Assembly (NCBI GenBank): GCA_001567505.1
Contig: LLEU01000025.1
Span: 62,001-126,000 of the forward strand
DNA: 64,000 nt
Direction of reading: 5' to 3'
Origin: Acidobacteria bacterium OLB17
Lineage (GTDB): Bacteria > Acidobacteriota > Blastocatellia > Pyrinomonadales > Pyrinomonadaceae
Each line of letters starts with the position of its first letter. Positions within the stretch are counted from its first letter, which is position 1. The notes beneath the pieces are model-generated. The model searched no databases. It was not told the DNA's origin and saw only the letters and a list, made by a program, of their open reading frames with translations. Position numbers and translations under genes: made by a program. Of this stretch, positions 1-64,000 are shown in pieces.

Positions 1-633
1 AATCCGGACCTGAACAATGTTCAGGCTATCATCGCAAACCTGCGCCAACGCGGTTTGATCTCCCCAAACGCTCCGCTGCTTGCGCAGGGAACCTCGCGCG
101 GGGGAATTTTCTCTTCGCTGGTCGTCTATTTTCAGAACTTCCGTGCGGACGCGATCTACATCGCATATGGCGCGAACGCTGTGATGCCGCAGACTACCGT
201 ACCGACGATCTTCTGCCTTGCGGCCAACGACGATCAGGAAATGGTCGGCCCTGCGGGAAACCAGAACGCGTACAACCAAGTTCTAAACCTTCAGGGTCGC
301 GGGATAATGGCGAGCTACAATCTTCATCAACCGTCGGCCGTTTATCCCGAGCGTTTTTGGAGGGTCGCAAATTTGACCGAAAATGATTCTCACGTGATCT
401 ATAACGCCCTCAAGTCAAACAACTTTCTCGACGGGCGCGACCTTCTGGTCGCAAACCCGCGAAATTCCAACTGGCAGGCGGCGATCCCGAACCAGTACCA
501 GCCTTATCTCACCGGCATCGGCACCGTACTAAGTGCTGCGTACGCCAACCATGGATTCTTCAGCGACTACGACAGTCGAGTTCTGCGATTTTTCTCGACC
601 GCGATCGCGGCTTCAAGCAATAAGGCCGAATGA
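1..633 (+). CDS. Alpha/beta-hydrolase-fold protein, 5' end outside window
   Basis: The frame is open from base 1, so the N-terminus lies to the left of the window; about 210 residues are visible. A nucleophile elbow GTSRGG (GxSxG type) follows a helix with NLRQRG. A possible acid residue lies in AANDDQ and a late histidine in YANHGFF, the order Ser-Asp-His expected of an alpha/beta hydrolase. The substrate cannot be told; a secreted esterase or peptidase is possible but the signal region is missing. It ends 83 bp before the VWA protein and may be unrelated to it. Confidence 0.6.
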   Translation, partial: NPDLNNVQAIIANLRQRGLISPNAPLLAQGTSRGGIFSSLVVYFQNFRADAIYIAYGANAVMPQTTVPTIFCLAANDDQEMVGPAGNQNAYNQVLNLQGRGIMASYNLHQPSAVYPERFWRVANLTENDSHVIYNALKSNNFLDGRDLLVANPRNSNWQAAIPNQYQPYLTGIGTVLSAAYANHGFFSDYDSRVLRFFSTAIAASSNKAE

Positions 634-716
634 GCCTCACCGGTCCGAAGGTATCTTCCTCGATTTTCCGGCAAGCCGTTCCGATATTTCCTACATCTGA
701 ATGTTAGTATTTATCT

Positions 717-1699
717 ATGCGTCGTCTTGCGCTTACATTGGCACTCTTTGCCGCATTTGCGATCCCGGCCGTCTCCCAGATCGACGATCCGATCAACGTT
801 GACTCAACTATCGTCCGCTTGAATGTCGGAGTTGTGGATCGGCAGGGGCGGCCGGTCACGAATCTCGAAAAGCCGGCATTCACGATCTACGAGGATGGCG
901 TAAAGCAGCCGATCGTCGGTTTTGAACCGTCAACCGCACCGTTCAGCGTAGTCTGATGCTTGATATGAGCGGTTCGACCCTGCCATTCAGACAGATCCTG
1001 AAACAGGCCGCAAACCGCTTTATTTACGCTCTCGGGCCGGAAGATCGTGTCGCGGTCGTCGAGTTTTACGACCGCGTGAATCTACGCAACGACTTTACGA
1101 CGAACGGAAAGACCATCTTGCACTCGATCGATGCATCGAACGGCCGAGGCAAGACAAGGCTTTTCGATGCCCTCGATTTCGCTTTGGGAAAGCTCGCGAA
1201 CGAAAAAGGACGGCGAAAGGCGATCATCGTTCTCTCGGACGGCGTTGACAGCATTGCCCAGGCCGCCGACCGTGACCTGCTTTCGGGAATGCCGGACGAC
1301 AAGGTTCCGAACGCCGTAAAACCGGACGGATACGCGCCGATGGCCGAGGTCCTTAGAAAATCCTCGAAACTCGGTGTTTCAATTTACCCTCTTGCTCTTC
1401 CGACGGGCGATCCGGCAAAGCTTGCAGATCCGACGCCTCGCCAGGTCGAGATGTATCGAGCCGCACGCGAGCGTTTCGCATTCCTCGCAGAACGCACGGG
1501 TGCAACGATCCGCACCATCAACCGGCTTGAAGATATGGGACGTCTGTACGCGGAAGTCGCGGCCGACCTGCGAACGCTGTACACGATCGACTATCAGCCG
1601 CTCAATACCGGACGCGACGGAAAGTGGCACTCGATAAAGGTGGAGGTTGCCGACCCGAGCTTGATCTCGCGAACGCGAACCGGTTACTTTGCTCAATAA
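717..1699 (+). CDS. Secreted VWFA-related protein (acidobacterial type), frameshifted
   Basis: The first part (717-956) encodes a signal peptide (MRRLALTLALFAAFAIPAVS) and a beta-sandwich-like segment with NVGVVDRQGRPVTNL and FTIYEDGVKQ, typical of the N-terminal region of the acidobacterial VWFA-related family. The second part (956-1699) begins exactly at the VWA metal-ion site (LDMSGS, the DxSxS MIDAS motif) and runs to the usual C-terminus (YTIDYQP, RTGYFAQ). The two parts meet as TGATG, the second one frame back. One added base near 953 would give continuous FSVVLMLDMSGS, so this is one gene broken by an indel. The role is unknown; family members are exported and may bind ligands through the metal site. 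Confidence 0.8.
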
Positions 1700-1713
1700 C
1701 CCGGCCGGTATTC

Positions 1714-1743
1714 TTGACATTCGAGCGGGCTGATATGTAGTCT
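1714..1743 (+). promoter_or_regulatory. Sigma70-type promoter of tRNA-Arg
   Basis: TTGACA at 1714-1719, an 18-bp spacer and TAGTCT at 1738-1743, about 15 bp before the tRNA. The -35 is perfect and the -10 is weak. Confidence 0.55.
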
Positions 1744-1758
1744 ATTTGTTCGCCTTGT

Positions 1759-1835
1759 GCACCCGTAGCTCAGCTGGATAGAGTGCTTGACTACGAATCA
1801 AGAGGTCGCATGTTCGAATCATGCCGGGTGTACCA
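1759..1835 (+). tRNA. tRNA-Arg(ACG)
   Basis: A 77-nt cloverleaf. The acceptor stem GCACCCG pairs with CGGGTGT (one G-U pair), followed by discriminator A and an encoded CCA. The anticodon stem CTTGA/TCAAG encloses loop CTACGAA, giving anticodon ACG (1793-1795), which reads CGN arginine codons after inosine modification. The D-arm and the TTCGAAT T-loop are canonical. Confidence 0.97.
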
Positions 1836-1910
1836 CTAAGTTTGGAAGAATGCAGACTGACCGTTCGGCTCGCATTCAGTTTTGGATCAGACCTCTTCCC
1901 CTCACAAAAT

Positions 1911-2935
1911 ATGCCGACTCGCTTTTCACAGAGCATTTGGCCTTGCACAGCTTTCGGCTTTTGCCGTCTGGCCGTGCAGGCAGGTTTTACGGCCTTCATC
2001 CTATTGGTAGTGTGGAGCGGCGTCATGGGGCAGCAAGTTGTCCCGGATCCGCAGCCAAAATGCTCGAACACGGTGGCTGCGACTCCCTGCTTATCGGATG
2101 CAGAGGCGAAAAACCTCGCGGCCACTAACATTGAGTTAAAAGCCGATCTGTCGGAGCCGAAAAGCGAAACTCTCGATAAGGTTTCTCCGATCGCCGACGG
2201 AACCCTTGAGGACGCAAAGCCGGCCTCGGCCCTGCCTAGCACGCCGGTAACCGCATCCGCCCCCGAACGTCAAGGCGGCCCCGCCGGGGAGGATCCGCAA
2301 GTTGACTTTAGCAGCGAGGGCCGTTTTCACTGGGGTTCTGCGTTTAGGGAGTCAGGACTATTTCTTGCGATCCAGCACGCTTTCGCCTTTTCCAAAAACG
2401 AACGACCAACGAACTTGGCGGCCCGTTCTTCCGCGATTGGGGCCGATCGGTGAAAGGGTTGCGCGGGTGGAGCGACGGAGACAGCTTTCTGATCAACTAC
2501 GTAGCTCATCCACTACAGGGCGGCGTTACCGGCCGGATCTTTATCAACAACAGCGACAGGGCGAAGCGCCTTGAATTCGGCACGTCTAAGGAATATTGGA
2601 AGAGCCGAATGAAAGCAATGGCATGGTCGGCCGCCTGGAGCACCCAGTTCGAGCTTGGCCCGGTCAGTGAAGCCTCGATCGGCAATGTCGGGCTTAAGAA
2701 GGTTGACGGAAAGACCCGGATGGGATTTGTCGATCTCGTGATGACGCCGACCGCGGGCACCGGTGTCGTCATTGCCGAGGACGCGGTCGATAAATACGTC
2801 CTGAAGAACTGGATCGAGAGGAAATTCGGTTCAGAAAGCATCCTGACAAAGATCTTCCGCTCCGTCCTTACGCCAACCACGACCTTCAGCAATCTTTTGC
2901 GCGGCAAGGTCCCCTGGAAACGCAATGATCGGTGA
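1911..2935 (+). CDS. Exported protein of unknown function, frameshifted
   Basis: Start chosen at ATG 1911, because earlier in-frame starts fall inside the tRNA or have no signal. The N-terminus has a hydrophobic export segment (FTAFILLVVWSGVMGQ), then a low-complexity Pro/Ala/Ser linker to about residue 140. The conserved part follows: FHWGSAFRESGLFLAIQHAF, then, after a one-base frame change near 2400, NELGGPFFRDWGRSVKGLRGW and INYVAHPLQGGVTG. Both halves together make one protein of about 340 residues. The C-terminal part has the look of an envelope-associated domain (GHP-like motif, tyrosine- and tryptophan-rich stretches). I do not recognise a named family with certainty. Confidence 0.6.
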
Positions 2936-3013
2936 TCCCGCTTGTTGAGCAGCTTTGCGGCTGCATCCGTTACAAGCTAAACTTCATCTAATTCCGGGAG
3001 TTAAATCGAGCAA

Positions 3014-5186
3014 ATGACAATAAAGATCGGATCTCTCGTCCTTGCTGTCGCCCTTGTCGGCGCCGGGACGCTTTTTACAACAATGAACGATACAATAGCG
3101 GCCGCGGACACGGGCTTAGTGCCAACGATCGAGTCAGCAAATCCGCTGACGGCCGAATGGACCGGCCCATATGGCGGCGTTCCGCCTTTTGACAAGGTAA
3201 AGATCGCCGACTTTAAGCCCGCAATGGAAACTGCGATGGCCGAGAACCTTAAAGAGATCGACGCCATCGCGAACAACACGGCGAAGCCGACGTTCGCAAA
3301 CACGTTCGTTCCGCTTGAGGAATCCGGGCAGATGCTCGCGCGTCAACATCATTTTCGGCATCTGGGCCTCAAGTATGAACTCGCCCGAGTTCGCACCGAT
3401 CCAGGCCGAAATGCAGCCGAAGCTGGCCGCCCATTACGACAAGATAGTTCAGAACTCCAAGCTTTTCGAGCGCATCAACGCGATCTACACATCAAAGGAT
3501 GTTAAGAAACTTACACCCGAGCAGCAGCGGCTCGTAAAGGTCTATTACGACAACTTTGTTCATTCGGGCGCGCGGCTCGATGCAGCGAGCAAGGCGAAAG
3601 TCTCGGCCCTGAATCAGGAACTCGCCGGCCTGTTTGCGAAATTTAATCAGAATCTTCAGGGCGAAGAAAGCGAGCTCTACGTCCTCATCGATGACGAAGC
3701 TCAGCTCTCCGGCCTGCCGCAGTCGATAAAGGACGCGGCCGCTGCCGACGCTGCCTCGAAGGGTAAAAAGGGCTGGATGATCAGGAATACGCGCTCATCT
3801 ACAGACCCGTTCCTTACCTATGCCGACGATCGCGGCCTCCGTGAGAAAGTGTGGAAGATGTTCGTAAGCCGCGGCGACAACAACGACAGCCGCGACAACA
3901 AGGCTCTCATTACCCGAATCCTAAAGCTCAGGGCCGAGCGTGCGAAGCTTTTCGGCTTCAAGACGCATGCTCACTGGATCCTTGAACAGAAGATGGCAAA
4001 GACGCCCGAGAACGCGATGAAATTGATGGAGGCCGTCTGGCCGGCCGCCATCGGACGTGTCCACGAAGAGGTCGCAGATATGCAAAAGATCGCGGATGCC
4101 GAAGGCAAGGGCGTAAAGATCGAGCCCTGGGATTACCATTACTATATGGAGAAGGTCCGCAAGGCAAAATACGATCTCGACCAGAATGAGGTCAAGCCTT
4201 ACCTTCAGCTCGACAAGATGCGCGAGGCAATGTTCTGGGTCGCCGGCGAGCTGTTTGGAATGAACTTCAAGAAAGTCGATGGCCTTCCCGTTTTCCATCC
4301 TGACGTCACGGTTTATGACGTGACCGATAAGAGGTCCGGCAAGCACATCGGGCTTTGGTACTTTGACCCGTACGCACGCGATGGCAAGGACAGCGGTGCG
4401 TGGATGAATCAGTACCGCAACCAATCACGAATCGACGGCAAAGAGATCACCACCATCGTCTCGAACAACTCGAATTTCGTGAAGGCACGGCCCGGCGAAC
4501 CCGTTCTTATCTCTTGGGATGACGCGGTAACGATGTTCCATGAGTTCGGGCACGCTCTCCACGGCCTCTCCTCGAACGTCACATATCCGACGCTCTCGGG
4601 GACGGCCGTACCTTCCGACTATGTTGAATTCCCTTCGCAGCTTCTTGAGCAGTGGCTCTCGACGCCCGAGGTCCTAAACAAGTTCGCTGTCCACTACAAG
4701 ACCGGCAAGCCGATACCGGCAGAGCTCGTTGAGAAGATTCGCAAGGCTTCGACCTTCAAACAGGGATTTGATACGACCGAGTATCTTGCAAGCGCACTCG
4801 TCGATATGAAAATGCACCTTGCCGGCGACGCCGCGATCGATCCGGACAAATTCGAACGAGAAACGCTCACCGCTCTGAATATGCCGAAGGAGATCGTGAT
4901 GCGGCATCGCACGACGCAATTCCGGCACATTTTCGGAAGTGACGATTACTCGGCCGGCTATTACAGCTATCTCTGGTCGGAGGTTCACTCAGCCGATGCT
5001 TTCACGGCGTTCACGGAAGCCGGAGGCCCGTACGATAAAAAGGTCGCCGCCAAGCTGAAGAAATATGTCTTTTCGATCGGCAATACGATCGATCCGCTTG
5101 AAGGCTATCGACTCTTCCGCGGCCACGACGCACGTGTTGAGGCTCTGATGCTGGATCGAGGATTTCCCGTTCCGAAGAACAAGTAG
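3014..5186 (+). CDS. M3-family metallopeptidase (Dcp/thimet oligopeptidase type), frameshifted
   Basis: A zinc oligopeptidase cleaving short peptides. An N-terminal export segment (IGSLVLAVALVGAGTLF) suggests a periplasmic or membrane-anchored form. The zinc site HEFGH lies at 4539-4553 (WDDAVTMFHEFGHALHG), with the downstream glutamate in the VEFPSQLLEQW helix; DTTEYLASALVDM and YYSYLWSEVHSADAF are typical of the Dcp branch. The reading frame changes by +1 near 3335-3342 in a short CG repeat: joining LEESGQMLAR to VNIIFGIWASSMNSPEF restores the family sequence, about 720 residues in all. The 3' end is two bases from the end of the convergent regulator gene. Confidence 0.85.
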
Positions 5187-5187
5187 G

Positions 5188-6531
5188 CTACTTTATCCCG
5201 AGGTTCCGCATTCTGCGGTATAGATGGCTGCGGTCGACACCCATATCTTCCGCAGCCTTTGCTACATTGCCTTCAAACTGCGCAAGTTTATGGCGAATGA
5301 ACTCGCGTTGATACGCGTCGGTCGCGTCCTTGAATTTCTGGAACCGAAAGTGTGCAGGTTCCGTCGCCTCGCCCGAAAGCTCCGGCAGGCCGTCAGGCCC
5401 GACCTCGTGATCACCCGCCATGATGACAACACGCTCGACCGTATTCTTCAGCTCGCGGACATTGCCCGGCCATGCGTACTCCTGAAGTTTTGTGACCGTC
5501 GCGTCGGCGAAATGCTTTGGAGGCTTGCCGTAGTCGGCGCTAAAGCGTTTGTTGAAGTGTTCGATCAAGAGCGGAACGTCTTCGGGCCGTTCACGAAGAG
5601 GCGGCACCTGAAACGGAATGACATTCAGCCGATAGAATAGATCGGCGCGAAAATCTCCGCTCTCGATCAGCGAATCGAGGGATTTGTTCGTCGCGGAGAT
5701 CACCCGTACGTCGACCGTGATCGCCGTATTGCTGCCGACCGGCTCGAACCGCTGTTCCTCAAGCACACGCAGCATCTTTGCCTGTACCGTCGGCGACATA
5801 TCGCCGATCTCGTCCAGAAAGAGCGTTGCTCCGTCGGCGATCTGAAACTTCCCTTTCTTTGCCTTCGTGGCGCCTGAGAACGCACCTTTCGCATGGCCAA
5901 AAAGTTCACTCTCGACCAATTCTTCCGGGATCGCAGCCGAATTTATCTCAACGAACGGCGCTCCCGAACGAAGCGACTGATTATGGATCGCACGCGCGAC
6001 GAGCTCCTTGCCCGTTCCGCTCTCGCCGGAAATGAGAACGCGGCCTTCCGTCGGGGCAACTATAGAGATCTGCTTGCGAAGGGCCCGCATTGCGATCGAC
6101 TCGCCGACCATCTCGTATCGCTCCGCAAGCTCCCGCCGAAGCTGCGTATTCGTTCGCTCGAGTTTACGCTGGCGGATCGCGTTCTTTACGGTGACGATCG
6201 TGCGTTCGAGGCTAAGGGGCTTTTCGATAAAATCGAAAGCACCGAGCTTTGTTGAGCGAACGGCAGTTTCGATATTCCCGTGCCCCGAGATCATCACGAC
6301 CGCGGCATCACACCCTGCTTTGAATAAATGTTCCAGCGTCTGGAGCCCGTCGATACCGGCGCCAAGCCAAATGTCGAGCAAAATGCACGAGAACGTCTCC
6401 TGCTTGATCGCATCCAGGCATTCTTCGCCGGAGACGGCCGTCGAGACAACAAAGCCTTCGTCCTCGAGGACACCTCGAAGAGTATCGCGGATACCGCGTT
6501 CATCATCGACGATCAGGATCTTTTCGGGCAT
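5188..6531 (-). CDS. Sigma54-dependent response regulator, NtrC/NtrX family
   Basis: 447 residues from ATG 6531 (MPEKILIVDDE). Receiver domain at 1-120 with phospho-acceptor Asp53 in ILLDIW and the lysine in FIEKP. AAA+ sigma54-activator domain with Walker A GESGTGKE at 169-176, GAFSGA at 216-221 for sigma54 contact, DEIGDM and a GNVRELKN sensor segment. A Fis-type helix-turn-helix closes the protein (NVAKAAEDMGVDRSHLYRRM). It would bind enhancer-like sites and drive sigma54 promoters when phosphorylated. The start lies 7 bp after the histidine kinase stop, so the two are an operon pair. A longer frame upstream overlaps the kinase gene and was not used. Confidence 0.93.
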   Translation of the reverse strand: MPEKILIVDDERGIRDTLRGVLEDEGFVVSTAVSGEECLDAIKQETFSCILLDIWLGAGIDGLQTLEHLFKAGCDAAVVMISGHGNIETAVRSTKLGAFDFIEKPLSLERTIVTVKNAIRQRKLERTNTQLRRELAERYEMVGESIAMRALRKQISIVAPTEGRVLISGESGTGKELVARAIHNQSLRSGAPFVEINSAAIPEELVESELFGHAKGAFSGATKAKKGKFQIADGATLFLDEIGDMSPTVQAKMLRVLEEQRFEPVGSNTAITVDVRVISATNKSLDSLIESGDFRADLFYRLNVIPFQVPPLRERPEDVPLLIEHFNKRFSADYGKPPKHFADATVTKLQEYAWPGNVRELKNTVERVVIMAGDHEVGPDGLPELSGEATEPAHFRFQKFKDATDAYQREFIRHKLAQFEGNVAKAAEDMGVDRSHLYRRMRNLGIK

Positions 6532-6538
6532 AGGTTCT

Positions 6539-8671
6539 TTAAGAGCCGGGAAGTTCGATCGTAAATTTCGCACCGCCCGTGGAATTCGCCGCCGCAAATA
6601 TGCGGCCTTTATGCTCAACTATTATCCGTCTGACGATCGCAAGACCCAATCCCGTGCCGCGTCCCTTCGTTGAAAAATACGGCTGAAAGATCTTTGGAAG
6701 ATCGGACGGCGGAATTCCGTTCCCGTTATCCGAGACCTCGGCGACGATCAGGTCGCGGGCCGCGTCGAACCGAGTTCGGACGTCGATACGCTTCTCTTTC
6801 GCACTATCGCCGAACGCTTCAACGGCATTCTCGATCAGATTCACGAACACGCGCCCAAGCTGCTCGTCGTCGATCGGTATCTCCGGCAGATTCCCAGAAA
6901 GCCGCACGTCCAGCGTAATATCGGGATGCCGCCCTTCGTAAGAATCTACCGCCTTTAGTATCGCATCATTAACCGAGCCGGGCGTAAGCTTAATGTCCGG
7001 CAAGCGAGCGAATCGCGAGAATTCGTCCACCATCGACTTTAGCGATGCGACCTCGCGAAGGATGGTCTCGGTGCTCTGCTCGACGACGTCGCCGATCGGC
7101 GGACGGTCCGGATTGTCGGTCGTGTGTTCGTTGCCGAAACGTTTTGCGATGCGCTCGGCCGAAAGCTGGATCGGCGTCAGCGGATTCTTGATCTCGTGAG
7201 CCATACGTCGGGCAACTTCCTGCCATGCCGCGGCCCTTTGCGCCGAAATTAGCTCCGAAAGATCTTCAAGGACGAGCACGACACCGCCGCCCGAAGGCAG
7301 AGCGGTCGCCGATAGTGCGGCCATTATCTCACGCCCGACGCCGTGCCCCGCAAGCGTGACCTGCTCGGCGGCACGGCCGACACGCCTTGCCCGGTTAAGC
7401 AGACGCGTCACAATAAGCGCGTTGTCGGCATCAAAAAGCGACTCTCCCGAAACCTGCGTTACATCCGGGTCGGTCTCGTTCAACATTCCTGCGGCCGCAG
7501 GGTTAATGCTCGTCACCCTGTTCTCCGAATCAAAGGCAACGACCCCGGTCGGCAAACTCGCAAGGATCGTCTCGATATATTTTTTCCTTTCGTTAAGCTC
7601 GGTCGAATTCGAAGCAAGCGTCGCCGACATCTCGTTAAAGGCCGCCACGAGCAACTCGAGTTCGTCCTCGGCAAGCGCGTCAACTTGATAACCGAGATTC
7701 CCGCCAGCCACTTCTCTTGCACCGCCGGCAAGCGCTTGTATCGGTATCGTAATGCCGCGGGCGACGTAAAAGGCTATCCAGGACGAGGCAAAGATGAGTA
7801 CAAAGGTCAGCACGCCTAGCGTCAGAAGCCCGACTTGCCGCACGGTTATCTGCTTGTCCTTCAGCTCGTCGAACTCGCGCAGGCTGCTGTCAACGATCTG
7901 CGAGACGGTCTGCTCGCCGAACGGATCAGGAATGATGACGAGCGTGCGGCCGCCGGGCATCTCGGCCATTGCGACGTCAAATCCGCGGCCATCGCGGAAG
8001 TTCGCATCTTCGGTCTGGCCCGCGTGTATCGAATCGACGACCTTTGCGAGTTCATTTCGCTGTGCATCCGGCACTTCCCGCTCGTACGAGTCGATCGTTC
8101 GCCCGTCGCCGGCAACGATCTCGATGTATGAGAGGTTTCCCGCGACCGCGACCCTCGCGAGATCATCATTCGTCAATTTTCGCGTCCCGAATGAGGATGC
8201 AAGCATCTGTGCTGCCTCGTCGAGTTTCGTAGTTCGATCGCTAAGGGAATGGCCCTGCAGCTCGCGGGCCTGCCGAACGACATTCTCCGGTATCTGCGTG
8301 AACCAGCGTTCGAGCGCGCGGTTCATAAACAGGTACGAGAAGACCGCCATCGCAATTATCGGCAGGAGGCTTACGAGAAAGAAGTAGAACAGCAGCCGCG
8401 TCTTGATCTGCGACCCGAGCTTCAGGGCCTTGCGTTCCCGGGCTAGTTTTACGATGCTCCGAAAGAAGATGAACCCGAAAACGATGAGCGCAATGAAGTT
8501 GAAGGACGAAAGCGCGTAAAGCAGCAGTGTGTCGCTCGTGGTTTCAACCGCAAGATTCTTCCACAGATTAGATGTTTGGAGCAGTATGAGGAAGACGAAC
8601 AGAAGCAGAACGATCACGCCCAAGATCCAGGGTGAAAAACGCTTTTTCTTGGGGCCTTCGGAAGTCGCCAT
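6539..8671 (-). CDS. Membrane sensor histidine kinase, NtrY-like
   Basis: 710 residues from ATG 8671 (MATSEGPKKKR), chosen over an upstream start that would nearly touch the divergent gene. Three or four N-terminal membrane segments (PWILGVIVLLLFVFLILL; LSSFNFIALIVFGFIFF; FYFFLVSLLPIIAMAVFSYL), an extracytoplasmic sensor region, and a further membrane helix before HAMP (ITIPIQALAGGAREV). Then a PAS domain (YIETILASLPTGVVAFDSENRV), HisKA with the H-box RRMAHEIKNPLTPIQLS, and an ATPase domain with N-box NLIENAVEAF, DNGNGI and GTGLGLAIV. The partner is the adjacent NtrX-like regulator. The signal is unknown; relatives respond to nitrogen, redox or envelope state. Confidence 0.92.
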   Translation of the reverse strand: MATSEGPKKKRFSPWILGVIVLLLFVFLILLQTSNLWKNLAVETTSDTLLLYALSSFNFIALIVFGFIFFRSIVKLARERKALKLGSQIKTRLLFYFFLVSLLPIIAMAVFSYLFMNRALERWFTQIPENVVRQARELQGHSLSDRTTKLDEAAQMLASSFGTRKLTNDDLARVAVAGNLSYIEIVAGDGRTIDSYEREVPDAQRNELAKVVDSIHAGQTEDANFRDGRGFDVAMAEMPGGRTLVIIPDPFGEQTVSQIVDSSLREFDELKDKQITVRQVGLLTLGVLTFVLIFASSWIAFYVARGITIPIQALAGGAREVAGGNLGYQVDALAEDELELLVAAFNEMSATLASNSTELNERKKYIETILASLPTGVVAFDSENRVTSINPAAAGMLNETDPDVTQVSGESLFDADNALIVTRLLNRARRVGRAAEQVTLAGHGVGREIMAALSATALPSGGGVVLVLEDLSELISAQRAAAWQEVARRMAHEIKNPLTPIQLSAERIAKRFGNEHTTDNPDRPPIGDVVEQSTETILREVASLKSMVDEFSRFARLPDIKLTPGSVNDAILKAVDSYEGRHPDITLDVRLSGNLPEIPIDDEQLGRVFVNLIENAVEAFGDSAKEKRIDVRTRFDAARDLIVAEVSDNGNGIPPSDLPKIFQPYFSTKGRGTGLGLAIVRRIIVEHKGRIFAAANSTGGAKFTIELPGS

Positions 8672-8761
8672 TACGAACTGGATGTTATCATAAACTACGT
8701 CGAGACACGGAGATACGCGAGGGCCGCAAACTATCGCTGATGTGCCTGACAGCCAACTCAA

Positions 8762-9694
8762 ATGACAGTTTCTGCAGTATTTTTTGACGCGAACGGCACG
8801 ATCAGAAGCGGCTGGCGTGCGTTATTCTTCCTCGTGCTCTTCGGTTTCGTTAGTGTTGCGGCGCAGGCCTTCGTTCTCGCGGCAACGCACAGATTCCAAA
8901 GCGAGACGGCCGACCAGCGACTCGTGGGCCTCGTCGGGCTGGCGGCCAACCTATTCATCGCCGTCGGTGCCGCGTGGGGATGCGGTTGGCTCTTCGAGAA
9001 ACTCCCGTTCGCGGCCTTTGGCGCTTCTTTTTCAAAAGGCTGGCTGCGGCATCTTGCGATCGGGAATCTTCTCGGGCTCCTTGCGATCGCATTTGCGATC
9101 CTGCCGGCTTTCGTAAGCGGAAACCTATCCTTTGCTGTCACCGTCGGGTCGTCATCCGAGATCGCGTATCAGATCGGCATATCACTACTTTTCTTTGCTC
9201 TTGGTGCGGCATTTGAAGAGGCTCTTTTTCGCGGCTACATTCTTCAGACCTTCGCAAGAAGCGGCCTGGCGTGGCTTGCGATCCTGCTAACCTCCGCGAT
9301 CTTCGGCCTGGTTCATCTCGCGAATCCGGCAGCCGATCAGATATCGACCGTGAACACCGTCCTCGCAGGGATCGTCTTTAGCCTCGCGTACTTAAAGACC
9401 CTCGACCTTTGGCTGCCGTTCGGCCTCCATTTTATGTGGAATTTTGCTCAGGGCTCGATCTTTGGGATCGAAGTGAGCGGCTTGAAGTTCCTGTCGCCCG
9501 TTTCTTTGCTTGTCGAGTCAGACCACGGCCCGAAATGGCTCACTGGCGAAGCCTACGGGATCGAAGGAAGTGTCGGATGTACGATCGCCCTTCTGCTGTT
9601 GATCGCGGCGATCTACCTATTTCCCGGCCTTGCCCGCGATGAGCGGGTCGCCGAGCTGTCGCGTCCTCGACACGTTACGCCGACTGGATCTTGA
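8762..9694 (+). CDS. CPBP-family intramembrane metalloprotease
   Basis: 310 residues with about eight hydrophobic segments. The family motifs are all present: EEALFRG near residue 155, FGLVHL about 30 residues later, and FGLHFMWN further on, supplying the glutamates and histidines of the intramembrane active site (CAAX protease/bacteriocin-immunity family). The substrate is unknown. The 3' end overlaps nadC by 20 bp tail to tail. It is divergent from the histidine kinase, with about 90 bp between starts. Confidence 0.85.
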   Translation: MTVSAVFFDANGTIRSGWRALFFLVLFGFVSVAAQAFVLAATHRFQSETADQRLVGLVGLAANLFIAVGAAWGCGWLFEKLPFAAFGASFSKGWLRHLAIGNLLGLLAIAFAILPAFVSGNLSFAVTVGSSSEIAYQIGISLLFFALGAAFEEALFRGYILQTFARSGLAWLAILLTSAIFGLVHLANPAADQISTVNTVLAGIVFSLAYLKTLDLWLPFGLHFMWNFAQGSIFGIEVSGLKFLSPVSLLVESDHGPKWLTGEAYGIEGSVGCTIALLLLIAAIYLFPGLARDERVAELSRPRHVTPTGS

Positions 9695-10532
9695 AGCTGA
9701 TATCAACCGCCCTCGCCGAGTGCGTAAGCTTTCCGACGGAAATAAGGTCGACGCCTGCCTCAGCAAACGACCGTACCCGATCGAGACTCATATTCCCCGA
9801 AGCCTCGATGAGAACGTGCGGATTCAAGTTACGCGCCATATCGACGAGTTTCGCGGCCTCTTCCGGCGTTTGATTATCGAGCATTACGATCTCGGCCCCG
9901 GCTTCGATAGCCTCGCGAAGCTGGGCCCAATTGCTGATCTCGACCTCGACCTTGTGCAAATGCCCGGCCTGATCGCGAGCGGCGTTCACCGCCTCCGTGA
10001 TGCCGCCGGCCAACGCAATATGGTTATCTTTTATCAGAATACCGTCATCCAGTCCCAAGCGATGATTCTTTCCGCCGCCAACCCGGACAGCATACTTCTC
10101 AAGCATACGAAGGCCCGGTGTGGTCTTTCGCGTATCCACGATCGCCGCTTGCGTACCCTGAACGGCCTTTACGAATTGCCGGGTCAGCGTGGCGACTCCG
10201 GACATACGCTGAAGGAGATTCAGGGCAAGCCTTTCGCCTGTCAGCAGAACGTCCGCGAAACCGCTCAAGGTGCCAATGACCGTGCCTTCCTCGACCTCAT
10301 CGCCTTCGTTAAAGCTGCTCTCGATCTCGGGCGAATCCGGGTCGATATGAAAGAACACGGCCTCGGCCACATCCAGGCCGCAGACGACCATATATTCCTT
10401 CGCAAGGAAGCGGCCGTTTCCCATTCGATCGGTGGGAACACAGGCCCGCGTCGTAATATCGCCTCTTCCGATATCCTCGGCCAAGAACTGCCCGATCGCG
10501 GCCATTAACTCGCTGCTGTCAAGAGTATTCAT
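9675..10532 (-). CDS. nadC: Nicotinate-nucleotide pyrophosphorylase (carboxylating)
   Basis: Converts quinolinate and PRPP to nicotinate mononucleotide, CO2 and pyrophosphate in de novo NAD synthesis. Family motifs: FLAEDIGRGDIT at the N-terminus, ALNLLQRMSGVAT, DTRKTTPGLR, the GGGKNHRLGL loop, IKDNHI and the C-terminal EASGNMSLDRVRSFAEAGVDLISVG. About 285 residues, normal for the family. ATG 10532 is chosen because it gives the usual N-terminus; a TTG nine bases upstream lies beside the predicted -10 box. The promoter position implies a very short or absent 5' leader. nadA and nadB are not in the window. Confidence 0.95.
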   Translation of the reverse strand: MNTLDSSELMAAIGQFLAEDIGRGDITTRACVPTDRMGNGRFLAKEYMVVCGLDVAEAVFFHIDPDSPEIESSFNEGDEVEEGTVIGTLSGFADVLLTGERLALNLLQRMSGVATLTRQFVKAVQGTQAAIVDTRKTTPGLRMLEKYAVRVGGGKNHRLGLDDGILIKDNHIALAGGITEAVNAARDQAGHLHKVEVEISNWAQLREAIEAGAEIVMLDNQTPEEAAKLVDMARNLNPHVLIEASGNMSLDRVRSFAEAGVDLISVGKLTHSARAVDISFKIQSA

Positions 10533-10540
10533 AAAGGTCA

Positions 10541-10569
10541 ATGATACGTCACGAAAAAAAACGTGTCAA
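10541..10569 (-). promoter_or_regulatory. nadC promoter
   Basis: On the minus strand TTGACA (10569-10564), a 17-bp spacer containing eight T, and TATCAT (10546-10541). The match is near-consensus. Transcription would begin around 10535, only a few bases before ATG 10532, so the nadC message could be leaderless or nearly so. Confidence 0.7.
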
Positions 10570-10591
10570 TCGCCCCGTTGTTGATTGACAC
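10563..10591. promoter_or_regulatory. 9-bp inverted repeat between nadC and lipoprotein promoters
   Basis: GTGTCAATC (10563-10571) and GATTGACAC (10583-10591) form perfect inverted arms around an 11-bp spacer. Each arm contains a TTGACA -35 box, one per direction. The symmetry extends three bases beyond the -35 boxes, so it may also be an operator for both genes. Confidence 0.5.
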
Positions 10592-10613
10592 CAAAACGGT
10601 TTCGGGCTACGCT
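10585..10613 (+). promoter_or_regulatory. Promoter of the small lipoprotein gene
   Basis: TTGACA (10585-10590), a 17-bp spacer and TACGCT (10608-10613), about 50 bp before the ATG. The -35 is perfect and the -10 is weak. Confidence 0.55.
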
Positions 10614-10664
10614 TTTCCGTCCTCAGAAACTAAATAGGAGATCGATAGATCGGAGAGAACAAAT

Positions 10665-11114
10665 ATGCGTAACGCTGCAACCCTTTTGATCATTGCCGCG
10701 GTGCTCTTTACCGCAGCTTTTGCCTGTAATTTCAGCACGGCGAACCTTAGCAGCCTTAAGACCGGAAAGAACGCCGATGTTACCAGTCCGTCCAACAGTT
10801 TCGCGGCGGGTGACACGATATACGCGGTCGCCGACGTTTCCAACAATCCAGGAAAGGTCAAGGTAAAGATGTACATCCAGGTCGAGAATATGAAGGGCGT
10901 CGCTCCGGGCACCGTCATTGAGAACAGCGTCGTGAACCTCGATATGGAGGGCGATGCTGTGGCCAAATACCATTACCAGACATACTCAAGCACGGCCGGC
11001 GGTACTTTTAAGGTCGTCGCTGAAATGTACAACGAGAACGGCGAGAAGAAAGACTCGAAGTCCGAGACGATCACCGTTGCTCCCGGAACATCACAGCCGG
11101 ACGAAGAGGACTAA
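10665..11114 (+). CDS. Small secreted lipoprotein of unknown function
   Basis: 149 residues. The signal sequence LLIIAAVLFTAAFAC ends in a cysteine, a lipobox-like site, so the mature protein probably starts at Cys21 and is lipid-anchored. The rest resembles a single beta-sandwich domain (GDTIYAVADVSNNPGKVKVKM, VNLDMEGDAVAKYHYQTY, GGTFKVVAEMYN) with an acidic tail. No enzymatic motif is visible. It has its own promoter, divergent from nadC, and is followed by a strong hairpin. Function unknown. Confidence 0.7.
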   Translation: MRNAATLLIIAAVLFTAAFACNFSTANLSSLKTGKNADVTSPSNSFAAGDTIYAVADVSNNPGKVKVKMYIQVENMKGVAPGTVIENSVVNLDMEGDAVAKYHYQTYSSTAGGTFKVVAEMYNENGEKKDSKSETITVAPGTSQPDEED

Positions 11115-11151
11115 CTCCTCGCAAGCATTTCATCTCCCTTTTATCCTGATC

Positions 11152-11173
11152 ACGGCCGGGTTCGCCCGGCCGT
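11152..11173. terminator. Hairpin between convergent lipoprotein and valS genes
   Basis: ACGGCCGGG and CCCGGCCGT form a perfect 9-bp stem with a TTCG loop. It lies between two converging 3' ends. Neither side has a clear T-run, so it is a probable rather than certain terminator. Confidence 0.5.
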
Positions 11174-11201
11174 CTCTCATTAAGAAGAACCTTTGGAGCT
11201 G

Positions 11202-13892
11202 TCAGTTCAACACCTCGATATTCGCCGCGAGCGTTGCGGCCTGTCGTTCGATCTCATCCTTTCGGTCGCGAAGCTCCTGGACCTTCTCGGCCGGTGCCCG
11301 CTCGACGAAATTCGCATTCGATAATTGCCCGCTGATGCGTTCGAGCTCGGTATCGAGTTTGTCGATCTGGCCCTGTAGGCGGATCCGTTCTTTCTCGAAA
11401 TCGATAAGCCCTTCGAGCGGGATCGCTACCTCGCCGCCGCCCGAGAGTACGGCCCTTGCGGAGGCCTTTGGCACGACCAGGGAGTCCGAGAGTATCACTT
11501 TCTCAGCCCGTGCAAGTTTTAGGATCTGGCCTTCATTGGCATGAAGGACATCGCGAAGTTTTTCGCTGCCCGCAACGTGTACGACGAACCGTACCGAAGG
11601 CGAAATGTTCATTTCGGCTCGAATATTTCTCACCTTCTTGATCACCTCGATCACTGCCGAGACCTCATTCTCCGCTGCATCGTCAATGAACGTATCGCTT
11701 CCTTTCGGAAAATCGGCGAGCATTATCGAGAGCTTTGCCGACCTGTAGGCCGGATGGTGCAAGCTGCTGCCGATCCCCGGAAGCTTTTGCCACAATTCCT
11801 CAGTTAGATACGGCATGAACGGATGCAGCAGCCGCAGAGCCTGCTCGAGTACCGAGAGAATGAACGAACTCGCCGCCGCATCGCCGCTGTTGATCTCGTC
11901 CTTTTTAAGCTCGATGTACCAGTCGCAAAAATCGTCCCAGAAAAAGTGGTAGAGCAGCGATACAGCCTCGTGATATTGATACGTATCAAGTGCTCGATTC
12001 ACCGCTGCGGCCGTTCGCGAAAGCCGCGAAAGGATCCAGCGGTCGGCTGCCGGAAGCGCCTTGACCTCGGCCGGCTCGAACACTTTGACCAACGCATTGG
12101 CAGAGTTCAGCAGACAGAATCTCGTCGCGTTCCATATCTTGTTCGCGAAGTTGCGGTACGTCTCGATAAGGAGATCGTTCCACTTGATGTCCGCACCGGT
12201 CGCGATCGACGCAAGATAGATCCGAGTAGCGTCAACACCGAACTTATCGAACATCGCGATCGGATCGACGCCGTTGTTGCGCGATTTCGACATCGGCTTG
12301 CCGTCCTTTCCAAGAACGGTCCCTGTGACCACGACGTCGCTGAACGGGATCTTTCCCGTGAATTTTTTCGTCAACATCACCATTCGCGACACCCAAAGGA
12401 AAATGATGTCGCGGCCGGTAACCAGGACGTCCGTGGGTAAAAAACTGTCAAGATCCGGCGTATTCAGAACGCCGCCCTTGCCTGTCCAACCAAAGGTCGA
12501 GAACGCCCAAAGGCCGCTAGAGAACCACGTATCAAGAACGTCCTGATCTTGCCGGAGCTGCTTGCCGCCTGCTTTCTCCCGTGCCTCGGCCTCCGTTAGT
12601 GCGACGTAAACATTGCCTTCGTCGTCATACCAGGCCGGTATCTGGTGGCCCCACCAAAGCTGACGCGAGATCGTCCAATCTTTCAGGTTCTCGAGCCAGT
12701 TCGTATAGACCTTCTCGTGAGGAACTTGCGGAAAGAAATGCGGAACGCCTTCGGATCGCATTACATCGAGGGCAATGTCGCGCATCTCATCCATTTTCAC
12801 GAACCATTGCTCGCTCAAGATCGGTTCGACGATCGTCTTGCAGCGTTCGCAGATCGGGAGCGTGATCTCATACGCCTCGACCTTTTCGAGAAGGCCGAGC
12901 TCTTCGAACCTTGCAACAACCTTTTCGCGAGCCTCGAATCGGTCAAGGCCCTCGAAATCGGGGCCCGCAGCGGCATTCATCTTCCCGGCCTCGTCCATCA
13001 CGAGCAGCTTTTCGAGCCCGTGCCGTTCGCCGATCTGATAATCGTTCGGGTCGTGGGCCGGCGTGATCTTTACAGCTCCGGTACCGAATTCCTTATCGAC
13101 GTATTCGTCGGCAACGATCGGTATCTCGCGGCCCGCGAGCGGAAGCATGATCGTCTTGCCGATCAGGTCGGCATACCGCTCATCTGTCGGGTTAACGGCG
13201 ACCGCAGTATCGCCGAGCATCGTTTCCGGACGCGTTGTTGCGACCGTCACGGTTCGGTCGGTTCCTTTGACAGGGTATTTTAGATATGTGAGCGTGCCGT
13301 CCTTTCGCGTCTCTTCCTTGACCTCAAGATCTGAGAGCACCGTCTTGTCCTTCGGGCACCAATTTACGATCCGCAGGCCGCGATAGATATTCCCTTCTTC
13401 GTAAAGTGCGACGAAAACGCTTCGAACCGCAAGCGAAAGATCGGCATCCATCGTAAATCGCTCACGCGACCAATCTACCGAAGCACCTTCCCGACGCATC
13501 TGCTCGGTGATCGTGTTCCCGTACTGCTCTTTCCACTTCCACGCACGCGAAATGAATTCTTCACGCCCGATGTCGATCGGCGATAGTCCCTCGTCCTTCC
13601 TGAGCTGTTCTACGACCTTCCTCTGGACAGAAATGCCCGCGTGGTCCGTGCCCGGAAGCCAGAGCGTCCGGAAGCCCTGCATTCGCTTCCAACGCGTCAG
13701 GACGTCCATCAGCGTGTGCTGGAGCGCGTGCCCCATATGAAGGCTGCCCGTGACGTTCGGCGGCGGAATTACGATCGAATAGGTCGGAGCCGACGCGTCC
13801 TCGTTGATCTCGGGGGCGAAAAATCCGTTCTCCTCCCACTCCTTGTAATGCCCCTCGGCGGTCTTTGGGTCAAATGCCTTTGCTAGTTCCAT
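11202..13892 (-). CDS. valS: Valyl-tRNA synthetase
   Basis: 896 residues, the usual bacterial length. Class I signatures: HIGH-type NVTGSLHMGHAL near residue 50 and KMSKS-type GKPMSKSRNNGVDP. The editing domain is present (TVATTRPETMLGD, GTGAVKITPAHDPND), followed by the WWGHQIPAWY segment, the anticodon-binding domain (RWILSRLSRT, YHFFWDDFCDWYIELKK) and a C-terminal coiled-coil arm (FEKERIRLQGQIDKL to the end) typical of ValRS. Charges tRNA-Val in the cytoplasm and hydrolyses mischarged Thr. A start beside a weak A-rich leader is used. Confidence 0.97.
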   Translation of the reverse strand: MELAKAFDPKTAEGHYKEWEENGFFAPEINEDASAPTYSIVIPPPNVTGSLHMGHALQHTLMDVLTRWKRMQGFRTLWLPGTDHAGISVQRKVVEQLRKDEGLSPIDIGREEFISRAWKWKEQYGNTITEQMRREGASVDWSRERFTMDADLSLAVRSVFVALYEEGNIYRGLRIVNWCPKDKTVLSDLEVKEETRKDGTLTYLKYPVKGTDRTVTVATTRPETMLGDTAVAVNPTDERYADLIGKTIMLPLAGREIPIVADEYVDKEFGTGAVKITPAHDPNDYQIGERHGLEKLLVMDEAGKMNAAAGPDFEGLDRFEAREKVVARFEELGLLEKVEAYEITLPICERCKTIVEPILSEQWFVKMDEMRDIALDVMRSEGVPHFFPQVPHEKVYTNWLENLKDWTISRQLWWGHQIPAWYDDEGNVYVALTEAEAREKAGGKQLRQDQDVLDTWFSSGLWAFSTFGWTGKGGVLNTPDLDSFLPTDVLVTGRDIIFLWVSRMVMLTKKFTGKIPFSDVVVTGTVLGKDGKPMSKSRNNGVDPIAMFDKFGVDATRIYLASIATGADIKWNDLLIETYRNFANKIWNATRFCLLNSANALVKVFEPAEVKALPAADRWILSRLSRTAAAVNRALDTYQYHEAVSLLYHFFWDDFCDWYIELKKDEINSGDAAASSFILSVLEQALRLLHPFMPYLTEELWQKLPGIGSSLHHPAYRSAKLSIMLADFPKGSDTFIDDAAENEVSAVIEVIKKVRNIRAEMNISPSVRFVVHVAGSEKLRDVLHANEGQILKLARAEKVILSDSLVVPKASARAVLSGGGEVAIPLEGLIDFEKERIRLQGQIDKLDTELERISGQLSNANFVERAPAEKVQELRDRKDEIERQAATLAANIEVLN

Positions 13893-13932
13893 AAATTGCG
13901 ATCAACAAAATATCAATTCTAAAACAAGACGA

Positions 13933-13962
13933 GGCGGTTTACAGCATCGGCTGAAAACCGCC
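13933..13962 (-). terminator. Hairpin after the response regulator gene
   Basis: GGCGGTTT-A-CAGC, loop ATCG, GCTG-A-AAACCGCC forms an interrupted 12-bp stem about 25 bp after the stop at 13987. On the minus strand it is followed by a T-rich but broken run. Confidence 0.5.
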
Positions 13963-13986
13963 CGTAGAAGTTCGTCTGAGTCGCGG

Positions 13987-15203
13987 TCAATGCCGCTTAC
14001 TTTCTTCTTCGAGGGCCTCGCGGATGAGTTTTTCCGCGATCCGCGGCACGGCCTCGCGTGCGGCCTCACGAACAGCCTTCTCCGAAAGCCGGTCCATAAC
14101 ACGCCGTGCGACCGCCTCGATCAACTCGGGCGGAAATGTCTGCTCGCTCGCCTTTTCACCTTCAAGGGCGACCGGGGCACTATGTTCCGGCTCATCTAAT
14201 TTGACCTCATGCCCGGCCGATCCAACCTCGTGATCGACTGTCGGGCACTACCGGCAATTTCCCTGAACGGATCGATATCCTCCGCCAGCATTTCTGGGTC
14301 TTCGACGGTCGAATAGGCCGGCGGCGGAGCCGCTTCCGCCGGATGCTCGAATTTCAATGTATCGATCAACTCATCGTCACCCGCAGCAAAATCAAAGACG
14401 CGGATCAGGGCATCTTCGCCTGTCCGCAACGGCCCGACATCGTCGCTCGGCAGCTCGATCTCCGGTGCCGCTTCGGCTTCCGCGAGAACGAAAGGCTCGT
14501 GCGGCACAAGCGTCCGGACTTCCGGTGCATTGTCGATCTGACGCGTGATCTCTTCGAACTCCTGATTCAATTCGCTCGCGTGAAGAGCGGCTCGCCCCTC
14601 GGCCGCCGGCTCCGTCTCGTCGGAATTCGTCTCCGGCATTGATTCCGCTATAAGTTCGTCGGGCTCAATGAATCCGTCACCATTCGATGCATATTCCTGC
14701 TCGATCTCGCTCTCGACCTCAACGTCCGGATCGTCCTCGATGATCGATTCTGCATAAAGGCTTTCGATGTCCTCGGTCTCGAAGGGCTGAACCTCCCTAA
14801 AATCCTTGACCGCGAGAAGCTCGCCGACCTTTGTGACGACATCTCGGAGCGACTGGAACGGCTTTGTGAAATAATGATCGGCGCCGACGCGCGAAGCCTC
14901 GCCGGGATCGAACGCCTCGAACGAGCCGACCACCAGGATCACGGGGATCGTCCTCGTCGAATCGTCGCCCTTTATCATCTCGCACAGTTGGTAGCCGCCC
15001 ATCCCCGGCATATTCACGTCCGCGATAACACAATCCGGCGAGATCTCGACGAATTTCTCCATCGCCGCGTTCCCGTCGCCAACGGTCGTGACGTCGTAAC
15101 CCTCCTCTGCAAAGGTGAGTTCGATGACTTTTCGAATTGCGACCGAATCATCGGCCAATAAGAGTTTCACTTTTTCCACAGGTGATTTCTTTGTCGATAG
15201 CAA
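13987..15203 (-). CDS. Response regulator with long C-terminal extension, frameshifted
   Basis: An N-terminal receiver domain (KLLLADDSVAIRKVIEL, phospho-acceptor Asp in CVIADVNMPGMGGYQ, lysine in YFTKPF) is followed by about 200 residues of acidic, low-complexity linker. In the frame of the start, translation stops at 14196. One frame back, from about 14240, the sequence continues as DHEVGSAGHEVKLDEPEHS and ends with a conserved-looking helical tail (PPELIEAVARRVMDRLSEK, REAVPRIAEKLIREALEEE) stopping at 13987. The tail is kept in good codon usage, so the gene is read through as one. No DNA-binding domain is visible; the output may be protein interaction. It lies between pdxA and valS. Confidence 0.8.
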
Positions 15204-15272
15204 GCGTGTTCGGGCGCGTTCCGGCCAGCTTCTTTCGATGGGACAGTTTAGCAGATTGCCGCCGCAGTTTCA

Positions 15273-16229
15273 CTACTTAGCGGCCCGGACAAGCTCGATC
15301 GCAAGGTCGATCGCAGCGATCATATTTTCGGCACTCGCCGTGCCATTGCCGGCGATATCGTACGCGGTCCCGTGATCGACGGACGTGCGTATCACCGGAA
15401 GGCCAAGCGTAACATTGACCGCACGGTCGAATGCGACCGTCTTTACGGGTATCGTCGCCTGATCGTGGTACATTGCGACGACGACATCGAATTTCCCGGC
15501 CATCGCGTTATGGAACACCGTATCCGCGGGATGCGGCCCCGTAACTTCTATCGAAGCGGCCCGGCAATCCACGATCGCGGGCGTGATCTCGTCCCGCTCC
15601 TCGAAACCAAAACGGCCGCCTTCGGACGCATGCGGATTGATCCCCGCAACTGCGATCGACGGCCTCCGGCCGAGCAGCCGTGAGAACTCGCGGTCGCAGA
15701 ACCGGATCAAGTCCGAGACGCGCTCGGCCGTAACGAACTCGATAGCCTGCGTTAGCGGCAAGTGTGTCGAAAGCAGGGCGACGCGCAGCGGGCCCGCGAA
15801 AAAGCTCATCGCAAATTCTTTCGTGTTCGTAAGATGCGCTAAGAACTCGGTGTGCCCGGGAAAATCAAAACCGCCGAGTTTGATCGCGTTCTTGCTGATC
15901 GGAGCCGTGACGATCGCTTCGATCTTTCCGGCCTTCCAAAGCTCGACCGCCCGAACGATATTCTCCGCGGCGGCCTTTCCGGTTTGCGCGGAATCAACGC
16001 CGTAAACGACCTCGGACGGCAGGTTCGCGAGGTCCTCAATGGCAACGGCGGGTATCTTGCCAGCCTTGCAAAAGCGAGAGGCGACGGCGCTCAAATGAGC
16101 GGCGTCGCCTACAAGGGTGATCTCTGCTAGTGCGGAAAAGTCCCGGTTCTCGATCGCCTTAAGGGTCACCTCAGGCCCGATCCCGGCGGCATCCCCGATC
16201 GTGATCGCAATTCGCGGCTTCAGCGTCAT
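15273..16229 (-). CDS. pdxA: 4-hydroxythreonine-4-phosphate dehydrogenase
   Basis: Oxidises 4-phosphohydroxy-L-threonine in pyridoxal 5'-phosphate synthesis. Motifs: ITIGDAAGIGPEV at the N-terminus, VTAPISKNAIKLGGFDFPGHTEFLA, INPHASEGGRFG and AMYHDQATIPVKT (metal and substrate ligands). ATG 16229 gives the usual N-terminus (MTLKPRIAITIGD); an upstream ATG at 16265 would run almost into the ftsZ stop and lacks support. 318 residues. It lies 42 bp after ftsZ and may be cotranscribed with it. Confidence 0.93.
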   Translation of the reverse strand: MTLKPRIAITIGDAAGIGPEVTLKAIENRDFSALAEITLVGDAAHLSAVASRFCKAGKIPAVAIEDLANLPSEVVYGVDSAQTGKAAAENIVRAVELWKAGKIEAIVTAPISKNAIKLGGFDFPGHTEFLAHLTNTKEFAMSFFAGPLRVALLSTHLPLTQAIEFVTAERVSDLIRFCDREFSRLLGRRPSIAVAGINPHASEGGRFGFEERDEITPAIVDCRAASIEVTGPHPADTVFHNAMAGKFDVVVAMYHDQATIPVKTVAFDRAVNVTLGLPVIRTSVDHGTAYDIAGNGTASAENMIAAIDLAIELVRAAK

Positions 16230-16271
16230 AGCCTGATTATCGGCAATTTGCGCCGCAAACCGCAACGAAGG

Positions 16272-17387
16272 CTAATCTGCCTGCCGACGAAGGAAGGTCG
16301 GCGTCTCAAGATCGTCGCTCCCGACGATATCGGGCATCGGCGTGAAGTTCGCCCGTGCGTTCGCAGCAACTGCGACGGCCTCAACTACCTTCGGCGAAGG
16401 AAGCGAAACGGACGCTGCCGTATCAAAACCGGTCGCGATGACCGTGATCTTGATCTCGCTTGCCATATCGTCCTTGATGACGCTGCCCCAGATGATGTCC
16501 GCATTGTCGTCAGCCTCGTTCTCGATCATTCCGATCGCGTCCTCGACCTCGCTGAGGATCATATCCGGCCCGCCCGTGACGTTGATAAGGGCCGCCTTCG
16601 CACCCTTGATCGAGTTCTCTTCAAGAAGTTTGTAATCAAGAGCGGCGCGCATCGCTTTGGAGGCCGCCTCTTCGCCGTCACCGCGGCCGACGCCCATAAG
16701 TGCAACGCCTTTTCCACGCATAACGGACGTCACATCGGCAAAATCGAGGTTGATGATGCCCGGCGTCATAATGAGATCCGTGATGCCCTGAACCGCCTGA
16801 AGCAGAACGTCGTCAGCACGCCTGAATGCGTCAAGGATCGTGATCTTTTCTTCGACCTCGCGAAGCTTCGAGTTCGGGATCGTGATCAGTGTATCGACAA
16901 CGCCGCGAAGGTCGGCAAGCCCGTCCTCGGCCTGTGCCATTCGCCGACGGCCTTCGACCGTGAAAGGCTTCGTCACGACGGCGACCGTCAGAGCTCCAAG
17001 CTCGGTTGCGAGCGAAGCGACAACGGGCGCGGCACCGGTTCCGGTTCCGCCGCCCATGCCGGCGGTCACGAAGACCATATCCGAACCTTCAAGGATGTCG
17101 AGCAGTTTTTGATGATCCTCAAGGGCGGCCGCGCGGCCGATCTCCGGATTCGAACCGGCTCCGAGCCCTCGAGTGGACTTCGTACCGAGCTGGATCTTCA
17201 CCGGAGCGGCCGACGCCTCAAGAGCCTGAAGGTCAGTGTTCGCAACGATGAACTCGACGCCTTTGATGCCGGCCTCGATCATCCGATTCACCGCGTTGCC
17301 GCCGCCGCCGCCAACCCCGATCACTTTGATCCGCGCACCCGTGATCGGCGGTTCATCGATAAACATTTTGATCCCTGTATTGCTCAC
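16272..17387 (-). CDS. ftsZ: Cell division protein FtsZ
   Basis: Tubulin-like GTPase forming the Z ring. 371 residues. GTP-binding elements: [17 protein letters not shown] near residue 20 and the tubulin signature [13 protein letters not shown] near 105. The T7 loop lies in [14 protein letters not shown] short C-terminal tail ends in [11 protein letters not shown], matching the conserved peptide that binds FtsA. Start GTG 17387 has AGGAGG 11 bp upstream. It is separated from ftsA by 158 bp with its own regulatory region. Confidence 0.97.
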
Positions 17388-17545
17388 TTGCAGGCCATCC
17401 TCCTAAGATCAGATCAGCTAAAAGATTGAAAATTGTCGTTGGGAACGCGAGTCCTTAAGCACTTAAACCGTCGCAACTAGATATAGTGCTGACGGCTAAA
17501 AAGCATACAACGATTGGTGATAAAAAGCCAATCGAATTTTAGCAT
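17388..17545 (-). promoter_or_regulatory. ftsA-ftsZ spacer with palindromic element
   Basis: 158 bp. It holds AGGAGG before the GTG start and the near-palindrome CTTAAGCACTTAAAC (17454-17468, read on +), inverted arms TTAAG/CTTAA with a 2-bp centre. The same 15 bases recur upstream of rsmH. A weak promoter candidate on the minus strand (TTGTAT, then TATATC) lies upstream of the element. Only the ribosome site is well supported. Confidence 0.45.
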
Positions 17546-18784
17546 TTATTTAATTTTTTTTCTCCAGCCCTCGAACCAATTCGCGACGCGGCGGACAGTT
17601 CCGCGTCCGTGGGCGTTCTCTTCGCGAAGGGCGGCACGGAAGGAATGGCTTGCAAGGCCGCAAGCAACGGCCCAGGCGGGAGTTTCGACCTGTTCGATAA
17701 GGCCGCCAAAGAAGTGTTTTTCGGGGAAACCGAGGCGTGTCGGTGCGTCGAAGACCTGTTCAGCGACCTCACAAAGCCCGCGGACCATCGAGCCGCCGCC
17801 CGTAAGAACGACGCCGCTCGATATCTGAAGCGGTACCTTTCGCGTCTCGCGCGCAATATGCTGGAGCAGTTCGACCGCACGCGGCTGCATAATGTCGGCG
17901 AGTATCTCTTTTGAAAGGCCGCGTTTCTCATTCCTGCCGACGGGCATTATCTCGATCACCTCTTGGCGTTCGTCGTCATCGAGCAAGAAACCCGCCACGC
18001 AGCCAAAATCGTGCTTGATCTTGTTCGCCTGCGGAATGGAGACGCGAAGGCCGACGGCAAGGTCTTTCGTAAAATGCGTACTGCCGAACGGGAACACGGC
18101 CGTGTGCTGGACCGCGCCGCGAGTATAGATCGTTAGGTTCGTCAATTCGGCCCCGAAGTTCACCACCGCGCATCCATATTCGCGATCGTCATCCGTGATC
18201 GCACTCTCGGCCGCGGCAAGAGGTTCGAGAATGCTCTGTTCGATATCGAGCCCTGCACGCTCGACCGCCTTTGCGAGATTCTGCCTTCCCGCACTCGGGC
18301 TGGTCACAACGTGAACTCTGGCCTCAAGCCGCGAGCCTGTCATTCCGATCGGTTCGATGATCCCGTCCTGGCCGTCGACGATAAATTCCTGCGGCAGCCG
18401 CTCGACGATCTCCCAGCCGGGCTGCAGCGGCATCGCACTCGCGGAATCGATCGCGCGTTCGATGTCGTCCTCAGAAATTTCCTTGTTCTGTCCTGCGACC
18501 GCAACGACGCCGGCCTTGTTCTCACCTTGAAAATGCTCGCCGGAAAGGTTGACCGTAGCCGAATCGATCTCGAGGCCGCTTACGCGTTCGGCCTCTCCGA
18601 CGGCCTTCCGGATCGCGTCGGCGACCGCCTCTGTCGAGGTCACGATGCCGCGACGCATACCGCGAGATTCCGCCTCGCCAACGCCGATAATGTTCAGCTT
18701 TCCATCGTTCGCAGGCTCGGCGACGATACAACGCACGCGGCTGGTTCCCACGTCGAGGCCAATTGCATGCATGTCATTATTCAT
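17546..18784 (-). CDS. ftsA: Cell division protein FtsA
   Basis: Actin-like ATPase that tethers FtsZ to the membrane. 412 residues. Phosphate-1 motif AIGLDVGTSRVRCIV at the N-terminus; the 1C subdomain follows (AVGEAERVSGLEIDSATVNLS); ATP-binding segments VVNFGAELTNLTIY and VVLTGGGSMVRGLCEVAEQVF. The C-terminus ends in a basic amphipathic stretch (RRVANWFEGWRKKIK), the usual membrane-targeting helix. It lies 26 bp after ftsQ. Confidence 0.96.
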   Translation of the reverse strand: MNNDMHAIGLDVGTSRVRCIVAEPANDGKLNIIGVGEAESRGMRRGIVTSTEAVADAIRKAVGEAERVSGLEIDSATVNLSGEHFQGENKAGVVAVAGQNKEISEDDIERAIDSASAMPLQPGWEIVERLPQEFIVDGQDGIIEPIGMTGSRLEARVHVVTSPSAGRQNLAKAVERAGLDIEQSILEPLAAAESAITDDDREYGCAVVNFGAELTNLTIYTRGAVQHTAVFPFGSTHFTKDLAVGLRVSIPQANKIKHDFGCVAGFLLDDDERQEVIEIMPVGRNEKRGLSKEILADIMQPRAVELLQHIARETRKVPLQISSGVVLTGGGSMVRGLCEVAEQVFDAPTRLGFPEKHFFGGLIEQVETPAWAVACGLASHSFRAALREENAHGRGTVRRVANWFEGWRKKIK

Positions 18785-18810
18785 CAGCGGTTTACGATAG
18801 AGAGTATAAC

Positions 18811-19629
18811 CTAATTGTTTAAGTATTCAAGTATGGGATAGATACCTGCGGCATTTACTGCCTGAACTTTTTCGCCCTTGCCGGCAACCGCCTCAAGAGC
18901 GGCCTTTAGGCTTTTCGCAAGATTGTCCTTTGCAAGAAAGACATTGATCGGACGCCCACTGTCCTCGATCACGGCATTAGGCTCACGAAGGTTCGCAAGG
19001 TTCACTTCTTTGACACGCGTCGCAAGGCCGAAGTCGGTCCAGTCCTCGACCATCTTCTTATATAGTTTTATCCTCGAGAGATTATCTTCGAGCGCGTTCG
19101 GCGACTTAGATCGATCCCAGCCGCGCATCGCGAAGGGCAAATTCGGTTCGGGCTTCGTTACCGGGGCCAGCAGCATTCCGGAATCATCGACAAGCTGATC
19201 GCCGTTATCGAGCCTCACGATCGCAACGGGCACGCGTTCAACTACCTCGACCCGGATCCCCGATGGCAGTGCCAGCGAGACCGAAGCTGATCTCACAAAA
19301 GGCAGCGTTTCGATCTTTTGGCGGATACCCGCGATATCGCTTTCCCAGACGCCCGTCTTTTCAGAACCCGCGAGGACGATCCTTCGAATGTCCTCTTCGG
19401 AGGAGCGGTCCGTCCCGACTATCTTCACGGCCTTGAGGTCGAAGAACGAAGAGTTTACCGCCGAGCGGTACGCGTTGAAGGCAAGAAAACCGATCCCGGC
19501 AAGCAGCAGCAAGACAACGACGGTGCCGACGATCGCTTTGCCGATACTCTCGCTCAGCTGCGGATCGACGTTCGAACGCCGCGCTTTTTTCTTTGTTCGG
19601 CTGCTCTTGCTCTTTTTCCCTTTCGCCAT
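18811..19629 (-). CDS. ftsQ: Cell division protein FtsQ/DivIB
   Basis: 272 residues: a lysine/arginine-rich cytoplasmic tail, one membrane segment (AIVGTVVVLLLLAGIGFLAF, near residues 33-52), then a POTRA domain (FDLKAVKIVGTDRSSEEDI) and the beta domain (FVRSASVSLALPSGIRVEVVERVPVA). It belongs to the FtsQ-FtsL-FtsB divisome subcomplex. It is adjacent to murC with no spacer, as in most dcw clusters. Confidence 0.9.
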   Translation of the reverse strand: MAKGKKSKSSRTKKKARRSNVDPQLSESIGKAIVGTVVVLLLLAGIGFLAFNAYRSAVNSSFFDLKAVKIVGTDRSSEEDIRRIVLAGSEKTGVWESDIAGIRQKIETLPFVRSASVSLALPSGIRVEVVERVPVAIVRLDNGDQLVDDSGMLLAPVTKPEPNLPFAMRGWDRSKSPNALEDNLSRIKLYKKMVEDWTDFGLATRVKEVNLANLREPNAVIEDSGRPINVFLAKDNLAKSLKAALEAVAGKGEKVQAVNAAGIYPILEYLNN

Positions 19630-21015
19630 CTACTTCCCGCTTATTTTAGCAACGATCTCGTCCGAGAGGCGAGTTACGGTTCCGGCGCCAAGTGTGATTA
19701 CAAGGTCGCCGGGAAGAAGGTCGGGAACGACACGCTCGGCCGCGTTCTCGATGTCGCCGATATAGGTCACGTTCTTATGTCCGAAACGCTTTATATTCTC
19801 GGTCAACACCTCGGCCGTAATACCTTCGATCGGCGGTTCGCTTGCTGCATAGATATCGAGCACATACAGCGCGTCTGCATTATTGAACGCGACAACGAAA
19901 TCGTCCATCAGTTCTTGCGTTCGCGTGTAGCGGTGCGGTTGGAAGATCACGACCGTACGCCGCCCGGCAGCAGCATTCTTCGCGGCGCCGAGAGTTGCAA
20001 GTATTTCGGTCGGATGATGGCCGTAATCGTCAACGACCGTGATGCCGTTCGCCTCGCCCTTGAACTGAAAACGCCTGTCCGCGTTCCTGAAGGTCGCGAA
20101 TGCTTCAACGACGGTCTCGAACGGAATATTCATCTCGAGAGCAACCGCCGTTGCGGCAAGAGCGTTGTAAACGTTGTGTTTTCCGGGAACGGGAAGGTAG
20201 AGTTCGCCGAGGACATTATCGCCCTTCCACACCATGAATCTCGATCCGAATTCGCTGTCGTAACGGATCTCGTGGGCCGAAATATCTGCTTGGGCGGTCA
20301 TCCCATAGGTCACACGGCGGCGCTTTATGTGCGGGATTATCAATTGAACGTTCGGGTCATCAAGGCAAATGATCGCAGCACCGAAGAAAGGTACCTTATT
20401 CACAAAATCCGTAAAACATTGAACGACATCGTCCATGCCTTTGTAGGATTCCATATGCTCTTTATCGATGTTCGTGACGACGGCGATCGTCGGATAGAGC
20501 ATCAGGAACGAGCGATCGCTCTCGTCGGCCTCGGTTACGAACCACTCCGATTTGCCGAGGCTTGCATTTGACCCAAGTCTCTCGACTATGCCGCCGACGA
20601 CGGCCGTGGGCTCGATACCGGCGTGGCCGAGGATCGTCGCGACCATAGATGTCGTGGTCGTCTTGCCATGCGTTCCCGATACGGCGACCGCATATGGCTT
20701 TAACACCATCAACTCGGCAAGCATTTCTGCTCGCGGAATCACGGGAATACCGCGTTCCTTTGCGGCCGCGATCTCCGGGTTGTCATCCTTTACGGCCGAC
20801 GAATACACGACCACCTCTGCATCGCCGATATTCTCGGCGGCATGGCCCTCAAAAAACTTCAGATTGAAGGTCTTTATTAATCTTTCGGTATTCGGGCCGC
20901 GCCTCAGGTCGGAGCCCGAAACTGTGAATTTCAAACTCAAAAGCACTTCGGCGATACCGCTCATACCGATACCGCCAATTCCGACAAAATGTATCTTTGT
21001 TACGTGTCTGAACAT
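19630..21015 (-). CDS. murC: UDP-N-acetylmuramate--L-alanine ligase
   Basis: Adds L-alanine to UDP-MurNAc with ATP in the cytoplasm. 461 residues. Rossmann N-terminus FVGIGGIGMSGIAEVLL, P-loop GTHGKTTTTSMV, catalytic ATEADESDRSFL-like segment, and C-terminal DDYGHHPTEI and FQPHRYTRT, diagnostic for MurC. No fusion to Ddl. It lies 13 bp after murG. Confidence 0.97.
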   Translation of the reverse strand: MFRHVTKIHFVGIGGIGMSGIAEVLLSLKFTVSGSDLRRGPNTERLIKTFNLKFFEGHAAENIGDAEVVVYSSAVKDDNPEIAAAKERGIPVIPRAEMLAELMVLKPYAVAVSGTHGKTTTTSMVATILGHAGIEPTAVVGGIVERLGSNASLGKSEWFVTEADESDRSFLMLYPTIAVVTNIDKEHMESYKGMDDVVQCFTDFVNKVPFFGAAIICLDDPNVQLIIPHIKRRRVTYGMTAQADISAHEIRYDSEFGSRFMVWKGDNVLGELYLPVPGKHNVYNALAATAVALEMNIPFETVVEAFATFRNADRRFQFKGEANGITVVDDYGHHPTEILATLGAAKNAAAGRRTVVIFQPHRYTRTQELMDDFVVAFNNADALYVLDIYAASEPPIEGITAEVLTENIKRFGHKNVTYIGDIENAAERVVPDLLPGDLVITLGAGTVTRLSDEIVAKISGK

Positions 21016-21028
21016 TAAAACTTTCCGA

Positions 21029-22096
21029 TCATTTCCTTGCTAACTCTTCTATTATATCAACGGTCGCGGCTGCGGCATCCGGCCGCGCAAGTTTTCTCGC
21101 AGATCGTGACATCTCGATAAGGCGATCCGGGTTTGCCCGAAGCTCGTTGATCTTTGCTGCGAGGCTTTCGCCCGTCAATTCGTTCTGAAGGATCATTTCT
21201 GCCGCACCGACGCGAACGAGAGCTTCGGCGTTCTTCCGTTGATGATCGTCGGCAGCGGTCGGCAGCGGTATCATTATTGCAGGTTTCCCGGCAGCTGCAA
21301 CTTCCGCGCAAGTTGTTGCACCTGCCCGGCAAATTATCAGGTCGGCATCGCGAAATGAATCAACGATATTCGTGATATACGGACGGACATCTGCTGTGCG
21401 GCCTGCGGAGGCATATTCCGCCGCGACGGCCTCAAGATCGGCCTCGCCTGTTTGGTGGACGATCGAGACGGCATCCTTGTCCAAGAATCCAAGCGACGCC
21501 GTGACCGCACGGTTGATCGCCTGCGAGCCTTGCGAACCGCCAAAAATGAGCAGCCGAAGCGGCGTGTGCGGCTCCTCGAAGTCGATATCGAAGAACTCAT
21601 CACGGACGGGATTTCCCGTGACGACGGCCTTCTTCCCAAAAAACGGCACCGCATCTTCAAAGGTAAGTGCGGCCTTATCGACGAATTTAGCCAGCTTTCG
21701 ATTTGTAAAACCCGGAAGCGCGTTCGAATCCATGACGAGCGTTCGCCTGCCCATCAAAGCTGCCATGAGCAGGACCGGGCCGCTGACGTAACCACCCGCA
21801 CCGATGACAACATTCGGCCGATAATCGCGGATCAATTTCCACGCTTCGAGAAAACTTTTCGGCAGGACCATCATCCCGCGGATCTTTCCCTTAAGCCCAA
21901 CGTTCTTTAAGCCGCTGCTCTTGATGACCGAGAGCTGAAACCCGTTCTCGGGTACGATGCGGGTTTCGAGGCCCTTCGCCGTCCCGACAAAAAGCACTTC
22001 TGAGGTCTCATCGCGACGCATTAGTTCCTTCGCGACCGCGATCCCCGGATAAATATGTCCGCCGGTCCCGCCGGCTGCTATCAGCACTCTCGGCAT
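21029..22096 (-). CDS. murG: UDP-GlcNAc:lipid I N-acetylglucosaminyltransferase
   Basis: Converts lipid I to lipid II at the inner membrane. 355 residues, GT28 fold. Motifs: GGTGGHIYPGIAVAKEL, VIGAGGYVSGPVLL, VTGNPVRDEF, LLIFGGSQGSQAINRAV, and the UDP-GlcNAc site ICRAGATTCAEVAAAGKPAI. Start ATG 22096 lies 5 bp after the ftsW stop. Confidence 0.97.
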   Translation of the reverse strand: MPRVLIAAGGTGGHIYPGIAVAKELMRRDETSEVLFVGTAKGLETRIVPENGFQLSVIKSSGLKNVGLKGKIRGMMVLPKSFLEAWKLIRDYRPNVVIGAGGYVSGPVLLMAALMGRRTLVMDSNALPGFTNRKLAKFVDKAALTFEDAVPFFGKKAVVTGNPVRDEFFDIDFEEPHTPLRLLIFGGSQGSQAINRAVTASLGFLDKDAVSIVHQTGEADLEAVAAEYASAGRTADVRPYITNIVDSFRDADLIICRAGATTCAEVAAAGKPAIMIPLPTAADDHQRKNAEALVRVGAAEMILQNELTGESLAAKINELRANPDRLIEMSRSARKLARPDAAAATVDIIEELARK

Positions 22097-22101
22097 AATG
22101 T

Positions 22102-23256
22102 TTATCTGCGACGACGCCCGTTGGCGCGGCGCGCCGGCTGTACTTTTTCAGGCTCTCCCGCAAATCTGGAAATGCTCAGCAGAACACCGACCGCCGCAAG
22201 CGATGCAACGACGGATGAGCCGCCATAAGAGATGAACGGAAGCGGAATTCCCTTTGCAGGCAGGATCGAGATAACGACGCTAATATTGAACAAAGCCTGC
22301 ACGATAAGGCCCGTGATCAGACCGATGCCGAGAAGCATCCCGAAACGATCCGGAGCGAGCAGTGCGGCCCGAGTTCCCCGCCAGAAAAGGAATGCGAATG
22401 CGAGGACAACACCGAGCGTCCCGATGAGCCCGAGTTCCTCGCCGACAACGGAAAAAATAAAATCCGAGTACGGATACGGTAAATAGAATAGCTTCGCCTG
22501 CCCCTGCGCGAACCCTTCACCAAGGATCCCGCCCGAGCCGATCGCGTAAAGCGACTGGACGACCTGATAACCGGCATCGTCTGAATACTTATATGGATCG
22601 AGGAACGCCATCAACCGCGCCACTCGCCACGGCGTAACGATCAGAGCCGTCAAACCTGCGAACACCATCGCGGCGGCGACAATTCCAATATGCAAGACCC
22701 TCGCTCCGGCCGCAAAGTAGAGCGCGGAGAAGATCGCACACAGTACCATCGTCGTACCGAGGTCCTTCTCGGCCATTACAAGGCCGGCAAGCAGGAGAAG
22801 GCCAAGCACGCACGGGAACACGGTCTTTCTCAGATCGCCGACCGAATCCTCATTCTTCGTCAGCAGCCACGCAAGAAAGACGGGCAGGGCGAGCTTTGCG
22901 ATCTCCGACGGCTGCAGCGAGAAGCCGCCGAACCGTATCCAGCGTTTTGCTCCGTTGATCGCCGGAAAGAAGAAAACGGCAACGAGCATAACCGTCGTGA
23001 TCGCTACGATACCGTAAACGACGGCGCGGTTATTCAAGATCCGGTAATCGACACGGCTAATGATGAACATCAATACAATGCCGATCAACGCGAACGCAAG
23101 CTGCTTGTAAAAGTAGCCGAACTGGCTCGTTTCCTGGCTCTCGCGGTACGCGATCATCGCCGACGCGCTGTAAACCATCAACGTCCCGAACAGCGCCAAA
23201 CCGGCCGCGAGGGCGAACATGAACCAATCTGTGCGTTGTTCTTGAGCCACGTTCAC
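22102..23256 (-). CDS. ftsW: Lipid II polymerase FtsW (SEDS family)
   Basis: 384 residues, about ten membrane segments. Signatures: SRVDYRIL, NGAKRWIRFGGFSLQPSEIAKL, VMAEKDLGTTMVL, YQVVQSLYAIGSGGILGEGF and GIPLPFISYGGSS. Septal glycan polymerase that works with the transpeptidase FtsI. Start GTG overlaps the murD stop by four bases (GTGA), pointing to coupled translation. Confidence 0.96.
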   Translation of the reverse strand: MNVAQEQRTDWFMFALAAGLALFGTLMVYSASAMIAYRESQETSQFGYFYKQLAFALIGIVLMFIISRVDYRILNNRAVVYGIVAITTVMLVAVFFFPAINGAKRWIRFGGFSLQPSEIAKLALPVFLAWLLTKNEDSVGDLRKTVFPCVLGLLLLAGLVMAEKDLGTTMVLCAIFSALYFAAGARVLHIGIVAAAMVFAGLTALIVTPWRVARLMAFLDPYKYSDDAGYQVVQSLYAIGSGGILGEGFAQGQAKLFYLPYPYSDFIFSVVGEELGLIGTLGVVLAFAFLFWRGTRAALLAPDRFGMLLGIGLITGLIVQALFNISVVISILPAKGIPLPFISYGGSSVVASLAAVGVLLSISRFAGEPEKVQPARRANGRRRR

Positions 23257-24632
23257 TTTGCCGCCTTTTTCGATATCAATGCTCGAACTGCCTCTTTGAA
23301 TTTCGTTCCGCGCTCCTCAAAGCTCTTGAACATATCAAAGCTCGCACATGCGGGCGCAAGCAGCACCGAATCGCCTGACTCCGCCTTGGCAAACCCTGCA
23401 GCGACTGCGTCCTCTAGGCTCGCGGCCCGCTCGATCTCGACTTCGCCTGCGAGTTGAGTTGCGATATTCTCGGCGTCTTCTCCAAGCACGACCACGCGGC
23501 GAACACATTTACGGATCAACGGGATCAGCGGCGCGTACGGTGCGTTCTTGCCCCGGCCGCCGAGGATCAGGATCGTCTTTCCCGCGTCCTCGCTCAATGC
23601 GCTGAGAGCTTTCGCCGTAGCATCGACAGATGTAGCTTTCGAATCATTGTAGAATCGGACTCCGTCGATCTCCTCGACGAACTCGATCCGATGCTCGACG
23701 CCTTTGAACTCCGAGACGGCCTTTCGTATCGTCGCCGGATCGACACCGCAAGTAAGTGCCGCCGCGAACGCCGCAAGCACATTCTCGACATTGTGAAGCC
23801 CGCGAAGAAAGATCTCATCGCGCGTGGTCAACAGCGTCTCCTCGTCGCCGAGGGAGCTCACGAGATCGCGGCCACGCAGGAAAACGCCGTGCTCGGGGAA
23901 CTCCTTCACGCTGAACTTGATGACGCCCGCTTTCAGGCCCGCGGCCCATTCGTTCGTAACCGCGTTATCCGCGTTCAGGATCGCGGTATCGTCTGCCGTT
24001 TGATTTAGAAAGATGCGATGTTTCGCCGCGGCGTAGCTTAGGAACGAGTCGTAGCGGTCGAGGTGATTCGGCGTTACGTTCAAGCAAAGAGCGACGTCGC
24101 AGCGAAGATCCACGATCGTCTCAAGCTGAAAGCTCGAAAGCTCGACGACAGTCCAACCATCCTCACGCGAGCTTTCGACAAGGTCAAGCAGAGGCGTGCC
24201 GATATTGCCGCCGACCTGTGTCGGAAGTCCGCCGGCGCGCAGGATCTCGCCGATCAAGGCCGTCGTGGTCGTTTTTCCGTTCGAGCCCGTGATGCCGACG
24301 ATCCGGCCTTTCAAGAAACGATATGCGAGCTCGACCTCACCGATGACCTCGCCATCCTTTCGATCGACATATCGAGCAGGCAGCGTTGTTTTCGGCACGC
24401 CGGGCGAAATGACGACCAGGTCGATCTGGTCGAGCAGCCACGAAGGAATGTCGCCGCCGAGCAACCCGACGTTGTGCGATGCCTTCAAGCTCCGCGCCGC
24501 TTCCGCCCATTCTTCTACGGGCTTTTTGTCGTGCAGGGCGACGGTCGCACCTCGATCCGCAAGGAATTTTGCAGACGAGATGCCAGACTTACCCGCACCG
24601 AGGACCAACGCTTTTCTACCGGAAATTTCCAT
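23253..24632 (-). CDS. murD: UDP-N-acetylmuramoylalanine--D-glutamate ligase
   Basis: 459 residues. Rossmann N-terminus VLGAGKSGISSAKFLADRG, P-loop GITGSNGKTTTTALIGEIL, substrate loop VELSSFQLET, NVTPNHLDRYDSF, and C-terminal FYNDSKATSVDAT and LAPACASFDMFKSFEERG, diagnostic for MurD. Adds D-glutamate to UDP-MurNAc-L-Ala. It lies 69 bp after mraY and overlaps ftsW by four bases. Confidence 0.97.
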   Translation of the reverse strand: MEISGRKALVLGAGKSGISSAKFLADRGATVALHDKKPVEEWAEAARSLKASHNVGLLGGDIPSWLLDQIDLVVISPGVPKTTLPARYVDRKDGEVIGEVELAYRFLKGRIVGITGSNGKTTTTALIGEILRAGGLPTQVGGNIGTPLLDLVESSREDGWTVVELSSFQLETIVDLRCDVALCLNVTPNHLDRYDSFLSYAAAKHRIFLNQTADDTAILNADNAVTNEWAAGLKAGVIKFSVKEFPEHGVFLRGRDLVSSLGDEETLLTTRDEIFLRGLHNVENVLAAFAAALTCGVDPATIRKAVSEFKGVEHRIEFVEEIDGVRFYNDSKATSVDATAKALSALSEDAGKTILILGGRGKNAPYAPLIPLIRKCVRRVVVLGEDAENIATQLAGEVEIERAASLEDAVAAGFAKAESGDSVLLAPACASFDMFKSFEERGTKFKEAVRALISKKAAK

Positions 24633-24701
24633 TTGAGAGAATCACAAGAACGGCGTCGCCTGCGGCGATCCGCAAAAGGCCTTTCGACTGGCCCAAGAAC
24701 A

Positions 24702-25848
24702 CTACCTTAGCTTCAGGGTCGAGAGACTAAGCAAGGCGAAAAGGATCGCCACGATCACGAAGCGGAACACGATCTTCGGTTCCTTCCAGCCCGACATCTG
24801 AAAATGATGATGCAGCGGAGCCTGCAGGAATATGCGTTTTCCGACGCCAGTACTTCGCTTCGTGAACTTGAAGTATGACACTTGCAGCATCACCGAGAGA
24901 GCTTCCAGAATAAAGACGCCGCCGATGAACGGCAGCAGGAACTCCTGCTTCGTCAAAATGGCGACCGTCCCCAACGCACCGCCGATCGCGAGGCTCCCGA
25001 CATCGCCCATAAAGACCTCGGCCGGCGGCGAATTGAACCACAAGAACCCGAGACTCGCACCGACCATCGCCCCGCAGAAAACGGTCAGCTCACCCGATGA
25101 CGGGTTAAACGTAAGATCAAGATACTCTGCCCAACGCTTATCGCTGCCGACATACGTAAGGGCCGTGAGAGCCGACATCGCGATGAACGTCACGCTTGTC
25201 GCAAGCCCGTCGAGCCCGTCCGTCAGGTTTACTGCATTCGATGAACCGAGCAGGATGAAAACCATAAAGACGAGATAGATCCCGGCCGGGATGACGCTGA
25301 TGCCGCCGGTATCCGCCGTCTCCTTGATGAACGGAATGCTAAGGTTCCATGAATAGTTCGTGAACCAGTACAGCACGCCGAAAACCGCCAACGCCGTTAT
25401 AAGTTGGCCGAAAAGCTTTTGCTTGCCCGTAAGGCCAAGGCTGCGTTTCTTTACGATCTTGATGTAGTCATCCGCGAAACCGATCGCTGCAAAAGCGGTC
25501 GTGGCTCCTAATGCAAGCCATAGGTACACGCCGTCGAGTTTGGCCCATAGCAGCGTCGAGATGATCACCGACCCGATGATGAGCACGCCGCCCATTGTCG
25601 GCGTCCCTTTCTTCGCCTGATGTTCTTCGGAAAGCTCCTCGCGGATCTCCTGCCCGACCTTCATCTCGCGAAGTTTCCTGATCACGGTCTTGCCCAACAG
25701 GAGCGAGATCAGAAGGGCGGTGATCGTCGCCCACGCCGTTCGAAAGGTCACGTACTGGAAAAACGTTGAGTACCTTATAGAAATAGGGTGAGTCCGGCGC
25801 CGTGCCGAATGACCTATACAGGAACTGGTAGAGCAGGTGGAAAAGCAT
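24702..25848 (-). CDS. mraY: Phospho-N-acetylmuramoyl-pentapeptide transferase, frameshifted near the start
   Basis: Transfers phospho-MurNAc-pentapeptide to undecaprenyl phosphate to make lipid I. About 380 residues, ten membrane segments. Motifs: [49 protein letters not shown] and [11 protein letters not shown]. The normal N-terminus ([24 protein letters not shown]) starts at 25848, but one extra base in the GGAAAAACG run (25757-25764) shifts the frame. Removing it gives [19 protein letters not shown]. Internal starts after the break would lose the first membrane helix. Confidence 0.93.
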
Positions 25849-25874
25849 TTCTCGTCTTGCGGTTTTCGCAGCCT

Positions 25875-27347
25875 CTAGCCTGCGGCAACGCTGTCACCCT
25901 CCAACTCGAAATTCTCAAGAAGTGCCTCGATCACCTTCTCGGTCCGCACGCCTCGCGACCCCTTCACCAGGACGACATCGCCCGCCTCGACCATGTCACA
26001 CAGAGCCCTTGCCGCCACGTTTGAATCCGCTGCAAAGATCTCATCGGCAATACCGCCCGTCTTTGCTCCATCGACAAGCTCCTTAGCAAAGCCTCTAACT
26101 CCCAAAAGCACGTCGATGCCGCGTGACGCGATCGCCTCACCCGTCCGACGATGAATTGCGGCTGCGTCCGGCCCGAGTTCGAGCATCTCGCCCGCAACAA
26201 CTATCTTTCGAGCTGCTTTAGGAGCCGAATCGCAAAGCATCGACACCATCGAGAGCAACGCGTCCGGATTCGAATTATACGAATCGTTCACGACGATAAA
26301 CCCCTTCGTAAAACGAAGGATCTCGCCACGCTGCGGCGGCGGCGCAACACTCGAAAGCGAGGTTGCGAGTTCCGTCACGCTCATCCCGAAAATGTGTCCC
26401 GCCGAGGCCGCAGCCAGGGCATTCAAAATATTGTGTCGGCCGTTCAATGGGAAAGAAACTTTCGATCGTTCGGCGCCGACAGCAAGCGTGAACGTCGTCT
26501 CACCGAATCCTTTGACCGCTATGTCGGACGCTCGTACAAATGCGTCATTCTCTATGCCGTAGGTCACGACGTTCCCCTTCGCTGCGTTCGCCATCGCCGC
26601 AACACGCGGATCGTCAGCATTCAGAACGGCAGTACCACCGGGTTTCATTCCTTCGACGAGCTCGGCCTTCGCGGCGGCGATCGCTTCGATCGAGCCGAGA
26701 TGCTCCAAGTGTACGGGCAGGACATTCAGCTCGATGGCGACGTCGGGCGGCGTGATCCGGCAAAGCCTCGCGATCTCGTGCAGCGGGGTGGACATTCCCA
26801 TCTCAAGCACCGCGACGTCGTGATCGGGTTCCTTTGCAAGCCGCAAGACTGTCAACGGATGCCCAAGCCCATTGTTGAAGTTCTTGATATTGCGGAGAAC
26901 TTTCCTGCCGGAGGAAGCAAGCACGTGGGCCGTCAGCTCTTTCGCGGTCGTCTTGCCGGCGCTTCCCGTTACTGCAACCACAGGCTTGTTCCATTCGAGA
27001 TAAACGGCGTGAGCAAGTGCCTGAAGGGCCGCGATCGAATCATCGACGAATATCAGCCGGTCACGGAATTCTTCGAGCTCGGCCTTGTGTTCTTCAAACC
27101 GATCCTTGCGAACGACGCAGGCGACCGCGCCGGCCGCGAACGCCCCGCGAACGAACGCGGTCGAATCCTCGAACTCGCCGTTAAAGCCGTTGTTCTTGTA
27201 TTCAGGCTGCGAAAGCGCGAAAAAGACGTCGCCCGCCTTTACCTCTCGCGAATCGATAACAAAGGTATCAACTTCACATTCCGGCAACGACGGGCGAGCC
27301 TCGGACGTCTTTCCGTTGATGGATTCAATTAGTTTTCCTAGCTTCAA
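25875..27347 (-). CDS. murF: UDP-MurNAc-tripeptide--D-alanyl-D-alanine ligase
   Basis: 490 residues. N-terminal domain with VDTFVIDSREVKAGDVFFAL, P-loop VTGSAGKTTAKEL, the MurF-type segment NFNNGLGHPLTVLRL, EMGMSTPLHEIARL and VLNADDPRV. The NNG..PLT stretch distinguishes MurF from MurE. Adds D-Ala-D-Ala to complete the pentapeptide. Overlaps ftsI by four bases (ATGA). murE, which normally sits between ftsI and murF, is absent here. Confidence 0.95.
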   Translation of the reverse strand: MKLGKLIESINGKTSEARPSLPECEVDTFVIDSREVKAGDVFFALSQPEYKNNGFNGEFEDSTAFVRGAFAAGAVACVVRKDRFEEHKAELEEFRDRLIFVDDSIAALQALAHAVYLEWNKPVVAVTGSAGKTTAKELTAHVLASSGRKVLRNIKNFNNGLGHPLTVLRLAKEPDHDVAVLEMGMSTPLHEIARLCRITPPDVAIELNVLPVHLEHLGSIEAIAAAKAELVEGMKPGGTAVLNADDPRVAAMANAAKGNVVTYGIENDAFVRASDIAVKGFGETTFTLAVGAERSKVSFPLNGRHNILNALAAASAGHIFGMSVTELATSLSSVAPPPQRGEILRFTKGFIVVNDSYNSNPDALLSMVSMLCDSAPKAARKIVVAGEMLELGPDAAAIHRRTGEAIASRGIDVLLGVRGFAKELVDGAKTGGIADEIFAADSNVAARALCDMVEAGDVVLVKGSRGVRTEKVIEALLENFELEGDSVAAG

Positions 27348-29308
27348 GTTTTCTTTTTACTCGCGTCGGTCTTCTTTTTTTCGGTCTTCGCCGTACGGTC
27401 CTCAGGAACTTCCTTTCTGACTGCCGGTGCGGCCTTCTTCGGCTTCGGATCGGCCGAAGGTTTCGGCGACTCGTCGTCGGACACGGGCAGCAAACTTGGG
27501 TCCGCAGGTGTTTCGGGCACGATCTCGGCGACCGCAGCATTCTTTGCCGGAGTCCCGTCCCTTTCGACGCCGAGTTCGGGGAGGATCTGCTCGGCGATAT
27601 TCTTAAAAACGGGAGCCGAAACCATGCCGCCGTCGCGTGCACCGGTACGCGGTTCGTCCATTACAACGGCAATGACAACTTGCGGGCTATCCGCCGGAGC
27701 CATACCGATAAATGACGAAATATATTTCGTCGGATCTACACGCTTTGTGTCCGCGTTGAACTTCCAGGCCGTACCCGTTTTTCCCGCCGCCGTATAGCCG
27801 TCAAGCTGGGCCCTGCGGCCGGTTCCCGTCAGCACGACCTGCTTGAGCATCTCTCGAAGCTCACGAGCGGTCTCTTCGCTCACAACCCTTGTATTCTCAG
27901 CAAGTTGCGGGCCCGTCGGCGAGGCTCCGTCCTTACGGATCTGCTTGATCACGTGCGGCTGAACACGGATTCCGTTGTTTGCTATCGTCGCAAAAGCACT
28001 GGTCATTTGCAACGCAGTCACCCCAATTTCATAGCCGATCGACATCGACGCAAGGGAGTCGCCGTTCCACTTCTCCGGCGAGCGCACGATCCCGGCGGTC
28101 TCGGCCGGAAGATCGATCCCGGTCTTCGACCCAAAACCAAGTTTTTTCAATGTCGAATAGAAATCTTCCTTGCCGACGCGCAGCCCTGTCTTGATCGCAC
28201 AAACGTTGCTCGAATGTGCCAACGCCTCGGAATACGTGACCGAGCCGACGTTATGCGAATCACGGAACGTGTGTTTTGCGACCTCGATCGTGCCGTTCCC
28301 GGCATCGATCATATCGCTCGGCGAGAAAAGGTTCTTTTCAAGGCCGGAGCTGTACGTTACGAGCTTAAAGACCGATCCGGGCGAATACGCGGACTGCACA
28401 ACGTTATTCTTGAAATTCGCGGGGACCGCATCGCGGATCGAATTCGGGTCGAACGTGGGATAGTTCGCCATTGCGAGGATCTCGCCTGTTTTCGGATCCA
28501 TTACGACTGCCATCCCCGACCGTGCGTTCGCCGCAGCGACACCGTCGGCAAGCGCCTTCTCCGTTTTGTACTGCAATGAAGTCGAGATCGTCAGCACCAC
28601 GTCGCCCGGACGCTCGCGCTCGAAGACCGTTTCATCATAGACGCGGCCAAGGCGGTCGCGTTCCTGCAGCTTCTTGATGATGGCTCCGTGGAGAAGTTCG
28701 TCCTGCGAGCGTTCGATGCCGGCCTGGCCTTCATCCGCCGCATCGCTGAAGCCGATGACCTGTGCCGCAAGCTCGCGATAGGGATAGGTCCGTTTCTGGT
28801 CGTCCACCCAGTGAAAACCGGCGTAACGCGGTTCATCGGCCTTTTTTATATCAGGGTCGTAAAGTTCTTTGTTTACCGCCCGCACCTGGTCATCCTCGAG
28901 CTTTTTCGCGATCGGGACGTATCGCTTCTTTGCCTCGCGGCCTTCACGCAGGTCTTTTGCGACGGCCTTTTGGTCCAGCTTTAGGATCTTCGCAATAGCT
29001 TTTGCCGCACGATCCACGTCGTCGATCTCGGTCGGGTCGGCATAGAGCGTCGAGACCCGTATGCTCATCGCAAGCGGATGCTCGTCGCGATCATAGATCG
29101 TTCCGCGGAGCAATTTCGTCTTTTTCGTGTCCTGGCGCTGATCGATCGCTCGCTCACGCAGCCAATCGCTTTGCGACACCTGGAGGTGAACGAGACGCAC
29201 GCCGATGCCGACGAACCAAAACCCAAAGATCGCCGCGATGAACATAAAGCGCGCGTACGCGACCTGTCTGGGATCTGCCTTTTTCTTCCGCTTTGAGGCC
29301 TTTTTCAT
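27344..29308 (-). CDS. ftsI: Division-specific penicillin-binding protein FtsI/PBP3
   Basis: 654 residues, one N-terminal membrane segment (FMFIAAIFGFWFVGIGVRLVHL). PBP dimerisation domain, then transpeptidase: active-site SVFK in AYSPGSVFKLVTYS, SSN in ALAHSSNVCA and KTG in TAAGKTGTAWKF. The C-terminal 100 residues are a Pro/Ala/Lys-rich tail (PKPSADPKPKKAAPAVRK) with no PASTA domain seen. Cross-links septal peptidoglycan with FtsW. Confidence 0.95.
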   Translation of the reverse strand: MKKASKRKKKADPRQVAYARFMFIAAIFGFWFVGIGVRLVHLQVSQSDWLRERAIDQRQDTKKTKLLRGTIYDRDEHPLAMSIRVSTLYADPTEIDDVDRAAKAIAKILKLDQKAVAKDLREGREAKKRYVPIAKKLEDDQVRAVNKELYDPDIKKADEPRYAGFHWVDDQKRTYPYRELAAQVIGFSDAADEGQAGIERSQDELLHGAIIKKLQERDRLGRVYDETVFERERPGDVVLTISTSLQYKTEKALADGVAAANARSGMAVVMDPKTGEILAMANYPTFDPNSIRDAVPANFKNNVVQSAYSPGSVFKLVTYSSGLEKNLFSPSDMIDAGNGTIEVAKHTFRDSHNVGSVTYSEALAHSSNVCAIKTGLRVGKEDFYSTLKKLGFGSKTGIDLPAETAGIVRSPEKWNGDSLASMSIGYEIGVTALQMTSAFATIANNGIRVQPHVIKQIRKDGASPTGPQLAENTRVVSEETARELREMLKQVVLTGTGRRAQLDGYTAAGKTGTAWKFNADTKRVDPTKYISSFIGMAPADSPQVVIAVVMDEPRTGARDGGMVSAPVFKNIAEQILPELGVERDGTPAKNAAVAEIVPETPADPSLLPVSDDESPKPSADPKPKKAAPAVRKEVPEDRTAKTEKKKTDASKKKT

Positions 29309-29362
29309 TGCAGTTCAGATATCGATCTAAAGCTCTGCCGGGGATGTAAAGAATGCCTACGC

Positions 29363-29881
29363 CTATTCCGCGTTCGCGACGACACGCCGTCGTTCGGATT
29401 CGGGGTTAGTTCGCTTGGCGACCTGAACCGGCGCGTTCGCCTGCACGGCAGGCCGTACGAACGTCGTCTTCACAACGGTCGTTACTGCATCCGCACCCGC
29501 CTTTGAAGGCTCTTTTTTCGCTGCGACAACTTCCGCCTTCGTGCTCGGATTCAATGGCGAGCGAACCGCCGCCTGAGGCTCTGCTACGAGCGAAGAGGTT
29601 CGTTCGGCCGCTTTCTTGATCTCATCGGGCGAAAGCGACACCTCGCGCGCAACGAGAAGCCGCCGCTTCTCGGCGCGAAGTTCCTCGATCTGATCGCGAA
29701 GGCGTGAGTTCTTTATACTGAGGTCCCAGAACGAGAAATGCTGCGTCGCGGCAAGGAAGAAGCCGGAAACAACGATCGCCCCCGCGAGCACCATCGTTGC
29801 GTAGATCCGAAAATGCAGGCCAAGCCCGGCCTTTTTGCCGGCCTTGTTTTTCGTGTTTCTGCGAATTGTCGTGGTGGTCAT
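29363..29881 (-). CDS. ftsL: FtsL-like division protein
   Basis: 172 residues: basic cytoplasmic start, one membrane segment (IYATMVLAGAIVVSGFFLAA), then a short coiled coil (LSIKNSRLRDQIEELRAEKRRLL) as in FtsL/DivIC. The remaining 90 residues are Ala/Val/Lys-rich and probably disordered, longer than usual FtsL. Assignment rests on topology and its place between rsmH and ftsI, since FtsL diverges strongly in sequence. GAGGAATCC lies just before the start. Confidence 0.8.
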   Translation of the reverse strand: MTTTTIRRNTKNKAGKKAGLGLHFRIYATMVLAGAIVVSGFFLAATQHFSFWDLSIKNSRLRDQIEELRAEKRRLLVAREVSLSPDEIKKAAERTSSLVAEPQAAVRSPLNPSTKAEVVAAKKEPSKAGADAVTTVVKTTFVRPAVQANAPVQVAKRTNPESERRRVVANAE

Positions 29882-29917
29882 AAGGGATTCCTCCTGAGGA
29901 TTCAGTTTTTTGGCCGC

Positions 29918-30859
29918 CTAACTGCCGATACGGCGGGCGACTCTCAGTTTTGAGCTCCGTGAACGCTTATTCTTTTTCTGCTCGTCATCGGACGGCACGA
30001 TCGGCTTCTTCGTGAGGATCTCGATCTTCTTTTCCGCACCGCAAATGCATTTGGGAATGCGCGGCGGGCAGCTGCATTTCCCGGAAAGCCTTTGAAAGGC
30101 CTGTTTTACAATGCGATCTTCGAGCGAGTGAAAGCTGATGATCGCGAGTATCCCGCCCTCGTTCAATTTTTCAATCGCCGCCGGCACGAACGCTTTCAAG
30201 ACATCCAATTCCCTATTCACTGCGATCCTGATCGCCTGGAAAGTTCGGGTTGCCGGATGGATCTTTGCGCCGGGACGCCTTCCCACGGCACGCTCGACCA
30301 AGCTCGCGAGGTCATCCGTCGTCTTGATCGGATCACCGGCCTCATTCCTTTCTGTGATCCATCGGGCGATGCGCCGGGATTTCCTTTCCTCGCCATAGTA
30401 ATAAAGGATGTCGGCGATCTCGGCCTCAGTCGAATTTGCGAGGAGTTCCGCGGCCGACTGGCCGGATCCTCGGTTCATCCTCATATCGAGTTCGGCCGGC
30501 GCATTGAAGCTGAATCCACGCGCGGCATCATCAAGCTGCATCGAGGAGACCCCAAGGTCGGCAACTATCGCGGCAACGCCATCTCCAGCATCAATGTCGG
30601 CGATCGCCTCGAAATTCGTATTTACAGCCCGAAAACGCCCGCCGAACTCGGCCAGCCGAGCCTTTGCCATCTCGACCGCCTTCGCGTCCTGATCGAGGCC
30701 GATCACATCGAATTCCGTCGATCTCAAGATCGCCTCGGAATGCCCGCCGAGGCCGAGCGTTGCGTCAATAACGACCGCGCCGCTGCCCTTTCGGACAAAC
30801 TCGACAACCTCGTCGCGAAGCACCGTCTGATGTGTGAACTCAGCGCTGGAACTTTGCAT
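29918..30859 (-). CDS. rsmH: 16S rRNA (cytosine(1402)-N4)-methyltransferase
   Basis: 313 residues from ATG 30859 (MQSSSAEFTHQTVLRDEVV); an in-frame GTG lies 24 bases upstream. Motifs: VIDATLGLGGHSEAIL (SAM site), VADLGVSSMQLDDAARGFSF, LDMRMNRGSGQSAAELL, IAVNRELDVLKAF and IISFHSLEDRIVKQAF. A cysteine pair region CSCPPRIPKCICG is typical of the family. First gene of the dcw cluster here; mraZ is not upstream. Confidence 0.96.
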   Translation of the reverse strand: MQSSSAEFTHQTVLRDEVVEFVRKGSGAVVIDATLGLGGHSEAILRSTEFDVIGLDQDAKAVEMAKARLAEFGGRFRAVNTNFEAIADIDAGDGVAAIVADLGVSSMQLDDAARGFSFNAPAELDMRMNRGSGQSAAELLANSTEAEIADILYYYGEERKSRRIARWITERNEAGDPIKTTDDLASLVERAVGRRPGAKIHPATRTFQAIRIAVNRELDVLKAFVPAAIEKLNEGGILAIISFHSLEDRIVKQAFQRLSGKCSCPPRIPKCICGAEKKIEILTKKPIVPSDDEQKKNKRSRSSKLRVARRIGS

Positions 30860-31027
30860 CTTCAAAGAGCAAGCCGTCTGCACATTATGCCCCGCACCAA
30901 AAAGTGTGGGACTAACGGAAAATTTTCTAAGTTAAAGGGTCTTTGGCCTTCGGAATTCGGTGCGTCGTACCGAAAAGTTCTCGGGGCCTTGGGCAGCAAG
31001 GAGTGTGATCACAGCCTAGCCAGCTTC

Positions 31028-31042
31028 GTTTAAGTGCTTAAG
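31028..31042 (-). promoter_or_regulatory. Palindromic element shared with the ftsZ leader
   Basis: Minus strand CTTAAGCACTTAAAC, identical over 15 bases to 17454-17468 on the plus strand. It lies about 170 bp before the rsmH start. Near-palindromic (TTAAG/CTTAA), so a dimeric regulator could bind either orientation. Inference only. Confidence 0.35.
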
Positions 31043-31180
31043 CAGTCCTTTCAAAGCAATGACCGGCGAAAACCGTCAAACTCAATGCTAAAAAGGATTC
31101 TACGGCTCATATCAGCTTCTGTCAATAGGAATCTTTCGGCCGCGTCTTAAACATCAGCATAAATCTTAACAAATATTGAG

Positions 31181-31203
31181 CGAGTCCATTTCGGACTCGT
31201 TTT
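31181..31203 (+). terminator. Small hairpin with T-run before the ZIP gene, possible attenuator
   Basis: CGAGTCC, loop ATTTC, GGACTCG, then TTTT. On the plus strand no gene ends here, and it lies about 58 bp before the transporter start, so leader attenuation is possible. The stem is only 7 bp and the T-run is short. Confidence 0.35.
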
Positions 31204-31260
31204 GTGAAAGGCGGCCGCGTTGGGTAGCATTTGATACGGGCGGCCTTCGCCGTAAACTTA

Positions 31261-32058
31261 ATGACCTCAAGCTTTTGGCAGATCTTCATCTTCGGTGCTC
31301 TCGCCGCCCTCGGAAATATCCTCGGCGGCCTCGTGCTGTTCCCTTCGAAATTCCAAACATACGCCAAAAGCTCGGTCCGCCATATCCTCGCGGTCGGAGC
31401 GGGCTTTATGCTTGCCGTTACGTTCATCGAGATCCTTCCGAAGACGATCGAGCTATGGCATCGCGAAGGCGGCGGTTCGGAGATCGGCGATGCGGCCCCG
31501 ATGATCCTCCTGCTTGCCGGCTATTTGCTTACCCAACTACTTGAGCACACGATCGCCCCGCACTTTCATCTCGGCGAAGAGGTACACGCGGACGACGGCA
31601 TTTCTGTCCACTCTGCATACGCGGCGGTCGCCGGTATGGGCATCCACACTTTCTTTGACGGAGTGATGATCGCGGCGGCAAGCGAGTTGAGTGCCGGCCT
31701 CGGATTTCTTGTCTTTCTCGCGGTCGTCCTTCACAAATTCCCCGAAGGCCTGACGGTCGGGTCGATGGTGCTTGCCGCCGGAAAAGGAAGATCGACAGTA
31801 ATGATGGCGACGATCACGCTTGGCCTCACGACGTTGCTCGGCGCGATGCTGTTCCACATCGCGGGCGAAGGCGTGAGCTCGCTCGTGCGGTACGCTCTTC
31901 CGCTCGCCGCCGGCGTGACGCTTTACGTTGCGGCAAGCGACCTCGTTCCCGAGATAAATCATCATTCGGGCCGCAGCGTTTTCGTAACGATCGCGATGTT
32001 CCTCGGCGTCGGCCTATTCTTCGCACTCGATCTTGCACTTTCGAGCGCCTTCCATTGA
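31261..32058 (+). CDS. ZIP-family metal transporter
   Basis: 265 residues from ATG 31261 (MTSSFWQIF), about eight membrane segments. ZIP features: HILAVGAGFMLAVTFIEILP, a histidine-bearing loop (LEHTIAPHFHLGEEVHADD), HTFFDGVMIAAAS and VVLHKFPEGLTVGSMV, where the HKFPEG helix supplies metal ligands. Probably imports zinc or another divalent metal across the inner membrane. An earlier in-frame start at 31231 adds ten residues with no better ribosome site. Confidence 0.88.
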   Translation: MTSSFWQIFIFGALAALGNILGGLVLFPSKFQTYAKSSVRHILAVGAGFMLAVTFIEILPKTIELWHREGGGSEIGDAAPMILLLAGYLLTQLLEHTIAPHFHLGEEVHADDGISVHSAYAAVAGMGIHTFFDGVMIAAASELSAGLGFLVFLAVVLHKFPEGLTVGSMVLAAGKGRSTVMMATITLGLTTLLGAMLFHIAGEGVSSLVRYALPLAAGVTLYVAASDLVPEINHHSGRSVFVTIAMFLGVGLFFALDLALSSAFH

Positions 32059-32115
32059 ATTAGCTGAAACATTCCGTTCTTCCTGTCGTATGTTTCTCTG
32101 GAGGCGACTTTTGCT

Positions 32116-32325
32116 ATGCGGGAACCATTACTAGCCGGTATTTTAAGCCTGCTGATACCGGGCGTTGGCCAGATCTATAACGGACGGATCCTTATCGGGA
32201 TCATTTGGCTGGTCTTGACCGGCTTTTCGTGGATCGGTTCGGCGGGCTTGCTTGGGTGGGTAGTTCATCTTATCGCCGCCTGGTGTGCGTACAGCTACGC
32301 AAAGGATAATCCTGTCAGAAGCTGA
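32116..32325 (+). CDS. Small two-helix membrane protein
   Basis: 69 residues. A first hydrophobic stretch with GILSLLIPGVGQIYNGR, a motif common in TM2-like small membrane proteins, then IGIIWLVLTGFSWIG and LGWVVHLIAAWCAYSYA. GGAGG lies 12 bp before ATG. A strong terminator follows. Role unknown. Confidence 0.7.
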   Translation: MREPLLAGILSLLIPGVGQIYNGRILIGIIWLVLTGFSWIGSAGLLGWVVHLIAAWCAYSYAKDNPVRS

Positions 32326-32353
32326 GGTTTTCTTCAATACAATCCTCCTCTTT

Positions 32354-32383
32354 GCCCGATGTTTGCCGACATCGGGCTTTTTT
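32354..32383 (+). terminator. Rho-independent terminator
   Basis: GCCCGATGT, loop TTGCCG, ACATCGGGC, then six T. A perfect 9-bp stem just after the small membrane protein gene. Its position rules out an upstream psd start at 32352. Confidence 0.92.
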
Positions 32384-32435
32384 CTTCATTTCGTTTAACG
32401 CAAAGGTTTTAGTAGTATTTACGATTGTTCATTTG

Positions 32436-33038
32436 ATGGCGAAAGAAGGATTACCGTTCATTTTAGTCGCACTTGCGATCGCCGGGATATTCGCGATCTT
32501 CGGCCTTTGGATCGGCGTCGTTGCACTTGTGCTCGTCGCCGCCTTTCTGGCGTATTTCTTTCGCGACCCGCACCGAACCGTTCCCGCGAACGGCGACACG
32601 ATCCTTGCCGCCGCTGACGGCCGCGTGACGAGGATCACGAACTGCGATGACGGAACGCTTGTCAGCGTTTTTATGTCGCCCTTTGATGTGCATATCAACC
32701 GCTCACCGATCACGGGCACGATCACGGACATCGTTTACGCAAAGGGGCGCAAGCTTCCGGCAACGCGGAACGAGGCAAGTTACGAGAACGAGCGGAATAC
32801 GCTCATCATCGAGGGCGAGGGCGTGACTGTTTCGTGTACGCAGATCGCAGGTATAATGGCCAGGCGAATTGTCTGCTGGCCAAAGATCGGTGATAAGCTC
32901 GAACGCGGCGAACGCTTTGGCCTGATCAAGTTCAGCTCCCGAACGGACGTCCTTGTTCCTGCGGGCTATAAGGTGACTGTGAACATCGGCGACCATGTCC
33001 GCGGAGGCGAGACCATAATTGCGCGGATCATCTCATAA
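32436..33038 (+). CDS. psd: Phosphatidylserine decarboxylase, short form
   Basis: Makes phosphatidylethanolamine from phosphatidylserine; self-cleaves to form a pyruvoyl group. 200 residues from ATG 32436 (MAKEGLPFILVALAI). Two N-terminal membrane segments, then YFFRDPHRTVP, AAADGRVTRI, VFMSPFDVHINRSPITG. The cleavage region reads GLIKFSSRTDVLVP near residue 165: the serine that becomes pyruvoyl is present, but the residue before it is Ser, where relatives usually have Gly. It abuts pssA, the enzyme that supplies its substrate. Confidence 0.9.
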   Translation: MAKEGLPFILVALAIAGIFAIFGLWIGVVALVLVAAFLAYFFRDPHRTVPANGDTILAAADGRVTRITNCDDGTLVSVFMSPFDVHINRSPITGTITDIVYAKGRKLPATRNEASYENERNTLIIEGEGVTVSCTQIAGIMARRIVCWPKIGDKLERGERFGLIKFSSRTDVLVPAGYKVTVNIGDHVRGGETIIARIIS

Positions 33039-33926
33039 ATGGCAGAAGTAAACGCTACACGGCCGCCTCATCGCGGCCTTAGGAAAGGCCTCTACGTTAT
33101 CCCGACGCTTTTTACGGCGGCGAATATCGGAATGGGCTTCTTGGCGGTGATCTCGTCGATCCGCGGCTATCACGCCTCATTCACGGATGTCGCTCTCGCG
33201 GCCCATTACTTTGACACCGCGGCTTTGGGGATCGGCCTTGCGATCCTTTTTGACACGCTCGACGGAAGGGTCGCCCGTGCGACACACACCGCGACCGAGA
33301 TCGGCGTCCAGTTTGATTCCCTGGCGGATATCCTAACGTTCGGGATCGCACCTGCCGCACTCGTATATGCCTGGGCGGTCGGCGGTGCGTTTGACGAAAC
33401 GGGAAGAGCTCATGGCTTCGGGTTGTTCCTGCTCTTTATGTTCCTGATGTGCGGGGCGTTCCGCCTTGCAAGGTTCAACCTTCTTGCGACGAGGCCGAGA
33501 GTGCTTGCCGAAGGCAATGTGAAGGTCGATAAACGCTACTTTGTGGGCTTGCCGATACCTACCGCAGGCGGTCTGCTCGCCGCACTTGTTCACTTTTCGC
33601 CGGCACCGCTTGTCTCCTTGGGAAAAGAGGCGGCGCAGCTTTATTCCTACTGCCTGCTTGCGATCGTCGCTGTCCTTGGGATCCTGATGGTCAGCAAGAT
33701 CCGCTACTTCAGCTTTAAGACCGCAGGTTCGGGGCGGCAAGGGTTTTTCCTGGTGCTTGCGATAGCGGCATTCGCGACCGGCATCTACCTTTACTCGCAA
33801 TATTCCCTTTTGATCGTTGCGGGCGTATATGCGGCACACGGCCTCGTCCTTTGGGTATTTCGTGCGATCTTCTTAAAGCCGACGATGGGTGCCGAGATCG
33901 AAACGGAAGCCGCTCACGATCACTGA
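33039..33926 (+). CDS. pssA: CDP-diacylglycerol--serine O-phosphatidyltransferase
   Basis: Makes phosphatidylserine from CDP-diacylglycerol and serine in the inner membrane. 295 residues, about eight membrane segments. The CDP-alcohol phosphotransferase signature is complete: DTLDGRVAR followed by GVQFDSLAD. Its ATG follows the psd stop directly, so psd-pssA is an operon making phosphatidylethanolamine. The last 7 bp overlap the convergent O-antigen-ligase-like gene. Confidence 0.95.
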   Translation: MAEVNATRPPHRGLRKGLYVIPTLFTAANIGMGFLAVISSIRGYHASFTDVALAAHYFDTAALGIGLAILFDTLDGRVARATHTATEIGVQFDSLADILTFGIAPAALVYAWAVGGAFDETGRAHGFGLFLLFMFLMCGAFRLARFNLLATRPRVLAEGNVKVDKRYFVGLPIPTAGGLLAALVHFSPAPLVSLGKEAAQLYSYCLLAIVAVLGILMVSKIRYFSFKTAGSGRQGFFLVLAIAAFATGIYLYSQYSLLIVAGVYAAHGLVLWVFRAIFLKPTMGAEIETEAAHDH

Positions 33927-35305
33927 TCGATTCCGCGGCCGATCCTGACATTCCCCTGGGATTCGAGCGGCGTAACGCTTGCCTTCCGGCGGCGTCGGTG
34001 CTGCGGCCTTCCGTCCATATCACGGACATCGTCATCATACTGCCTTCCGGAGGCGATCAACAGACTGAGGAGCGTGATGAACATCAGCGTTACGGCTGTG
34101 GTGTGCAGCACGAAGTCAAAAAGGCTGTGTACTAGCACCGCAAAGACCCCTGCGGCGGCTCCGACAGCAACGCCCCGCCGAAATCCATTCTCGACGCGAG
34201 TATTCTTCCTGATCGCCGTGAACACGAGATAGAGGAAGGCACCGGCGATAACCGCACCGATCAGGCCCGCGTTGGCGAGAACCTCCAGGTAGTCGTTGTG
34301 AGCCTGTTCGACCCGCGAAAGCCCGTTCGAGGTATCAAAGGGCGTGTAGGCTTGCCCAAAGGCTCCGATACCGGCCCCAAAAGGCAGGTTCGCGGAAATT
34401 ACCCGCAGCGTGACCGTCCAGATCTGCAGGCGGTCGGTCGTAACGTCACCGGCCTCGGCCGTCTCGGCAAAACGCGAAAGCGAGGTCTCGCCGCCGATCA
34501 TGATCGCTCCAGAGACAATGACCGCGATCGTGACCGCCGTAACGCCGATCAGTATGAGTTTCTTCTTTTTGCCGTGAGCGCTCGTCGTCAGCACAAAGAT
34601 CAGGCCGACCGCCGCCAACATCGCCACAAGCCCGCCGCGAGAGCCGCTCATCAGAAGCGCGATCCCCATCCAGACGACGGCGGTGATATAGAAAAGCTTC
34701 CTGTCCCTTCGGACAGCACCCGACATCAGCATCCCGAGCGGCAGGGCGATGGTCATTTCGATGAAGGCGGCGAAATTGTGCCGATTCACGAAAGAGCCGA
34801 ACGGACTGAGGCGTTCGAGGACGCCGTAGATCCGCGTTGGCGAAAGGAAAGACTGCAAGATCGCAAAGAACGCATACGCGAACCCGAAGATCAAGACGAA
34901 ATTCACGATCTTCTCGATGCGTTTTGCCCTATCGACCGTCGCAAGCATCAAGCCAAAGAAGACCGCGAGCACGAGCATATGCAGTGCCGCCATCGTCGTG
35001 TCAAACGGCGAAAGCGATAGCGTCCTCGGTATTCCGCCGACGCCCGCAATGTCGGCGATGTGGCCGAACGGGATGGTTTGGATGAACGCATAGATCGCAC
35101 CGGCGATCAAAGGCAACTGAATAAAATGCCTGCTGAAGACAACCTCACCGTTGATAAGTCCTGCGGCCAGCCAGATCAACGCGATCGCTGTCATAACGAG
35201 GTAAAAAAGGGCAAGCGTCGGCTGGTGAACGGTGCCGTAGGCGAGCGTCGCGATCGCAACGATCACACAAAGGGAAACAAATATCGAGCTATTGAGGATC
35301 TTCAT
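33920..35305 (-). CDS. O-antigen ligase/polymerase-like membrane protein
   Basis: 461 residues, about ten membrane segments. The region LMSGSRGGLVAMLAAVGLIF and the periplasmic loop FGAGIGAFGQAYTPF with QAHNDYLEVLANAGLIG match the Wzy_C/O-antigen ligase family (the AHNxYLe..a..G motif). It would join or polymerise surface glycans on the outer face of the inner membrane. The start overlaps the upstream TPR gene by four bases. Confidence 0.85.
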   Translation of the reverse strand: MKILNSSIFVSLCVIVAIATLAYGTVHQPTLALFYLVMTAIALIWLAAGLINGEVVFSRHFIQLPLIAGAIYAFIQTIPFGHIADIAGVGGIPRTLSLSPFDTTMAALHMLVLAVFFGLMLATVDRAKRIEKIVNFVLIFGFAYAFFAILQSFLSPTRIYGVLERLSPFGSFVNRHNFAAFIEMTIALPLGMLMSGAVRRDRKLFYITAVVWMGIALLMSGSRGGLVAMLAAVGLIFVLTTSAHGKKKKLILIGVTAVTIAVIVSGAIMIGGETSLSRFAETAEAGDVTTDRLQIWTVTLRVISANLPFGAGIGAFGQAYTPFDTSNGLSRVEQAHNDYLEVLANAGLIGAVIAGAFLYLVFTAIRKNTRVENGFRRGVAVGAAAGVFAVLVHSLFDFVLHTTAVTLMFITLLSLLIASGRQYDDDVRDMDGRPQHRRRRKASVTPLESQGNVRIGRGIDQ

Positions 35306-36589
35306 TGTGCGGTCAGCTCAAAGTCGTCATACCAAAGGCTGCCGATGAGCGGGCAGCCGTCCCCACAGAAAACTCTTGTCGTGCGGATCGAGATCGCCGT
35401 GCAGTTCTCAGGTGCCGTAAAATCAACCGAGATCTGCTGCCAATCGTTCGTACCTTGCGGCATTGGCTGGCTTGAGACGATCAATCGGTCGTCGATCGCA
35501 TTCGTAACATCGATCTGCGGAGGCCCGGCACTTCGCAGATTCTCCGTCCGCACCCAGAACGTCAGCCGATACTTCTTCGAAGGTTTTACGACGACAAGCT
35601 GCGAGGCCGTAAAAAGCGACGTCGCCGAATAATTCTTAAAGCTCAGGCGAAGACTCTTGGAACCCGTATGTTTTACGGCCCCGTCCCAAAGGACATCGAC
35701 CTTTCCCTGCTTCGGGAATTGCCAACCAAAATAGGACGGTTCGGAATTGTTGATTATCCGCTCGAAACCCGCATTCGAGACGGCCTCGGCACGGGCATCA
35801 GCATCGATGTTCAGCTGCCTTGAGAATTCAAGAGCTTCAGGGAATGCACGCTTGTCGAACAGTCCCTGCACCACGACCGACGAGATCTCCGGGAATTTTG
35901 CTTTATCCGCATCGCTCAACTTGTTCCAGATCCGAAGTGCGTCGGCCGCCTGTCCGCGTTGGGCGTAGAACATCGTAAGCGACACGAGCACGTCCGAGCC
36001 GTCGGCGGCAAGTTCCTCGACCTTTTGCGGGTCGTGGTCGAAAAAATCCCAGGCGAGCCCGAACACCTGCATCCGATATTTGTAATTATTTACTGTCGCG
36101 CGTTTCAGCTCCGGTTCGGCTTTTTCTATCTCTCCTTCGCGGATGTAGAAATTCCCGATCTGCATCGTGGGATCGTGTAGGTGGGAGCAAGTTCGACCGC
36201 GTGACGAAATGCCGTTTCCGCGCGTTCCGCATTCCCTGCCTGTTCCGATGCTCGCCCGAGCTCGATCCACCAGCGGTAGTCGTATGGCGAGAGCTTTACG
36301 GCCTCTTCCATAAGGTTCATCGATCGCGTGGCGGATTCGGGCGAGAATGCCTGGCGTTCGATGCCGGACGCGAGCCAGAAACTCATCGGGTCGCCGGGCG
36401 CGAACCTTTGTGCCGACGCAAGCAGTTCGCGGGCGGCCGGATCTGTCGGCACGGTCATTTCGGCGATCATATTGCCGAATTCCCTTCGGACCGACATCCA
36501 GCCGATCACGAAGACGACGCTATCGCCGCCGTAATGCCGAGTTTTGGAATTCCTTTCCTGGTCGAGAGTTTTACGAGATCCGAGGCCAT
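35302..36589 (-). CDS. TPR-type membrane-anchored protein with carbohydrate-binding-like domain, two frameshifts
   Basis: Start at ATG 36589 (MASDLVKLSTRKGIPKLG), a membrane segment that continues after a frame change near 36517 (VVFVIGWMSVRREFGNM). Then TPR-like helices (EAVKLSPYDYRWWIELGRASEQAGN, AFRHAVELAPTY). A second frame change near 36165 leads to MQIGNFYIREGEIEKAEPELKRA. The last 150 residues form a beta-sandwich-like domain (AGFERIINNSEPSYFGWQF, KSLRLSFKNYSA, YDDFEL) resembling carbohydrate-binding modules. Translation is coupled to the O-antigen-ligase-like gene, so a role in surface glycan handling is likely but inferred. Confidence 0.7.
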
Positions 36590-36681
36590 TTAGTATCGAA
36601 AGCACTGCACCGAAAGTTTGCCTGATTTTAGCAAAATTTCCGCAATTTGCATTTTCGCCCTAAGCTTTCTAGTTTTTAGTT

Positions 36682-37350
36682 GTGTCGATCGACGTTAAAA
36701 AACAAGCCGCTGCGGTGATACGCCGCCTGAAACGCGAATACCCTGACGCCCACTGCGCACTCGAGCATACGAATCCATTTCAGCTGCTGATCGCTACGAT
36801 CCTCTCGGCCCAATGCACCGACGCTCGGGTCAATATCGTGACCGCGGATCTTTTTAGGAAATACCATGGGCCCGCCGACCTTGCGAACGCAAAGACATCG
36901 GAACTCGAACGCGACATTCACTCGACCGGCTTTTTCCGCAACAAGGCCCGAAATATCCAGGCCGCTTGCCGCCGCATACTCGACGTTTACGGCGGCGAGG
37001 TCCCAAATAGGATGGATGACCTGCTTTCGCTCGCCGGGGTCGCGAGAAAGACGGCAAATGTCGTTATGGGGAATGCGTTCGGGATCGCGTCCGGCGTCGT
37101 CGTCGACACGCACGTTTCGCGTCTAAGCCAACGCCTCGGCCTTACCAAGAACAAAACGCCCGAGAAGATCGAGAAGGACCTTGAGGCGGCCGTTCCAAAA
37201 AAGGACTGGATAATGCTGCCGCACTGGTTGATATCGCACGGAAGGGCGGTTTGCATCGCACGAAAGCCGAAATGCCTCGAATGTGTCCTTGCCGACATCT
37301 GTCCGTCGAAGGAACTCTTCTATCCGGACCAATCCCGCAAGAAGAAATAA
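36682..37350 (+). CDS. nth: Endonuclease III
   Basis: DNA glycosylase/AP lyase removing oxidised pyrimidines. 222 residues. Helix-hairpin-helix LAGVARKTANVVMGNAFG with the catalytic lysine, catalytic aspartate in VVVDTHVSRLSQRLGL, and a 4Fe-4S cluster motif C-x6-C-x2-C-x5-C at the end (CIARKPKCLECVLADIC). GTG start. Confidence 0.96.
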   Translation: MSIDVKKQAAAVIRRLKREYPDAHCALEHTNPFQLLIATILSAQCTDARVNIVTADLFRKYHGPADLANAKTSELERDIHSTGFFRNKARNIQAACRRILDVYGGEVPNRMDDLLSLAGVARKTANVVMGNAFGIASGVVVDTHVSRLSQRLGLTKNKTPEKIEKDLEAAVPKKDWIMLPHWLISHGRAVCIARKPKCLECVLADICPSKELFYPDQSRKKK

Positions 37351-37387
37351 TGCGTGCCCGCCGTCCAAATAACAGCAGGCACGCATT
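37349..37387. terminator. Hairpin between convergent nth and M28 genes
   Basis: AATGCGTGCC (37349-37358) pairs with GGCACGCATT (37378-37387) across a 19-bp loop. It sits between two 3' ends. On the minus strand it is followed by a T-rich stretch. Confidence 0.55.
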
Positions 37388-37410
37388 GGAAAAGCAAAAC
37401 CTAAAGCTGC

Positions 37411-39060
37411 TTAGCGATTAGGAGTTGGCAGCGGAGGCATTTGGTCTTTCGGGAACCTCGGAAGCAGCTCATCGCGCATCGCAAGCGTATAGACCGCGGC
37501 CGCGAAAATGATCGCTGAGGCCTTAACATCCGGCTCGATGATACGTTCGTATGTATCGAGGTTAGTATGCCAGGTCACGCCGAAGTATTCGATCGGATCC
37601 TGCGAACCGCCGATCCCGGGAAGGCCCGCGTGGTTGAACGAAGTGCTGTCGGTACCGCCGAGGTTGCGGCTCTTGGTAGCAGTCACGCCGCCGAAGCCCA
37701 GGTCCTGGAACGGAGCGAGTGCTTCACGCAAGATCTCCGCGGCTTCCTCAGGACCGAAGACCGACATTGATCGGACGCGTCCCGTGCCGCTGTCGATGTT
37801 GAAGTACCCGCCGAATTTCTCGTACTCAGGCTTCGGATCCTCGGCTGAGCCGAAATGCGATTTCACATAGGCCTGCGAACCAAGAAGGCCCTGCTCCTCG
37901 CCGCTCCAGCAAGCAACACGGATCGTGCGACGCGGCTTTACGCCGATCGCTTTGAGGATGCGCGCAGCTTCCATCATCGTCGCGCAGCCGATCGCGTTAT
38001 CTGTCGCGCCGGTCGCCGAATGCCACGAGTCGAGATGGCCGCCGAGCATTATGACCTCGTCCTTCTTGTCAGATCCGGTTATCTCACCAATAAGGTTGTA
38101 GCTCGTTACGCCCGAAGGGATGATCCGGCTCTGAAGATTGAATTCCAGACGCACGGGCGTGTTGTCCTGAAGGATCCGGTAAATGCGTCCGAAATCCTCA
38201 TTTCTCATCACGACCGTCGGGATCACCTTCGAGATATCGAACGTGCGGTTGTTGAACGCCCGAACGGCACCGCGATCGAGCTGAGATTCATTGATGCGGA
38301 CAAGCGCACCATTGTCGAGTAGGAACTTATCCAGCTGTTGATCGACCTCGCGAGCATTCAGAGCGCCCGGCCGCGGCTTGACGCCCTGGAAACGCGGAAA
38401 GTTGAACGCAGGACCGCCGCAGTCTTCAGGCTTTTTCGTCGGGTCAAGACGGCAAACAAGGGCGTCCATCGAGATATGCTTGGGACGCGGTTCCGTTGAT
38501 TGGTCGATAAATGCCGGCAAGCCGACAAGAACCATCTTGCCTTTGACCGCGGCCTTCATACTGTCGAAGTACGCCGTAAGCTCTGCTTGCGTCGGCCCCT
38601 GCTTGATCGCCGGGTTCTCCGCCGAAGGAAATGTCGGCGTGACCAAACTTACGACCTCGCCCGTGACCGGACCCTTGGTCGAAGGCGTCCATGCGAGCAC
38701 TTCGTAGGTCAAAGTGTCCTCCTGCGGCGAGAGCATCAGGCCGGTATTGCGGCCATTCTGCCAGCCCGGATGACCGAACTCCCAAGCTTCGAGTTCTGCC
38801 TTATCGAAGCCCCAATTCTTCATCTCTGCGGCGGCCCATTTCGCCGCATTCACATGGTTCTCGCTGCCGGTCAGCCGCGGGCCATAAACATCCGTAAAAT
38901 AATGCAGAACACGCATTATCTTGGAATTTTCAAGGCCTTCCTTTCGGATCTTCGTGTACACCGAGGCTCGATCGGCCGTTTGGGCGGCCGTAAGCATCGG
39001 GAGGATCGTTAATTGAACGACTAGTAGGGCGCCGAGCACCCTAAGAAAGTGTTTTTTCAT
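37411..39060 (-). CDS. Secreted M28-family metallopeptidase
   Basis: 549 residues with a signal peptide ([20 protein letters not shown]). A PA-like insert ([18 protein letters not shown]) precedes the M28 zinc domain: [22 protein letters not shown] (His, Asp ligands), [13 protein letters not shown] (catalytic Glu pair), [10 protein letters not shown] and [11 protein letters not shown] (last His). This is the aminopeptidase/carboxypeptidase Q-like branch. Probably digests peptides in the periplasm or outside the cell. Confidence 0.9.
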
Positions 39061-39217
39061 AGAGTTACGTATTCCTCGCGGGCGCTACGCCGGATCAGAA
39101 ATGCGTTACGCACGGACTTTTTTGGATTATTTTGAAGTAAGTACCTTCGAGGTTAATACTATATTATCGGCAAAAAGTTTCAAAAGCCGCACGAAGTTGT
39201 AGCCAATTGCAGAAAAA

Positions 39218-39245
39218 GAGCTGTCAGGATCGGTCCTGACAGCTC
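39218..39245 (-). terminator. Rho-independent terminator
   Basis: GAGCTGTCAGGA, loop TCGG (TCGG/CCGA on the other strand), TCCTGACAGCTC: a perfect 12-bp stem. On the minus strand it is followed by TTTTTCT. It ends transcription of the 39274-40992 gene. Confidence 0.93.
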
Positions 39246-39273
39246 TGCGAGGCCAAAGGTCGTGGGAGATCCT

Positions 39274-40992
39274 TTATTGCGGCTTGTCGATTATCTCGAA
39301 ATGTCCGGGCGAGGCGTATCCGACGGTCTTTCCTTGGCCGTTCAGGAGGTTGACGTTGACCCAGCCGCCCGTCTTTCCGTAGTCGGTAACGGCGCGCAGG
39401 AATTCTTCCCGCTTCTCGTTCGTCATCGTCTCCCAGCCCGGAAGAACGACCCCATAGAATGTATCGCCGCTCTTTTTCGCGAGCTTCAGGTTCTCTTTGA
39501 ATGGGATCGGATCGAGTTTCACCATTACGACGTTCTTGGAGAGTGCCGTATCTTCTTCGACGTACCAACCCGCCCACGCGTATATGCCCACCGAGATCAA
39601 GATCAATCCGACCGAACCGATCAGAAGGAATGGATTGATCCCGAAACATCTCTCGCGGATCGTCTCAAGAAGGGACTTTCGCTTTCTGATGGCAGCCGGA
39701 GAGCGCTCAGGTTTCGGCGTCGAAAGGTCGATCGTTTCGACCGGTTCGGCGTGTTCCGGAGCGTGTTCTGACGGTTCGTCGTCCTCTTCACGTGCCGCGG
39801 CCGGGTCGATCAGGCTTCGAAGGGTCGAATCCAGTTCTAGCGTGCGTGCTGCCGCCTCCGATACTGCCTCGTTGTCGATCGAGCCGTACTTTTCGTGAGT
39901 TACCGCCGCACCGGACGCAAGACGTTCCTTGTCGAGAAGCTTAACGTAGGCATTCCCGACACTAACGTTACATTCGATCGCGGCAGTGATCACCGTCGGA
40001 GCGAAAAAGAGTTCCGCAATGTTCTCTTTGAAAAGCTGAATGCGGCCGAAGAAGTCGCTCCTGATCAGGTCGTCGAACTCCGCCGCATCCTCTGCTTCCT
40101 GCTGGAGCTCTCGAAAACTTGCGGCCGAAAGGCCGATGTTCTCCTCATCATCCGCCGAATAGAGCGGAATGCTCGACCAATCCGCATAAAGTGCCTTTAT
40201 GTGGCCGAACATCTCCGAGCCGGTAAAAAGGAGCTTTCGCGTGTTGTCCGAGACCGGGCGTGAGAACAGCCGTGTCACGATGTAATCGAACTTACCGCGA
40301 ACGTCTTCGTTGTATGGAAGATTTCGATAGAATCGAGCAAGGGCGAGCATTGCCTGCGAACTAAGTTTCGGCCGGCAGTTCTCGCAGTATCGGCGAAGAG
40401 CGGCGATCGAGATCTCGGCATCGCGCTTGGCAAGGGCCGAACACCACGCCTCGATCTCCTGCATAAGCTGAAATTCTGCTTCTTTGTGTGCATCTGAAGC
40501 CGAATCGTCGGCGACCTGCATAAACCTGTGCAGGGCTTTTTTTACGCTGAGATCGTCGTAGGTCTTGGGGATGATCTTTAGGTGCTCTCGTTCAAGGGCC
40601 GAAACGACGTGTTCGACAAGCTGAAGGCTTAGAACCTCGCCATTCGCCCTTTTCTTAAAAAATTCTGTGTCCGAGGCCGGCCGTCGGATCTCGATCGTCT
40701 CGTCGCTCCCCATCAACTGCAAGTCGGCAACTTCTGGGGCATCGGCCTCGATCCTTTCCGCTGTTTGATGAACGATCTCGTGACGTTCTGCTTCGCGAGC
40801 TTCACCCGGCGTGTCGATGATGTCCGAGTACTCGGGAACAGCCTCATCATTGAGCCCCGCCCGCGCATTGCTCGCCGGTGCGGCATCGCTGCCTTCGACC
40901 TCGCGAGAGCGCGCCTCGAGTTCATCGAGGAACGTATTCTCCAGGAGATTCTCTTCTTTTAGCTCGAGGACGAGATCTTCGAAAATATTCAT
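39274..40992 (-). CDS. Unknown single-pass membrane protein downstream of the pilin
   Basis: 572 residues. Acidic, probably disordered region at 40-110, then a helical region of about 300 residues (SLQLVEHVVSALEREHLK, AEISIAALRRYCENCRPKLSSQAMLALARFYRNLP, DDLIRSDFFGRIQLFKENIAELFFAPTVITAAIECNVSVGNAYVKLLD). One membrane segment near 475 (PFLLIGSVGLILISVGIYAW), then about 80 residues probably outside the membrane (VGYASPGHFEIIDKP). No enzyme motif seen. The stop-to-start distance from the pilin is 49 bp, so they may be cotranscribed. Function unknown; pilus assembly or signalling is a guess from position. Confidence 0.65.
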   Translation of the reverse strand: MNIFEDLVLELKEENLLENTFLDELEARSREVEGSDAAPASNARAGLNDEAVPEYSDIIDTPGEAREAERHEIVHQTAERIEADAPEVADLQLMGSDETIEIRRPASDTEFFKKRANGEVLSLQLVEHVVSALEREHLKIIPKTYDDLSVKKALHRFMQVADDSASDAHKEAEFQLMQEIEAWCSALAKRDAEISIAALRRYCENCRPKLSSQAMLALARFYRNLPYNEDVRGKFDYIVTRLFSRPVSDNTRKLLFTGSEMFGHIKALYADWSSIPLYSADDEENIGLSAASFRELQQEAEDAAEFDDLIRSDFFGRIQLFKENIAELFFAPTVITAAIECNVSVGNAYVKLLDKERLASGAAVTHEKYGSIDNEAVSEAAARTLELDSTLRSLIDPAAAREEDDEPSEHAPEHAEPVETIDLSTPKPERSPAAIRKRKSLLETIRERCFGINPFLLIGSVGLILISVGIYAWAGWYVEEDTALSKNVVMVKLDPIPFKENLKLAKKSGDTFYGVVLPGWETMTNEKREEFLRAVTDYGKTGGWVNVNLLNGQGKTVGYASPGHFEIIDKPQ

Positions 40993-41041
40993 AACTCGTA
41001 CCTATTTGGGGCAGGCGGCTATCGGAGTTTGGGGAAGTAAA

Positions 41042-41455
41042 CTACGGGAGGATCTGCCGAATCTCTCCGGACTGATCGATCTCGTATTTGTAAACGACGC
41101 CTTCGGTCGCAACATTGCGGGTCGCCGTGATCGTATATCGGCCGCGAAGATCCGTATCCGTCGGATTGCCGGGCATCTCGAATATGAATTTGCCGCGGAT
41201 CAGCTGAAGGCCGCTTACGGTTCCCAGTGCGTTTGACGATGCCGAGTTAAGTTCGGCGAGGCGCGCGAATCGGCCGTTCTGAGACATAAAGCTCATCTGC
41301 GTCGATGACATCGTTCTCATCGTTGCGAACGTGTTTCCGTTCTCGGCAGCTCGGGTCGCCTTCTGCAATGCGGGAACGGCGAGGGTGGCAATGATCGCTA
41401 TCACCGCGACGACCAGCAATAATTCAATTAGGGAAAATCCGCTTTCGTCCTTCAT
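41042..41455 (-). CDS. Type IV pilin-like protein
   Basis: 137 residues. Class III signal peptide: MKDESG, cleavage before FSLIELLLVVAVIAIIATLAVPAL, with the conserved Glu at mature position 5. The rest is a short globular head with no cysteine pair. It could be the major pilin or a pseudopilin of a type II secretion system. No other pil genes are nearby. Confidence 0.88.
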   Translation of the reverse strand: MKDESGFSLIELLLVVAVIAIIATLAVPALQKATRAAENGNTFATMRTMSSTQMSFMSQNGRFARLAELNSASSNALGTVSGLQLIRGKFIFEMPGNPTDTDLRGRYTITATRNVATEGVVYKYEIDQSGEIRQILP

Positions 41456-41759
41456 AGATCAAACCTCAAGATCCGGCAGAGTGACATTTTTTGTCATATC
41501 AAATTGACAACTTGCGGCAACAAAAGCACGTAGAATCAATATGTTCTGCCATTTTCGTGCCTGTGGGCGGCTGAGTCGCCCAAAATCCGCACTCTATCGA
41601 GCAAAGAGCGTGCCATCCGAATCTCGGCCCGACCTTAGGCTCTGAAAATGAGGGTGTTGTTTGCAGTTTTGTTTTTTGGTAAATTTGGGATTACGCTGAT
41701 TATTTTTTGTGCCCGACGCGTGCTGGCGATCTGGGCATTCCAATATGGAGTAAACCGAA
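41456..41759. other. Spacer between divergent pilin and speA genes
   Basis: About 300 bp without a gene. It contains a small hairpin TGACA/TGTCA around a T-run (41482-41496), a GGGCG/CGCCC hairpin (41565-41581) and a TTGACA at 41504 with no -10 at good spacing. GGAG lies about 12 bp before the TTG start of speA. No riboswitch was recognised. Confidence 0.5.
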
Positions 41760-43718
41760 TTGACAGCAGTCATTGATAAGACCCTGGAAACCTACGGGAT
41801 TGATAACTGGGGAGCCGACTACTTCGGCATTAACAAGAAGGGCAACTTGATCGTAAGGGCTCCTGAGAATGAAGCCCTAACGGCCGACATCAAAGAGATA
41901 ATTGACGATCTGCAAAAGCGAGGCGTTAACGCGCCTGTTCTCTTGCGCTTCCCGCAGCTGATCTTCGGCCAGATCCGCAAGCTTCAGGTTGCATTCCGCA
42001 AGTCGATCAAGGAATTCGAATACGAGGGCGATCACCTCTGCGTATTCCCGATGAAGGTCAACCAAAACCGTTCGGTCATCGAGGAATACCTTCGCGAGGG
42101 CTCGCGTTATAACTTCGGCCTCGAAGCCGGCTCAAAGGCGGAGCTTTATGCCGCTCTCGGGCTCGAGCAGGCGAAAGACAGCCTGCTTGTACTCAACGGA
42201 TTCAAAGATCGCGAATTCATTCAGCTCGCTTTTGCAGGTGCGGCGGCCGGCAAGAATGTGGTCATCGTGATCGAAAAGCTCAGCGAACTCGATCACGCAC
42301 TCTCCATCGCGGACGAAACGCAGAAGGCAAATCCTGGGATGAAGATCCCGATGCTCGGCGTTCGTGTCAAGCTTTACGCCAAGGGCTCCGGTAAATGGGA
42401 AAAATCAGGCGGCGAAGCAGCAAAGTTCGGTCTTACGACCACCGAGATCCTTGAGGTCATCCGCCGGCTCCAGGAGGCCGGACGGACCGACCTTCTCCGT
42501 CTGCTCCATTTCCACATCGGCTCCCAGCTTACCGACATAAAACGCATTAAGAATGCTATGAAGGAGGCGGCCCGAACCTATTCGAAGATCCGCCAAATGG
42601 GGATCCCGATCGAATATTTGGATGTCGGCGGCGGAATGGCCGTCGATTATGACGGATCGCGAACCTCGTTCGAGTCCTCGGCAAATTACAACGCGAGAGA
42701 GTTCGCCAACGACGTTATCTACGTGATCAAGACCGTCTGCGACGACGAGAATGTCCCGCATCCGACGATCATCCAGGAGTCGGGCCGTTACCTCTCGGCC
42801 TATCACGCGATCCTCGTTACGAACGTTCAGGATGAGATCGAGACGGTCGTTGAGGACCTTACGCCCCTGAATATGTCCGGCAACGTCCCGGAGGTCGTCC
42901 GCGAACTCCATGACCTGCGCGAGACGATCAACGCAAAGAATTATCGGGAGTATTATCACGACGCTCTCGAACATCGCGAAGAACTCTTTACGATGTTCAA
43001 CCTCGGATTGATCTCGCTCGAGGATAAGGGAGCGGGCGAGGTGCTCTTTTGGGATATCTGCGAAAAGGCCGATGGCTACGCGCAGATGAAGAAATACGTT
43101 AGCGAGGAGTTTGACGACCTGCGACGGTTGATGTGCGCAAAGTATCTTGCGAATTTCTCCGTTTTTCGATCGATGCCCGACAACTGGGCTCTCGAACAGC
43201 TCTTCCCTATCGTCCCGATCCACAAGCTCAACAAAACCCCGACCGAATTCGCAACGTTCTGCGATATTACGTGCGATTCGGACGGTATCGTCGATAAATT
43301 CGTCGATCTTCACGACGTTAAGCCCGTCCTTGAGCTTCATAAGCTCGTAAAGGGCGAGCCTTACTACATTGCGATGATGCTCGTCGGTGCATATCAAGAG
43401 GTGATGGGAAACAACCACAACCTATTTGGCGTACCCCACGAGGCACATATCTTTATCGGCGATGACGGATACATCATCAAGAAGGTCATTTTTGGAGCAA
43501 CGCTCGGCGATGCGGTTTCAAGCGTTAGATATGACGCCGTCCAACTGCACGACACATTCCGACGTGCTGTCCTGCAGAAGATAAAGGACGGCGACCTAAC
43601 CTCGAAAGAAGGAAATGACCTTATCGACTATTACGAAAGCCAGGTGGACAGTTACACCTACTTGATACCGCACTTTCTTGCCGCTAAAGAGAAAAAGGCA
43701 GGTGCAGCGGAACAATAA
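41760..43718 (+). CDS. speA: Biosynthetic arginine decarboxylase
   Basis: PLP enzyme making agmatine from arginine. 652 residues, normal for SpeA. N-terminal YGIDNWGADYFGINKKGNL, PLP lysine in VFPMKVNQNRSV, FGLEAGSKAEL, LLRLLHFHIGSQLTD, LDVGGGMAVDYDGS and the C-terminal DIEFDSDG-type region as FCDITCDSDGIVDKF. TTG start with GGAG upstream. First gene of an operon with the DHS-like enzyme (14 bp gap) and agmatinase. Confidence 0.95.
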   Translation: MTAVIDKTLETYGIDNWGADYFGINKKGNLIVRAPENEALTADIKEIIDDLQKRGVNAPVLLRFPQLIFGQIRKLQVAFRKSIKEFEYEGDHLCVFPMKVNQNRSVIEEYLREGSRYNFGLEAGSKAELYAALGLEQAKDSLLVLNGFKDREFIQLAFAGAAAGKNVVIVIEKLSELDHALSIADETQKANPGMKIPMLGVRVKLYAKGSGKWEKSGGEAAKFGLTTTEILEVIRRLQEAGRTDLLRLLHFHIGSQLTDIKRIKNAMKEAARTYSKIRQMGIPIEYLDVGGGMAVDYDGSRTSFESSANYNAREFANDVIYVIKTVCDDENVPHPTIIQESGRYLSAYHAILVTNVQDEIETVVEDLTPLNMSGNVPEVVRELHDLRETINAKNYREYYHDALEHREELFTMFNLGLISLEDKGAGEVLFWDICEKADGYAQMKKYVSEEFDDLRRLMCAKYLANFSVFRSMPDNWALEQLFPIVPIHKLNKTPTEFATFCDITCDSDGIVDKFVDLHDVKPVLELHKLVKGEPYYIAMMLVGAYQEVMGNNHNLFGVPHEAHIFIGDDGYIIKKVIFGATLGDAVSSVRYDAVQLHDTFRRAVLQKIKDGDLTSKEGNDLIDYYESQVDSYTYLIPHFLAAKEKKAGAAEQ

Positions 43719-43732
43719 TCCAGGGAGACATT

Positions 43733-44794
43733 ATGGTAGCTCAAAAAAAATCAAAAGCATCTAAATTCTTGACCGTACCGACGAGGCCGGTCCCGATCGA
43801 CCGAGACCGCTCGGTCGCAGGGCTTTTGGAAAAAATGGAAGGCGCCGGTTTCGGCGCAAGGCAGCTCGCCGAAGCTCATCGAATTTGGCTCGATATGCTC
43901 GACGACAATTCGACGATCTATCTTTGCCTGAGCGGGAACGTGATCACGGCGGGAATGCGCCGCTTGATCTCTTACGTTATCAAGAACCGCTTCGTTGATG
44001 TCGTCGTTGCCTCCGGCAACGTGCTTTATCACGATATTCACGAAACGCTCGGCCGGGAGCATTATCAAGCGCACCCAAGCATGCTCGATGAGGACCTTAC
44101 CGCAGCTGCGGTCACCCGGATCGGTGACGTTCTCGGCAACGCCGAGGAATATCAGGAAGCCGATGAATGGATCGGCAGTGTGATAAATCAACTCGACCTT
44201 ACCCGCACTTATTCCTGCCGCGATTTCCTCCATCTGATGGGCCGCGAACTCGCAGAGATCGCCCACGAGGACGGCGTTCTGACCTCGTCCTATAAGTCGC
44301 GCATTCCGGTCTTTTGCCCCGACATTTCCGGTTCCGAGATCGCGATCGGCCTTGCGCGTGTAAAGTTCGAGAAAAAGATCCACGTAGGCTTCGATCTCGG
44401 CCAGGATACGCTCGATATGATGCAGATCAATGCAAAGTCGCGAAATTCTGCGATGATCGCCTGCGGAAGCACCTCGAGCCGCGGAATGGTAGATCTTACG
44501 GAACTTTCTTCCTATATTTCGCGTGGAAATGTTCGTGGACACAAATATGCGATATCTATCTCGACCGACTCCGTACCTCTCGACCAGCGAACACCGAGCT
44601 ATGGCAGCAATCACACAAGCGCGTTCGGAAAGCTGCACAAAGGTGCGACCACGGCATTCGTGCCTTGCGATCCGTCGATAGCACTGCCGATGATCATCAC
44701 CGCTCTTTCGCAAACTGCAGCCAAGTTCATGAAAGGCCGGAAGCGCCCCAACTTTTCGTTCTCGGGGCAGACGATGACCATCGATGTCCCGTAA
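43733..44794 (+). CDS. Deoxyhypusine-synthase-like enzyme (probable polyamine synthase)
   Basis: 353 residues of the DHS family: NAD-dependent enzymes that move the aminobutyl part of spermidine. Visible features: LCLSGNVITAGMRRLI, VVASGNVLYHDIHE, SYKSRIPVFCPDISGSEIAIGL, and SAFGKLHKGA, where Lys300 is the plausible equivalent of the catalytic lysine. Bacteria lack eIF5A, so the substrate must differ. Placement between speA and speB points to putrescine or agmatine as aminobutyl acceptor, for example making homospermidine. The exact product is inference. Confidence 0.88.
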   Translation: MVAQKKSKASKFLTVPTRPVPIDRDRSVAGLLEKMEGAGFGARQLAEAHRIWLDMLDDNSTIYLCLSGNVITAGMRRLISYVIKNRFVDVVVASGNVLYHDIHETLGREHYQAHPSMLDEDLTAAAVTRIGDVLGNAEEYQEADEWIGSVINQLDLTRTYSCRDFLHLMGRELAEIAHEDGVLTSSYKSRIPVFCPDISGSEIAIGLARVKFEKKIHVGFDLGQDTLDMMQINAKSRNSAMIACGSTSSRGMVDLTELSSYISRGNVRGHKYAISISTDSVPLDQRTPSYGSNHTSAFGKLHKGATTAFVPCDPSIALPMIITALSQTAAKFMKGRKRPNFSFSGQTMTIDVP

Positions 44795-44797
44795 TTT

Positions 44798-45712
44798 ATG
44801 AGTGAATCTGCCAGTCTTCCGATGAATTTCGGCGGTATCGAGGATGAGAAATACTCTAGCCTCGATACCGCTGAGATACTTGTGTGGCCTGTCGCCTATG
44901 AAGGCACGGTCTCTTACGGCACCGGGACCGAGGCCGGAGCGATGGCGATCGTCGATGCATCGCGAAATATGGAACTCTACGAGGAAGAAACCGACGCAGA
45001 GGTCTATAAGCTCGGCATTCATACCCTCGCGGAATTCAAACCGCGGCCGACGCCGGCCGAGATGATGGGCGACCTTTACGAGGAAGCAAAGCGTCTTGTC
45101 GGCCTCGACAAATTCGTCTGTATGCTCGGCGGGGAGCATTCCGTCTCGGCGCCGGTAATACGTGCACACGCCGAAAAGTACGAGAATTTGAGTGTCCTGC
45201 AGATAGACGCACACGCGGACCTTCGCGATTCCTACGACGGAACCGAACACTCGCACGCATCAATAATGGCGCGCGTCGTCAAAGACCTGAAGATCCCGTC
45301 CGTTCAGGTCGGGATCCGCTCGATCTCGTCCGAAGAAGCTCGGTCATTAAAGGAAGGCCTGCCGACCAGGATCTTCTGGGCGCGCGACATCGTCGGCCGC
45401 ACCGACTGGATCGACGACGCGGTCAATTCCCTCACTGAGAATGTCTATCTTACGATCGACATCGACGGCCTCGACCCAAGTATCGTCCCGACGACCGGAA
45501 CGCCCGAACCCGGCGGCTTGGGCTGGTACGAAACTTTAGAGCTCATTCGCAAACTCGCCGGATCAAAACGGGTCGTCGGAATGGATCTCGTCGAGTATTC
45601 TTACGTCCCCGGGCAGGATGCCGTTGCGTTCCTTTGCTCGAAACTCGTTTATAAATCTCTCGCGTATATCTTTAGGGAGCAGGCCCCGAAGGTCGGGCTT
45701 GCAGTTGTTTGA
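44798..45712 (+). CDS. speB: Agmatinase (ureohydrolase family)
   Basis: Hydrolyses agmatine to putrescine and urea. 304 residues. All manganese-binding motifs are present: LGGEHSVSAP, QIDAHADLRDSYDG and TIDIDGLDPSIVP, the last followed by GTPEPGGLGWYE. Three bases after the DHS-like gene. Together with speA it completes arginine to putrescine in two steps. Confidence 0.95.
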   Translation: MSESASLPMNFGGIEDEKYSSLDTAEILVWPVAYEGTVSYGTGTEAGAMAIVDASRNMELYEEETDAEVYKLGIHTLAEFKPRPTPAEMMGDLYEEAKRLVGLDKFVCMLGGEHSVSAPVIRAHAEKYENLSVLQIDAHADLRDSYDGTEHSHASIMARVVKDLKIPSVQVGIRSISSEEARSLKEGLPTRIFWARDIVGRTDWIDDAVNSLTENVYLTIDIDGLDPSIVPTTGTPEPGGLGWYETLELIRKLAGSKRVVGMDLVEYSYVPGQDAVAFLCSKLVYKSLAYIFREQAPKVGLAVV

Positions 45713-45803
45713 TACCGAAGTAAATACCCTCGAACCGAGCTCGCCGCACGAGCCTCGATCCGTCATTCTTCGTCGTTGATTTGTTTTTCAGGAGATAGTT
45801 CCA

Positions 45804-47288
45804 ATGCGTAATCAAAAGATCCTTTTATTAACCGTAATTGCAGCGGCAGGCCTCAGTTTTTCTTGTGCAGGCGGCCTGCTGCCCGGCACTGAGGCGGCAC
45901 CGCCAAGCCCGAACAACACGCCTTCTTCGGCGCCCGTGGTCGTCAACGGCATCCGCACGTCCTATGCCGATGTGGTGGAAAAGACATCGCCGGCCGTTGT
46001 TCAGATCCGTATGGAACGCAAACAGGCGGCGGATACCGGCCCGATGCAGCTGCCGTTCGGTGACGACTTCTTTCGGCAATTCGGGCAACCGATGCCGAAT
46101 CGCGGCCCGCGTATCGAACGCGGTGCCGGTTCCGGCGTGATCGTAAACTCGAACGGCACGATCCTGACCAACAATCACGTGATCGACGGCGCCGAGAAGA
46201 TCACTGTCTTCACGAGCGACAACAAGACCTACGAGGCAAAGATCATCGGCACGGACGCTCCAAGCGACCTTGCCGTTATAAAGATCGAGGCCGAAAACCT
46301 GCCGTTCCTGACGCTTGGGAACTCGGATGAGGTCCGCGTCGGCGATATTGTCCTTGCGATCGGTAATCCGCTCGACATCGGTGAGACGGTTACGGCAGGC
46401 ATCATTTCCGCAAAAGGCCGCCGCACCGGCCTAAGCGACGGCAGTTTTGAGGATTTCCTCCAAACGGATGCACCGATCAATCGCGGGAATTCCGGCGGAG
46501 CCCTTGTAAACCTCAACGGTGAGCTGATCGGCATCAACTCGCAGATCCTTTCGCCCGGAGGTTCGATGGGCGGGAATATCGGCATCGGCTTCTCCATTCC
46601 GTCAAATATGGCGAAAAGCGTGATGGAGCAGCTTCTAAAGGACGGAAAAGTTCACCGCGGGATGCTCGGTGTAACGATCCAGAACATCACCGAAGACACG
46701 GCCAAAGCCCTTGAACTCGGCACCACCGAAGGCGTCCTGATCAGCGGAGTGAAAGCGGGCAGTGCCGCGGACAAAGCCGGCCTTAAACGCGGCGATGTGA
46801 TCAAGGCAATAAACGGCGAGAAGATCGAGGACACGAACGCCCTCCGAAATAAGGTCGCAAGCGCACAGCCCGGCACTGAGATCAAACTTACGATCGACCG
46901 CAGCGGTACTGCGATGGACGTCAACGCGACCCTGGATGAGTTCGAGACGCCGAACGCTGACAAGAACAATCCCAATTCGCCGTCTGACTCGCCAAACAGC
47001 GACGGATCCGGCAAGCTCGGCCTTTCCCTTTCGCCGATCACGCCTCAGATACAGAAGCAGTTAGGCCTCGATTCAACGGAAGGGCTTGTCGTCTCCGACG
47101 TAGATCCGAGCGGCCCGGCGGCTGCGGCCGGCATCACCCGCGGCGACGTCATTCTTGAGGTCAACCGAAAGGCGATCTCGTCGGCCGCCGACGTAAAAAG
47201 CGCTCTTGCCGATTCGAAAGACAAGCCTGTTCTTCTGCTTGTGTCACGGCAAGGACAGACGATCTACCTGACGGTTCGGGCACAATAA
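45804..47288 (+). CDS. HtrA/DegP-family periplasmic serine protease
   Basis: 494 residues. Lipoprotein-like signal ending in LSFSC, so probably membrane-anchored. Trypsin-like domain with the triad His in TNNHVIDGAE, Asp in APSDLAVIKIE and Ser in RGNSGGALVN. Two PDZ domains follow (GMLGVTIQNITED; LGLSLSPITPQIQKQL) separated by an Asn/Ser/Pro-rich linker. Degrades or refolds damaged envelope proteins. GGAG upstream of ATG; monocistronic, with a hairpin terminator after it. Confidence 0.93.
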   Translation: MRNQKILLLTVIAAAGLSFSCAGGLLPGTEAAPPSPNNTPSSAPVVVNGIRTSYADVVEKTSPAVVQIRMERKQAADTGPMQLPFGDDFFRQFGQPMPNRGPRIERGAGSGVIVNSNGTILTNNHVIDGAEKITVFTSDNKTYEAKIIGTDAPSDLAVIKIEAENLPFLTLGNSDEVRVGDIVLAIGNPLDIGETVTAGIISAKGRRTGLSDGSFEDFLQTDAPINRGNSGGALVNLNGELIGINSQILSPGGSMGGNIGIGFSIPSNMAKSVMEQLLKDGKVHRGMLGVTIQNITEDTAKALELGTTEGVLISGVKAGSAADKAGLKRGDVIKAINGEKIEDTNALRNKVASAQPGTEIKLTIDRSGTAMDVNATLDEFETPNADKNNPNSPSDSPNSDGSGKLGLSLSPITPQIQKQLGLDSTEGLVVSDVDPSGPAAAAGITRGDVILEVNRKAISSAADVKSALADSKDKPVLLLVSRQGQTIYLTVRAQ

Positions 47289-47307
47289 GAACTTGTGTCA
47301 GGCAAAG

Positions 47308-47352
47308 CGATCCCGGCGGGGGACGATCATCCTGCCGGGATCGTCTATTTTT
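47308..47352 (+). terminator. Terminator after the HtrA gene
   Basis: CGATCCCGGC pairs with GCCGGGATCG with a GC-rich interior loop, followed by TCTATTTTT. It lies 20 bp after the stop and overlaps the end of the convergent kinase gene, so it may serve both. Confidence 0.6.
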
Positions 47353-48291
47353 CAAAACTTCGGCCCAACTTTACCTTTCCGCGAAGCATTTCGACATTTT
47401 CGCGGGTGATCTGCCCGGGCAGCGTCGCCAAGCAGTTCGCCGCTCCGCACGCCGCGGCAAGTCGCACCGCGTCCTCATCGTTCAATCCACGCCTCATCGC
47501 CACGGCAAAGCCCGCCACTGTTGCGTCGCCGCAGCCGACCGTCGAGATAACCTCGACTTCGGCGGCCGCACGAAGGATCGGGCCTCAACATCGCGACAAA
47601 ACATCAGTCCGTCCGCACCGAGCGTCAAAGCAACCGCACCTGCTCCGCGCTCTTTTAATTCACGGACTGCCGCGATCGCATCCACCGGGTTCTCGATCGA
47701 GATCCCGGTCGCTGACTCGGCCTCGCTTCGATTCGGCTTGATGAGGTCCGGCCTGCCAGCAAGAGCCGCAGTAAGTGCCGGGCCGCTCGCATCCACGATC
47801 ACTTTCGCACCGGCCTTTTTTGCCGAGGATGTTAGCGCGTAGTATTCATCGACCGGCATTCCGGGCGGCAGGCTCCCGGAAAGGGCCACGATCGCCTCCT
47901 CGCCCGTCTTCCCGACGATATCCGAAAAAACATCGCGGAACTTGCCGAGCTCGGCAGACTCGACAGCACCGCCGGGCTCAAGGATCTCCGTGATCTTGCC
48001 GTCGCGAGCGATGATCTCAAGATTCGTGCGTGTTGCCGACCTTGTCGGGATCGCGACGACGCCGATCCCAAGATCGCGAAGCTGCCGCGCGATCTCATTT
48101 CCGGATTCTCCGCCGAGAAGCCCGATCCAGATGACGTCTTCGCCAAGGGCTTTTGCCGCCATTGCCACGTGCGCCGCCTTACCGCCCGCGAACGGCGTAA
48201 CGGAGTTCGTACGGTTGACCTCACCGACGCGAAGCTCGTCGATCATCAGACGCTTATCGATCGCAGGATTCGCGGAAACGCAGATGATCAT
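47345..48291 (-). CDS. PfkB-family sugar-phosphate kinase (LacC/FruK type), frameshifted
   Basis: A hexose-phosphate kinase of the 1-phosphofructokinase/tagatose-6-phosphate kinase group. N-terminus MIICVSANPAIDKRLMIDEL with GGKAAHVAMAAKALG, LSGSLPPGMPVDEYY, LIKPNRSEAESATG. One base is missing near 47580; after it the frame carries the catalytic STVGCGDATVAGFAVAMRRG (GxGD) and ends at 47345. In this operon the best fit is tagatose-6-phosphate to tagatose-1,6-bisphosphate. The start overlaps the cutC stop by four bases. Confidence 0.82.
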
Positions 48292-49046
48292 TCCTCGGCT
48301 GCTCCTCGCAAGGCTGCTATCGTTGCCGCATCCGTGACCTTCCTTGTGTACTCGGCGTCAAGGTCCTCGCCGCCCATATAGACGCGCGGGTTGCGGAACG
48401 TCATTCCGCTCTCGCACGCAACGAAGCCCGTCGCGTGTATCTCACGAACACCGGTCTTGCGAATTATCGACCGCACATTCGCCTCTCGTATTTCGCCGCA
48501 GGCCATTATCGTAATGCGGCCGGAGGCCCGTTCGACGAGTTCGCCGATGAGTTTTGCCCCGCGTTCGGCCGTAGCCTCTTGGCCGGAGGTCAGGATACGG
48601 TCAACGCCGATCTCTATCAGCGTTTCGAGGGCCTCGAACGGGTCGCGCGTCATATCGAACGCCCGATGGAATGTTACGGACATCGGCCGTGCGAGCCTTG
48701 TAAGTTCGCTTGTCCTTGCCCGGTCGATGGTTCCGTCGGGCGACAAGATGCCGATCACGACGCCGTCAGCCCCGTTCTGTTTGGCAACGCCGATGTCGCG
48801 TTTCATTACCTCGAATTCCACTCCGGAATAAAGAAAATCACCACCGCGAGGCCTTATGATCACGTGCAGTCCAAGTGAGAGTTTCTCGCGTGCAAGCGCG
48901 ATGGCACCCGAGCTTGGCGTCGTGCCGCCCTCAACCAGGTTGTCGCACAGTTCGACGCGATCGGCGCCGCCTTTCTCCGCCGCCATTGCAGATTCGACCG
49001 AATCCACACACACCTCGAGCACGATCTTGTTGTCCGTTCTTGTCAT
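48288..49046 (-). CDS. cutC: CutC family protein
   Basis: 252 residues, TIM-barrel CutC family: LEVCVDSVESAMAAEKGGADRVELCDNLVEGGTTPS, VIIRPRGGDFLYS, VTFHRAFDMTRDPFEALE, ILTSGQEATAERG, EIHATGF. The family was named for copper homeostasis but its biochemical role is not settled. Here it is embedded in a sugar operon: ATGA overlap with the LacC-like kinase and a start directly beside the amidohydrolase stop. An enzymatic role on a sugar derivative is possible. Confidence 0.92.
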   Translation of the reverse strand: MTRTDNKIVLEVCVDSVESAMAAEKGGADRVELCDNLVEGGTTPSSGAIALAREKLSLGLHVIIRPRGGDFLYSGVEFEVMKRDIGVAKQNGADGVVIGILSPDGTIDRARTSELTRLARPMSVTFHRAFDMTRDPFEALETLIEIGVDRILTSGQEATAERGAKLIGELVERASGRITIMACGEIREANVRSIIRKTGVREIHATGFVACESGMTFRNPRVYMGGEDLDAEYTRKVTDAATIAALRGAAEE

Positions 49047-50097
49047 CTACTTCGTCAAGGAAAGCAGCCTCATGGCATTCTCGCGATAGACCTTTTCGAG
49101 TACGTCATCGGGCAAACCGACGCCGTAGATCTGCCACCTGCTGTCGGGATGCGTGCGTCGGATAATCGAAATATTCGTCCCACGTTTCGAGAAAGCGAAA
49201 ATGAAGCCGATACATCTCGACGTCCGGCACGAGGTCGGTCCCGAACAAGATGCGGTCGGCATACTTCAGGAAAAATCGCCGTGCGGTATATGGCTGCCTG
49301 CCGAGCTCCGCCGTCCGCGCGCCGATATCGACCGAAAGGTTCGGGCACTCATCGAGAAGCCGTCCGACGTAAGAGAGGTCTTCCGGCCTTTCAGCAAGAT
49401 GCGCGCAAACGAACTGCGTTCGCGGATGCCGCAGAAAGATCCTATCGCGTTGAGCAAGCAGCTCTTCCTTTGAGAAATGTGAACCATAAAAACCCCAGTC
49501 GGGATGGGCCGCAAGCTCTTCGTATCGCTCGTTGAATCGGTCGATCGGCAGAAAGAATGCGTCCGGGTCGGCAGTGTGGAACATTACGGGCATCTTCAGT
49601 TCGCCGGCCTTCTCAAAAAGGGCGAGACGTTCATCGTCAACCCGGATCACGGACCCGTCAGCATCCTTGAGCGAAAGCCCAAGGTCTTTCCAGATCTTTA
49701 TCCCGCAGAATCCTGCATCACGAAAGCGTTCAAGCCGATCTACGCACCGCGTCCAAAAGCCCTCGGTCTGAAGGTCGCTCCAATCGAACCAGGCTATCGT
49801 CTCAAAACGCGTCTCCGAGACGCTCTTGAATTTACGGTGCATCTCGAACGCCTCTTCGCCAACTCGCATCGTAATATTAACGATCCGCTCGATGCCGCAC
49901 GCGTCCATGATCTTGAGCACTTCGGCCGGCGACTGTGCATCGAGATGATTGTGGTAGTCGATCGACGGGAACTTTGAGCGCGGCACCTCGCTCACGGGAA
50001 CGCGAAGGCCATGCTTCGGTGCGAAATCCGAAAGCGGCAGCTCAACGTGAGCCGAAGCAGTTACCATCTCAATGAACTTATCATCCTTATCAGGCAT
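49047..50097 (-). CDS. Amidohydrolase-2-type TIM-barrel hydrolase, frameshifted near the end
   Basis: About 350 residues from ATG 50097 (MPDKDDKFIEMV), which overlaps the symporter stop by eight bases. Metal-site motifs: IDYHNHLDAQSPAEV, CGIKIWKDLGLSL, MPVMFHTADPDAFF, VCAHLAERPEDL and ILFGTDLVPD. Near 49160 the frame changes, after which WQIYGVGLPDDVLEKVYRENAMRLL forms the usual C-terminal helix. It is not a NagA/AgaA deacetylase by motif; the substrate may be a lactone or acyl sugar derivative. An upstream start is possible but would lie inside the symporter gene. Confidence 0.8.
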
Positions 50098-51928
50098 TTG
50101 CAGTATCTTCGGACGAGCCATCGAGCCGTGGTGCCCAGAGCCGGGAAACGACCCGAAGCAGGACGACGCTGCTGACAATGAAGACGACGAGAAGCCCGAA
50201 GCCGTAATCGAGGCGGCCATAAAGAAAATTACCGAGCGAGAACAACGCAGACCAGATCATCGCACAGCCGGAAACCCACCCAAGAAGCGCCATCGGAATG
50301 TTGTCGCCATTCTCTCGGGCCGTCTCTTTCGAGACACCGGCCTCCTTTCGGATCACCTCCCAGCCCGGGCCCGCAGGATGCACCTTTTTGTAGAACTCAA
50401 TGAGCGTTTGCCGGTCGGTCTGAGGTGCAAGGTATGCCGCCAAAAGCCAGCACACCGTCGTTATCACGACCGTCAGGATCAGTTTCGGAGCAGAGTCCAT
50501 TGCGAGAACGCCTTCCTTCTCAAGTACGATAAATCCGACCGAGACGACGAACGAACTTATCATCGCAACGACCTCGCACCACGCGTTGATACGCCACCAG
50601 TACCAGCGAAGCAGATACAGGAGGCCCGTGCCCGCACCAACCTGAAGGATGATATCGAACGCATTCTTCGCAGAGTCAAGAACGAAGACCATCGCGGACG
50701 AAACAAAAAAGAGCAGGATCGTCGCGACTCGCCCCATCGTGACGTAATGATGTTCGCTGCCGTCCTTTTTGATGAACCGCCGATAAAAATCATGGACAAG
50801 GTAGGATGCTCCCCAGTTCAGGTGCGTGAGTATCGTGGAAGAATTCGCGGCAACAAGTCCTCCCACCATCAGACCGACAAATCCGACCGGAAGGAATTTG
50901 AGCATCGCGGGAAACGCGATGTCGTGGTTTATCAAACTCGGATCGAGATGCGGATACGCGGCCTGAATGTCGGAAAGCTGCGGATAGACGATCAGCGAGC
51001 AAAGGCCGACGAGTATCCACGGCCAGGGACGGAGTACATAATGCGCGAGATTGAAAAATAGTACGGCGCCGAGCGAATCCTTCTCGCTTTTTGATGCAAG
51101 CATTCGCTGAGCGATATAGCTGCCGCCGCCCGGCTCCGCCCCCGGATACCAAACCGCCCACCACTGCACCGCGATCGGCATAATAAAGACGGCGACCGCG
51201 ATCTCCCAGTTATTACTGAAATCGGGCAGGATGTTCAAATATTCAATGCCGCCCGGCCCTTTCATCGCAGAGACCTTTTCCACCATTCCGCTCAGTCCGC
51301 CGACCTGCGGCAGCGTTAGGGCAAAATATGCGGCCGCGACGACGGCCGTCATCTTGATAAAGAACTGGATCATATCGATGACGAGCACGCCCCACAATCC
51401 GGAGTGAGCCGCGAAGGCGACATTGAGCAGTCCGACCACGAGAAGGGTCTGCCACGGGTCGAGCCCGAAAAGGACCGCCGCGATCTTGCAGGCCGCAAGA
51501 TTCACCGTTGCCATGATCAGGCAGTTGAACAAAAAGCCGAGATAGACGGCGCGAAACCCGCGAACGGCCGCCGCAGCCGTGCCCGAATAGCGGATCTCGT
51601 AGAATTCAAGGTCGGTAAGCACGCCCGAACGGCGCCAAAGGCGTGCGTAAAAGAAGACCGTTGCGACGCCCGTAAGCACAAAAGCCCACCAGACCCAATT
51701 CCCTGCAACGCCGTTGCGTCGTACGATGTCGGTAACAAGATTCGGCGTATCGCTGCTGAACGTCGTTGCGACCATCGACAGGCCCGCGAGCCACCACGGC
51801 ACTGACCGCCCCGATGCGAAGAATTCCGACGTATTTTTCGACGACCGTTTGCTGACGAATAATGCGGGTAAAAAACAGATCGCAACGGCGACGAACGCAA
51901 TTACCCAATCAATTAGAGTTACTTGCAC
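50090..51928 (-). CDS. Sodium:solute symporter (SSS/SLC5 family)
   Basis: 612 residues, about 13 membrane segments (IDWVIAFVAVAICFLPALFV onward). SSS features: FASGRSVPWWLAGLSMVATTFSSDTPNLVTD, an extended membrane core, GFVGLMVGGLVAANSSTILTHLNWGASYLVHDFY. Imports a sugar or amino sugar with sodium. GTG start with GGGGGAT just upstream. It replaces a PTS as the uptake route of this operon. Confidence 0.92.
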   Translation of the reverse strand: MQVTLIDWVIAFVAVAICFLPALFVSKRSSKNTSEFFASGRSVPWWLAGLSMVATTFSSDTPNLVTDIVRRNGVAGNWVWWAFVLTGVATVFFYARLWRRSGVLTDLEFYEIRYSGTAAAAVRGFRAVYLGFLFNCLIMATVNLAACKIAAVLFGLDPWQTLLVVGLLNVAFAAHSGLWGVLVIDMIQFFIKMTAVVAAAYFALTLPQVGGLSGMVEKVSAMKGPGGIEYLNILPDFSNNWEIAVAVFIMPIAVQWWAVWYPGAEPGGGSYIAQRMLASKSEKDSLGAVLFFNLAHYVLRPWPWILVGLCSLIVYPQLSDIQAAYPHLDPSLINHDIAFPAMLKFLPVGFVGLMVGGLVAANSSTILTHLNWGASYLVHDFYRRFIKKDGSEHHYVTMGRVATILLFFVSSAMVFVLDSAKNAFDIILQVGAGTGLLYLLRWYWWRINAWCEVVAMISSFVVSVGFIVLEKEGVLAMDSAPKLILTVVITTVCWLLAAYLAPQTDRQTLIEFYKKVHPAGPGWEVIRKEAGVSKETARENGDNIPMALLGWVSGCAMIWSALFSLGNFLYGRLDYGFGLLVVFIVSSVVLLRVVSRLWAPRLDGSSEDTANA

Positions 51929-51958
51929 AAGATCCCCCAGAAACGCAGAAAAAACTAT

Positions 51959-52820
51959 TTACGCGAGCTGACACACGCGGATCTTCGACATCGAGACCGC
52001 CTCGACGGCCTTCACCGCCGGAGCGAACGTGCGACGAAGGTCGATGTCGTCGCTTGCCGCAAGCGATCCTTTTACCGCGAGCGTGAACGCATTCTTGAGT
52101 TCGGTGCCGAAGTTGATCTTCGCCGATCCCGCTTCGGATCGCGTCGCGCATCAGTTCGTCCGGAACTCCCGATCCGCCGTGAAGCACAAGCGCGGTGTCG
52201 CCGACCGCATCCCGAATTTCCCGAAGCCGCGGAAGGTCGAGCTTTACTTCGCCTTTGTAAAAACCGTGCGCCGTGCCGATCGCGACAGCAAGCGCGTCAA
52301 CGCCGGTCTCATCGACGAACCTTCGAGCATCTTCGGGTCTCGTGAAGTAGTCGGCGATGTTCTCGTTGTCGGCATTCTGAGTGACGTGGCCCAACTCGCC
52401 TTCGACCGAGACGCCGGCCCTGTGCGCGATCTCGACGACGCTTCGCGTTAATGCGATATTCTCCTCGAACGGCAGTTTCGAACCGTCGATCATCACTGAC
52501 GAGTAGCCTGCGTCGATGCACCGCTTTGCAAGTTCAAAACTCCCGCCGTGATCGAGATGCAGGGCGATCGGCTGCGAGGACATTCGAGAGGCCGCGCCGG
52601 CCATCGCGACAACAAGTTCGATACCGAGATAATCGATCGTCGAGGCCGTCGTTTGCAGAATTATGGATGCGTTGCACTCGTTGGCAGCATTTATGTGGGC
52701 GCGAAGCGTCTCGGCATTGTAAAAATTCAGAGCGGCGACGGCGCAGCGTCCTTCTCTTGCTGCATTGAGAAGGATGCGGCTCGGTGTGAGGCCAAGCTCG
52801 GAAAAAAGTTCAGATCGCAT
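51959..52820 (-). CDS. Class II fructose/tagatose-bisphosphate aldolase family (KbaY/GatY-like), frameshifted
   Basis: About 285 residues. Zinc-site segments: ALHLDHGGSFELAKRCIDAGYSSVMIDGS, VEGELGHV, and LALHG-type VLHGGSGVPDELM. IGTAHGFYKGEVKLDLPRL fits the ketose-bisphosphate aldolase family. A frame change near 52120 separates the last part, KINFGTELKNAFTLAVKGSL to the stop at 51959. Expected to cleave tagatose-1,6-bisphosphate (or fructose-1,6-bisphosphate) to two triose phosphates. Confidence 0.85.
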
Positions 52821-52867
52821 TCGAAGTTCTATATTGCTTCAACAAAACTCACTTAAAAAACCCACAT

Positions 52868-53810
52868 CTAGGCCCTGAGCGACGCATACATCAAAAACCT
52901 CGCGAGCTCTTCTTGGTCGGGTTGCCCGTCAGTTCCGCCGGGCCGCGATGCGGAGAATGCACCACAGGCATTTCCGATCGTGAGACATTTGCGAAGGTCG
53001 CCGCCGTCAAGGAATGCGTGAACGAATCCGGCGGCGAACGAATCGCCCGCTCCGGTCGAATCCACGGCGTCGATCTTAAATCCCTCGACACGAACGACCT
53101 CTTCCCCACGAAATCCGATCGCGCCTTTTGCCCCGAGTTTTATGGCGACCGTCGGACAGATCTCGTTAAGGCAGCGGCCGGCGGCCTCGACGTCCGACGT
53201 ATCTGCCATCAGCTTCGCTTCATCCTCGTTCATAAAGAGGATATCGGTGTGCCTGCATATCTCGAGCACGTTCTCGTCTCGCCCTTGATTCGGGTCCGAA
53301 TTCGGATCGAACGAGGTCGTCGCTCCCGAAGCTCGAGCCGTGTCGAGCAGGTAGAAAAAGTCAGGCTGCAAGGCTTTTTGGAGATAGTACGATGTGAGAT
53401 GAAGGTGCCTGTGTCCGCGAAATATGTCGGACGGAACCTCCGCAAGCGAGAGCTCCGCGATCGCGCCCAAGAACGTGACCATTGCTCGGTCCTCCGCCGT
53501 GCTCACGACCACCGTGACGCCGGTCTTGGTTTGCACATCGATCTCGATCCGGTCGGTGGCGATCTCCCTTTTTTGCGAGAGCTTCAAGGCAAAAATGGCC
53601 AAAATCGTCGTTCCCGATCTTGCTCACGAACGTGACACTATGCCCGAGACGTGCGATCCCGCAGGCAAAGATGGCCGACGCACTGCCGAGCGCGACATTG
53701 AAATCCGAAGCCAACACCTCGTTGCCAAGGACCGGGCACGTGGCTACGCCCGACGCGATAAGGTCAACATTCAACTCTCCGATCACTACGATCTCGTTGG
53801 AATTCGACAC
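52868..53810 (-). CDS. PfkB/ribokinase-family sugar kinase, frameshifted
   Basis: About 310 residues from GTG 53810, preceded by GGAGGGA. N-terminus IVVIGELNVDLIASGV, VALGSASAIFACGIARLG. The frame moves by +1 at a run of six A near 53585 (ALAKK joins REIATDRIEID). The rest has DILFMNEDEAKLM and the catalytic DAVDSTGAGDSFAAGFVHAFLDGG. First gene of the minus-strand operon. It may phosphorylate the imported sugar, for example galactosamine at position 6; specificity is inferred. Confidence 0.85.
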
Positions 53811-53980
53811 ACTAGTCCCTCCAGACTGGTTGGTTTACTTACATCGCCTTCGGCATTTTTGAGAAGCGTAATATATTATAGAAACCTGAAAAGAACAAGT
53901 AATTTTTCGGACTTTAGAAATACACGAGATACGTCCGGTAGAATGCTGAACCGCTTGAGTGGACGCTCGCAAAAAAAACT
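53811..53980. promoter_or_regulatory. Divergent promoter region between kinase operon and agaS-like gene
   Basis: 170 bp. On the minus strand a perfect TATAAT (53880-53875) lies about 65 bp before the kinase start, with no good -35 at 17 bp. On the plus strand TAGAAT near 53940 also lacks a matching -35. Weak -35 boxes would suit activator- or repressor-controlled promoters. Confidence 0.4.
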
Positions 53981-55168
53981 GTGATCGATCGACCTGATCT
54001 ATTAACGCTCGAAGAGATCCTGCGGCTCTCGGATGATGAGAAGGCCGCATTCGGTTTGAAATATACCCCATCTGAGATCGCACAGCAACCCGAAACTTGG
54101 GGAGAAACTGTGGAGATCGTAAGTTCTTACCGCTCGCGGGTCGAGAACTTCCTTGCCGAATGCCGTCCGACCAACGTTCTGCTGATTGGGGCGGGAACAT
54201 CCGACTACATTGGACGGGCCGTCGCGCCTGCGCTTCGACAAGAATGGAAGACGAATGTGGCCGCGATCCCGAGCACCGATCTGCTGACCGAAATGGACAA
54301 GTTCGTCGAGGCGGGCTCGACGGATCACCGAGATCTTTGGATATCGTTCTCTCGTTCGGGCGACAGTTTTGAGGGCGTGAAGATCCTCGAGCGGGCGTTC
54401 GAGCGATACGCCGATATTCACCACTTGATAATAACGTGCAGCAAGGACGGGCGTATGGCCGAGATGTCAAAGGGACGAGAGAACGTCCTGTGTCTCGTTC
54501 TTGACGACAAGGTGAACGATCGCGGGCTTGCGATGACGAGCTCGTTCACGAATATGGTCGTCGCAGGCCTCTCGCTTGCTCAAATTCACAGGCTTGACGA
54601 TCTTGGATCGACGATCTCGCAGATCTCGAAGATCGCAAGACTCCAACTAAATAAGATCTCCGAAATTGCACGGAGCGTCGCTCAGGAAAAGCACGACCGG
54701 ATCTGCTTTCTCGGAAGCGGTGCCCTAAAGGCCGTTGCAGATGAGAGCGCGCTGAAGGTGCTCGAACTCTCCGGCGGCTATCATTCAACGATGGCCGAAT
54801 CCTTTCTCGGCCTAAGGCACGGCCCGCTCTCTTGGCTGAATAAGAGCGCGCTCGTTGTCGGTTTCGTCTCGAATGATCCTGAAACGGCGAAGGTCGAGCT
54901 CGGCCTTCTTTCGGAAGTTCGGGGGAAAAAGGCGGCGGGTTCGATCCTTGCGATCGCACCGGCCGACTGCGCCGCCGAAGCGATCGCAGATCTCAGTGTC
55001 AGCCTGTCCATCCCAAAAGGCCTGGCGGACGATCTGCTGACGCCTATCTATGTTCTCTGCGCCCAAACCCTCGGCCTCTATTCTTCCCTTGCCTGCGGAC
55101 TCCTACCCGACACTCCAAGCGCCGACGGCAAGATCCAACGCGTCGTCTCAGACATAACCTTCGCCTAG
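53981..55168 (+). CDS. AgaS-type SIS-domain sugar-phosphate deaminase/isomerase
   Basis: 395 residues with two SIS domains. LIGAGTSDYIGRAVAP and FSRSGDSFEGVKILER in the first; FLGSGALKAVADESALKVLELSGGY and AESFLGLRHGPLSWL in the second. This is the AgaS pattern, which deaminates and isomerises galactosamine-6-phosphate to tagatose-6-phosphate. GlmS/NagB activities are less likely on context because kinase and tagatose-type aldolase genes lie opposite. GTG start without a clear ribosome site; an alternative start is possible. Its last four bases overlap the regulator gene. Confidence 0.87.
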   Translation: MIDRPDLLTLEEILRLSDDEKAAFGLKYTPSEIAQQPETWGETVEIVSSYRSRVENFLAECRPTNVLLIGAGTSDYIGRAVAPALRQEWKTNVAAIPSTDLLTEMDKFVEAGSTDHRDLWISFSRSGDSFEGVKILERAFERYADIHHLIITCSKDGRMAEMSKGRENVLCLVLDDKVNDRGLAMTSSFTNMVVAGLSLAQIHRLDDLGSTISQISKIARLQLNKISEIARSVAQEKHDRICFLGSGALKAVADESALKVLELSGGYHSTMAESFLGLRHGPLSWLNKSALVVGFVSNDPETAKVELGLLSEVRGKKAAGSILAIAPADCAAEAIADLSVSLSIPKGLADDLLTPIYVLCAQTLGLYSSLACGLLPDTPSADGKIQRVVSDITFA

Positions 55169-56189
55169 CGGCTTGCGCGGCCGTCAACTGCGTGGCGGTG
55201 CAGCTCGCAGGCCTTTTGGGCCTTGGCGGCGATCAAGTCGCGAAGCTTTTTTGGCTTTTCTGCGGTGCAGTTCCCGGCGTATGTGAGACAGAAGCGAGCG
55301 ACTGCTTCGAGTCCGTTCTCGCCGGTCTTGAAGACAAGGCGAAGGCGTCCGTCCGGGAGTTCCTCACGGCTTTCCGTCGGGTGGAATGCGCCACGTTCCC
55401 GCATCCATTGCGCTTGATAGCTGTCAAATACGATCGAGACCGTGGTCGAGCGTCCGCCGCGTGTCATAAAAAAACCGCGGCTCAAGTATCTGTCTCGATC
55501 CCACTTTCTCTGCTTCTCGAACGTGCGTCCGGTCAATGCAAGATTCGAGATCCGCCCGACATGGAAATCGCGAAAATCCTTCGCCTTATGATCGAACGAG
55601 ATCGCGTACCAATCGCCGGCAAAATTGTGAAGAAGATGAATGTCCGCCGTGCGTTTCGAGTGCTTTCCTGTGTGCGGTGAAAAATAGTCGAACGCGACCG
55701 TTTCCTGCGCCATCGCGGCACGAGCAAGACGCTCCAGGATTTCGGATCGGCCGCAACATTTGGTAGATCCTGGAAGCTGGTGTTGTCACTCAACGTTGCC
55801 AGATCGACCGAAAGCTCTTGTGGGAACATCGATGCGAGCTTCGTAAACGTTGCGGCCAATTGGACCGCTTCAGCCGTCTTACCGGTAAACCTGAGTGCGT
55901 GCTCCGCAATGAAGAATGCAAGCAGGTCACCTTCCGTAATCGGCTGAAGCGGCAAGGACCACCCCGGTGTGGTATAGCAAAATCCTTTCTTTACATAGTC
56001 ATAAATGATCGGCCCGCCAAACTCATTCTTTAGCATCGAGAGGTCGCGCTTGATCGTCCGAATGCTGACTCCCATTTTTTCCGCAAGCGTCGCGACCGAC
56101 GGAAACTTCCCCTTAGCGATCTCAAGGTGGATGTCAGTGATCCTCTTTAACGCCCTAAGATATACATTCTGTCGAACCGCTCCACTCAC
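55165..56189 (-). CDS. WYL-domain HTH transcriptional regulator, frameshifted
   Basis: About 340 residues. Start GTG 56189 (VSGAVRQNVYLRAL) is chosen over a longer frame that enters non-coding sequence. N-terminal winged helix (FPSVATLAEKMGVSIRTIKRDLSMLKNEFG), then a middle domain to FQDLPNVAA. Near 55730 the frame changes and continues as MAQETVAFDYFSPHTGK, with the WYL-like DWYAISFDHKAKDFRDFHVGRI. WYL domains usually sense a ligand. It probably controls the neighbouring sugar genes. Confidence 0.8.
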
Positions 56190-56421
56190 TTTGAAAAAAT
56201 ATAACACGGCCGAAGTGCCACAGAACGGCACTCCCGCTCGACTTTGAAAAAAATTACTGCGCCTTGCTGTCGGAGGAGCGCTGAACTTAGGCTGGGCGGG
56301 AAGACGCTTCGACAAACTCATGCCCAGCTCGAAACGGCCTCCATATCGAGTCCTAGCGAACCGAAGATGATCGCCGGCAGGCAGCTAAGCTCAAGTAGGC
56401 ACCTCAGGCAAAAAACAAAAA

Positions 56422-56448
56422 GAGCCTTCAGCAAATCGCTGAAGGCTC
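56422..56448 (-). terminator. Terminator of tRNA-Pro
   Basis: GAGCCTTCAG, 7-base loop, CTGAAGGCTC: a perfect 10-bp stem. On the minus strand it is followed by TTTTTGTTTTTT. It lies just after the tRNA. Confidence 0.92.
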
Positions 56449-56456
56449 CTTTTAAT

Positions 56457-56533
56457 TGGTCGGGACGGCGAGATTTGAACTCACGACCTCTCGCACCCCA
56501 AGCGAACGCGCTACCAGACTGCGCTACGTCCCG
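56457..56533 (-). tRNA. tRNA-Pro(GGG)
   Basis: 77 nt on the minus strand. Acceptor CGGGACG pairs with CGTCCCG, then discriminator A and an encoded CCA. Anticodon stem TTCGC/GCGAG with loop TTGGGGT gives anticodon GGG (56499-56497). The T-loop TTCAAAT is canonical. Confidence 0.97.
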
Positions 56534-56547
56534 ATATACGATTGTTT

Positions 56548-56576
56548 AGGTTAAGTTCCGGTGCCGGAAAAGTCAA
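56548..56576 (-). promoter_or_regulatory. tRNA-Pro promoter
   Basis: Minus strand TTGACT (56576-56571), 17-bp spacer, TAACCT (56553-56548), about 14 bp before the tRNA. Confidence 0.6.
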
Positions 56577-56682
56577 ATAATTGAGGGATATCGGCGGCCG
56601 ATAACTCGTGCCTTATCGCGATCGGAGTACGCGTCTACGCGCTTCGCAGTTGGCGTCATCGCTTTGATGATTGAGCGGTCTG

Positions 56683-57159
56683 TTAGTGAATATCACGAGC
56701 GAGCATTTCTCTAAGCTCGACGAGGTGAGCGGCGAGTCGGCGGAGTGCCTTTCTTTGTTCGGGCGTGAGGCCGGAAGATGCGGCGATAGATTCTAGCGTT
56801 CCATCGTCCTGGAGGGAGTCAAAAAGTGTCGGAATATCCGACAGTGTGGGTTTGGGAACATCGTGCGCGGCCGGCGGCTTCTCAGGCTTTTGTGCTGCCC
56901 TCGCCTCGGCTTGAAGTTTCTGACGGGCACCCGCGATCGTGAACATCTCTTTGTAAAGAAGCTGTTTGATCTTTAGCGCGATCTCAACGTCCTTGCGGCG
57001 ATAGCTGCGCTGGCCCGACTTATTCTTTTGCGGGGAGAACGTAGGAAACTCCGTCTCCCAGTAGCGAAGTACGTGCGCCTGCACACCAACAAGCTCACAC
57101 ACCTCGCCGATCTTGAAAAAGATCTTGTCCGGAATTACGTTATCCACAGTCACCATCAA
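56683..57159 (-). CDS. MerR-family transcriptional regulator
   Basis: 158 residues. Winged-helix MerR domain at the N-terminus: [51 protein letters not shown]-type sequence (quoted in part: [19 protein letters not shown]). [18 protein letters not shown] follows. The second half ([27 protein letters not shown]) has no metal-binding cysteines. Resembles the small MerR proteins common in Acidobacteriota and Deltaproteobacteria. Target unknown. Divergent from thiL. Confidence 0.88.
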
Positions 57160-57237
57160 AAGATTTGTGTTAAGGTATTCTATAACACGGTCGAGCGTTA
57201 TTGTATGAATTTACAGGACTTGTGTCAATAGAATAGT

Positions 57238-58170
57238 ATGCGGAGCGAATTCGACCTCATCAATCACATTAAAGCCAACTACACACTTAATGTAATAGGT
57301 GATGACTGCGCGATCCTCCCAAAGGATACTCAATCAGATCAACTATTTACGGTCGATCTCTTGATAGAGAATATAGATTTTCGCCTTGAATGGACTACGC
57401 CCGAGTTTCTTGGCCATAAGGCGCTCGCAGTGTCGCTTTCAGATATAGCCGCAATGGGCGGATCGCCTAAATATGCATTACTCTCGCTCGGCGTGCCTGA
57501 CAACCTGTGGAAAACGTCCTTCCTCGATCGATTTTATGAAGGTTGGCATCGCCTTGCGACTGAGTTCGAGGTTGAGCTTGTTGGCGGCGACATTTCACGA
57601 TCGCCTAGCGGCCTTACGATAGATTCATTCGTCGTAGGCGAGGCTGCAAGAGGACAAGCTATTCGAAGATCGTCAGCGCAGGCAGGCGACAAGATGTTCG
57701 TAACCGGGCCCCTTGGCGGCGCCGCACTCGGCCTTTCGCTTCTTGAAAAAGGAGAGCGTTTCAAGCAACTGGACGGTTGTCCGGGCCAGGCCGCGATCTT
57801 ACGACAACTTAAACCACGCCCGCAGGTAGCGTTCGGCAAACTATTGTTGAACAACGCGTTAGCTTCCTCGGCGATCGATATCAGCGATGGCCTTTCCTCA
57901 GATCTTGCCCACATCTGCGAAGCTAGCGGTGTCGGAGCTCATTTAGATGCCGCCGCAATTCCCATCGCCGAAGGTGCGTCGCTCGAAATGGCACTCCACG
58001 GCGGCGAGGACTTCGAGCTTCTTTTTACGGTTCCCGCCGACCGTGCGGCCGAAGCAGAAGCATCCGGCGCGATCGAGATCGGCCATATCACCGGAGATGC
58101 CGGCAAGGTCACGATCTCGGGTGCGGCAGGCATCGAGGAACTTAAGCCAATGGGTTTTCAACATTTTTGA
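57238..58170 (+). CDS. thiL: Thiamine-monophosphate kinase
   Basis: Phosphorylates thiamine phosphate to thiamine diphosphate. 310 residues. Motifs: VIGDDCAILP (metal and ATP site), FLGHKALAVSLSDIAAMGGSPKYAL, ELVGGDISRSPSGLTI, GDKMFVTGPLGGAALGL, AIDISDGLSSDLAHICEASGVGAHLD and LHGGEDFELLFTVP. ATG start 9 bp after TAGAAT. No other thiamine gene nearby. Confidence 0.95.
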   Translation: MRSEFDLINHIKANYTLNVIGDDCAILPKDTQSDQLFTVDLLIENIDFRLEWTTPEFLGHKALAVSLSDIAAMGGSPKYALLSLGVPDNLWKTSFLDRFYEGWHRLATEFEVELVGGDISRSPSGLTIDSFVVGEAARGQAIRRSSAQAGDKMFVTGPLGGAALGLSLLEKGERFKQLDGCPGQAAILRQLKPRPQVAFGKLLLNNALASSAIDISDGLSSDLAHICEASGVGAHLDAAAIPIAEGASLEMALHGGEDFELLFTVPADRAAEAEASGAIEIGHITGDAGKVTISGAAGIEELKPMGFQHF

Positions 58171-58257
58171 GAGCCCGCCGAGAGCCACGGGGCGATCAGA
58201 AATTTGGCATACTCATAGGCAGAGTGAATTTTCCCTGCCGGCCTTTCACAAAGAACC

Positions 58258-58635
58258 CTATCTCGCTGCAAGTAAACCCCGATGGGCATCTCGGTAACTG
58301 CACGCGACAAAAATGTTCGCGATCACGAGAAATATCGCGACCGGGAGTCCGGAATTATCGATGAACGCGTGAAACATAAAGATATTCACGATCACAGGCG
58401 CAATAAGAACTGTCGCAAGCGGTACGAACCGCCCGATGACGAATAGGATGCCGCACGTGAGTTCGACGATCTTCAGCATCGGGATAAAATATCCGACCGC
58501 AAAGATCCCGTCGTTGAAAGTTTTAGCGACGCCGGAAAGTTCGGGCTTCTCGACAAGGTCGAAGAGAACGACCACAGACGCAAAGATAAAAAGTAATCCC
58601 AGTAAGGTCCGGACGATCACCATTGCGTTTCTCAT
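58258..58635 (-). CDS. DoxX-family small membrane protein
   Basis: 125 residues, four membrane segments (VIVRTLLGLLFIFASVVVLF, PMLKIVELTCGILFVIGRFVP, ATVLIAPVIVNIFMFHAF, VAIFLVIANIFVACSY). The arrangement R..LG..F and the P.....E...G segment match the DoxX family. Role unknown; family members act in redox or stress complexes. Confidence 0.75.
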   Translation of the reverse strand: MRNAMVIVRTLLGLLFIFASVVVLFDLVEKPELSGVAKTFNDGIFAVGYFIPMLKIVELTCGILFVIGRFVPLATVLIAPVIVNIFMFHAFIDNSGLPVAIFLVIANIFVACSYRDAHRGLLAAR

Positions 58636-58945
58636 AAATGACTCCTGTCGAAAAATTGTGGGAACGATAGTCTACCCGCGTGACGCGATCTGTTCAACCA
58701 CATTTCCTTGTCTTCTGGGGCAATGGAACGCCGATCTCCGCGCTTCGCGATGAGCCTAGTCTCCTTGCCAAGCCCTACATATTGTTTATAACGGTCCGCG
58801 TCGCATCAATAGATTGTGCTTGCGTTCTATTGCGATTTAGGAGTAAATTTGCATTTTGAGCCTGTAAGGTCGACCGCGTGGGATATTTTAAGGCCGCGAC
58901 AGCGTGCTTTGCAGGACGAACGACCATCGAAGGAGGAACCACAAT
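58636..58945. other. Spacer between divergent DoxX and HNH genes
   Basis: 310 bp. No gene seen. An AGGAGG lies 8 bp before the TTG start at 58946; no promoter or hairpin of note. Confidence 0.5.
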
Positions 58946-59506
58946 TTGCTGACCGGACGCGTACTGCTATTGAACTTTTCGTATGAGCCGCTTGGCACGG
59001 TCGGCGTTGCACGCGCGGTCTGCCTTTGGTTTCGCGGTGCCGTTTTTGTGGAAGAGAACGATGGCGACAATGTCCTGCATTCGCCCTCGACCGTCTTCCC
59101 TGTTCCGTCGGTCGTTCGCCTGCGACACTATATCCACCTACGCCGCAAGAATAATGAGAATTCCATGAAGCGGGCGCGCATCTATATCCGCGATCGTTAT
59201 CGATGCCAATATTGCGGCGAACATCGTCACGCGAAGGACCTGACGCTGGACCACATTCTTCCGCGCGCTCAAGGCGGCGAGCACACTCCTCAGAACCTCG
59301 TCACCGCTTGCGTCCGGTGCAACCAGCGAAAGGGCAACCGCACTCCAGAACAGGCTCGTATGCCGCTACTCACATCGCAAAAGCTACTTCGCCTCGGGCT
59401 GGACCACGTTCTGCTCTGCCACTATGCCGAATCTCGCCCTGAGTGGAAAAAGTATCTCTTCATCGACGAAACCGGCGATGACGAAAGGCTCAAGGCCGTT
59501 GCATAG
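58946..59506 (+). CDS. HNH endonuclease
   Basis: 186 residues. Start TTG 58946 is chosen because AGGAGG lies 8 bp upstream and the protein then begins LLTGRVLLLNFSYEPLG, the usual start of this group; a GTG at 58904 has no ribosome site. HNH domain near residues 85-125: RYRCQYCGEHRHAKDLTLDHILPRAQGG in part, with two CxxC zinc pairs (CQYC, CVRC), the catalytic His in LDHILP and Asn in PQNLVTAC. The first 60 residues are the usual extension of such stand-alone bacterial HNH proteins. Biological role unknown. Confidence 0.9.
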   Translation: MLTGRVLLLNFSYEPLGTVGVARAVCLWFRGAVFVEENDGDNVLHSPSTVFPVPSVVRLRHYIHLRRKNNENSMKRARIYIRDRYRCQYCGEHRHAKDLTLDHILPRAQGGEHTPQNLVTACVRCNQRKGNRTPEQARMPLLTSQKLLRLGLDHVLLCHYAESRPEWKKYLFIDETGDDERLKAVA

Positions 59507-59660
59507 TCCTGCGGCGAACGTGACGACTTTTGGCGTGTGTGCGAAGTTCTCTCTTTCGCGTTGAGTTCGGGTAATGATCTGATCCGTTGGAGGCTATTCT
59601 GTAGCATTCTGATCGTCAGTCCCAACAATTAGCTTCGGCATCTCCAACCCTGCAAAGGCC

Positions 59661-59710
59661 ATATCCCCACTTCAACAAAAATCCGATATCCCGACTCCAA
59701 CAAAACAATT
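59661..59710 (+). repeat. Imperfect 25-bp direct duplication
   Basis: Two adjacent copies starting ATATCCCCACTTCAACAAAA (59661) and ATATCCCGACTCCAACAAAA (59686), two mismatches in the first 20 bases, less alike at the end. Confidence 0.6.
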
Positions 59711-59714
59711 CGAT

Positions 59715-59744
59715 TTGACACGCCAGAGTTACCAATAGTAATAT
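59715..59744 (+). promoter_or_regulatory. Strong promoter of arsR-arsM
   Basis: Perfect TTGACA (59715-59720), 18-bp spacer, TAATAT (59739-59744). The -10 lies inside the palindrome at 59738-59755. The predicted transcript has a leader of about 170 nt. Confidence 0.65.
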
Positions 59745-59755
59745 TGCAATATTAC
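59738..59755. promoter_or_regulatory. 18-bp perfect palindrome, candidate ArsR operator
   Basis: GTAATATTGCAATATTAC is its own reverse complement. It overlaps the -10 box of the promoter upstream of arsR, the position expected for an autorepressing ArsR/SmtB site. Palindrome and overlap are seen; the binding is inferred. Confidence 0.6.
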
Positions 59756-59764
59756 AGATGGATG

Positions 59765-59860
59765 GCCGTGTGGTTAACATCCTGTGTGGTTAGCATACTG
59801 TGTAGTTTGCCTACCGTGTGATCGGAATACCGTGTGGTCAGCATACTGTGTGTTTTGCAT
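59765..59860 (+). repeat. Six tandem 16-bp units
   Basis: Units start at 59765, 59781, 59797, 59813, 59829 and 59845 with exact 16-base period. Consensus approximately ACYGTGTGGTTAGCAT; GTGTG is present in all but one unit, which has GTGTA. They lie in the predicted 5' leader of arsR. No open frame or hairpin explains them. Confidence 0.9.
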
Positions 59861-59879
59861 CTTGATGGCGGCAGGAGCA

Positions 59880-59915
59880 CAGCCGGGACTCAACGAGCAG
59901 CCGGGACTCAACTAG
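59880..59915 (+). repeat. Two tandem 18-bp units
   Basis: CAGCCGGGACTCAACGAG followed by CAGCCGGGACTCAACTAG, one mismatch, ending 4 bases before the arsR start codon. The second copy may influence ribosome access, since no AGGAGG precedes ATG. Confidence 0.8.
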
Positions 59916-59919
59916 AGAT

Positions 59920-60252
59920 ATGGGGGCTTCAAAAACAGACCTATTTAGCGACGAGCAGAATCTCATCGCGACGATCGCCAAGGCGCTTGGGCATCCGGCA
60001 CGGGTCGCGATAATTGAGTATCTGCTCCGGGCTGAGGGTTGTATCTGTATGGATATTGTTGATGAGGTGGGACTCTCGCAGCCAACGATATCTCAGCACC
60101 TTCGGGAGCTCAAGGATGCGGGCCTGATCAAAGGCAGCATCCGGCGGAACGCGATCTGTTACTGCATCGAGAAGGAGGCGCTCCTCAAGCTCCAAGGATA
60201 TTTGGCAAGAATTACGAATAGAACGACAAAGGGAGGTTCACAAAAATGTTGA
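59920..60252 (+). CDS. arsR: ArsR-family metalloregulator
   Basis: 110 residues. Winged helix typical of ArsR: ATIAKALGHPARVAIIEYLL, GCICMDIVDEVGLSQPTISQHLRELKDAGLIKGSIRRNAICYCI in part. The CxC in GCICMDIV matches the arsenic-binding position (ELCVCDL) of classical ArsR. It would release DNA on binding As(III). Overlaps arsM by seven bases, so translation is coupled. No terminator between. Confidence 0.93.
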   Translation: MGASKTDLFSDEQNLIATIAKALGHPARVAIIEYLLRAEGCICMDIVDEVGLSQPTISQHLRELKDAGLIKGSIRRNAICYCIEKEALLKLQGYLARITNRTTKGGSQKC

Positions 60253-61082
60253 ATATAGAGGATCCGTCTCGGGTCAAGGAACTCGTACGGCAAAAGTATG
60301 GTGAGATCGCATCGCGGGATGTCGCCGAGAATCGAGCATCGTGCTGCGGCTCGGGCGCGTGCTCTGACGAGGTTTACAACATAATGACCGAGGATCACGA
60401 CACCCTTGCGGGCTATGCACCCGAGGCCGATCTTGGGCTTGGATGCGGGCTCCCTACGCAATTCGCAAAGATCGCGCCGGGCGACACGGTCATTGATCTT
60501 GGGAGCGGTGCCGGGAACGACTGTTTCATCGCTCGATATGCGGTCGGAGAAACAGGCACGGTCATTGGCATCGATTTCACGGACGCGATGCTCGATCGGG
60601 CACGCGAGAACGCTGATAAACTCGGATACTCGAACGTCGAGTTCCGAAAGGGTGACATTGAGAATTTGCCGGTCGAAGACGACTTCGCTGATGTCATCGT
60701 AAGCAACTGCGTTCTGAACCTTGTACCGAACAAAAAGAAGGTCTTCGAGGAGATCTTTCGTACGCTAAAGCCCGGCGGGCATTTCAGTATCTCGGACATC
60801 GTCGTTTCAGGCGAACTGCCGGCGGCCGTCAGGAATGCTGCCGAGATGTATGCAGGATGCGTCTCCGGTGCGGTCTCGCGAGACACTTATCTCGATGCGA
60901 TCCGGACAAGCGGATTTGCGAACATCACCGTGCAAAAAGAACGGAAGATCGAGATCCCGGACGACATACTAAAGCGATACTTGAGTGATGCCGAACTGGC
61001 GGCCTTGAAACAGGCTGATGTCGGTGTGTATAGTTTGACGGTTTACGCAGATAAGCCGGCCGATCCACACTCGGCCGCGTAG
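60246..61082 (+). CDS. arsM: Arsenite S-adenosylmethionine methyltransferase
   Basis: 278 residues. VRQKYGEIA and ASCCGSGACSDEVYN at the N-terminus (Cys pair), LGLGCGLPTQFAKI, SAM-binding VIDLGSGAGNDCFIAR, GIDFTDAMLDRAREN, ISNCVLNLVPNKKKVFEEIFRTLKPGG-type sequence, then AEMYAGCVSGAV. The cysteine pattern (CC, C, ..C..) fits As(III) binding in ArsM. Methylates arsenite to volatile or more oxidised forms. No efflux pump or reductase is present beside it. Confidence 0.93.
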   Translation: MLNIEDPSRVKELVRQKYGEIASRDVAENRASCCGSGACSDEVYNIMTEDHDTLAGYAPEADLGLGCGLPTQFAKIAPGDTVIDLGSGAGNDCFIARYAVGETGTVIGIDFTDAMLDRARENADKLGYSNVEFRKGDIENLPVEDDFADVIVSNCVLNLVPNKKKVFEEIFRTLKPGGHFSISDIVVSGELPAAVRNAAEMYAGCVSGAVSRDTYLDAIRTSGFANITVQKERKIEIPDDILKRYLSDAELAALKQADVGVYSLTVYADKPADPHSAA

Positions 61083-61104
61083 GAACGGACAACGCCGGGA
61101 TCGA

Positions 61105-61536
61105 ATGGATTACGCGCCGACACAGAGCTATTCTACTGACGACGATATATTTCGCCTCGTCGAACGATTCGAGAACTGTTCGATCCCTCGTGATGAGTGG
61201 AAGCATCGCGAACACGTTCTCGTCGCTCTTGTTTATGTTTCGAAATTTGACCTGCCCGCTGCAACGGAAAAGATGCGTCGCGGCATCTTACGTTTGCTCG
61301 AACACGGCTTTGGCGTCGATCTTGGCGTCGAGATGCCTTACCACGAAACGCTCACCATTTTTTGGATGAATGCGGTTCACGATCTTTGGAAAGAACGTCG
61401 GCAGCTTCCGCTTGCCGAGATCGCACGCGAGGCGGCCGAGCTACTCGACAAGGACCTTCCGCTGCGGTCTTATTCGCGGGAGCTGCTGTTTTCCGAAGAG
61501 GCGAGAAAGACATTCGTGGGGCCGGATCTTATCTGA
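61105..61536 (+). CDS. Hypothetical protein, alpha-helical
   Basis: 143 residues, no signal peptide or membrane segment. Begins DDDIFRLVERFENCSIPRDEWKHREHVLVALVYVSKFDL and ends RELLFSEEARKTFVGPDL (quoted in part). Histidines (KHREH, PYHETL) could bind metal or be structural. Two dozen bases after arsM, so it may be cotranscribed. Family not recognised. Confidence 0.6.
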   Translation: MDYAPTQSYSTDDDIFRLVERFENCSIPRDEWKHREHVLVALVYVSKFDLPAATEKMRRGILRLLEHGFGVDLGVEMPYHETLTIFWMNAVHDLWKERRQLPLAEIAREAAELLDKDLPLRSYSRELLFSEEARKTFVGPDLI

Positions 61537-61582
61537 CAGATCGGATCGGCGGCACGCGGCCTTCGAGCGATAGCGAGGCTGT

Positions 61583-62392
61583 ATGTTAAGATCGAAGCTG
61601 CTCCCTTTCCTTACCGTTATTTTGTTGGTCGCTCTCTCGGTCGCGGTCCACGCACAGGACGACGGCGACGATGAAGATGACGATGATGATCAGGCATCTA
61701 GCGTCGCACAGTGCCTCGCTCCGGCGTCCTTCCTGTTCGATGAGGTGATCTACAGCGACACAGTGCGGCTCGAAAAGGTGATCCGCGATTTTCGCGAAAA
61801 GTTATATTCGCTCCCTCCCAAAGCACGAGGCATTATCTACGTTTATGGCGGACGCGAGACGGCCTTTGATGAGGTCGAAAAGATGACCGCGAGCGTCAAA
61901 GCAAAAGTCATTCTCGGTATGGGATCCAGCGAGAAGCTCACGTTCCTTGACGGCGGCTATCGGGAAAATGCAACGGTCGTTTTTACGATCCGGCCGCTCG
62001 ACTGCAGCACGCCTTACGGGTCACGTTCTGAGGTCGATCTCGAAGGCCTCCAGTTCAAAGAGTTCCCTGTTGAAGAAACAGTGCGGCTTTCTAACGAGCT
62101 TCTGGAGAAGCAAGTAGAAACGGATGTTTTTGGCACTTGTCCGGGTGTTGCAAGAACGCTGGGAATGTGCTCACAACAGAAAGAGGTTCGCGTACTGGTG
62201 GCGGTCGATAAGGAAGGAAAGGTCAGGTTCGCCCGCGGCGTTGACGCATTGCAGTTCTTTTCGCAGGCGGCGTCCAATGCGGCCAAGCTTTGGAAATTTC
62301 GTCCGTTTCTCGTCGCGGGTGCGCCAAAGAACGTTGTGGGTGTTATTGTAGTAAGGTTCCCCGCGGTTACGAGCGGTTGGAACGACGATTAA
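61583..62392 (+). CDS. Exported protein with TonB-like C-terminal domain
   Basis: 269 residues. Signal peptide LLPFLTVILLVALSVAVHA, then a very acidic stretch (DDGDDEDDDDDQ). Middle region IIYVYGGRETAFDEV. The last 80 residues read like a TonB C-terminal domain (REVRVLVAVDKEGKVRFARGV, AAKLWKFRPFLVAG), found in many acidobacterial envelope proteins. Role unknown. Stop overlaps the cysS start (TAATG). Confidence 0.7.
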   Translation: MLRSKLLPFLTVILLVALSVAVHAQDDGDDEDDDDDQASSVAQCLAPASFLFDEVIYSDTVRLEKVIRDFREKLYSLPPKARGIIYVYGGRETAFDEVEKMTASVKAKVILGMGSSEKLTFLDGGYRENATVVFTIRPLDCSTPYGSRSEVDLEGLQFKEFPVEETVRLSNELLEKQVETDVFGTCPGVARTLGMCSQQKEVRVLVAVDKEGKVRFARGVDALQFFSQAASNAAKLWKFRPFLVAGAPKNVVGVIVVRFPAVTSGWNDD

Positions 62393-63795
62393 TGCTCAAA
62401 CTTTTTAATACACTTTCGCGACAGCTTGAAGAATTCGTGCCGCTCGAGGCTGGCAAAGTGCGGATGTATATCTGCGGCCCGACGGTCTGGAATTTTGCGC
62501 ACATTGGGAACTTCCGAACCTTCATTTTCGGTGACATCCTGCGGCGGTATTTGAAATACAAAGGGTTCGAAATGACGCACGTCTTTAACCTTACGGATAT
62601 CGACGACCGCATCATTAACGAGGCGGCCAAACGGAATATCTCGATCGGCGAGTTTACCGCGCCGTATATTGAGTATTTCTGGGAAGATTTCGACGCGCTC
62701 GGCAATGAGCGGCCGGAAGTAACACCTCGCGCCACCGAACACATCGCCGAGATGATCGACATCATCGCAAAACTTATCGAGAACGGCCGCGCGTACGAAT
62801 CCGACGGTTCGATCTATTATCGGATCGCGGCCTTCCCCGAGTACGGCAAACTTTCGAAGATCAGTTTTGAGGGCAATATCGCGGGTGCTAGCGAACGCGT
62901 TGATACGGACAAATACGAGAAAGAGGATGCTCGTGATTTCGCCCTTTGGAAACTCGTCGGCGCAGACGAAGAGCCGGGATGGGACGCACCATTCGGACGC
63001 GGCCGTCCGGGATGGCACATCGAATGTTCGGCGATGTCGATGAAGTATCTCGGCGAGACGTTCGACCTGCATGCGGGCGGCATGGACCTGCAATTCCCGC
63101 ATCACGAGAATGAGATCGCGCAAAGCGAAGGTGCGACCGGCAAGCTCTTCTCAAAATATTGGGTACACAGCGAATTCCTGAAGATCGACGATGTCACTAT
63201 GTCGAAATCGAAGGGAAACTTCTTCACGTTCCGCGACCTTCGCGAACAAGGATATTCGCCGCTTGCCATCCGCTACCTGCTCCTCTCGGTTCCCTACCGA
63301 AAACAGCTCAACTTCACTTTTGAGGGCCTGAAGGCGGCTGAATCGACGACCGAGCGGCTGCGAAACTTTCGGCAGCTCGTCCGCGAGGCTCGGATACCTG
63401 AAGCTCCGGCTGATACAAGGGCGATTGATGCGGTTTCTGCGGCGATGAAGGCGTTCGAGGCTGCGATGGATGATGATCTGAACACGGCCGCCGCACTTGC
63501 CGCCGTCCACGACATGGTCCGTGAGGTCAACACGATCCTTGCGGCCGACGGCCTAACAACGGAAGGAAAAGCCGCAGCACTCGAAGCGATCGAAAAGATC
63601 GACTCCGTTCTCGGCATTTTTGGCAAGGAAGATTGCGGCCTTCTTGATGAAGAGATCGATGCTCTGATCGCCGAGAGGCAGGAAGCTCGACGGCGGCGGA
63701 ACTTCGCTCGCTCGGACGAGATCCGCGACGAACTCGCCGCAAAAGGGATCATCATCGAGGACACGAAGGACGGAATGCGTTGGCGCCGAAAATGA
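62392..63795 (+). CDS. cysS: Cysteinyl-tRNA synthetase
   Basis: 467 residues from ATG 62392, one base overlapping the upstream stop. Class I motifs: GPTVWNFAHIGNFRTF (HIGH type) and TMSKSKGNFF (KMSKS type). Zinc ligands: Cys in YICGPTV, Cys in HIECSAMS, His in FPHHENEIAQSEG. Anticodon domain follows with RNFARSDEIRDELAAKGI near the end. Charges tRNA-Cys. Confidence 0.97.
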   Translation: MLKLFNTLSRQLEEFVPLEAGKVRMYICGPTVWNFAHIGNFRTFIFGDILRRYLKYKGFEMTHVFNLTDIDDRIINEAAKRNISIGEFTAPYIEYFWEDFDALGNERPEVTPRATEHIAEMIDIIAKLIENGRAYESDGSIYYRIAAFPEYGKLSKISFEGNIAGASERVDTDKYEKEDARDFALWKLVGADEEPGWDAPFGRGRPGWHIECSAMSMKYLGETFDLHAGGMDLQFPHHENEIAQSEGATGKLFSKYWVHSEFLKIDDVTMSKSKGNFFTFRDLREQGYSPLAIRYLLLSVPYRKQLNFTFEGLKAAESTTERLRNFRQLVREARIPEAPADTRAIDAVSAAMKAFEAAMDDDLNTAAALAAVHDMVREVNTILAADGLTTEGKAAALEAIEKIDSVLGIFGKEDCGLLDEEIDALIAERQEARRRRNFARSDEIRDELAAKGIIIEDTKDGMRWRRK

Positions 63796-63799
63796 ACGG

Positions 63800-64000
63800 C
63801 TAGCGTGACGCCGTTACGCCGGGACAGAGCTCGCCGTTGATGCTCGAATATTTCAGAAGCACTTCTTTGTATGTGTCGGTGTCGCGGCAATACGAGAGGC
63901 AGCGGTCATAGGGCTTTGAGTAAATATGTATGCTGACCGCCCGTTCGTCGAATTCGGCAAGATTCAGGACCTGATGTATCGGCTCCTCGAGATCGACCTT
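63800..64000 (-). CDS. Cysteine dioxygenase-like protein, 5' part outside window
   Basis: C-terminal 66 residues, reading into the right edge. AVSIHIYSKPYDRC matches the cysteine dioxygenase end (SLHLYSPP-type with the catalytic Tyr and the Cys of the crosslink). A cupin enzyme oxidising cysteine to cysteine sulfinate would fit. It converges with cysS but need not be linked to it. Assignment rests on a short fragment. Confidence 0.6.
   Translation of the reverse strand, partial: KVDLEEPIHQVLNLAEFDERAVSIHIYSKPYDRCLSYCRDTDTYKEVLLKYSSINGELCPGVTASR

Follow-up and report, generated by a model that had tools for sequence, protein, structure and literature searches.

The 64,000-nt window analyzed here (contig LLEU01000025.1, positions 62,001 to 126,000) comes from a Pyrinomonadaceae-related MAG of Acidobacteriota (Acidobacteria bacterium OLB17). 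Profile searches of positions 47345 to 56230 detected, at about the expected place, all eight gene families that a preliminary description had listed for this region, although five are not open as single frames (Table 1). Six genes are on the minus strand (two PfkB kinases, a PF01116 aldolase, a PF00474 symporter, a PF04909 Amidohydro_2 protein [AH2], and a PF03932 CutC protein), and an AgaS-family SIS gene is divergent from them on the plus strand, as had been described. The WYL regulator had likewise been placed opposite the operon; it is in fact on the operon's own strand. The view that overlaps and short gaps mark a single transcription unit agrees with the gene ends: the LacC-like kinase gene overlaps that of CutC by 4 bp, CutC directly abuts AH2, AH2 and the SSS symporter overlap by 8 bp, and a terminator-like hairpin is present.

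Table 1. Features of the cluster, in window positions
Feature	Position	Strand	Remarks
GC-rich hairpin followed by a T run, possible operon terminator	47307..47344	.	15-bp; terminator-like, graded strong
LacC/1-PFK-type PfkB kinase, candidate tagatose-6-phosphate kinase	47345..48291	-	Frame break at 47557-47581
CutC family TIM-barrel protein (PF03932)	48288..49046	-	1.3e-71; intact
PF04909 amidohydrolase (AH2), candidate GalNAc-6-P deacetylase	49047..50097	-	2-nt deletion near 49140
SSS-family sodium/sugar symporter (PF00474)	50090..51928	-	Intact; best PDB match, 2xq2 (sodium/glucose cotransporter)
Class II ketose-bisphosphate aldolase, candidate tagatose-1,6-bisphosphate aldolase	51959..52820	-	1-nt insertion near 52120
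Ribokinase/IolC/tagatose-kinase-like PfkB kinase, candidate GalNAc 6-kinase	52868..53810	-	Frame-broken
AgaS-family SIS protein, candidate galactosamine-6-phosphate deaminase/isomerase	53981..55168	+	Intact; TIGR02815 and PDB matches
HTH + WYL/WCX regulator	55165..56230	-	PF08279 and PF13280/PF25583 fall in separate ORFs

The five frame-broken genes are those for the LacC-like kinase, AH2, the aldolase, the first PfkB kinase, and the WYL regulator; SSS, AgaS, and CutC are intact. The HTH and WYL domains of the regulator lie in different frames, and the first kinase carries a 1-nt insertion in an A6G3 run at about 53570 (break region, about 53570 to 53590). Such a proportion of broken genes (5/8) could indicate a decaying pseudogene operon in this organism, as could the break frequency in the cluster (4 of 7 genes), which exceeds the genome rate (22 of 131 conserved genes elsewhere; p about 0.02, post hoc). 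We regard decay as unlikely. Breaks are scattered through the assembly: counting on 20-kb stretches by comparison with relatives gave 25 in 156 kb beyond the cluster. The cluster breaks that were compared are indels of 1 to 2 nt, and a homopolymer run is the site of one. The intact symporter is 92% identical to the copies in relatives, and AgaS and CutC are also undamaged. Because the breaks are genome-wide and the operon is intact in genomes of the same genus, indel errors are more likely than gene decay.

AgaS aligned over its full length with TIGR02815 (7.5e-85; 285 bits, below the cut-off of 529) and with 3odp and 3c3j (1e-54), both putative tagatose-6-P isomerases. The gene is a signature of GalNAc/GalN use (PMC5583593), and a GalN-6-P deaminase/isomerase role has been assigned to E. 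coli agaS (PMC3668189); an AgaS-family SIS protein, as expected in the AgaS-dependent GalNAc/GalN pathway, is present. The LacC-like kinase has intact orthologues (L036 to L038) and is present in seven of the eight AgaS genomes of the genus. Intact orthologues pass the cut-offs of TIGR03168 (hexose kinase) and TIGR00167 (ketose-bisphosphate aldolase), and no cluster protein reached those of the pathway-specific equivalogs (lacC, tag_bisphos_ald, and KbaY). The specific names LacC and KbaY/GatY given in the preliminary description thus go beyond what the curated cut-offs allow.

CutC is linked to the cluster in four relatives and at locus L213; its occurrence in 17 of the 41 genus genomes, including many without AgaS, rules it out as a core member, and it is a looser passenger. 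A literature search for CutC in sugar operons gave nothing relevant. The WYL gene overlaps AgaS tail to tail by 4 bp (55165 to 55168). Among the examined relatives, in which DeoR-type genes occur commonly, no WYL gene was seen adjoining AgaS, leaving a role as pathway regulator unsupported.

The six minus-strand genes and the divergent AgaS gene occur intact and in the same order in four genomes of the same genus (G002, G013, G017, and G022); the arrangement is therefore not due to chance. A GH20 beta-N-acetylhexosaminidase gene is inserted into the operon in three of these four genomes; in OLB17 itself, GH20 is unlinked to the cluster. Elsewhere the operon is found in halves. In G004, the AgaS-kinase-aldolase-SSS half adjoins GH2, SGNH, BNR sialidase-like, GH63-like, and GH109 genes, and the complementary half in G051 (LacC, CutC, and AH2) is accompanied by genes for GH20, GH35, and a GH27-like alpha-galactosidase and by a sugar-binding protein gene. 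In Terriglobia, AgaS is adjoined by a homologous PfkB kinase, KbaZ, GH109, DeoR, a TonB receptor, an MFS sugar transporter, and AH2. Family membership, gene order, co-occurrence, and this genomic association with GalNAc-releasing enzymes were obtained directly.

Because, in relatives, GH20 lies inside the operon and GH109, sialidase, GH2, GH35, and GH27-like genes lie beside its halves, the substrate is most likely N-acetylgalactosamine (GalNAc). The galactosamine/tagatose-like pathway proposed earlier is largely supported as a catabolic type, with an operon kept across Acidobacteriota and its substrate revised; GalNAc in turn calls for a deacetylation step that the earlier reading had left unassigned. 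We infer substrates, reactions, and transport direction from these data, and the locus is probably a PTS-independent GalNAc catabolic cluster. GalNAc would be released outside the cell or in the periplasm by glycosidases (GH20 and, in relatives, also GH109 and others), imported with sodium by the SSS symporter, and converted to GalNAc-6-P by the ribokinase-like PfkB kinase. A deacetylase (most likely AH2, otherwise an unlinked NagA) would yield GalN-6-P, which AgaS would deaminate and isomerize to tagatose-6-P. The LacC/1-PFK-type kinase would then form tagatose-1,6-bisphosphate, and the class II aldolase would cleave it to the glycolytic intermediates DHAP and glyceraldehyde-3-P. Profile searches of the cluster proteins detected no PTS gene, and the idea that the symporter and first kinase replace the PTS holds as a putative assignment.

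Two other substrate classes were weighed. A cluster for free galactosamine, or for another tagatose/galactose-type sugar, would need no deacetylation; an operon without AgaA/NagA has served as the mark of galactosamine-only use in gut bacteria (PMC5583593), and the first kinase weakly matches tagatose kinase NF049991. The GH20 and GH109 enzymes encoded within and next to the operon in relatives release N-acetylated sugars, however, and a conserved amidohydrolase is present. Growth on GalNAc is reported for two cultured Terriglobia (PMC11354219 and PMC12935467), of which one does not grow on GlcNAc; growth on glucosamine is weak or absent. Free galactosamine or another such sugar as the substrate is therefore quite improbable. 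An inositol- or fructose-type cluster, with the kinase as IolC and the aldolase as IolJ or a fructose-bisphosphate aldolase, was suggested by a match of the first kinase to IolC TIGR04382 (100.7 bits for the partial frame; cut-off, 300) and by fructose-bisphosphate models that score about as well on the aldolase as tagatose models do. AgaS has no role in such pathways, no cluster protein matched the IolB/IolD/IolE-type families that would accompany IolC in inositol catabolism, and the glycosidase context is one of amino sugars and galactosides, which makes this assignment very improbable indeed.

For the deacetylation step of the GalNAc route, attention falls on AH2, which the preliminary description had grouped with CutC as lying outside the standard pathway. 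That placement suits CutC; AH2, which keeps steady company with AgaS, may perform the step. It belongs to PF04909 by its profile match (3.1e-17) and its HxH/His/His/Asp set. Residues H49, H51, K134, H175, H234, and D289 are invariant across 21 orthologues and appear to lie on barrel strands, as read from the secondary structure of a model. Among 41 genus genomes, AH2 was present in the eight with AgaS and in no others, one weak paralogue aside (Fisher's test, 9e-8 with the paralogue counted, a value that ignores shared ancestry). Across the phylum sample, 23 of 29 strong AH2 cases have AgaS, 16 of these within 5 kb; six AH2 genomes lack AgaS, and 17 of 40 AgaS genomes lack a strong AH2. AH2 is no bystander: it follows AgaS more faithfully than any other partner. 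The window protein had no match in NCBIfam at an E value of ≤1e-3, TIGR00221 included, and none in PDB by sequence at 0.01. A fold search returned the general amidohydrolase barrel; lactonases, decarboxylases, and uncharacterized amidohydrolases were among the matches listed, and NagA was not among them. A literature search for PF04909 sugar deacetylases gave nothing relevant.

The same pathway could instead be served by an unlinked NagA, with AH2 acting elsewhere, e.g., as a sugar lactonase or a repair enzyme for an oxidized by-product. The lactonases and decarboxylases among the closest solved folds listed for AH2 fit this alternative, as does the spread of nagA-type genes, carried by 32 of the 41 genus genomes and, in the phylum sample, by most of the 40 genomes with AgaS; in E. 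coli, NagA can substitute for AgaA in vivo (PMC3668189). Within the genus, however, AH2 covaries with AgaS and nagA does not (p 0.66). No AgaA/NagA gene lies at the cluster, nagA being unlinked, and none was found beside AgaS in 49 acidobacterial loci with TIGR00221 and our own NagA profile, and NagA was rejected as a linked partner. Our profile was not blind: in other phyla, 2 of 12 loci (L164 and L175) gave a NagA hit next to AgaS. Moreover, G051 (78% complete) has AgaS and AH2 with no nagA match, and the operon has no recognized linked cytosolic sugar dehydrogenase as a lactone source. The Km of mycobacterial NagA for GalNAc-6-P is 40-fold above that for GlcNAc-6-P (PMC6016474), and with so poor a substrate a dedicated deacetylase makes sense. 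Deacetylation by NagA is a serious possibility, if short of probable. A dedicated GalNAc-6-P deacetylase would most plausibly be AH2, an assignment that we make with reserve. More tentative is a combined proposal, in which the ribokinase-like PfkB protein acts as a GalNAc 6-kinase and the PF04909 amidohydrolase represents a new, nonorthologous family of deacetylases for GalNAc-6-phosphate (or GalNAc).

PTS-independent logic is not new in principle, as a PTS-free permease and kinase route for GalNAc is known in Shewanella (PMC2996990 and PMC12118421). The Shewanella aga system (AgaP permease, AgaK kinase, AgaA-II deacetylase, and AgaS) shares PTS-free import, a cytosolic kinase, and subsequent deamination/isomerization by AgaS, steps that are predicted from genes here. 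The acidobacterial set differs in having an SSS symporter, a PfkB kinase, and a separate LacC/1-PFK-type kinase, and in having the PF04909 amidohydrolase and CutC instead of a linked AgaA/NagA. Its points in common with the E. coli aga/gam regulon (PMC3668189) are AgaS, a class II aldolase putatively of the GatY/KbaY type, and, in relatives, a DeoR-type regulator; the acidobacterial cluster lacks the PTS genes and AgaA, and KbaZ is absent from the Pyrinomonadaceae version but present in Terriglobia. The new part is the "extra" amidohydrolase. AH2 shares the amidohydrolase superfamily TIM barrel with NagA/AgaA (TIGR00221), whose step it would replace, but belongs to PF04909. GH109 and GalNAc enzymes were noted in acidobacterial peatland MAGs (PMC6018796), and neither the operon nor the amidohydrolase is described in the available excerpts of the reports on acidobacterial GalNAc use (PMC6018796, PMC11354219, and PMC12935467).

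The cluster provides a concrete gene set that may underlie the ability of isolates to grow on GalNAc, as reported. In the acidobacterial loci examined, the AgaS neighborhood lacks the usual deacetylase gene, and one well-conserved, uncharacterized amidohydrolase is nominated for its role. If this is confirmed, annotation could call GalNAc use for a phylum in which a search for linked AgaA would predict galactosamine-only use. Were the combined proposal true, the GalNAc pathway of Acidobacteriota would run two early steps with enzyme families new to those steps.

All eight families of the galactosamine/tagatose-like cluster in the preliminary description were found in the window (contig LLEU01000025.1, 62001-126000; draft genome, 2.97 Mb; completeness, 89.7%). 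The WYL regulator gene, said there to lie opposite the operon, is on the same strand. The genome's relatives in named collections are MAGs of Acidobacteria and Pyrinomonadaceae. The WYL gene was not seen at this place in the relatives examined and may therefore have been inserted here. It adjoins tRNA-Pro (GGG) (window 56457-56533), which is followed by a strong hairpin.

Genes and features of the putative GalNAc cluster (window positions)
Feature	Position	Strand	Remark
Ribokinase-like PfkB kinase	52868-53810	minus	first in transcription order
Class II aldolase	51959-52820	minus	second
SSS symporter	50090-51928	minus	third
PF04909 amidohydrolase (AH2)	49047-50097	minus	fourth
CutC	48288-49046	minus	fifth
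LacC/1-PFK-like PfkB kinase	47345-48291	minus	last
Hairpin + T run	47307-47344		operon end
AgaS	53981-55168		divergent from first PfkB kinase
WYL gene		minus	tail to tail with AgaS

The operon and AgaS occur in the same order and with open frames in four same-genus genomes (G002, G013, G017, and G022). Three of these four have an inserted gene of ~754 aa separating AH2 from CutC, which encodes a GH20 beta-N-acetylhexosaminidase carrying an F5/8C domain; GH20 is encoded elsewhere in the source genome and G022. In G004, the AgaS-kinase-aldolase-SSS half lies beside GH2, SGNH, BNR sialidase-like, GH63-like, and GH109 genes, and AH2 fragments are on other contigs, one together with GH20. The same half in G051 has GH2 and BNR genes, and on a separate contig AH2-CutC-GH20-GH35-LacC is accompanied by a GH27-like gene and one for a sugar-binding protein. 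The cluster stays whole or splits in two halves, each time beside enzymes releasing GalNAc, GlcNAc, or galactose. A 365-aa protein with no Pfam match lies between GH20 and CutC in G051 (L213:6468-7565). NYN-domain ribonuclease-like genes, two also with OST-HTH, adjoin the cluster in three relatives (L037:10961-12394, L038:1-1149, and L040:6433-7800).

Four operon genes could not be read as single frames, and the regulator has its HTH domain in one frame and its WYL domain in another. Compared with relatives, the clear breaks are 1- to 2-nt indels, one at an A6G3 run. By the same test, 22 of 131 conserved genes elsewhere in the source genome were broken (25 shifts in 156 kb) versus 4 of 7 in the cluster (4 shifts in 7.5 kb; Fisher P = 0.024 and Poisson P = 0.034, tests chosen after the fact); breaks among relatives were rare (1 to 4 per genome among 142 to 170 hits). 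We take the breaks as a high indel error rate of this assembly. This copy of the cluster may be in decay, but its SSS protein has an open frame and 92% identity to relatives. Genome-wide, about 1 in 6 conserved genes is frame-broken against same-genus genomes (e.g., window 768-1696, 3005-5177, 13990-15179, 24705-25848, and 35305-36652), which suggests that the MAG contains indel errors; pseudogene claims from the window need checking against reads.

GalNAc use requires a deacetylase. AgaS is the gene that marks GalNAc/GalN use (PMC5583593); in E. coli, the corresponding protein has been assigned the role of GalN-6-P deaminase/isomerase (PMC3668189). A contig search with an AgaS alignment returned 45 loci, mostly from Acidobacteriota. 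Counts over 49 acidobacterial AgaS loci were 32 for PfkB kinase, 23 each for AH2, DeoR, and TonB, 18 for KbaZ, 10 for GH109, and 0 for NagA. Because these acidobacterial AgaS loci lack NagA/AgaA and about half contain AH2, AH2 is our best candidate for the deacetylase, tentatively and at slightly below an even chance. Deacetylation by a NagA encoded elsewhere in the genome, the main rival, is only slightly less likely: NagA can replace AgaA in vivo in E. coli (PMC3668189), but the Km of the mycobacterial enzyme is 40-fold higher with GalNAc-6-P than with GlcNAc-6-P (PMC6016474), and its absence from the AgaS loci also argues against it. In this clade, nagA is short (323 aa), lacks the region that matches the N-terminal end of the profile, and immediately adjoins a gene for a 1203-aa protein resembling an outer-membrane receptor (L088:10358-15032 and L110:7366-12038); the pair is possibly a separate amino-sugar scavenging unit.

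Among 41 genus genomes, AgaS occurred in 8 and AH2 (strong or split) in exactly the same 8, plus one weaker paralogue in another; nagA was present in 32 regardless of AgaS (P = 0.66) and CutC in 17. Across 396 phylum genomes, AH2 (~500 bits or more) was found in 29, 23 of them with AgaS; the co-occurrence P values are inflated by shared ancestry. The two lay within 5 kb in 16 genomes (expected, ~0.4% per genome for 10 kb), counting a second, divergent AgaS type (L197, L202, and L203) with AH2 ~0.2 kb away. Across groups, partners such as the transporter and aldolase subunits differ and AH2 is retained. An HxH, His, His, Asp set is common to the AH2 orthologues, as is an invariant Lys134 close to barrel strand 4; these residues are consistent with a metal-dependent hydrolase. 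The AlphaFold model (pLDDT, 80) matched amidohydrolase barrels, lactonases and decarboxylases included (Z, ~17 to 21); the predicted fold leaves the reaction undecided.

Judged by family and context, tagatose-6-P suits the LacC/1-PFK-type protein, and GalNAc would then fall to the ribokinase-like kinase. At L197, a PF00365 phosphofructokinase (L197:11771-12967) adjoins AH2, a possible replacement of the LacC-type kinase. Many AgaS loci of Terriglobia (Granulicella, Edaphobacter, and others) have a homologous PfkB kinase adjoining AgaS; GatZ/KbaZ, GH109, AH2, and genes for a DeoR regulator, a TonB-dependent receptor, and an MFS sugar transporter lie in the vicinity. A LacC-type neighbor of AgaS was not seen in this group, where the kinase roles could differ. 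Two cultured Terriglobia reportedly grow on GalNAc, one without growth on GlcNAc or glucosamine (PMC11354219, PMC12935467).

The acidobacterial cluster is not new in principle, since Shewanella has a GalNAc pathway that relies on a permease and a kinase instead of a PTS (PMC2996990, PMC12118421) and GalNAc use is noted for peatland Acidobacteria (PMC6018796). As far as the literature searched shows, what is new is acidobacterial AgaS loci without a linked NagA-type deacetylase and with a conserved PF04909 partner.
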